A DNA stretch of 23,430 bases from a virus. The translations under genes were made by a program, and so were the position numbers. This document shows, one piece after another, positions 1-23,430 of this stretch; position 1 is the stretch's first letter; each line of letters opens with the position of its first letter. The notes under the pieces are model-generated. The model was not told the origin of the DNA and ran no database searches. It saw only the letters and a list, made by a program, of their open reading frames with translations. The stretch is from positions 1 to 23,430 of the IMG/VR virus record IMGVR_UViG_3300047497_000134; one strand, written 5' to 3'.

Positions 1-68
1 CGGCGGCCGGCCGGCCGAGAGAGCGGGGCCCAGCGGCCCGGGGCGAGTCCTTTGGATGAGGGTTGGGG

Positions 69-269
69 TCAGGCGCCCGCCGCCGTGAGATCGCTCTCCA
101 GCGTGGCGACATCGGCGAGGGCGGAGGCGCGCGCCGACGCGATCGCGGCGGTGACCTGGGCCTGGGTGGTGGCGGATACGGAGCCCTGAATCTGGCTCCA
201 GATCGCCATCATCTGCGGGACGGCGCTCATCCCGGTGATGATCAGTTGGGCGACGGCTTCGGCTTCCAT
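69..269 (-). CDS. Small helical protein at the end of the lysis region
   Basis: I do not recognise this 66-residue protein. It begins MEAEAVAQLI and is rich in Ala, Ser and Thr, with no cysteine, no clear signal peptide and no strong membrane segment; most of it should be alpha-helical. I chose the ATG at 269 because the longer frame upstream runs through Arg/Gly/His-rich text that is antisense to, or out of frame with, the neighbouring lipoprotein gene. It follows the lipoprotein gene by 14 bp, so it is probably its last operon partner. Small unannotated genes are common next to phage lysis cassettes, but the position alone does not show a lysis role. Confidence 0.55.
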   Translation of the reverse strand: MEAEAVAQLIITGMSAVPQMMAIWSQIQGSVSATTQAQVTAAIASARASALADVATLESDLTAAGA

Positions 270-283
270 GGCGGTCTCTCCGT

Positions 284-640
284 TCAGGACGTGGCGGCCG
301 GCGCGGTCACGCCGTGGTTGGTCAGGATGATCGTCAGGTCCGCCAACAGCGCCGCCGCCGCGGTGATCTGGGCCGTGGCCGTCCCGGTCACGCCAGCGGT
401 GTAGGCGGCGTCGGCGGCCGTCATCGCGGCGACCAGCTTCGGCAGATCCTTGGCGATGGTCTGGTTCTCGGCCTTGGTGGTCACGCCGGCCTTGACCAGC
501 TTGTCCAGGGCGACCGAGGCGGCGTCGATCGCCGACCAGGACACGGCGTCGGCCTGGCCGACCGTGATCATGGTGGTTGTGCCGCAACTGGCGAGCGCCA
601 GGGCGGCGGCGCAAGCGAGGCCCGCGAGGGTTCGTTTCAT
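284..640 (-). CDS. Small phage lipoprotein near the lysis genes
   Basis: This 118-residue protein starts MKRTLAGLACAAALALASCG: a basic N-terminus, a hydrophobic stretch and a lipobox (LASC, Cys19), so it is a predicted lipoprotein cleaved by signal peptidase II. The mature part is Ala/Thr-rich and probably helical, with no catalytic motif that I recognise. It lies about 90 bp downstream of the endolysin gene. That position could suit an outer-membrane spanin subunit, but spanin lipoproteins are usually shorter and Pro-rich and no inner-membrane partner is visible. A lysogenic-conversion lipoprotein is an alternative. The lipoprotein call is firm; the role is not known. Confidence 0.7.
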   Translation of the reverse strand: MKRTLAGLACAAALALASCGTTTMITVGQADAVSWSAIDAASVALDKLVKAGVTTKAENQTIAKDLPKLVAAMTAADAAYTAGVTGTATAQITAAAALLADLTIILTNHGVTAPAATS

Positions 641-730
641 CGTGCTGTTCCTTGAGGGGTGCGCGCGGCGTCGTTCACGCCAGCCGGACGGGGCGCGCGG
701 GGTGCTGTTGGCGGCTGGGTGACGGGTCGT

Positions 731-1270
731 TCAGGGATCGGCCGGGACCGGCGCGCCGGTAGCCAGCGCGGCCTGGGCCATGGCGAGCGCGAGATCTCGC
801 GTGCGGTCGTTGCGGGCCTGCCAGCCGCCTTCGTCCTGCGGGTATTTCGCGTCGAGGCTCTGGTAGAAGGCGGCGTTGGTGTCGTGGATGTGGTGGATCG
901 CGGCGATCGGGTCGCAGGCCTCGACCGCGGCCTGGGTGGCCGGGCCGTAGAGACCATCGACCGTGACGCCGACCGCCGCCTGCAGGTGCTGGATGGCGCG
1001 GCCGACGCCCTCATTGACGGCCTCGTCGAAGACCATCAGGTCGAGGCCGGTCGGGCAGTCCGGGCAATGGGCGGCGTTGTAGAAGTTGGCCTGGTACAGC
1101 GGCGCGACGCTCGCCGGCGTCAGCGCCTGGACCTCGGCGATCGTCGCCGGACGGCGCAGCCAGGTCGAGAGCGCGGCCTGGGTGACGCCGTGGTTGGTGG
1201 GGCCGCCCTGGTCGACGGCGTAACCGCCCTCGCTGGCCAGGATGACGGGCAGGCAGGCGGCGAAGCTCAT
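731..1270 (-). CDS. Endolysin, glycoside hydrolase 108 family with peptidoglycan-binding domain
   Basis: The 179-residue protein has the GH108 N-terminal signature: Glu14 in the context SEGGY, the predicted catalytic acid, followed by DQGGPTNHGVT. A second part at about residues 85-150 (GVGRAIQHLQ, VDGLYGPAT) matches the PG_binding_3 type domain that usually follows GH108. The enzyme should cleave the glycan strand of peptidoglycan to release progeny phage. There is no signal peptide, so export would depend on a holin. Its ATG overlaps the stop of the upstream holin-like gene (ATGA), which indicates translational coupling and supports the start. Length and domain order are normal for this family. 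Confidence 0.88.
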   Translation of the reverse strand: MSFAACLPVILASEGGYAVDQGGPTNHGVTQAALSTWLRRPATIAEVQALTPASVAPLYQANFYNAAHCPDCPTGLDLMVFDEAVNEGVGRAIQHLQAAVGVTVDGLYGPATQAAVEACDPIAAIHHIHDTNAAFYQSLDAKYPQDEGGWQARNDRTRDLALAMAQAALATGAPVPADP

Positions 1271-1503
1271 GGCGCGATCGCCCGGGTCGGATTGATCGCG
1301 ATCAGCGCGCCGCCGAACAGCAGCTTGACGAAGTCCGTCGCCAGCGGGCTCAGATTCAAGGGGCTGACCACGACCCCCAGGCAGGCCAGGGCGATGACAT
1401 AGGGGCCGAAGGCGTGGGCGATCGCGGTCGCCGCGCTGGCGATCCGCGCGGCGCGCCCGGGCGTGGCGCCGGGCGCCGCCGGGATCGGCGGTTGGTCGGT
1501 CAT
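1267..1503 (-). CDS. Holin-like small membrane protein
   Basis: This 78-residue protein starts MTDQPPIPAAPGA. It has a Pro-rich cytoplasmic-looking N-terminus and hydrophobic segments at about residues 33-50 (PYVIALACLGVVV) and 58-74 (FVKLLFGGALIAI). I chose the ATG at 1503 because the frame upstream runs antisense through the toxin-antitoxin locus. It overlaps the endolysin start by 4 bp, and small membrane proteins immediately upstream of an endolysin are typically holins that permeabilise the inner membrane. I do not recognise a specific holin family, so the call rests on topology and context. Confidence 0.6.
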   Translation of the reverse strand: MTDQPPIPAAPGATPGRAARIASAATAIAHAFGPYVIALACLGVVVSPLNLSPLATDFVKLLFGGALIAINPTRAIAP

Positions 1504-1529
1504 GGGAGACTCCGGGGGGGAAGACAGAA

Positions 1530-1546
1530 CTACGGCGTTGCCGTAG
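1530..1546. promoter_or_regulatory. Operator palindrome 1 of the HigBA-like locus
   Basis: CTACGGC and GCCGTAG form a perfect 7-bp inverted repeat around a 3-nt centre. A second near-identical site lies with its centre 33 bp downstream, about three helical turns. Such paired palindromes upstream of a toxin-antitoxin operon are the usual binding sites for HTH antitoxins that repress their own promoter. That the HigA-like protein binds here is an inference from family behaviour. Confidence 0.7.
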
Positions 1547-1553
1547 TTTTCAC

Positions 1554-1582
1554 TTGCGCCAGCTACGGCATTGCCGTATAAC
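1554..1582 (+). promoter_or_regulatory. Predicted sigma70-type promoter of the HigBA-like locus
   Basis: TTGCGC at 1554-1559 and TATAAC at 1577-1582 are separated by 17 bp, a good fit to a housekeeping promoter. The -10 box overlaps the right arm of the second palindrome, so a protein bound there would block the polymerase. It points toward the toxin remnant and antitoxin on the plus strand, against the phage late genes, and could be active in the lysogen. Confidence 0.5.
1563..1579. promoter_or_regulatory. Operator palindrome 2 of the HigBA-like locus
   Basis: CTACGGC, ATT, GCCGTAT: the same palindrome as at 1530 with one mismatch at the outer base pair. It overlaps the predicted -10 box and ends 10 bp before the toxin remnant's ATG. 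Confidence 0.7.
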
Positions 1583-1588
1583 AGGCTC

Positions 1589-1822
1589 ATGGAAACGGTG
1601 ATCGAAACCCACGCCTTCGAACGCTCCGCCAAAAACGCGGGCATGACGGACGCCGAGATCACGGCGGCTATCGGCTGATCACCTTCCACGTTCCGGCCGT
1701 CGGCCGTGTCCCTGCTTTGGGTCTTGTCGAAGGGGCAAGCCTCTAACCTGACGAAGGCCCAGGTGAACGGTCTGGCGAAGGTCGCCAAGGCCATCGAGGA
1801 GGCCGCCAAGCTGCCGAGCTGA
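1589..1822 (+). pseudogene. Decayed RelE/HigB-type toxin gene
   Basis: Three pieces of a RelE/HigB-type toxin are visible. The ATG at 1589 opens a frame starting METVIETHAFERSAKNAG, which ends at TGA 1676-1678 after 29 residues. The typical core piece GYRLITFHVPA follows in a different frame (from 1666). The typical C-terminus VSLLWVLSKGQASNLTKAQ then resumes in the first frame from about 1706 and ends at TGA 1820. Intact relatives are about 110 residues, and the loop region between the first two pieces is missing, so I infer an internal deletion plus a second indel. It cannot make a full toxin. The intact antitoxin gene follows 35 bp downstream. Confidence 0.75.
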
Positions 1823-1857
1823 CGACGACGACGATTCCAGAAACCGAGGTAACCGAC

Positions 1858-2172
1858 ATGAACAACAAGGATTTCGAAGGGCTCATGGAGGGCCTGGGCG
1901 AGGTGCTCGCGCATGTGCGCGGCGAAGACGTCCCGGGCCTCGTGGTCCACATCCCCGCCGAGATCGACACCAAGGCGATGCGCAAGGCGCTGGGCGGCCT
2001 GACCCAGGCCGAGTTCGCCCGGCGCTTCGGCTTCTCGGCCGCGGCGGTCCGCGACTGGGAGCAGGGCCGGCGCGCCCCCGACCAATCCACCCGCGCCTAC
2101 CTGAAGGTCATCCGCGTCGACGCCGGCGCCGTGACCCGCGCGCTGGAAGCCGAGCTCGTTCCCGCCGGCTGA
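1858..2172 (+). CDS. HigA/NadS-type antitoxin, HTH transcriptional regulator
   Basis: The 104-residue protein has a linker-like N-terminus and an HTH_3/XRE-type helix-turn-helix at about residues 45-80 (GGLTQAEFARRFGFSAAAV, then RDWEQGRR), followed by a C-terminal helix. This is the usual size and layout of antitoxins paired with HigB-type toxins. A purine-rich site (GAGGTAA) precedes the ATG. It is on the plus strand, opposite the phage late genes, and its partner toxin upstream is broken, so it is now an orphan antitoxin. It probably binds the two palindromes at 1530-1579. It could still neutralise a related toxin elsewhere, or be kept only as a repressor. Confidence 0.82.
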   Translation: MNNKDFEGLMEGLGEVLAHVRGEDVPGLVVHIPAEIDTKAMRKALGGLTQAEFARRFGFSAAAVRDWEQGRRAPDQSTRAYLKVIRVDAGAVTRALEAELVPAG

Positions 2173-2196
2173 GCGGGCGAACTGGTTCGCGGCGCG

Positions 2197-4443
2197 TCAG
2201 TCGCCGTTGCGGAGATTGTTCATCGTCGCCGGATTCTGCCAGGCGTGCGCCCAATAGACCCGCATGGGCGAGGACTGCCCGGCGCCGACATTGACGACGA
2301 AGCGGTCGATATCGAAGACGCAGAATAGCCAGGTCTGGCCGGTCGGCGGCGGCGCGTAGCCGCTCGGGCAGGACGTGTAATGGATGACACGGATCAGATT
2401 GCCGTCGAGATACTTGGCGAGCGTTCCGTTGGCGATCGTCGTCGATGTGGCGGGGATCCACAGCAGCCCGGCGGTATGGATCTGGCCGGAAAAGGTCTGC
2501 AAGCCCGGAAGCTGGGTGTAATCGTTGAACGATCCCGAATTCCCATCGCAATAGCCCGAGGCGCAGGACGGCGTGCTCGCGCCGAGCTTGCCGTACCAGT
2601 CGTGCAGCGCCTGGGTCGCGGTCTGGACGTTGGCGAAGGTGGTCCCAAAGCCGGCCGTGCTGGTCGAGACGTTGGGCGTCGTGCTGAGATTGTACGTCCC
2701 GTTGCCGCCCGTACCGGTCCCAAGGGACGTGATATGCGTTCCGGCCGCGATACCCGGGCCGACGATCTGGGTGTTGACCGCCAGGGCCGTCCCAGAGAAG
2801 CCGGTGACCGTCAGGACGTTGCTGGCGATGGTGAAGCTGAAGCTCGAGGTGGTGCTGACATACCCCTCGAAGATGTCGGGCTCGCCGAAGTGCTCATCGC
2901 TGCTAGCGTCGCCCGGCCAAAGGTCCGACCCGAAGCCGTCGGCCGAGAGCTGGTGGGCGAAGCTTGCCAGCCACCACGACGGCCAGCTCTCCCCGATCGT
3001 CACGTTGACGGTGTTGGGATTATAGCTGAACGCCGCCTCGAAATAGCCCCCGCCGCCATAGGCCGTGCCGCAGAGATAGGGGCTGGCGGAGGTATAGCCG
3101 CCGGTCGTCAGCGGGCCGGAATAGATGTTCGGCGGCGCGCCGATCGTGGCGCTGCCATCGGAATTGAACACGACGTGGGACGAATTCATCCCCGACGCGC
3201 CCTCGATGCCGTTGGCCAGGAACCATTGTTTTCCGGGGGTGCAATTCGCGCTCGCGCTTTGCACATCGACGTTCGCCGCCGTCAGCGTCGATGAGTCGAG
3301 GGTCAGCTGGGTCATGCCCGCGGCGAGCGCCTGGGCCGGGACGGCGACCGTCTGCTTGAGGATCGAGACCGACTGGATCGGCAGACCGCTCCAAGGGCCC
3401 GTCGCGCCGCTGCCGATCGCCAGGGTGGGCGATGTGGGCTGGACCGTCACGATCGGCCCCGAACCGTAGCTGACGACCCAGGGCGAGGCCGAGGCGTAGG
3501 GCGTGCTGGGCGTGGCCTGGGTCAGACCGGCCAGGTCGGCCGAACGGGTGACGATCGCCGTCGTCGTCGGAATGTAGCTGAGCGGCTTGCTGCCCGGCGC
3601 GCACTGCGCACCATAGAAATAGGCGCTGTCGCCGACCGTGGGCGCCGGCGATCCGAAGACGTCGTCGGGCGCGAATACGGGGTGATAGGCGTCGGCGTTG
3701 GTCGGAACCCAACTGACCCAGATCTCCAACCAGCCGTTCGGCCCCGCGACCGAGCCGCTGTTCACCGCGCCGGTCGGCGTGAGCGACGGCGTGCCGCCCA
3801 GGCCGGTGACCTTGATCGTCGGTCCGGCGATGCTGGAATCCCAAACCGCGAGCTGCGCGGTCGTGGTCGTTCCCGCGTGGACATAGATCGAACAGGTCCA
3901 GGCGGTGACGCCATCGCCGGTGACGACGTTCTGACCCTCGATCCGGCCGTTGGTGCCGGTCCAGGTCTCGCGGCTGGCGTCGTGCGTGCCATCCGGCGAA
4001 TTCAGGTCCGTCGTGTTGTCGACGATCGCGATATTGCTAAACGTGTTGGTCCAGGAGGCGTTGTTGTACGCCTGGGACTGGATCACCGCGTTCTCGCTGG
4101 CGCCCTCGGCCGTCAGGCCCGCATTGGTGATGCGGAGGACGCCGTTGGCGAACGACTGGAGCGAGCCGTCGGTCTTGGCGGCGTAGCGGACGGTGGCGCC
4201 GGTTCCCGAGACCGACCCGCCGGAGCCGGTGAACCCGGTCAGGCCGGGCGGCGCCGGCGCGGGGCGACCCTTGTAGCAGTTGAACCCCGAGCCGTTGAAG
4301 CTCGCATAGAGCTGGTAGGCCGCGCATGAGCCCTGCGCGGTGCGCTGGGGGATTGGCACGCCGTTGACGGGCGCGGCGATCGTGGCGCTCGCCGAAACGA
4401 ACGCCAGAACGGCGAGAATGAAGGCTGGGACACGCACGATCAC
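2197..4443 (-). CDS. Exported multidomain protein with GH16-like glycosidase domain
   Basis: The 748-residue protein starts at a GTG (4443) overlapping the previous stop by 4 bp (GTGA). A Sec signal peptide is clear (VPAFILAVLAFVSASATIAAP). Residues about 115-300 look like a glycan-binding jelly roll of the sort seen in phage adhesins, ending in YIPTTTAIVTRSAD. Residues about 465-690 resemble the GH16 laminarinase/agarase fold: GGYFEAAF, WPSWWL, then GEPDIFE (Glu521, Asp523, Glu526, matching the ExDxxE catalytic motif apart from Pro522), and later IHTAGLLW. A small bacterial repeat domain (about 532-600, TLTVTGFSG-like) interrupts the catalytic fold. It probably cleaves a polysaccharide, outside the cytoplasm if the signal peptide works. 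The GH16 assignment is by motif only. Confidence 0.68.
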   Translation of the reverse strand: MIVRVPAFILAVLAFVSASATIAAPVNGVPIPQRTAQGSCAAYQLYASFNGSGFNCYKGRPAPAPPGLTGFTGSGGSVSGTGATVRYAAKTDGSLQSFANGVLRITNAGLTAEGASENAVIQSQAYNNASWTNTFSNIAIVDNTTDLNSPDGTHDASRETWTGTNGRIEGQNVVTGDGVTAWTCSIYVHAGTTTTAQLAVWDSSIAGPTIKVTGLGGTPSLTPTGAVNSGSVAGPNGWLEIWVSWVPTNADAYHPVFAPDDVFGSPAPTVGDSAYFYGAQCAPGSKPLSYIPTTTAIVTRSADLAGLTQATPSTPYASASPWVVSYGSGPIVTVQPTSPTLAIGSGATGPWSGLPIQSVSILKQTVAVPAQALAAGMTQLTLDSSTLTAANVDVQSASANCTPGKQWFLANGIEGASGMNSSHVVFNSDGSATIGAPPNIYSGPLTTGGYTSASPYLCGTAYGGGGYFEAAFSYNPNTVNVTIGESWPSWWLASFAHQLSADGFGSDLWPGDASSDEHFGEPDIFEGYVSTTSSFSFTIASNVLTVTGFSGTALAVNTQIVGPGIAAGTHITSLGTGTGGNGTYNLSTTPNVSTSTAGFGTTFANVQTATQALHDWYGKLGASTPSCASGYCDGNSGSFNDYTQLPGLQTFSGQIHTAGLLWIPATSTTIANGTLAKYLDGNLIRVIHYTSCPSGYAPPPTGQTWLFCVFDIDRFVVNVGAGQSSPMRVYWAHAWQNPATMNNLRNGD

Positions 4444-5336
4444 TTGTCCCGGATGCTGTTGGCGACGATCTTGAACACCTCGCCGGACGCGGGGGTGTAG
4501 GCATTGGTCACGCTGATCAGCGCATCGACATAGGTTTGTCCGCTCAAGGTCTGGTATTGAATCCAGCCCTGCGGGACGTTCGGCGTGCATTCGTAGAAGA
4601 CCTGGGCGGTCCCGTCATTGGTCGCTTGGCCGGACGTGCAGGCCAGCGAGCCGAGATAGGCCCCTGACGTGATGTCCGCCGCGTAGGGCCCGACATAGGC
4701 CGAAGCGTCGAAGAGGCCGGTCGTCGTCGGCGCGGCGCTGAACAGCCAGATGGTGAACTGGCCGGCGGTGCTGGAGCCGCTCTTTTCCAGCATCACCCGC
4801 CCAAGCGTCCCGGTCGCGCCGTTCGCGCCCGCGATCGTCACCTGAATCGGCGCGCAGGCGGTCCCGGACGTAAAGAGGCAAATCAGTTGGTTGCCGGTAT
4901 AGGCGGTTGTATTGGCGACCCGGGTGATCGATCCGACCTGGCCGACGCCCGTCAGGCCGCCGACGTTGTAGTTTCCGGATTGCGCGGCGTGGACCAGATC
5001 GGTCGTGCCGGGGGTGGTCTGGTCGGTCGTGACGACCCCAACCTTGGCGCTCCCGGCGAGAAGCGCGACGGAGCCGGCCTGGATATCGACGTTGAGGAAG
5101 CAGTTCGCATCCAACTCGATCGCCGAGATGCCGCCGCCCGTCAGGAGCCCTTGAGACAGGCTCAACGGAACCAGATTGGTTCCGCTGAACATCTGCAGGG
5201 TCTGCGTCGTCGATGACGCATCCTTGCCCGTCAGCGAGCCATAGGTGGGCTGCGTGAAGCACGCGGCCTGGGCCAGCGGCGCGCAGAGCAAGAGCGCCGC
5301 CCCCGCGAGGAGGGCGCCGATGTGGCGGATTTTCAT
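4440..5336 (-). CDS. Exported beta-rich protein, virion-like module
   Basis: The 298-residue protein has a strong Sec signal peptide (MKIRHIGALLAGAALLLCAP, probable cleavage after AQA). The mature part is Gly/Thr/Ala/Val-rich and should be beta-structured. Its central segment (RVANTTAYTGNQLI, then FTIWLFSAAPTTTGLFDASA and AYLGSLAC) resembles beta-sandwich modules I associate with phage structural proteins; this is recollection, not a search. It sits 12 bp downstream of the 965-residue exported gene and overlaps the GH16-like gene's GTG start, so the three are probably co-translated. No catalytic motif is visible. It may be a periplasmic or surface protein, or a virion protein with an unexpected leader. 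Confidence 0.6.
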   Translation of the reverse strand: MKIRHIGALLAGAALLLCAPLAQAACFTQPTYGSLTGKDASSTTQTLQMFSGTNLVPLSLSQGLLTGGGISAIELDANCFLNVDIQAGSVALLAGSAKVGVVTTDQTTPGTTDLVHAAQSGNYNVGGLTGVGQVGSITRVANTTAYTGNQLICLFTSGTACAPIQVTIAGANGATGTLGRVMLEKSGSSTAGQFTIWLFSAAPTTTGLFDASAYVGPYAADITSGAYLGSLACTSGQATNDGTAQVFYECTPNVPQGWIQYQTLSGQTYVDALISVTNAYTPASGEVFKIVANSIRDK

Positions 5337-5348
5337 GACGGGGACCTC

Positions 5349-8246
5349 TTAGGCGGCGAGCGGGACGTGGATCAGATTGGTGCCGTCCGGGAAGAAGAAT
5401 TGCGGGTTCGGGCCGCCGCTGCCCGTCCCGGTGACCGTGGCGCTCTGGTCGAGCAGCCCGGAATCATTGGCGGTGGCGATAGCCGCGTTGCCGGTCCCGG
5501 GCATGGTGAACGCGACGGCGGCCGAGGTCGTCCCGGCCGAGATCGTTACGGTCTGGACTGTCGTTCCATTGACCTTGATCGCGCAGACCACGTCCTGGCC
5601 GAGGATGCCGGTGTTGTAGGGATCCCAGTCCGGCGATCCGCCGATCGCGACCAGGTTCACCGTCCCGTTCACGGTCGCCCCGCCCGAGGCCGAGCCCGGC
5701 AGGTTCAGCGCCAGGGTCGCCAGGCCGTACTGGTTCCACTTGCCGGCGCCGGTGAGCGGGCTGTTCCAGGTGCCGTCCTGGCGATCGAGCGACTCGAACA
5801 CGCCGCCGACGGTCGTGCAGTTGGCATAGCTCAGCGGGGTGTACATGGCGATCCACTCGGCCTCGGCCGCCTGCAGCGCCGCGCGCCAGGAGGCTTTCGG
5901 CGAGGTGACGGTGAAAGTGTTCCCGTCCAGCGCCACGCCCTTGAGGGTCAGGCCCGAGAAGTAGCTGGCCCAGTTGATCGTGTTGTTGTTGGGCGCGGAT
6001 AAAAAGCCGCTCATGTCGTCCTGGCTGGCGACATTGCCGTAGTTGGGCGGCGTCGCGCTCGAGGCCTTGCCGCGATTGTAGTAGTCCAGGGTCAGGCCGG
6101 CCGGGGTGTTCGGATAGCCGAAGTAGTGGCCGCCCTGGCTGATGCCGCAGCGCACGACGCCGCCCCAGCCCGCGCCGAAGGTCCCCGCCGTGAGGCCGAG
6201 TTTGGCCAGCGTGCCCGGGACCGTGTCGACCAGGGTGATCGGGTTGGCGTTGTTATCCGAAAGCTGCAGCATCGTGGCGTTGTTCGGCGCCTGCAGACCG
6301 GTGGCGAAGGTCGAGGCGAGCACCGACGTGTTGCCGGCGGCCGACGCCGCCGCGCTGATCTGCGCGGCGATCGACGCGGCCGAGGTGGCCGACGCGGCCA
6401 CGGCGGTGAAGGTGACGGTGAAGGTCACCGCGCCGGGGCTGGACATGGTGAAGCTGTCGCCGGCCGCGACCGAGGGATTCTGACCGACCGTCGGCGTCTG
6501 GTAGCCGCCGCGGACATAGCCGGGGTTGAAGTTCAGCGGCCCGTAGAGCTGCTCGGTGCCCGAGACATAGGGCATCGAGGGAAAGACATCCTGGTTGTGG
6601 GTGATCTCGTACTGGGCGGTGCCGTAGCCGTCGTGCGCGCCGCCGCCGGCGATGGTGTAGGGCGAGGTGTTGGCCGTCCCGCCTGGGCTGTTCAGGCCGC
6701 CCGGGACGCCCTGCATGGCGCGATAGAGGCCGAAGCCATAGAGCTTGATGTTCGGCTGGTCGGTGATGTCCAGGCCGTGGGATTCCAGGCCGTTATAAAC
6801 GTGACCGCCGCCGACGAAGAGGGAGCTGAACTTGGCGATGCCGGTCAGAATCGGCGTGCCCTGGAACGGTCCGCCGTGAGCGGTGCCCCGGCCGTCGAAC
6901 TGATGCTGGCGATAGTTGATGAAGCTCAGGGCGCCATAGGTGGTCTCGTAGCCCCAGGCGGTCGTGCCGGTCTGGATCTGGCCGAAGTCGGGGTGGGCGT
7001 AGCCCCAGCCCGGGCGGCCGAACAGGCAGTTGACCACCTGGGCCGGTCCGAGGGTGTTGTTCGGTCCCTGGCCGTCGAAGGATAGCTGGTCGACGCCCGA
7101 AAGCTGCTGGGTGCAGTTTTCCAGCACGCAATTGTTCCAGGGCCCGAGCCACTGGTTGCCGATTACGCTGACAAAGTCCGCGCCCTGCACCGAGCAGTTG
7201 GTCGAATTGCCGTTGTTCAGGCCGAACGAGACGCCATGGGGCTGAGTCTGGTTGTTCAGCCAGCGGCCGGCCGTGGTCAGAAAGGCCGCGGTTCCCTGGA
7301 AGCTGTTGCCGATCCCGAAGGCGTTGAAGCTGTGGCAGTCGTTGGCGAAGGCGAAGCCGATGCAGTTCTGCACCGGGCTCGAAATCGGGGTCGGCTGGAA
7401 GATCAGGTTGATGTCTTCGCAGCGATAGGTCGGCGCCGAGGCGCTGCCGTTATAGTAGACCCCAAGCAGAGTGGTCGGGTTCGACGCGCCGAACTCGGAG
7501 GTGATGATGCAGCGCTTGGTGTCGCTGGCGCCGGTCCCCGGCTGCTTGGAATAGAACAGCGCCTGGTAGGCCGACCCGTTCAGGCTGGCCAGGAAGGCGC
7601 AGTCGCCGCTCGCCGCATTGTTATAGGCGTTGAGCTCGGTCGCGGAGGAAACCGTCGCGACCTTGGTGAAGGTGTAGGCGCCCATCGCCGCGTTGCCGGA
7701 CGAGGCGGCGCTGATCCGGCCCTGCTGCAGGGTGTAGGCCGGGCGGACGAAGCTGGTGACCAGGTTATAGGTCAGGGTCGCCGTGCCGAGCACGTTGCTG
7801 CTGGCGTCGTAGGCGATGACGGTGAAGGTGAAGCTGGTCGTCCCGCTCAACGAGCCAAGGACATTGTTCGCGCCCGTGGTCGTGGGCACCGGCGTGATCC
7901 CCGAGGCCGCGACGGTCGCCGGCACGCCCGTGGCCAGAACCGAGCCGCCGCTGACCGCCGTCTGGAAATAGCCGCTGGGCCCGGACGTCTGGGTGACCGT
8001 GTAGTGGTCCAGGATGGGGATGGTCGCGCCCGGCGCGAGCATGGTGGTGGTCAGCGGGACGCCCGAATGGGTCGCCTTGGTGTTCGCCCCGATGTTCCGG
8101 CTGGCCGCCACGAGAAGGTTCGGCGTGACGCGCGGGATCCACAGCAGGCGCAGGCGGTTGGCCGCCTCGGACGCGCTCGAGCACATGGTCGTGGCCATCA
8201 GCGCCGCGACCAGGCCGCGCCGGCTGACGGGATGGCCTGGCCTCAT
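5349..8246 (-). CDS. Large exported protein with Tat-like leader, possible beta-helix
   Basis: The 965-residue protein starts MRPGHPVSRRGLVAALMATT: twin arginines (Arg9-Arg10) followed by a modest hydrophobic stretch, resembling a Tat signal. I chose ATG 8246 because it overlaps the upstream stop (TGATG) and begins the leader. The middle is rich in Asn, Gly and Thr with recurring short hydrophobic/Asn stretches (NCIGFAFAND, NNCVLENCTQ, QVVNCLFG), suggestive of a right-handed beta-helix such as those of tailspikes and polysaccharide lyases, but I see no certain catalytic residues. The C-terminal third has beta-sandwich-like stretches and ends in PLAA. It is the largest member of the signal-peptide cassette. 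Secreted lyase, adhesin or spike-like protein are all possible. Confidence 0.6.
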   Translation of the reverse strand: MRPGHPVSRRGLVAALMATTMCSSASEAANRLRLLWIPRVTPNLLVAASRNIGANTKATHSGVPLTTTMLAPGATIPILDHYTVTQTSGPSGYFQTAVSGGSVLATGVPATVAASGITPVPTTTGANNVLGSLSGTTSFTFTVIAYDASSNVLGTATLTYNLVTSFVRPAYTLQQGRISAASSGNAAMGAYTFTKVATVSSATELNAYNNAASGDCAFLASLNGSAYQALFYSKQPGTGASDTKRCIITSEFGASNPTTLLGVYYNGSASAPTYRCEDINLIFQPTPISSPVQNCIGFAFANDCHSFNAFGIGNSFQGTAAFLTTAGRWLNNQTQPHGVSFGLNNGNSTNCSVQGADFVSVIGNQWLGPWNNCVLENCTQQLSGVDQLSFDGQGPNNTLGPAQVVNCLFGRPGWGYAHPDFGQIQTGTTAWGYETTYGALSFINYRQHQFDGRGTAHGGPFQGTPILTGIAKFSSLFVGGGHVYNGLESHGLDITDQPNIKLYGFGLYRAMQGVPGGLNSPGGTANTSPYTIAGGGAHDGYGTAQYEITHNQDVFPSMPYVSGTEQLYGPLNFNPGYVRGGYQTPTVGQNPSVAAGDSFTMSSPGAVTFTVTFTAVAASATSAASIAAQISAAASAAGNTSVLASTFATGLQAPNNATMLQLSDNNANPITLVDTVPGTLAKLGLTAGTFGAGWGGVVRCGISQGGHYFGYPNTPAGLTLDYYNRGKASSATPPNYGNVASQDDMSGFLSAPNNNTINWASYFSGLTLKGVALDGNTFTVTSPKASWRAALQAAEAEWIAMYTPLSYANCTTVGGVFESLDRQDGTWNSPLTGAGKWNQYGLATLALNLPGSASGGATVNGTVNLVAIGGSPDWDPYNTGILGQDVVCAIKVNGTTVQTVTISAGTTSAAVAFTMPGTGNAAIATANDSGLLDQSATVTGTGSGGPNPQFFFPDGTNLIHVPLAA

Positions 8247-9022
8247 CAGCAGCAGCCCTTCAGGGTCAGGCCGCCAGGGCCGTAGGTCGGGCTGTTGGCC
8301 TTGAAGGCGATCAGGGCCGCCTCGTAAGTCCGCGAGGTGGACGAGGCGAGGGTCGGCGCATAGCTGACCGCCGTCGTCGCCGCGGTCAGCTGCCAGCCCC
8401 AGGCGAAATAGCGCTGTCCGACCGCGCCGACCTGGGGCGTCAGGGCGGTGAAGCCGGTCTGGGTCGGCGTGCCGTCCGTGCCGCCGGCGACCACCAGCAG
8501 CACGCCGATGGCCACCTCGGCCGGCTGGGCCAGGGCGGCCGTGGCGGGCGCCGGGGTGATCGCCGCCGAGCTGGTCGCGGTCCCGGTCTGGGCGCCGGCG
8601 ATCTGGTCGAAATAGGTCGAGGACTGGCCGGTGATCTTGGCCGCGCCCATGTCGAGGGTCTGGCTGACCGAGTTGGCGATGTCGACCCAGGCCGTTCCCG
8701 AGGCCATGGCGCAGGAGGGGTAGACCCACCAGAACTGGATCTCGTCGCCGTTGACCGTCTGCGGGCCGGCGGTCGAGAACGCATCGCCGCACGAGTCGGT
8801 GGGCTGCATCGCGCCGCTCGTGTTGTGGGTGTGCGCCGCCACGACCAGCAGTTCGCTGGTCGCCACGTTGGCGTTGAGCAGGATATGACCGGAGTCCGTC
8901 GTCCCGCCGGAGGTGTTGAACCCCGCCGAGACGCTAGCCATGGTGATGGCGGCGCCGGCCGGCGCGGCCGCGAGGGCGAGCGCGAGCGCCGACGCCGCCA
9001 GGAGCGCGGGGCGAAGGCGCAT
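8246..9022 (-). CDS. Exported beta-sandwich protein, unknown function
   Basis: The 258-residue protein has a Sec signal peptide (MRLRPALLAASALALALAAA, probable cleavage after AGA). The mature part alternates hydrophobic and Thr/Ser-rich strands. It contains ELLVVAAHTHN, DQIAGAQTGTATSS and VAIGVLLVVAGG, a pattern common in predicted beta-jelly-roll proteins of phages and secreted bacterial proteins. It ends in two adjacent cysteines (KGCC). Both ends are stop/start overlaps (TGATG at 9022 and at 8246), so it is translated in series with its neighbours. A longer frame reaching upstream is an artefact of high GC. No enzymatic motif is recognised. Confidence 0.62.
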   Translation of the reverse strand: MRLRPALLAASALALALAAAPAGAAITMASVSAGFNTSGGTTDSGHILLNANVATSELLVVAAHTHNTSGAMQPTDSCGDAFSTAGPQTVNGDEIQFWWVYPSCAMASGTAWVDIANSVSQTLDMGAAKITGQSSTYFDQIAGAQTGTATSSAAITPAPATAALAQPAEVAIGVLLVVAGGTDGTPTQTGFTALTPQVGAVGQRYFAWGWQLTAATTAVSYAPTLASSTSRTYEAALIAFKANSPTYGPGGLTLKGCC

Positions 9023-9837
9023 CAGAACGGCGACCCAAAGGCCGAGCCGTAGACATAGACGCCGGCGGGCGCAGCGGTGTTGTCGGTCGAACCGCCCCCG
9101 CCAGTGACCGCGAACGCCAGGCCGTTCGCGCGCTTCACCCCCACGGCTCCGATGGGGATCGTCTCGCCGCCGACCAAGCCGGAAGCCGAGGCGGGCGCGC
9201 ACGGGATCGAATAGAGGAAGCCGGTGGCGGACGACGGCGTTGGCGCGACGCCTAAATCGTAGACGCGTAGATAGGCGATCGTGGTCGTCGTGTTGAAGCA
9301 TCCCAGGCCATAGACCGTGTGCACCCCGGCCGTACCGATCAGCGTCGCGTTGGTGCTCGTGGTCGTGACGAAACCGAAGTCCGTCGCCGCGCCGGTGGCG
9401 ATGCCCTGCGGCGTCACGGGCGGGACGTTCGAGAGGCCGTTCACCAAGGCCGAGAGATACTGGTCGGCGGCCTTCCAGCAGGCGATCGCCGTGCACGAGC
9501 CGGATCCGGACCAGGCCGAGTCCGTCGTATAGCCCAGGGTGGCCAACGCGCCGTCGGCATAGGCCCCGGCCGCGGCGATGGCGTTGTTCTGGACCTGGAG
9601 TTGGCAATTGGCGTCCGGGCCGCCGACGATACAGACGTGGTTGTCCTGCGAATCCCGGCCGATCAGGTTCACGCTGATCGCGAGCTGGGTGTGGCCGAAC
9701 GAGTCCTGATAGGTGCTCGGCTGGTCGGTCGTGCTGCTCTGGGCGCGAACCGGGTTCGCAGCGCCCGCGGCGACAAAGGCGGCGAGCGCGCCAAGGCATA
9801 GGGTTCGGGCGCCCAGGATGGACGGGAGTCTATTCAT
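9022..9837 (-). CDS. Exported protein with a phage virion-type C-terminal domain
   Basis: The 271-residue protein starts MNRLPSILGARTLCLGALAA, a Sec-type leader with probable cleavage after VRA (about residue 32). The C-terminal half (NATLIGTAGVHTVYGLGCFN, YLRVYDLGVAP, ANGLAFAVTGG, AAPAGVYVYG) matches a beta-sandwich pattern that I know from many phage structural proteins. A leader on such a domain is unexpected because virions assemble in the cytoplasm. It is first in the run of five leader-bearing genes and overlaps the next one at 9022. The bases encoding ANPVR near the cleavage site contain a 16-bp palindromic word found in two other genes here. Confidence 0.62.
   Translation of the reverse strand: MNRLPSILGARTLCLGALAAFVAAGAANPVRAQSSTTDQPSTYQDSFGHTQLAISVNLIGRDSQDNHVCIVGGPDANCQLQVQNNAIAAAGAYADGALATLGYTTDSAWSGSGSCTAIACWKAADQYLSALVNGLSNVPPVTPQGIATGAATDFGFVTTTSTNATLIGTAGVHTVYGLGCFNTTTTIAYLRVYDLGVAPTPSSATGFLYSIPCAPASASGLVGGETIPIGAVGVKRANGLAFAVTGGGGSTDNTAAPAGVYVYGSAFGSPF
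9744..9759. repeat. 16-bp palindromic word, copy 1
   Basis: CGCGAACCGGGTTCGC, with arms GCGAACC and GGTTCGC around one G. It is identical to copies at 13698 and 19568. Here it encodes ANPVR in the leader of the exported 271-residue protein. Confidence 0.7.
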
Positions 9838-9855
9838 CGCGATCTCCAGGGGGCG

Positions 9856-10047
9856 CTAGGGCGTGGGCGGCGAGAGCGCGAGCACGGCGGTCAAGTTGGC
9901 GCACTGGACGGCGGCCGCGGCCTCAGCGTCGGCGAGGCTGTCCGAATAGACGGTCACCGAGCCGTAGGGCGTTCCGGCGTTGTCGAAGGTGAAGACGTAG
10001 CCCGTTCCGTCGGCGGTCATGTTGGCGAAGGTCGCGGTGATGGTCAC
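9856..10047 (-). CDS. Small hypothetical phage protein
   Basis: A 63-residue protein starting at a GTG (10047) and reading MTITATFANMTADGTGYVFT. It looks like one short beta-rich unit followed by an Ala-rich helix (DSLADAEAAAAVQCANL). I do not recognise a family. It lies 10 bp downstream of the tail tip gene and 18 bp upstream of the first leader-bearing gene, in the same direction, so it belongs to the tail operon by position. It could be a tail fibre accessory or chaperone, but nothing in the sequence settles this. Confidence 0.5.
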   Translation of the reverse strand: MTITATFANMTADGTGYVFTFDNAGTPYGSVTVYSDSLADAEAAAAVQCANLTAVLALSPPTP

Positions 10048-10057
10048 GGGGGCGCCC

Positions 10058-13000
10058 TTAAGGAACGAAGACCTGGAAGCCGCCGCCGCTGTTCGTGCCG
10101 CCGCCCGTCGAGCCCGGCGTGTCGACGTGCGAGACGATGCCCGAGCCGGAGAAGCTGGCCGTGCCGCCCGCGCCTGGCGCGCCGGTCCCGGCCCCCGTCG
10201 CGCCCGCCCCGCCGCCGGCGGTGATGGAGAAGGAGCCGCTGACCGAGGCGCTCATGGCGCCGCCCGCGCCGCCGCCGGCGTGGGCGCCGACGCCGTTCGT
10301 CCCCGCCCCGCCCCCGCCATAGCTGATGACCGTGCTGCCCGGCGTGACGTTGACGATCGCCGAGAAACTGTCGGCCGACCCGCCATACTGGGTCGTGACA
10401 TTGCCGCTGTTGCCGCCGTCGCCGCCGGTGACGACGATCCGCAGCGTCGTCCCGGGATAGGTCGAGGGCACGGGATAGGTCATCCCCGTTCCCGGCCCGG
10501 CGTTGAGCAGCTCGGTTCCGGAGACATAGGTGCCGCTGAGCGCCACCCAGGCCCCGCTCTTTCGGACGTAGGCGATTCCAGTGTTCGAGTTCACCCAGAA
10601 GGCGCCGTCGATCACCGTGTCGAAATAGGGCGATCCGGTCGGATCGGACGGCAGCACATAGACCTGGTTGTTGGTCGCGCCGGCCGCGATCGTCGTGTCC
10701 GTCGCGGCGGGGGCGAGGCCGGTCACCTGGCCGGTCGTCACGGTGTTCAGCGTGGCCAGGGCGCCCTGGTTATAGAGCGCGCCGGCCTGGGCGGTTCCGG
10801 TGACGACATTGGTCCCGATCTGGGTGATGGCGGTGACGACGCCGCCGGGCAGCTGGTAGGCGATGCCGACGTCGCAGCCCGTGGCGCTGGGCACGCCGGT
10901 GATCTCGAAATTGGTGTCGGTCGGGCCGAGGGAGCCCGCCGAGTTCCAGGTCGCGGTCCCGTGGGTGCGCTCGTAGAGCAAGAGGGCGCTGGCCGAACCG
11001 TTCTCGCAGGATCCGGCCACGAACAGGGCCGGGATGTTGGTGCCGTTGGCCGAGACCACGCCGCCCGTGACGGCCCAGTTCCCCGCCTGGGGCGCCGCCG
11101 GGCCGACCGGTTCGGGCTGGATCGAATAGGCGATGCAGTCCGACAGGTCGACGGCGGCGAGGCCATAGAGATTGAAGCTCTGAAACTTGACATAGACCGT
11201 CTGCCCGACGCTGACGGCGAAATAGGGAAAGTCGAAGATCGATTCGTCGAGCCGGACGAAAAAGGTCCCCGCCGCGTGCGCCGAGATGGCCGAGTTCATG
11301 AAGCCGCGGCGGATCGAGGTCCCGAGATTGTAGCGGCAGGGATTGGTCAGGGTCGCGCTCTGGAACCCGACCATTTCGGACGCGCTCAAGAGGCTGTTGG
11401 TCGCGCCGTTGTTGACCGCGCCGGCCGAGGCGCCCTGCAGCGTCCCGCCGGACCAGCCCAGATCGACGCTCAACGTGTCCGTGGTGTCGGGGTCGGCCGC
11501 GCTGGGGAAGTTGGCCGTCAGGACGCCGTAGCGTGCCGGCGAGTTGATGACGCCGACCTCGCTGTAATTCGAGCCGTCCAGGGACAGCCAGACATAGGCG
11601 CCGCCCCAGTTCGGGCCGCCCGCGACGGCCGCGAAGACCTGGCTGCCGCCGTCGTTCAGCACCGCCGGCGGGTTGAACAACAGAGGCTGGGCGTGCTCGG
11701 TCGTGGTGGCGGCGTAGACCGGCCAGGGCGCGACGCCTTGGCAGATCATCGGTTGGCTGACCTGGAAGGCGTTGGACCCGTCGCCGGTCCAGGACACGTT
11801 CTGGCTCGCATCCAGCGACAGCGTGTAGGCATAGAGCGTGCCGCCGGCGGTGTTCGCGCCGGTCAGGACCGCCTGCCAGATGCCGCTCACCAGCGTCGTG
11901 TTGACCGTCGCGCCGACGAGCACGGCGTTCGGGCCATAGGCGCCCTGCGCGAGCACCGCGCCGGTCTGCAGGTCGATGGTCGCGAAGATCGCGTTGGCGA
12001 CGTTGTCGCTGATCTGAATCTGAGTGTAGCGGTGCGCGCCCTGCTTCAGGCAGACCGAATAGGTGTAGTTGATCCCGGCGAAGGCGTTGAAAGCCTGCGC
12101 CAGGCCATGCACGCCGCTCGTCGCCGAGGGGATGATGTTCGCGGCCGTCGCCAAGCCGTATTGATCATTGCCGGCCGCCGCGCCGATCGTGATGCCGACG
12201 TCGAACCACGAACTTTGCGTCGGATCGTCCGAATGCAGCAGCAGGTTCGCTTCGACGCCGCCCGGGTCGATGCTGGTGTTGCGCGCCGGCGCGCCGCCGG
12301 TCTGCATGGCGTAGAGCGGCGCGTGGGCCACGCCGCCCAGGAAATCCTCCGCCGTGATCTCGCGGCAGGCGTCCTCGTCGTCGTCGATCTGGATGATCCG
12401 GACCGGATAGGCGCTAAGGCCCAGGTCCGTATCGGTCAGCTCGACGATGTCGCCCGGCTCCAGAAGCGCGAACGACCAGTCCAGGGTGAACTTGTACTGG
12501 GCGCGGACATAGAGGGTGCGCTGGAGCCAGAGCTGGACCGACAGGGCCGCCACCGCCGGGGTGCCGATGCAGTGGACGGTGTCGGGGTCCTTCCGGCGCT
12601 CGCCGTACTGGGCGACATTGGCCGCGTCCGAGGCGAAGGCGATCGCCATGTTGTACTGGTTGGTGCGGTCCAGATATTCGAACTGCACCGCGTTATAGGC
12701 GTCGGACTGGTCCTCGATATCGACCTTCAGCGGATCGTCGCCCGCGTCTCCGCCCTTGCCGTCGCCGATCAGATAGTCGTCGTCGACCAGCGCATAGACC
12801 GCCGTGTTGACCGGGGTATAGGTCTTGCCGTTCCCCGTGAGCGCCGTGTCGCCATAGGGGATGAACTTCAGCACCCCCTCCGACCAGACGCAGGTCGAGT
12901 TGGTGGCCATCAAAAGCTCGGTCAGGAAGTCCGAGGCGCTGCGCTGGCTGTCGATCACCGGCGAGACCAGCAGGCCCGCGGCCAGGCAATAGTCCTGGTA

Positions 13001-13639
13001 CTGGGTCAGGTTGCCCAGAAGTCCCGAGGCGGGCCAGCTGGGCACGCCATAGCGGGCGTTCTGGAAGAAGTCGGCCACCACCAGCGACGGATCCGCGTCG
13101 GGCGTGCCGCTGACGCCATAGGACGCGGTGCGGACCACCTCGAAGCTGTGATTCGGCGTCGAGGCCGAACTGTCGAGGGCGTAGTTCTTCTGGTAGGCGA
13201 TCGCCAGGCCGGAATAGCCGATGGCGTGGGTCGGATGGTTCGAGGTCAGGTAGGACCAGACCGCCTGGCCGATCGCCCCGGTGTTGAAATTGAGGTTGGC
13301 CTGGGCGGTGGCGGTCTTGGAGCCGGTGTTGGCGACGGTCGAGAAGGTCGAGCCGTTGGCGTAGACCTTGCCGTCCACATAGACCGTGGTGATGTTGTCG
13401 ATCGGCCCTTCGCAGATCGCCAGGATGATGGTGGCGGTGTAGCTGTAGCCCGTGGTGGTCGAGCCGCCCTTGGACGCCGCGGCCTTCTGGGCCTTCGAGG
13501 TGAAATCCAGATAGTCGACCAGGTTGCAGCCAACCTTGCCGGTGCCCCACATCACCGGGATATTGACCCCCAGCGAGGAGGTCTGGACCTGGATCCCGGC
13601 ATAGCGGGTGACGGTGTTGGAGGCGGTGCGGCCGGCCAT
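10058..13639 (-). CDS. Tail tip / host-recognition protein (Phage-tail_3-like, glycine-rich end)
   Basis: The 1193-residue protein occupies the slot of the GTA gene 15 'megatron' and of lambda J. The N-terminal third (RYAGIQVQTSSLGVNIPVMW, then SASDFLTELLMATNS and LLEPGDIVELTD) is typical of Phage-tail_3/J-like baseplate proteins. Residues about 463-632 (LLLHSDDPTQSSWF, NYTYSVCLKQG) look like a glycan-binding jelly roll related in pattern to that of the exported GH16-like protein. The last roughly 125 residues are dominated by Gly-Gly runs (GGDGGNSG, GGGGAGTNG, GGGAGGAM), reminiscent of glycine-rich adhesin tips. It should plug the tail and bind the receptor. The antisense strand is also open along its length, but only this frame makes recognisable protein. 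Confidence 0.85.
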   Translation of the reverse strand: MAGRTASNTVTRYAGIQVQTSSLGVNIPVMWGTGKVGCNLVDYLDFTSKAQKAAASKGGSTTTGYSYTATIILAICEGPIDNITTVYVDGKVYANGSTFSTVANTGSKTATAQANLNFNTGAIGQAVWSYLTSNHPTHAIGYSGLAIAYQKNYALDSSASTPNHSFEVVRTASYGVSGTPDADPSLVVADFFQNARYGVPSWPASGLLGNLTQYQDYCLAAGLLVSPVIDSQRSASDFLTELLMATNSTCVWSEGVLKFIPYGDTALTGNGKTYTPVNTAVYALVDDDYLIGDGKGGDAGDDPLKVDIEDQSDAYNAVQFEYLDRTNQYNMAIAFASDAANVAQYGERRKDPDTVHCIGTPAVAALSVQLWLQRTLYVRAQYKFTLDWSFALLEPGDIVELTDTDLGLSAYPVRIIQIDDDEDACREITAEDFLGGVAHAPLYAMQTGGAPARNTSIDPGGVEANLLLHSDDPTQSSWFDVGITIGAAAGNDQYGLATAANIIPSATSGVHGLAQAFNAFAGINYTYSVCLKQGAHRYTQIQISDNVANAIFATIDLQTGAVLAQGAYGPNAVLVGATVNTTLVSGIWQAVLTGANTAGGTLYAYTLSLDASQNVSWTGDGSNAFQVSQPMICQGVAPWPVYAATTTEHAQPLLFNPPAVLNDGGSQVFAAVAGGPNWGGAYVWLSLDGSNYSEVGVINSPARYGVLTANFPSAADPDTTDTLSVDLGWSGGTLQGASAGAVNNGATNSLLSASEMVGFQSATLTNPCRYNLGTSIRRGFMNSAISAHAAGTFFVRLDESIFDFPYFAVSVGQTVYVKFQSFNLYGLAAVDLSDCIAYSIQPEPVGPAAPQAGNWAVTGGVVSANGTNIPALFVAGSCENGSASALLLYERTHGTATWNSAGSLGPTDTNFEITGVPSATGCDVGIAYQLPGGVVTAITQIGTNVVTGTAQAGALYNQGALATLNTVTTGQVTGLAPAATDTTIAAGATNNQVYVLPSDPTGSPYFDTVIDGAFWVNSNTGIAYVRKSGAWVALSGTYVSGTELLNAGPGTGMTYPVPSTYPGTTLRIVVTGGDGGNSGNVTTQYGGSADSFSAIVNVTPGSTVISYGGGGAGTNGVGAHAGGGAGGAMSASVSGSFSITAGGGAGATGAGTGAPGAGGTASFSGSGIVSHVDTPGSTGGGTNSGGGFQVFVP

Positions 13640-13641
13640 TC

Positions 13642-14157
13642 CTAGCCCTGCTCTACCGCTTCGCTGCCTGAGAGCAGGGCTTCGTTGGGGATGTTCACGC
13701 GAACCGGGTTCGCGGCAGAGCGCGCCCAGAAACTGAAGAATCGCCTCGGCCGGTCGATCAGGTCGATGTCGCGGTCCAGGTCATCGAGGATGACGCCCCG
13801 GTCCTTGCGCGAGGCGTGGATCACGACGCCGGGCGCCACCAGGATCGCGCCGTGGCTGAAGGCCCGGCCGAACTTGAACAGCACCAGGTCGCCGGGCTGG
13901 GCCGCGTCGGCCGGGATCTCGGCGGCGAACCGCAGGACGACGCCCAGATAGCGCTCCTCCTCGCGATGCTGATGCCAGTCGTTGGGATAGTCGCCCGTGT
14001 CGAACCGTTCGATCAGGCCGGCGCCGGCGAAGACCCCGATCGGCAGCTGGGCGCAGTCCACCCCGACGCCCTTGACCAGGGCGCGGTGATGATAGGGCGT
14101 CCCGAGCCAGGTCCGCGCTTCCGCGACGACCGCCGCGCGCTCTCCGGCCTCGCTCAT
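13642..14157 (-). CDS. NlpC/P60 family tail peptidase (GTA gp14-like)
   Basis: The 171-residue protein, starting MSEAGERAAVVAEARTWLGT, has the NlpC/P60 triad: Cys35 in GVDCAQLP, His102 in FSHGAILV and His114 in VIHAS. These enzymes cleave peptide stems of peptidoglycan, and in GTA-like and siphoviral tails they help the tail cross the cell wall. I chose ATG 14157 because it overlaps the stop of the 112-residue gene (ATGA); upstream residues are out-of-frame text. It precedes the tail tip gene, as gene 14 precedes gene 15 in RcGTA. Its last codons are built from a structured repeat, giving the tail LLSGSEAVEQG, and it contains the ANPVR palindrome. Confidence 0.88.
   Translation of the reverse strand: MSEAGERAAVVAEARTWLGTPYHHRALVKGVGVDCAQLPIGVFAGAGLIERFDTGDYPNDWHQHREEERYLGVVLRFAAEIPADAAQPGDLVLFKFGRAFSHGAILVAPGVVIHASRKDRGVILDDLDRDIDLIDRPRRFFSFWARSAANPVRVNIPNEALLSGSEAVEQG
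13645..13680. repeat. Structured junction repeat, locus A (10-bp stem)
   Basis: Arms GCCCTGCTCT and AGAGCAGGGC are perfectly complementary around a 16-nt loop containing the core shared with the other loci (ACCGCTTCGCTGC on the plus strand). It spans the last codons of the peptidase gene. In the transcript the 3' arm contains AGGG, placed 6 nt before the tail tip ATG, so the hairpin would cover that ribosome binding site. Confidence 0.75.
13698..13713. repeat. 16-bp palindromic word, copy 2
   Basis: Identical to the copies at 9744 and 19568. Here it encodes ANPVR within the peptidase C-terminal region (residues 149-153). Confidence 0.7.
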
Positions 14158-14492
14158 TTGTCGCGCCCTACCGCTCGCTGGCGCTCGCTGCTTGAGGGCG
14201 AGTCCCGCGGCGGCTCTCCCATGCGGTAGCGCGTGATCCCGCGGCGGATGTCCATCTCGACCTCCGGCCGCTGGTTGCCGAAGGCGAGGCTGGCGTGGAT
14301 CCCGACCAGCACGCCGGCCATCCATTGGTTGGCGACGACCCAGTCACGCTCGCGCTGGGCGGCGTAAGCGGCCTCGATCTCGCCCGCGATGCCGCCGGGC
14401 AGCCAGCAGGCGGCCGCGCCGCCGGGCTCGATCACGTCCACCCGGCCGTCATCGGTGGGTTCGAAGCGGTACCGCACCCTAGGCGCTCGCAT
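14154..14492 (-). CDS. Hypothetical protein between hub and peptidase genes
   Basis: This 112-residue protein overlaps the hub gene's end by 14 bp and the peptidase start by 4 bp, so it belongs to the baseplate operon. It reads MRAPRVRYRFEPTDDGRVDV, then a segment with WLPGGIAGEIEAAYAAQRER and MDIRRGITRYRMGEPP. I do not recognise a family. The RcGTA cluster as I know it goes directly from gene 13 to gene 14, so this is an added gene relative to that model. Its last 20 or so residues (DSPSSSERQRAVGRDK) are encoded by the junction repeat and are probably not part of the fold. A baseplate assembly role is only a guess. Confidence 0.6.
   Translation of the reverse strand: MRAPRVRYRFEPTDDGRVDVIEPGGAAACWLPGGIAGEIEAAYAAQRERDWVVANQWMAGVLVGIHASLAFGNQRPEVEMDIRRGITRYRMGEPPRDSPSSSERQRAVGRDK
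14164..14200. repeat. Structured junction repeat, locus B
   Basis: Arms CGCCCT and AGGGCG form a perfect 6-bp stem around the shared core (ACCGCTCGCT, then CGCTCGCTGC on the plus strand). It lies in the last codons of the 112-residue gene. In the transcript the 3' arm begins AGGG, 8 nt before the peptidase ATG, so the stem would mask that Shine-Dalgarno sequence. Confidence 0.7.
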
Positions 14493-15411
14493 TGACCACG
14501 GCGGTCACCGCCGGCGGGGTGAAGGGCTGGCCGCGGAAGTGGATCAGGTTGGACTGCGCCGAACAGTCGGCGGTCGTCAGCAGGCAGCCGCGGGAGGCCG
14601 TGAAGGTGTCGCCGGGCGCCGGCGGATAGGGCAGCGGGAAGGCGAAGCTGATCGCGCCGCCGCTGTTCAGATAGGCCGCCACCGCCCGCCGCAGCCCCGC
14701 GTTGGCGCCGGTCTGCCAGATCAGCTGGCCCTTGGTGAAGAAGCCGTCCGCCTGGGTCAGGTTGGAGTTGCAGCCGCCGGTCGTGCCGCCGCCGGTGACG
14801 GTTCCCGAGACGAAGGTCTGGGTCAGGGTGCAGTCGGCGTCGTAGTGGGTGTTCAGGCAGCCGGCCTGATAGACGTCCGGCCCCATGTTGACGTTCAGAA
14901 GCACGGTCCAGGCCGAGACGGTCAGGTCGAACTTCGTGCGCGACAGGTTCTTGACCGTGGTCACGCGACCGGAGAATTCGATCGTCACCCCGGTGATCGG
15001 TTGGCCCCAATCGGACAGGAAGGCGCGATAGAGCACCACGGTCGCGCCATCGAAGCCGTTGCCCCGCACGAACGACAGCAGCGGGACGCCGTTGATCAGG
15101 TCGTTCGCGTTCGCGATGAAGGTGGCGTCCAGTGTCGCGACCTCGACCCCCAGCTTGGTCGAGACCTTGCCCCGGTCGATCGGCGGCCCCTTGACGTAGG
15201 TCCCGTTGGCGAAGGTCGGCTGGCCCGACGCGGCCGTGAAGGTGTAGGACCCCGCGGCGTTGGCGCGCTTGTCGCCCGTCCCGGCGTGCCAGCGGATCAC
15301 CGCCCCGCCGCTGAGAGTGATGGCCCACAGATCCAGCATGACGAAGTCCGCGCCGCCGTTCAGCAGCGCGGCCGTCGCGCCGGCCGAGGTCGCGTCGATC
15401 GGCGTCTTCAT
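14479..15411 (-). CDS. Baseplate hub protein (DUF2163 / BR0599, GTA gp13-like)
   Basis: The 310-residue protein starts MKTPIDATSAGATAALL at ATG 15411, which overlaps the stop of the distal tail gene (TGATG); the longer frame is not needed. The N-terminal part (FVMLDLWAITLSGGAVIRW) is the DUF2163 pattern. The C-terminal part carries the BR0599 cysteines: Cys185 and Cys194 (GCLNTHYDADC), Cys276 and Cys283 (RGCLLTTADC), ending in NLIHFRGQPFTPP. In this family and in lambda gpL the corresponding region is known or thought to bind an Fe-S cluster. One extra cysteine, Cys214, is present. It should sit between the distal tail ring and the tail tip protein. Family call is strong; cluster binding is inferred. 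Confidence 0.88.
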   Translation of the reverse strand: MKTPIDATSAGATAALLNGGADFVMLDLWAITLSGGAVIRWHAGTGDKRANAAGSYTFTAASGQPTFANGTYVKGPPIDRGKVSTKLGVEVATLDATFIANANDLINGVPLLSFVRGNGFDGATVVLYRAFLSDWGQPITGVTIEFSGRVTTVKNLSRTKFDLTVSAWTVLLNVNMGPDVYQAGCLNTHYDADCTLTQTFVSGTVTGGGTTGGCNSNLTQADGFFTKGQLIWQTGANAGLRRAVAAYLNSGGAISFAFPLPYPPAPGDTFTASRGCLLTTADCSAQSNLIHFRGQPFTPPAVTAVVNASA

Positions 15412-16073
15412 CAGTCGATCAGGCTGTGGAACTTCACGGATTTGCCGCTCCACAACGCGTTGACGATCTGCGAGGCCGAGAGGCCGTCATCGTCGAATCG
15501 GCACTTGAAGTAGAAATAACCCGTCCAGGTCAGCGCGGCGCCGCCGCTGGGCGCCGAGGCGAACTGGACCTGGCCGTCGCCCAGATAGGTGACGGCGGTC
15601 GGTGTCCCATTGATGGAGACGAAGGGCGACGTCGGCGAATAGGCCTCGCGGACCGGTTCGACCCAGCTGTTGATGGTCCGGCTGAGCTGGAACACCGTAG
15701 TGGTCCCGTCGCCGGTCCCGAAGCGCTCGGCCGTGACGGCATTATCCGTCGGATCGACGTGCAGCCATTGGCCGAACGACGCGCCGGCGACGTTGAAGAA
15801 CTCCCACAGGATCGCCAGCTCGTCGCGGGCGGCCTGGTGATAGAGCACATTGTAGCTGAGCTCGAAGCTCCACTTCGGATACGGCCAGAGCTTGGTGCTG
15901 CGCTCACGGCCGCTGGCCGCGGTCTTTGTCTTGTTCGACCACTGCGGCGTCTTGCTGACGCTGGGCGACTTCCCCGGCAGCCAGGGCAGCACCGGATAGT
16001 TGTTGACCCCGTACCAGATGCCGCTCGGCAGGCTGGAATAGGACGAGCCGGGGACGTAGGGGGTGATGGTCAT
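15411..16073 (-). CDS. Distal tail protein (DUF2460, GTA gp12-like)
   Basis: The 220-residue protein carries the features of the DUF2460/TIGR02217 family: WPYPKWSFELSYNVL near residue 65, LWEFFNVAGASFGQWLHVDP around residue 90, and the C-terminal pattern FYFKCRFDDDGLSA. In the RcGTA structure the equivalent forms the ring between tail tube and baseplate. It follows the tape measure gene and overlaps the hub gene, the standard order. No Shine-Dalgarno sequence is seen before ATG 16073; the preceding 138 bp are tandem copies of the junction repeat, so its translation may be unusual. Length is normal for the family. Confidence 0.88.
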   Translation of the reverse strand: MTITPYVPGSSYSSLPSGIWYGVNNYPVLPWLPGKSPSVSKTPQWSNKTKTAASGRERSTKLWPYPKWSFELSYNVLYHQAARDELAILWEFFNVAGASFGQWLHVDPTDNAVTAERFGTGDGTTTVFQLSRTINSWVEPVREAYSPTSPFVSINGTPTAVTYLGDGQVQFASAPSGGAALTWTGYFYFKCRFDDDGLSASQIVNALWSGKSVKFHSLID

Positions 16074-16078
16074 TGTTG

Positions 16079-16211
16079 GTGGCGCTACCGCTCGCTAATC
16101 GCTTTGCTGCTTGAGCGCGGGTTCCGTGGCGCTACCGCTCGCTAATCGCTTCGCTGCTTGAGCGCGGGTTCCGTGGCGCTACCGCTCGCTAATCGCTTCG
16201 CTGCTTGAGCG
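16079..16211. repeat. Structured junction repeat, locus C: 2.8 tandem copies of a 47-bp unit
   Basis: Units lie at 16079-16125, 16126-16172 and 16173-16211 (the last is 39 bp and stops directly against the tape measure stop codon). Units 1 and 2 differ by one base (CTTTG or CTTCG). Each holds arms GCGCT and AGCGC around the core seen at the other loci. The array fills the whole gap between the tape measure and distal tail genes. The near-identity of units points to recent tandem duplication. Confidence 0.9.
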
Positions 16212-19151
16212 TTAGGCCGCCTTGAACGGGCTCGCGGCCGTCGAGCGCCAGCCGCCTCGGACGGCGCTATGGACCGCGTTGGCGACGTGGGTGGCGTGGT
16301 CGCTCAGGGCCTTCTTGAAATCGCCGGCCGACATGCCGGATGGACCGCCGTGGACGTTGAAGTCGCCGAAGCTGAACGTGTGGCCGCCGCCCCCGCCCCC
16401 GCCGCCGGCGACCGCCGCCATCAGGTCCCGGTTATCCGCCGCCGGAATGATCCGCTCGCCGGCGTGGATCTGGGCGACCATGTCGGCCGGGACGACATTG
16501 GTGCCGGTGTCGAGGCTGGCGAGATTTTCGAACGCCAGGACGCCCGCATAGGCGGTGGCGGCGGCGACCGGGGCCAGGACCGGGCCGATGATGGGAATGC
16601 CCGCCACGGCGGCGTAGGCGCCCGAGGCCGCCTTGCCGGCGTCGGCCATGATCTGCTGCTGGTTCAGCGTCGAGGTGATCGCCTTGGACGTCGCCGCGCC
16701 GGCCGCCTCCGCCGATGTCCTGGCGGCGACGCCGGTCGCGGTCGCGCCGGTCTGGGCGGCCTGGCTGGCGGCCACGTCGGCGGTTTTCCGGGTCTGGGTC
16801 AAGAGGTGCAGCCGCAGGACGCCCTGCTCTTTCGCCTCGGTGGCGGTCGCGCCCTCGGCTTCCAGCAGGCGACGCTCGGTCCAGTAGCCGATATCGGCCG
16901 TGATCTCCTTTTCGGCCGTCCGCAGCGCGATGCCCTCGATGATCGCGCCGAGGCTTTCGCGGCCGCCCAGGATGCCGCTGACCAGCTCCTTTTCGGCGGA
17001 CAGGATCTCCGAATTGGCCGTCCGCCAGGATTCGGCCTGTTTCCTCGCAAGCGCCTCGACCTGGTTGGCGTGTTTCTCGTCGGCCGTCAGCTTCTGCTGA
17101 TTGGCCGTGGCGTTGGCCGCGACCTCGGCCTTGACGTACTCCGAGGCCGCCGCGAACTCATCCTGGCTGGCCTTGATAAAGGCGGTCGAGGTCGCGGCGT
17201 TGGACGCCTTGATCACCTCGTCGGCTGCAATCCGCGCGGCCTCGATGGCGCGCGCGGCGGCGATCTCGGCCTGTTCCTCCTGTGCGATCAGCGCGAGAAC
17301 GGCGGTTTGCGCGGTCCCCGGATCGACCTTTCCGGCCTTGGCGGCGTCCTCCTCGGCGGCGATCTTCTGCTGGATCGCCTTCTTGGTCGCCTCGAGCTCG
17401 GTGTTGATCGCCTCGATCTTGCGCTTGCTGGCGTCCTGGGCCTCGTCGATCGTCTGCTGGATGCCGCGAACCTCGAGCTCGCGCTCCAACCGGGCGATCT
17501 GGGTTCGGGCCTCGACCTGTTCCTTCTTGTTGAGGGTGACGCCCTCCTCGCCGGCGATGACCTTCTGCCAGAAGGCCAGCTCGTCCGCCGTGGCGTCGCG
17601 GATGTAGTCGGCGTGGGCCGCTTCCTGTTGCGCGAAAATCTCGCGCGCCTGCTGGATGGCGTCCGCCTGGGGCGCCTTCTTCGCCTTCCCCCCGTCGCCG
17701 TCGCCCTCGCGGCCTTCGCCCGTCGACTCGATCTCGGGCGCCTTGGGCCGGCCCCGACCGAGATCGTCGAGGAACTTCATATAGGCCGACGCGTCGCCCT
17801 TCATCTTCGCCCAGTCCGGAGCGGCGTCCTTGCCGATCGCCGCCAGGTCGGCGTTGACCTTGGCCGCGGTCGCGCGGGCGTCGGCCGCCATCTGGTCCTC
17901 GGACGCCTTCATGTCGCGGGCGGCGGCGACGACGTTGTGGCTGAGCGCGTCGTAAAGCACATGGCCCAGCTCGACGAACCGGTCGCCGACCTGCTGGGCT
18001 TCGCCCTCGACGACATCGACGACCAGGCGCCAGTCGTCGCGGAAGGTGTCGACCACGACCTTGATGGCCTGGAACACCTCGTCGAACACGATGCCGAGGT
18101 CCGCGACGACAGCGACCAGATTCTTCAAGGTGAAGTCGAGGAAGTCGAGAATGGTTTTGACGTCGCCGCCGGCCTTGTAGGACCGCACCCAGGAGGCGAT
18201 CAGGTTGTTGACGGCCTGAACCGTGACCGTCAGAGCCGGCGCGAACTCTTGCGCCAGTACATTGCCCGCGCCGATCATCGCGACCTTGTTCTCGTTGAAC
18301 GCCTCGCCCAGCAGGGCCGCCTTCTTGGCCGCGTCGTCGTTCTTTACGCCGTATTGCTCCGTCAGCTCGATCAGCTTGGCCAGGCCGGCCGAGCCGAGGT
18401 CGAGGAACGGGATCAGCGCCGCGCCGGCCTTGCCGAACAGCTGCATGGCCTCGGCCACCTTGGCCGGGCCGTCGGCCTGGCGGGCGAAGCCGTCCATCAC
18501 CGCGCTTAGCTTCTGCATCTGGTCGAGGTTCTGGTTAGTCGAGACGCCGAGCGCCTTGAAGGCCGCGACCTGCTCCGCCGAACCCTGCCGGGCGAGGGCG
18601 AACGACTTGTCGAGCTTCTCGATGCCCAGCAAGCCCTTGTCGGCGTCGACGCCCATCAGGACGAAGGCGGCGTTCAGCTGCTGGACCGCCCCGACGCTCG
18701 TGCCCAGGATCTGGGCGGTGTGCTCGGTCTTCTCGCCGGCCTCCCCCATCTGCCGGGCCCATTCGGTCAGGCGCTCGACGGCGAAGGCCGCCAGCAGCGC
18801 CTCGCCGACACCCGCGATGGCTTCGCGAAAGCCGCTGATCGATTCGGCGCCGCCCTTGATCGACTCCAGGCCTTCCTTGAGGCCCGCGAACAGTCCCCCT
18901 TCCTTGCTGTCCTCGCCGAGCTTGCGGACCTCGGCGTCCACCGCGGCGATCTGCGCGCGCGCCTTGCCGGCGGCCTCGGCCGCCTGGACCATGCCGGCGC
19001 GCAGCTCCTCCGTCATGCCGCCCTGCCGGGCCTGCTTGGCGAAGTCGTTCAGGTCCTTGGTCGCCGCCTTCAGCTCGGACGACATCAGCGCCCGCTTGAC
19101 CTGCAGGTCGGCGACGTCGGCGGTGATGGAGACGGCGACGTTATTGGCCAA
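16212..19151 (-). CDS. Phage tail tape measure protein
   Basis: The 979-residue protein starts at a TTG (19151) preceded by GGAAAGGA at good spacing, reading MANNVAVSITADVADLQ. It is largely Ala/Glu/Lys-rich helix and predicted coiled coil, with hydrophobic stretches in the middle (about residues 335-380, LVAVVADLGIVFDEVFQAIK) and near the end (AYAAVAGIPIIGPVLAPVAA). The C-terminus has the usual tape measure ending (VVPADMVAQIHAGERIIPAA), a Gly run and FSFGDFNVHGG. Tape measure length sets tail length; at about 1.5 angstrom per residue this implies a tail near 150 nm, much longer than the roughly 220-residue RcGTA equivalent, favouring a true phage over a gene transfer agent. Confidence 0.93.
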   Translation of the reverse strand: MANNVAVSITADVADLQVKRALMSSELKAATKDLNDFAKQARQGGMTEELRAGMVQAAEAAGKARAQIAAVDAEVRKLGEDSKEGGLFAGLKEGLESIKGGAESISGFREAIAGVGEALLAAFAVERLTEWARQMGEAGEKTEHTAQILGTSVGAVQQLNAAFVLMGVDADKGLLGIEKLDKSFALARQGSAEQVAAFKALGVSTNQNLDQMQKLSAVMDGFARQADGPAKVAEAMQLFGKAGAALIPFLDLGSAGLAKLIELTEQYGVKNDDAAKKAALLGEAFNENKVAMIGAGNVLAQEFAPALTVTVQAVNNLIASWVRSYKAGGDVKTILDFLDFTLKNLVAVVADLGIVFDEVFQAIKVVVDTFRDDWRLVVDVVEGEAQQVGDRFVELGHVLYDALSHNVVAAARDMKASEDQMAADARATAAKVNADLAAIGKDAAPDWAKMKGDASAYMKFLDDLGRGRPKAPEIESTGEGREGDGDGGKAKKAPQADAIQQAREIFAQQEAAHADYIRDATADELAFWQKVIAGEEGVTLNKKEQVEARTQIARLERELEVRGIQQTIDEAQDASKRKIEAINTELEATKKAIQQKIAAEEDAAKAGKVDPGTAQTAVLALIAQEEQAEIAAARAIEAARIAADEVIKASNAATSTAFIKASQDEFAAASEYVKAEVAANATANQQKLTADEKHANQVEALARKQAESWRTANSEILSAEKELVSGILGGRESLGAIIEGIALRTAEKEITADIGYWTERRLLEAEGATATEAKEQGVLRLHLLTQTRKTADVAASQAAQTGATATGVAARTSAEAAGAATSKAITSTLNQQQIMADAGKAASGAYAAVAGIPIIGPVLAPVAAATAYAGVLAFENLASLDTGTNVVPADMVAQIHAGERIIPAADNRDLMAAVAGGGGGGGGHTFSFGDFNVHGGPSGMSAGDFKKALSDHATHVANAVHSAVRGGWRSTAASPFKAA

Positions 19152-19219
19152 GGCGCCGTCCTTTCCTACCGGAATTGCCCCCGCGCGGGCCGCGCGCGCC
19201 CCTGGACCCTGCGCGCGTG

Positions 19220-19232
19220 CAAGCGTAGCTTG
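19220..19232. promoter_or_regulatory. Short palindrome upstream of the immunity gene
   Basis: CAAGC, GTA, GCTTG is a perfect 5-bp inverted repeat 29 bp before the immunity gene's ATG, in the 110-bp divergent gap that must hold its promoter. It could be an operator, but I see no convincing -35/-10 pair and the match is short. Confidence 0.3.
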
Positions 19233-19261
19233 TTCGCCGGCTACTCGAAGAGGACCGGCCC

Positions 19262-19498
19262 ATGCATACGAGCGCTATCGCGATTTTAGTCCCGATCATG
19301 GCGCTGACGGGGTTCGCGATGTACTTTCTGCCGACCATCGTCGCGATGGCCCGCAAGCACCGCCAGCTTCCCGCGATCGCGCTGCTCAACATCTTCCTGG
19401 GCTGGACGGTGCTGTTCTGGATCTTGTCGTTCGTCTGGGCGCTAACCTCGCCGGCGCAGGTGGTGGTGATCCAGCAGGCCGCGCCGCCCCAGGCCTGA
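19262..19498 (+). CDS. Superinfection immunity protein (Imm-like moron)
   Basis: The 78-residue protein fits the Imm_superinfect family (T4 Imm-like): two hydrophobic segments, about residues 4-28 (AIAILVPIMALTGFAMYFLP) and 41-62 (ALLNIFLGWTVLFWILSFVW), joined by a basic loop (ARKHRQ). The YFLPTIVA and NIFLGWT words are characteristic. These inner-membrane proteins block DNA entry from related superinfecting phages. It is on the plus strand between chaperone and tape measure genes, opposed to the whole tail operon, with GAAGAGGA before the ATG. Opposite orientation inside a late operon is typical of a moron expressed independently in the lysogen. It ends 7 bp before the convergent chaperone stop. 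Confidence 0.88.
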   Translation: MHTSAIAILVPIMALTGFAMYFLPTIVAMARKHRQLPAIALLNIFLGWTVLFWILSFVWALTSPAQVVVIQQAAPPQA

Positions 19499-19505
19499 AG
19501 ACCGC

Positions 19506-19802
19506 CTAGTCCGTCACGTCCGGCAGGCCGGAGTCCCACTCCCCGGCTTCGTCGTCGTCCTCGCCCTCGCGAACCGGGTTCGCCTCTGCGCCCGGCGGCG
19601 ACCACCACTTCTGGCTCGCGAAATAGATTTGCACGAGCCGATCGACCGGCGGGTTTTCCGCCAGCTCGCGCTCGAGCTCGGCGTAGAGCGGCCAGGTGAG
19701 CGTGCTCCACCAGTATTCGCGGGTGTGGCCGAAGTATCGACAGGCGCGCAGGACGACGCCTTCCCAGTTTGGCTCGGGGACTAGGGCGCCCCGGTCTCTT
19801 CC
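19506..19802 (-). CDS. Tail assembly chaperone extension (T domain), reached by -1 frameshift
   Basis: This frame is open from just below the TGA at 19835-19833 to the TAG at 19508-19506 and encodes a credible protein: PNWEGVVLRACRYFGHTREY, WWSTLTWPLYAELE, LVQIYFASQKWWSPP, then an acidic tail. It has no ATG, GTG or TTG until far inside the domain, so it is not an ordinary gene. It lies in the -1 frame relative to the upstream chaperone. A slip on G GGG GAA (19805-19799) would add 98 residues and give a 248-residue fusion. This is the G/GT arrangement of lambda and many siphoviruses, in which the longer form recruits the tape measure protein. The frame relation is directly visible; the slip site is inferred. 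Confidence 0.78.
   Translation of the reverse strand, partial: GRDRGALVPEPNWEGVVLRACRYFGHTREYWWSTLTWPLYAELERELAENPPVDRLVQIYFASQKWWSPPGAEANPVREGEDDDEAGEWDSGLPDVTD
19568..19583. repeat. 16-bp palindromic word, copy 3
   Basis: Identical to the copies at 9744 and 13698. Here it encodes ANPVR in the chaperone frameshift extension. Confidence 0.7.
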
Positions 19803-20251
19803 CCCGAGGCGGCGTCCTCCGGCTCGGCCTCGTCATCCGGGACGCTGACGAAGACGAACAGGCCGGATTGCCGGCGCACCGTCAGCCAGGCCATTTGCCG
19901 CTCGGAGTCGGTCAGGGGCCAGCCTTCCAGCTCCTCCCGGGTCAGGGTCGGGTGCGCGGCGGCCAGGCCGGCGTGGATCGGGCCCATGACCAGGCGGTCG
20001 AAATCGTCGTTCGACAGGTCGCCGAACACCTGGCCCATCACCACCAGCTGGCGCAGGCCCCGCGCGGCGGGCTCCTCGTCGGGATCCGGCGCCGAGGCGG
20101 CCAGACCGTCATTGATCATCCGGTTGAGCTCGATCAGCTCGCGCCGGCATTTCTTCAGGTCGCGCCAGACCAGCACGGGGATGGGCCAGCTCTTGCCGCC
20201 GAGCGAAACGCTGGGCGTGGTCGCCGGATCGAATTCGGCCGGTTCGGTCAT
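19781..20251 (-). CDS. Tail assembly chaperone (G-like, zero frame)
   Basis: The 156-residue protein starts MTEPAEFDPATTPSVSLGGK behind AAGGA, with a KSWPIPVLVWRDLKKCRREL core and a helical middle (GLRQLVVMGQVFGDLSNDDF), ending in a low-complexity acidic tail. This is the usual form of phage tail assembly chaperones, which lie just upstream of the tape measure gene and keep that protein soluble while tail tube polymerises. The zero frame ends at TAG 19783-19781 in the middle of a frameshift window. The moron at 19262 separates it from the tape measure gene, which is unusual. Function is inferred from position, frame architecture and weak family resemblance. Confidence 0.72.
   Translation of the reverse strand: MTEPAEFDPATTPSVSLGGKSWPIPVLVWRDLKKCRRELIELNRMINDGLAASAPDPDEEPAARGLRQLVVMGQVFGDLSNDDFDRLVMGPIHAGLAAAHPTLTREELEGWPLTDSERQMAWLTVRRQSGLFVFVSVPDDEAEPEDAASGEETGAP
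19799..19805 (-). promoter_or_regulatory. Predicted -1 frameshift slip site GGGGGAA
   Basis: Zero-frame codons are TCG GGG GAA. A one-base backward slip on GGG keeps full pairing in the P site, while the A-site Glu codon would mispair at GGA, so this is a simple rather than canonical tandem slip site. It lies inside the 50-base stretch where both frames are open (between TGA at 19835 and TAG at 19781). Confidence 0.5.
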
Positions 20252-20263
20252 GTTTTTTCCTTG

Positions 20264-20298
20264 GCGCTGCCGCTCGCGGGCGCTCGCTGCCCGAGCGC
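20264..20298. repeat. Structured junction repeat, locus D
   Basis: Arms GCGCT and AGCGC flank the shared core. A nested perfect stem GCGCTC / GAGCGC is also possible in the transcript. It fills the gap between the stop of the 123-residue gene and the chaperone, whose Shine-Dalgarno AAGGA lies just outside the stem and stays free. Confidence 0.65.
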
Positions 20299-20300
20299 GG

Positions 20301-20672
20301 TTATCGGTGATAGACCTCGTCCATTCGGTGCTTGGCCCCCTCGATCATCTCGGGATGGTCGAGGGCCTGGACGGTGATCCGCGCCAGGATCAGGTCGCTG
20401 GACAGGTCCAGGTCGCCGATCCGCGCCAGCACGGCCAGGAGGCGCTGGCGGTTGAAGCGGATGGCGGTCAGCCCGTCGCAGGCGATCGGCGGCTGGCGGC
20501 GCAGCACCAGGTATTCGGTGATCTTGCGCGAGACCGTCCGCCGGGCCTTGTCGACCTCGAGCTCGGACAATCGCAGGGCCGCCATGACCTGCTCGGGCGC
20601 GAGGCCGTTCGCCAGGTTCTGGAACACCAGCCGTCGGGTGCGGCCGATGTCCCTTCGCTCCGCTTCGGTCAT
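20301..20672 (-). CDS. Small phage protein upstream of the tail chaperone, HTH-like
   Basis: The 123-residue protein starts MTEAERRDIGRTRRLVFQNL. I chose ATG 20672 because the longer frame continues into the insertion element. Residues about 20-50 (ANGLAPEQVMAALRLSELEV) look like a helix-turn-helix; the rest is helical, including DLDLSSDLILARITVQALDH. I recall similar small proteins near tail genes of alphaproteobacterial prophages but cannot name a family. The insertion element ends 8 bp before its ATG, and there is no Shine-Dalgarno sequence in those 8 bp, so its own initiation signals were displaced. The tnpB stop is 7 bp upstream, so it may now be translated by coupling. An N-terminal truncation cannot be excluded. 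Confidence 0.62.
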   Translation of the reverse strand: MTEAERRDIGRTRRLVFQNLANGLAPEQVMAALRLSELEVDKARRTVSRKITEYLVLRRQPPIACDGLTAIRFNRQRLLAVLARIGDLDLSSDLILARITVQALDHPEMIEGAKHRMDEVYHR

Positions 20673-20679
20673 TTCGGAA

Positions 20680-21924
20680 TTACTGACTTTCGTGGTCACC
20701 CACTGAGCCGAGCATTCGCGTTTCAATGAGCCGACTTGATGGGGCGATCCCCTCAGCGGTCGCACTCTCCACGCGCGTTGCGCCATCGCTGGCGCGGTTC
20801 CCCGGTTCCTCCGGGTACCTGTAGAGATTCATGGCGGCGTTCTCGTCCCGCCCCAGCTTGACGCCGCAGCCGCACGAGTACCGCCGCTTGGTGAGCGGCA
20901 TGTCGTTCAGCGCGCCGCACCCGCTGCATGTGCGGGTGCTGGGGTATTCGGACGGGACGGCGATCAACTCCCGACCTCGCCACGCGGCCTTATAGGTCAC
21001 GAAGCGAAGCAGAGAGCCGATCGCCACGTCCGCCACCTGCTGGCCGAGGTAGGGCGTCTGGGCCATGGCCCGAACGTCCAGGGTCTCGACCACGAGAACA
21101 TCGGCTTTGGCTGTCAGCCGATGTGAAACCTGATGAAGGTGGTCCAGGCGGCGGCAACGCACCTTGCGGTGCAGGGCCGCCACACGGCGCACCTGAGCGG
21201 CCCGGCGGGCCGAACCCTTCTGACGCCGCGCCATGATGCGCTGCGCCTTCGCCAGCCGCCGCAGCGCCGCCTTAAGCGGCCTGGGCGGCTTGACCGTCTC
21301 GAAGCCCGTCCCGTCGAAGGTGGTGACCAGCGACTTCAGGCCCGCGTCGATACCCAGACGGGCGCCCGTGGCCGCCATAGGCTCGGGCGCCTCGCATTCG
21401 ATCTGAGCCGACAGGAGCCAGCGGTCGCCGTCGCGGACGGCGCGGCTCCCCAGTAGGCGGCCGACCGGCGGCTTGCCGCCACGGGTCCGCACGATCCCCA
21501 GCTTGGGAAGTCGGGCATGGCGCCCGTTCTGATCCAGGCGAGTGTTCTGGTTGACGAAGTAGACGGAGCCTTCGCCCCAGCGCTTCTTCTTGAAGCGCGG
21601 GAAGCCGCACTGGCGGCCGGCCTTGCGCTCGCTCAGCATCCGCCGCAGCGCTTTGTCCAGGCGCGCACAGACGTCCAGCAGGGTGTGGGCGGGCAGTTCG
21701 GCCAACCACGCCGTCTCCGGCTCATGCTTCCAGGCGACGGCCAGCTTTTGCAGGTCGGCCTTCCAGAGGAACGTCCCGTCCGCCTCGTACTGGCGGACCA
21801 CCTCGCCCAGCAGCCTGTTCCAGGCGCCGCGCGCATGGTTGGCCCAAAGGTCCAGCAGTCGGGACTGCTCCCGGTTAGGATAGAGGCGGCATTGCCAGCC
21901 GCGCGTGATCGGGTCCGGGCTCAG
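20680..21924 (-). CDS. tnpB: TnpB-like RNA-guided nuclease (OrfB family)
   Basis: The RuvC residues are present: Asp in GIDAGLKSL, Glu in VVETLDV and Asp in GRDENAAMNL (242, 329 and 409 when numbered from an upstream GTG at 22071). The N-terminal WQCRLYPNREQ and the FPRFKKKR region are typical of OrfB proteins, as is the zinc finger CSGCG. The second finger half is CGC rather than CxxC, one residue shorter than usual. The start is uncertain. Family likeness would place it near 21909, where an ATC stands where ATG would give MTRGWQCRLYP. I mark a CTG overlapping the transposase stop; the GTG at 22071 would add about 50 residues read out of frame over the transposase. The stop uses one flanking base. 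Probably catalytically intact. Confidence 0.85.
   Translation of the reverse strand: MSPDPITRGWQCRLYPNREQSRLLDLWANHARGAWNRLLGEVVRQYEADGTFLWKADLQKLAVAWKHEPETAWLAELPAHTLLDVCARLDKALRRMLSERKAGRQCGFPRFKKKRWGEGSVYFVNQNTRLDQNGRHARLPKLGIVRTRGGKPPVGRLLGSRAVRDGDRWLLSAQIECEAPEPMAATGARLGIDAGLKSLVTTFDGTGFETVKPPRPLKAALRRLAKAQRIMARRQKGSARRAAQVRRVAALHRKVRCRRLDHLHQVSHRLTAKADVLVVETLDVRAMAQTPYLGQQVADVAIGSLLRFVTYKAAWRGRELIAVPSEYPSTRTCSGCGALNDMPLTKRRYSCGCGVKLGRDENAAMNLYRYPEEPGNRASDGATRVESATAEGIAPSSRLIETRMLGSVGDHESQ
20681..20699. repeat. Terminal inverted repeat of the IS1595/TnpB element, tnpB end
   Basis: TACTGACTTTCGTGGTCAC is the exact reverse complement of 23316-23334. It also encodes the last residues of TnpB (DHESQ), and the TnpB stop TAA is completed by the first flanking base. 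Confidence 0.93.
20681..20830 (-). ncRNA. Possible omega/reRNA region at the 3' end of tnpB
   Basis: In IS200/IS605 elements the guide RNA scaffold for TnpB comes from the end of tnpB and the adjoining transposon end, and the guide from the DNA just outside. Here tnpB runs to the last base pair of the element, so a scaffold would have to overlap the coding end and the inverted repeat, and the guide would begin TTCCGAAATGACCGAAG (20679 downward) in the phage gene. The left limit given is arbitrary. This is an inference from family behaviour, with no RNA motif verified. Confidence 0.3.
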
Positions 21925-22847
21925 GCGACCAGCTCGCGCCAGCGCAGGCGCTGGCCCTGGGTGTGCAGCATGGTGTCGATCCGCGAGGCCGTGTCCGCCT
22001 TGCGCTCGTTCCAGCGGAAGGCGATTTCGGTCAGGTACCGATCCGTGTGCTTGTTCGAGAACCAATGCCACACGCCGATGATGGCACGCTTCACCGTCGC
22101 GTTGAACGATTCTGCGGTGTTGGAGTGGGCGACGACCGGGCCGCCGTCATAGCGGGCGTATTCGCCCTTGGAGTGGTTGACCCGCAGGTGGCGGTCGAAC
22201 TTGCGGCCGATCCAGCGATAGGCCGGAAGCTCGTCGGTGCAGAGAATGGTCCCCTCGCGGGATACGTTCTCATAGACGAAGGTGGCGATGGTCCGGGCCG
22301 AGTGGGTCATCCCCCGCTTGGCGCGCGCCCGGCCGCCGCGCTCGGCCGCCACCGTGACCATGGTGCGGCGGCTGCCGCCCCGGCCCTTGGGCTGGTCGTC
22401 ATCGCCGTCCCGCTGGCTCTTGGCGTCCTTGCGGCGCTTGCCACCCAGGTACGTCTCGTCGGCCTCGACGATGCCGCTCAGCATCCCCTCGCGGTCGTCC
22501 ATCATCCGGCGGATGCGCTGACCCAGGAACCACGCTGTCTTCTGGGTGATCCCCAGCTGCTCGGCCAGCTTGACCGACGACACGCCCTTGGACGACGCGG
22601 CGACCAGATACATGCCGGTGAACCACACCCGCAGCGGCAGGTGCGTGCCTTCGAACGGCGTGCCGTGGGCGGCGGTGAACTTGGCCCGGCAGTCGGTGCA
22701 GCGGCGATAGTGGGGGCGGCCCACCTGGTGCGACCGCACGCTGCCGCATTTGGGGCAGGACGGGCCGTCAGGCCAGCGCGCCGCCTCAAGATGCGCCCAG
22801 CAGGCGTCATCGTCGGGGAAGCGCTTCAGGAAGGCCAGGAGAGACAT
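21921..22847 (-). CDS. IS1595 / ISXO2-type DDE transposase
   Basis: The 308-residue protein has an N-terminal zinc ribbon (Cys31, Cys34, Cys50, Cys53: CPKC and CTDC) and the ISXO2-like catalytic domain: Asp130 in EADETYLGGK, Asp205 in CTDELPAY, and the HSNTAESFNATVKR segment (Asn243, Glu246) followed by WHWFSNKHTDRYLTEIAFR. Length is normal and there is no interruption, so it looks active. It cuts and pastes DNA at the 19-bp repeats. The ATG shares its A with the stop of the 65-residue ORF (TGATG), and its stop overlaps the tnpB start region, so the three genes are co-translated. Confidence 0.93.
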   Translation of the reverse strand: MSLLAFLKRFPDDDACWAHLEAARWPDGPSCPKCGSVRSHQVGRPHYRRCTDCRAKFTAAHGTPFEGTHLPLRVWFTGMYLVAASSKGVSSVKLAEQLGITQKTAWFLGQRIRRMMDDREGMLSGIVEADETYLGGKRRKDAKSQRDGDDDQPKGRGGSRRTMVTVAAERGGRARAKRGMTHSARTIATFVYENVSREGTILCTDELPAYRWIGRKFDRHLRVNHSKGEYARYDGGPVVAHSNTAESFNATVKRAIIGVWHWFSNKHTDRYLTEIAFRWNERKADTASRIDTMLHTQGQRLRWRELVA

Positions 22848-23044
22848 CAGCGCTGGCCGAAGCTCTCAAGGGCGCGGGCGGCTTCGAGGAACTGGCCCCA
22901 GGCCTGTTCCGGGACCTGCACCCAGATGTTGCCGGGGCGAAGCGCGGGCATGGCCGCAGGCTTCATGGGCGTGGCGACGATGGGCGCCGCCAGGAGCGCC
23001 GCGAACAGCGTGCGCCGTGGTATGGTCGATTCAGCTTGGGCCAC
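22847..23044 (-). CDS. Small accessory ORF coupled to the transposase
   Basis: The 65-residue protein starts at a GTG (23044), MAQAESTIPRRTLFAALLAA, with twin arginines and a short hydrophobic stretch resembling a Tat leader or membrane anchor, then Pro-rich linker and NIWVQVPEQAWGQFLEAARA. No family recognised. Its stop overlaps the transposase ATG (TGATG), so translation of the transposase is likely to depend on it. It may be a genuine accessory protein of the element or a leader peptide that sets transposase level. No strong Shine-Dalgarno sequence precedes the GTG. Confidence 0.55.
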   Translation of the reverse strand: MAQAESTIPRRTLFAALLAAPIVATPMKPAAMPALRPGNIWVQVPEQAWGQFLEAARALESFGQR

Positions 23045-23126
23045 GGGGTTCCATCCCTGGTTTGAGTTAGGACCGGAGCGAGGTTGGAGCCTTGCTTCGG
23101 TCCGCCATTATCTTTAGACAGTTATT
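23045..23126. promoter_or_regulatory. Divergent promoter region of the insertion element
   Basis: The 82-bp gap between the 65-residue ORF (minus) and the RHH gene (plus) must hold both start signals. The RHH-proximal part is AT-rich (CATTATCTTTAGACAGTTATT, just before ATG), unlike the rest of the window. A -10-like TATCTT with an upstream TTGGAG at 19 bp is possible but weak. A repressor bound here could control both directions. Confidence 0.35.
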
Positions 23127-23315
23127 ATGTCCGAGGCAATACCTTTCGAAAGAAAATCGCGCGGTCGCCCCAAGGTCGGAGCCACGACTGTGGGTGTGCG
23201 GTATCCGCCCGATCAGCTCGCCGCGATTGATGCTTGGATCGCAAAACAGCCCGACCCGAAGCCCAACCGCCCAGAGGCCGTGCGCCGCCTCACGGCGCTA
23301 GGGTTGTCAGTCTGA
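23127..23315 (+). CDS. Ribbon-helix-helix protein of the insertion element
   Basis: The 62-residue protein reads MSEAIPFERKSRGRPKVGAT and then VGVRYPPDQLAAIDAWI and NRPEAVRRLTALGL: a basic GRPK arm, a beta-strand, and two helices as in CopG/Arc-type ribbon-helix-helix DNA-binding proteins. It lies inside the terminal repeats, divergent from the transposase operon, and its stop touches the right repeat. A small DNA-binding protein in this position could repress the transposase-tnpB operon or assist the transposase at the ends. Either role is inference; the fold call rests on sequence pattern. Confidence 0.72.
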   Translation: MSEAIPFERKSRGRPKVGATTVGVRYPPDQLAAIDAWIAKQPDPKPNRPEAVRRLTALGLSV

Positions 23316-23334
23316 GTGACCACGAAAGTCAGTA
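23316..23334. repeat. Terminal inverted repeat of the IS1595/TnpB element, RHH end
   Basis: GTGACCACGAAAGTCAGTA is the exact reverse complement of 20681-20699. It begins directly after the RHH gene's stop codon. Confidence 0.93.
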
Positions 23335-23347
23335 GGCCCGATGCAAC

Positions 23348-23430
23348 TTAAAACACATACCCGTCGTACGCGAATGCGTTGAAATTCAACACCGCCTCGA
23401 ATACACGAAAGCGTGGTGAAAGCTCCGCGC
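23348..23430 (-). CDS. Possible 3' end of an unidentified gene at the window edge
   Basis: One minus-strand frame entering from the window edge is open for 26 codons and ends in TAA (23350-23348): AELSPRFRVFEAVLNFNAFA, then YDGYVF. It reads like a protein C-terminus but I do not recognise it. Codons such as CTT, TCA, CCA, CGT and GTA are atypical for the rest of the window, so the DNA beyond the insertion element may not be phage late-region DNA. Another frame is also open over this short stretch, so this is only a candidate. Confidence 0.3.
   Translation of the reverse strand, partial: AELSPRFRVFEAVLNFNAFAYDGYVF

What the first reader, a model, noticed from the sequence alone, without database searches (positions are those of the whole stretch)
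20681..23334. A four-gene insertion element uniting an IS1595 transposase with TnpB
Perfect 19-bp terminal repeats enclose an RHH gene, a 65-residue leader-like ORF, an intact ISXO2-type DDE transposase and an apparently intact TnpB nuclease. The ORF, transposase and tnpB overlap in series, so they look like one evolved unit rather than two nested insertions. TnpB is best known with HUH or serine transposases; with a cut-and-paste DDE enzyme it could promote element retention by cutting empty donor sites through a different logic. The RHH gene and the coupled small ORF suggest dedicated control.
Basis: partly seen in the sequence, partly recalled or inferred. Interest (0 to 1): 0.85.

Follow-up and report, generated by a model that had tools for sequence, protein, structure and literature searches.

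The report
DDE insertion sequences carrying TnpB nuclease
The window holds one member of a small family of cut-and-paste-type bacterial jumping genes (IS1595) that repeatedly took up TnpB, the RNA-guided DNA cutter ancestral to CRISPR-Cas12, and whose insertion sites look arranged so that TnpB could recognise and cut copies of the site that lack the element.

Summary
Window 20675-23340 is an IS1595 (ISXO2-type) element with perfect 19-bp ends inside imperfect ~25-bp ends, an intact DDE transposase and a TnpB with all RuvC/zinc residues, stop-start coupled. It is not a chance nesting. About 20 related loci (Acetobacteraceae genomes, Salipiger and Indioceanicola plasmids, three viral contigs) have the same transposase clade followed directly by tnpB or its remnant. 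Nine have perfect 8-bp target duplications outside both genes. TnpB belongs to at least two distant lineages (IS605-like and IS607-like), so it was acquired at least twice and swapped once (L004). In elements read to the end, tnpB stops inside or beside the right terminal repeat, where RNA structure is predicted. The base just 5' of the duplication, at the transposase end, is nearly always A, usually TA (8/10 versus 2/33 in TnpB-less IS1595 elements). That is where a TnpB target-adjacent motif must sit to cut the empty site. The best reading is donor-site retention or gene drive as in IS200/IS605, on a DDE element. The RHH-like gene and 65-aa ORF occur only in this copy, which also lacks a duplication; they look like captured DNA. 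Activity, guide RNA and TAM are inferred. I found no description in open-access literature.

The parts
20675..23340 (-). whole IS1595-TnpB element, transposase end at 23340, TnpB end at 20675
   Evidence: ends aligned with L044, L003, L005, L040-L043; no target duplication in this copy
23316..23340 (-). transposase-side terminal inverted repeat
20675..20699 (-). TnpB-side terminal inverted repeat; encodes TnpB C-terminus HESQ and stop
21921..22847 (-). IS1595 family (ISXO2-type) DDE transposase, 308 aa, intact
   Evidence: PF12762 1.3e-35, NF033547 1.3e-53; DDE-region residues conserved
20680..21924 (-). TnpB RNA-guided endonuclease, about 414 aa from a CTG start overlapping the transposase stop; catalytic D-E-D and zinc ribbon intact
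   Evidence: NF040570 3.9e-74; alignments; start inferred from the L044 GTGA and L004 ATGA overlaps
22847..23044 (-). 65-aa ORF with a Tat-like start, stop overlaps transposase ATG; only in this copy
   Evidence: not seen in relatives
23127..23315 (+). 62-aa RHH-like regulator gene, probably captured
   Evidence: homologues in viral contigs without transposase
20675..20830 (-). predicted guide-RNA scaffold overlapping tnpB 3' end, with terminal hairpin 20692-20703
   Evidence: fold z -2.4; conserved CGAATG motif and end in L044, L005, L132; inferred, no RNA data
20655..20674 (-). predicted 20-nt guide copied from flanking phage DNA: AAATGACCGAAGCGGAGCGA
   Evidence: position by analogy with IS200/IS605 TnpB
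23349..23350 (-). TA at -10/-9 outside the transposase end, the position of the candidate TAM
   Evidence: motif shared with relatives

Best explanation
This is one copy of a family of IS1595 DDE insertion sequences in which TnpB is a co-translated, structural part of the element. The transposase moves the element and makes 8-bp duplications. The tnpB mRNA 3' end, running through the right terminal repeat into flanking DNA, is processed by TnpB into a guide RNA whose guide is the duplication plus the right flank. In an occupied site the guide match is preceded by the element end, so it is not cut. A site without the element (after excision, or on a sister replicon or phage genome) has TA directly 5' of the same sequence, so TnpB cuts it and repair from an occupied copy restores the element. 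Shown: gene pairing, ends, duplications, intact catalytic residues, repeated TnpB acquisition, asymmetric TA. Inferred: guide RNA, TA as TAM, cutting and retention.
For: Transposase and tnpB (or its remnant) directly adjacent at about 20 loci. Perfect 8-bp duplications outside both in L044, L005, L132, L135, L137, L138, L141, L143 and L162, L134 at 7/8; L137 is deleted internally, L005 rearranged. The flanks of L141 joined restore a terC reading frame. Transposases with TnpB cluster together on the tree. TnpBs fall in two clades separated at 100/100, with catalytic residues kept where the frame is intact. tnpB ends in or beside the right repeat in the types examined. Codon positions 1-2 are more conserved than position 3, as expected if the protein is under selection. 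TA 5' of the duplication in 8/10 versus 2/33 controls, p=1.3e-5, and 1/10 on the other side. The motif was noted in the first sub-clade and then recurred in the other sub-clade and plasmid copies.
Against: No RNA, cleavage or transposition data. The two distant TnpB types share the TA flank, which fits a transposase target preference as well as a TAM. TnpB-less IS1595 controls also show some one-sided bias (+2 G in 21/33). Two of the ten duplication-checked copies have CA, and some single-ended copies lack TA (L003, L131, L072, L163, L174). No Rfam family matches the 3' end. The window copy has no duplication.
Confidence: 0.68

Rival explanations
1. TnpB is a passenger among many: IS1595 elements commonly carry a cargo gene behind the transposase, and here the cargo is a nuclease serving as defence or inter-element weapon, unrelated to the donor site. 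The TA flank is a transposase target preference.
For: Many TnpB-less IS1595 relatives carry other cargo ORFs at the same place. The TA flank is shared by unrelated TnpB types. TnpB types were swapped.
Against: tnpB is coupled to the transposase stop and ends in or beside the right repeat in every type examined, which is what a guide RNA from the right end needs. The TA is one-sided and on the side a TAM requires.
Confidence: 0.22
2. Chance nested insertion: a tnpB-only element landed in an IS1595 element, or two insertions lie side by side.
For: TnpB is abundant (3155 plasmid records match).
Against: Same arrangement at about 20 diverged loci, common ends, duplications outside both genes, no separate ends around tnpB.
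Confidence: 0.02
3. The window copy is a decayed or rearranged element: the transposase end was re-formed with captured RHH/65-aa DNA, and it can no longer move as a unit.
For: No target duplication; 466 bp between end and transposase against a few tens in relatives; CTG start for tnpB; RHH homologues elsewhere without the element.
Against: All ORFs open and both ends perfect over 19 bp. This rival concerns the single copy, not the family.
Confidence: 0.4

Closest known systems
IS1595 family insertion sequences (ISXO2-like; relatives of eukaryotic Merlin)
   Same: DDE_Tnp_IS1595 and zinc-ribbon domains, terminal inverted repeats, 8-bp duplications, cargo genes common in the relatives found here
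   Different: cargo is TnpB, fixed in one clade, with one-sided TA flank; none found described with TnpB in open-access papers
IS200/IS605 with TnpB and right-end guide RNA (ISDra2 type)
   Same: TnpB with intact RuvC at the right end, structured 3' end, motif 5' of the empty-site target as a TAM would be (PMC8612924, PMC11870625)
   Different: DDE transposase with terminal inverted repeats and target duplication instead of HUH TnpA; motif separated from the element by 8 bp
IS607 with TnpB
   Same: type-B TnpBs here group with IS607 TnpBs (Thermus, Bifidobacterium)
   Different: serine recombinase replaced by IS1595 transposase
Eukaryotic Fanzor1 in Mariner, IS4, Sola, MuDr and Helitron elements (PMC3627910)
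   Same: TnpB relative captured by unrelated DDE transposons
   Different: bacterial, IS1595, TnpB proper; that paper stated bacterial TnpB occurs only in IS200/605 and IS607

Membership tests
IS1595 family | DDE_Tnp_IS1595 domain (plus zinc ribbon) | tested here: met
   PF12762 and PF12760 above gathering, NF033547 above cut-off
IS1595 family | terminal inverted repeats | tested here: met
   19 bp perfect inside about 25 bp
IS1595 family | 8-bp target duplication | tested here: inconclusive
   absent at the window copy; present in closest relatives L044 and L005 and others
TnpB / OMEGA nucleases | RuvC D-E-D and zinc ribbon | tested here: met
TnpB / OMEGA nucleases | guide RNA from the element right end | tested here: inconclusive
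   predicted structures and conserved end motif, covariation weak, no RNA data
TnpB / OMEGA nucleases | TAM-dependent RNA-guided cleavage | not testable with these tools
   candidate TA from flanks only
IS200/IS605 family | HUH Y1 transposase, subterminal hairpin ends, no target duplication | tested here: not met
   transposase is IS1595 DDE with inverted repeats
IS607 family | serine recombinase | tested here: not met
   no such domain in the element

The most novel reading that the evidence does not exclude
A bacterial DDE transposon family has evolved RNA-guided homing: several TnpB lineages were plugged into an IS1595 chassis whose target choice (TA-N8, one-sided) matches the nuclease TAM, so the duplication made by transposition becomes the start of the guide and every insertion programs destruction of its own empty site, giving drive in phages and plasmids.
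Probability: 0.5. Interest if true: 0.85.

Novelty: new variant of a known kind. Interest (0 to 1): 0.72.

Why it matters
In bacteria TnpB has been tied to HUH and serine transposases whose target motif is its TAM. A DDE family with duplications, acquired at least twice, would show that TnpB homing is portable across transposition chemistries, as Fanzors suggest in eukaryotes. It gives a direct test: does the TAM follow the transposase or the nuclease when TnpB types are swapped (L004 versus L044)? It also adds compact TnpBs of two lineages with a predicted TA-type TAM.

Tried and rejected
Nested insertion: rejected, see rivals. RHH and 65-aa ORF as a conserved control module: rejected, not seen in relatives. 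Rfam search for a known guide RNA: nothing. A common structure for the A/C-type 3' ends: only weakly supported; for type B 8 of 58 pairs have double changes, several in tnpB coding sequence, so not decisive. TIR pattern scan of viral contigs: no exact match. Empty site for the window: no similar phage DNA found. Methylocalor L105 falls among the TnpB-bearing transposases but has an IS256 element and no clear TnpB remnant beside it: loss or no gain, unresolved. First tree call failed on grouping and was rerun.

Full report
WHAT IS THERE. The window is a 23.4-kb virus record. Alignment with relatives moves the ends outward to 20675 and 23340, since nearly all related ends start with C and a GGA-like triplet. 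Transposase (21921-22847, minus) is IS1595/ISXO2-type; TnpB (20680 to about 21924, minus) is a full RNA-guided-nuclease homologue. The small ORF stop overlaps the transposase ATG. tnpB has no ATG/GTG at its homologous start, but a CTG overlapping the transposase stop (CTGA), where L044 has GTGA and L004 ATGA. This copy has no matching 8-bp duplication.

A FAMILY, NOT A CHANCE. A genome scan with the transposase found L003, L004 and L005, 63-68% identical over the matched part. L003 and L005 carry remnants of the same TnpB directly behind it; L004 carries a different, intact TnpB. A viral scan found L044, a clean two-gene element on a 191-kb contig: transposase 3850-4785, TnpB starting GTGA and ending HESQ-stop inside the right repeat, flanked by AGGGTACG on both sides. 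A search of 397 genomes of the same family gave ten loci at E<=1e-75. Nine have TnpB or its remnant directly downstream and the tenth ends at a contig edge; in the weaker IS1595 hits (E 1e-60 to 1e-72) none was detected. Named, annotated members are Salipiger profundus pTPRO6 (WP_076625967.1 + WP_083698004.1) and Indioceanicola profundi plasmids (WP_119681681.1, a short transposase, + WP_119681680.1), where TnpB is annotated only as 'zinc ribbon domain-containing protein'. Viral contig L162 is another intact type-B element.

TARGET DUPLICATIONS. Perfect 8-bp duplications lie outside transposase+tnpB in L044 AGGGTACG, L005 GTGCTGTC (read; the coordinates used for L005 were off), L132 TTAAAAGT, L135 ATCCGAGA, L137 ACAGAATT, L138 AAGTTACC, L141 TTCTCCAT, L143 ACGGCAGG and L162 TTTGAGCC; L134 matches 7 of 8. 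Several were read by eye from printed flanks; some searches found others by script. Some copies are internally decayed (L005, L134, L137, a broken frame in L138, truncated transposase in L141). Joining the L141 flanks restores a terC-like reading frame (TerC named from memory of the family).

PHYLOGENY. On a tree of 88 transposases the 11 TnpB-bearing ones fall in one cluster with one other row, L105 (the support of the whole cluster is 83/94, of its three sub-clades 98-100). TnpBs fall into two clades separated with full support: type B groups with IS607 TnpBs; types A (window, L044) and C (L131, L132) sit among IS605/IS607-like TnpBs and are not clearly sisters. Hence at least two acquisitions. 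L004 has an A-type transposase and B-type TnpB, so the nuclease was exchanged. All TnpBs keep the RuvC D, E and D, except L131, whose frame is broken over the first. Codon positions 1 and 2 are more conserved than 3 in both genes.

RIGHT END AND GUIDE RNA. In the types examined tnpB terminates within or next to the right repeat (HESQ-stop; tandem TGA TAG in several type-B copies; TGA in the terminal hairpin in L132). The last about 150 nt fold better than shuffles (z -1.7 to -3.0; the L132 and L135 windows were close to but not exactly at the element end) and end in a hairpin just before the element end; CGAATG before it is conserved. Most of this is coding sequence, so I treat the guide RNA as predicted, not shown.

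FLANK MOTIF. On the transposase side the base before the duplication is A in 10/10 duplication-checked elements and TA in 8/10; single-ended copies add 8/12 TA. In 33 TnpB-less IS1595 elements with repeats and perfect duplications it is TA 2/33, A 11/33 (Fisher p=1.3e-5 and 1.8e-4). On the TnpB side TA is 1/10. These p-values treat related copies as independent and the motif was found by inspection, so they are guides only. The motif was noted in sub-clade A (note) and recurred afterwards in type-B copies; of later additions, L176 and L177 have TA with 6/8 duplications, L174 has AT. A DDE strand-transfer complex is expected to be symmetric (general knowledge), so a one-sided motif on the side where a TAM must sit suggests TnpB selection. 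But the controls have their own one-sided +2 G (21/33), so a transposase cause is not excluded.

HOW IT MOST LIKELY WORKS. As stated in Best explanation: the empty site reads TA-N8-right flank, the guide reads N8-right flank; the occupied site has either the element end before the guide match or only 8 matching bases after TA. This is the donor-joint logic of ISDra2 (PMC8612924) and the plasmid drive of IS200/605 (PMC11870625), carried by a DDE element. That IS1595 elements move by cut-and-paste is assumed, not tested.

THE WINDOW COPY. 466 bp separate its transposase-side repeat from the transposase, against a few tens in relatives; the extra DNA holds an RHH-like gene and the 65-aa ORF. Relatives of the RHH protein occur in six viral contigs with no IS1595 transposase or TnpB detected. 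I read these as captured DNA.

KNOWN OR NEW. IS1595 elements have 8-bp duplications and belong with Merlin (PMC8101967, PMC12561309). Fanzor1 occurs in eukaryotic DDE elements, and Bao and Jurka 2013 stated that bacterial TnpB is confined to IS200/605 and IS607 (PMC3627910). Searches for TnpB with IS1595 or ISXO2 gave no relevant paper. Subscription papers, ISfinder entries and the 2009 IS1595 review were not available, so priority is not certain.

Noticed in passing
L012, L018, L020, L030, L119, L124, L016, L095 and other controls: Many TnpB-less IS1595 elements with 8-bp duplications carry other cargo behind the transposase: by eye a C5-methyltransferase with a second gene (L012), an adenine-methyltransferase-like gene with a second gene (L018), and other conserved ORFs.
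   Followed up: no
33 control elements: One-sided G at +2 beyond the duplication on the cargo side in 21 of 33 TnpB-less IS1595 elements; a matching C at -10 is not enriched to the same degree (10 of 33).
   Followed up: no
L136 (G740:C48), upstream of 3099: A type-B end (CGGAACTATC..) lies outside an A-type transposase with its own partial end, possibly a nested or hybrid element.
   Followed up: partly
L005 1750-2300: Two transposase-side ends in tandem about 490 bp apart, each with TA at -10/-9, suggesting successive insertions.
   Followed up: no
L044 and L162 (IMGVR_UViG_3300025534_000213 and _000004): Intact A-type and B-type elements on two large viral contigs from the same metagenome, a natural place to look for occupied and empty alleles.
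   Followed up: no
window 23127-23315 and L156-L161: Family of about 60-70 aa RHH-like proteins (KSRGRPKVGAT..) found in several viral contigs; the window member matches no Pfam or NCBIfam model.
   Followed up: partly
L105 (Candidatus Methylocalor cossyra plasmid): Transposase inside the TnpB cluster but with an IS256 element next to it and no clear TnpB remnant found.
   Followed up: partly
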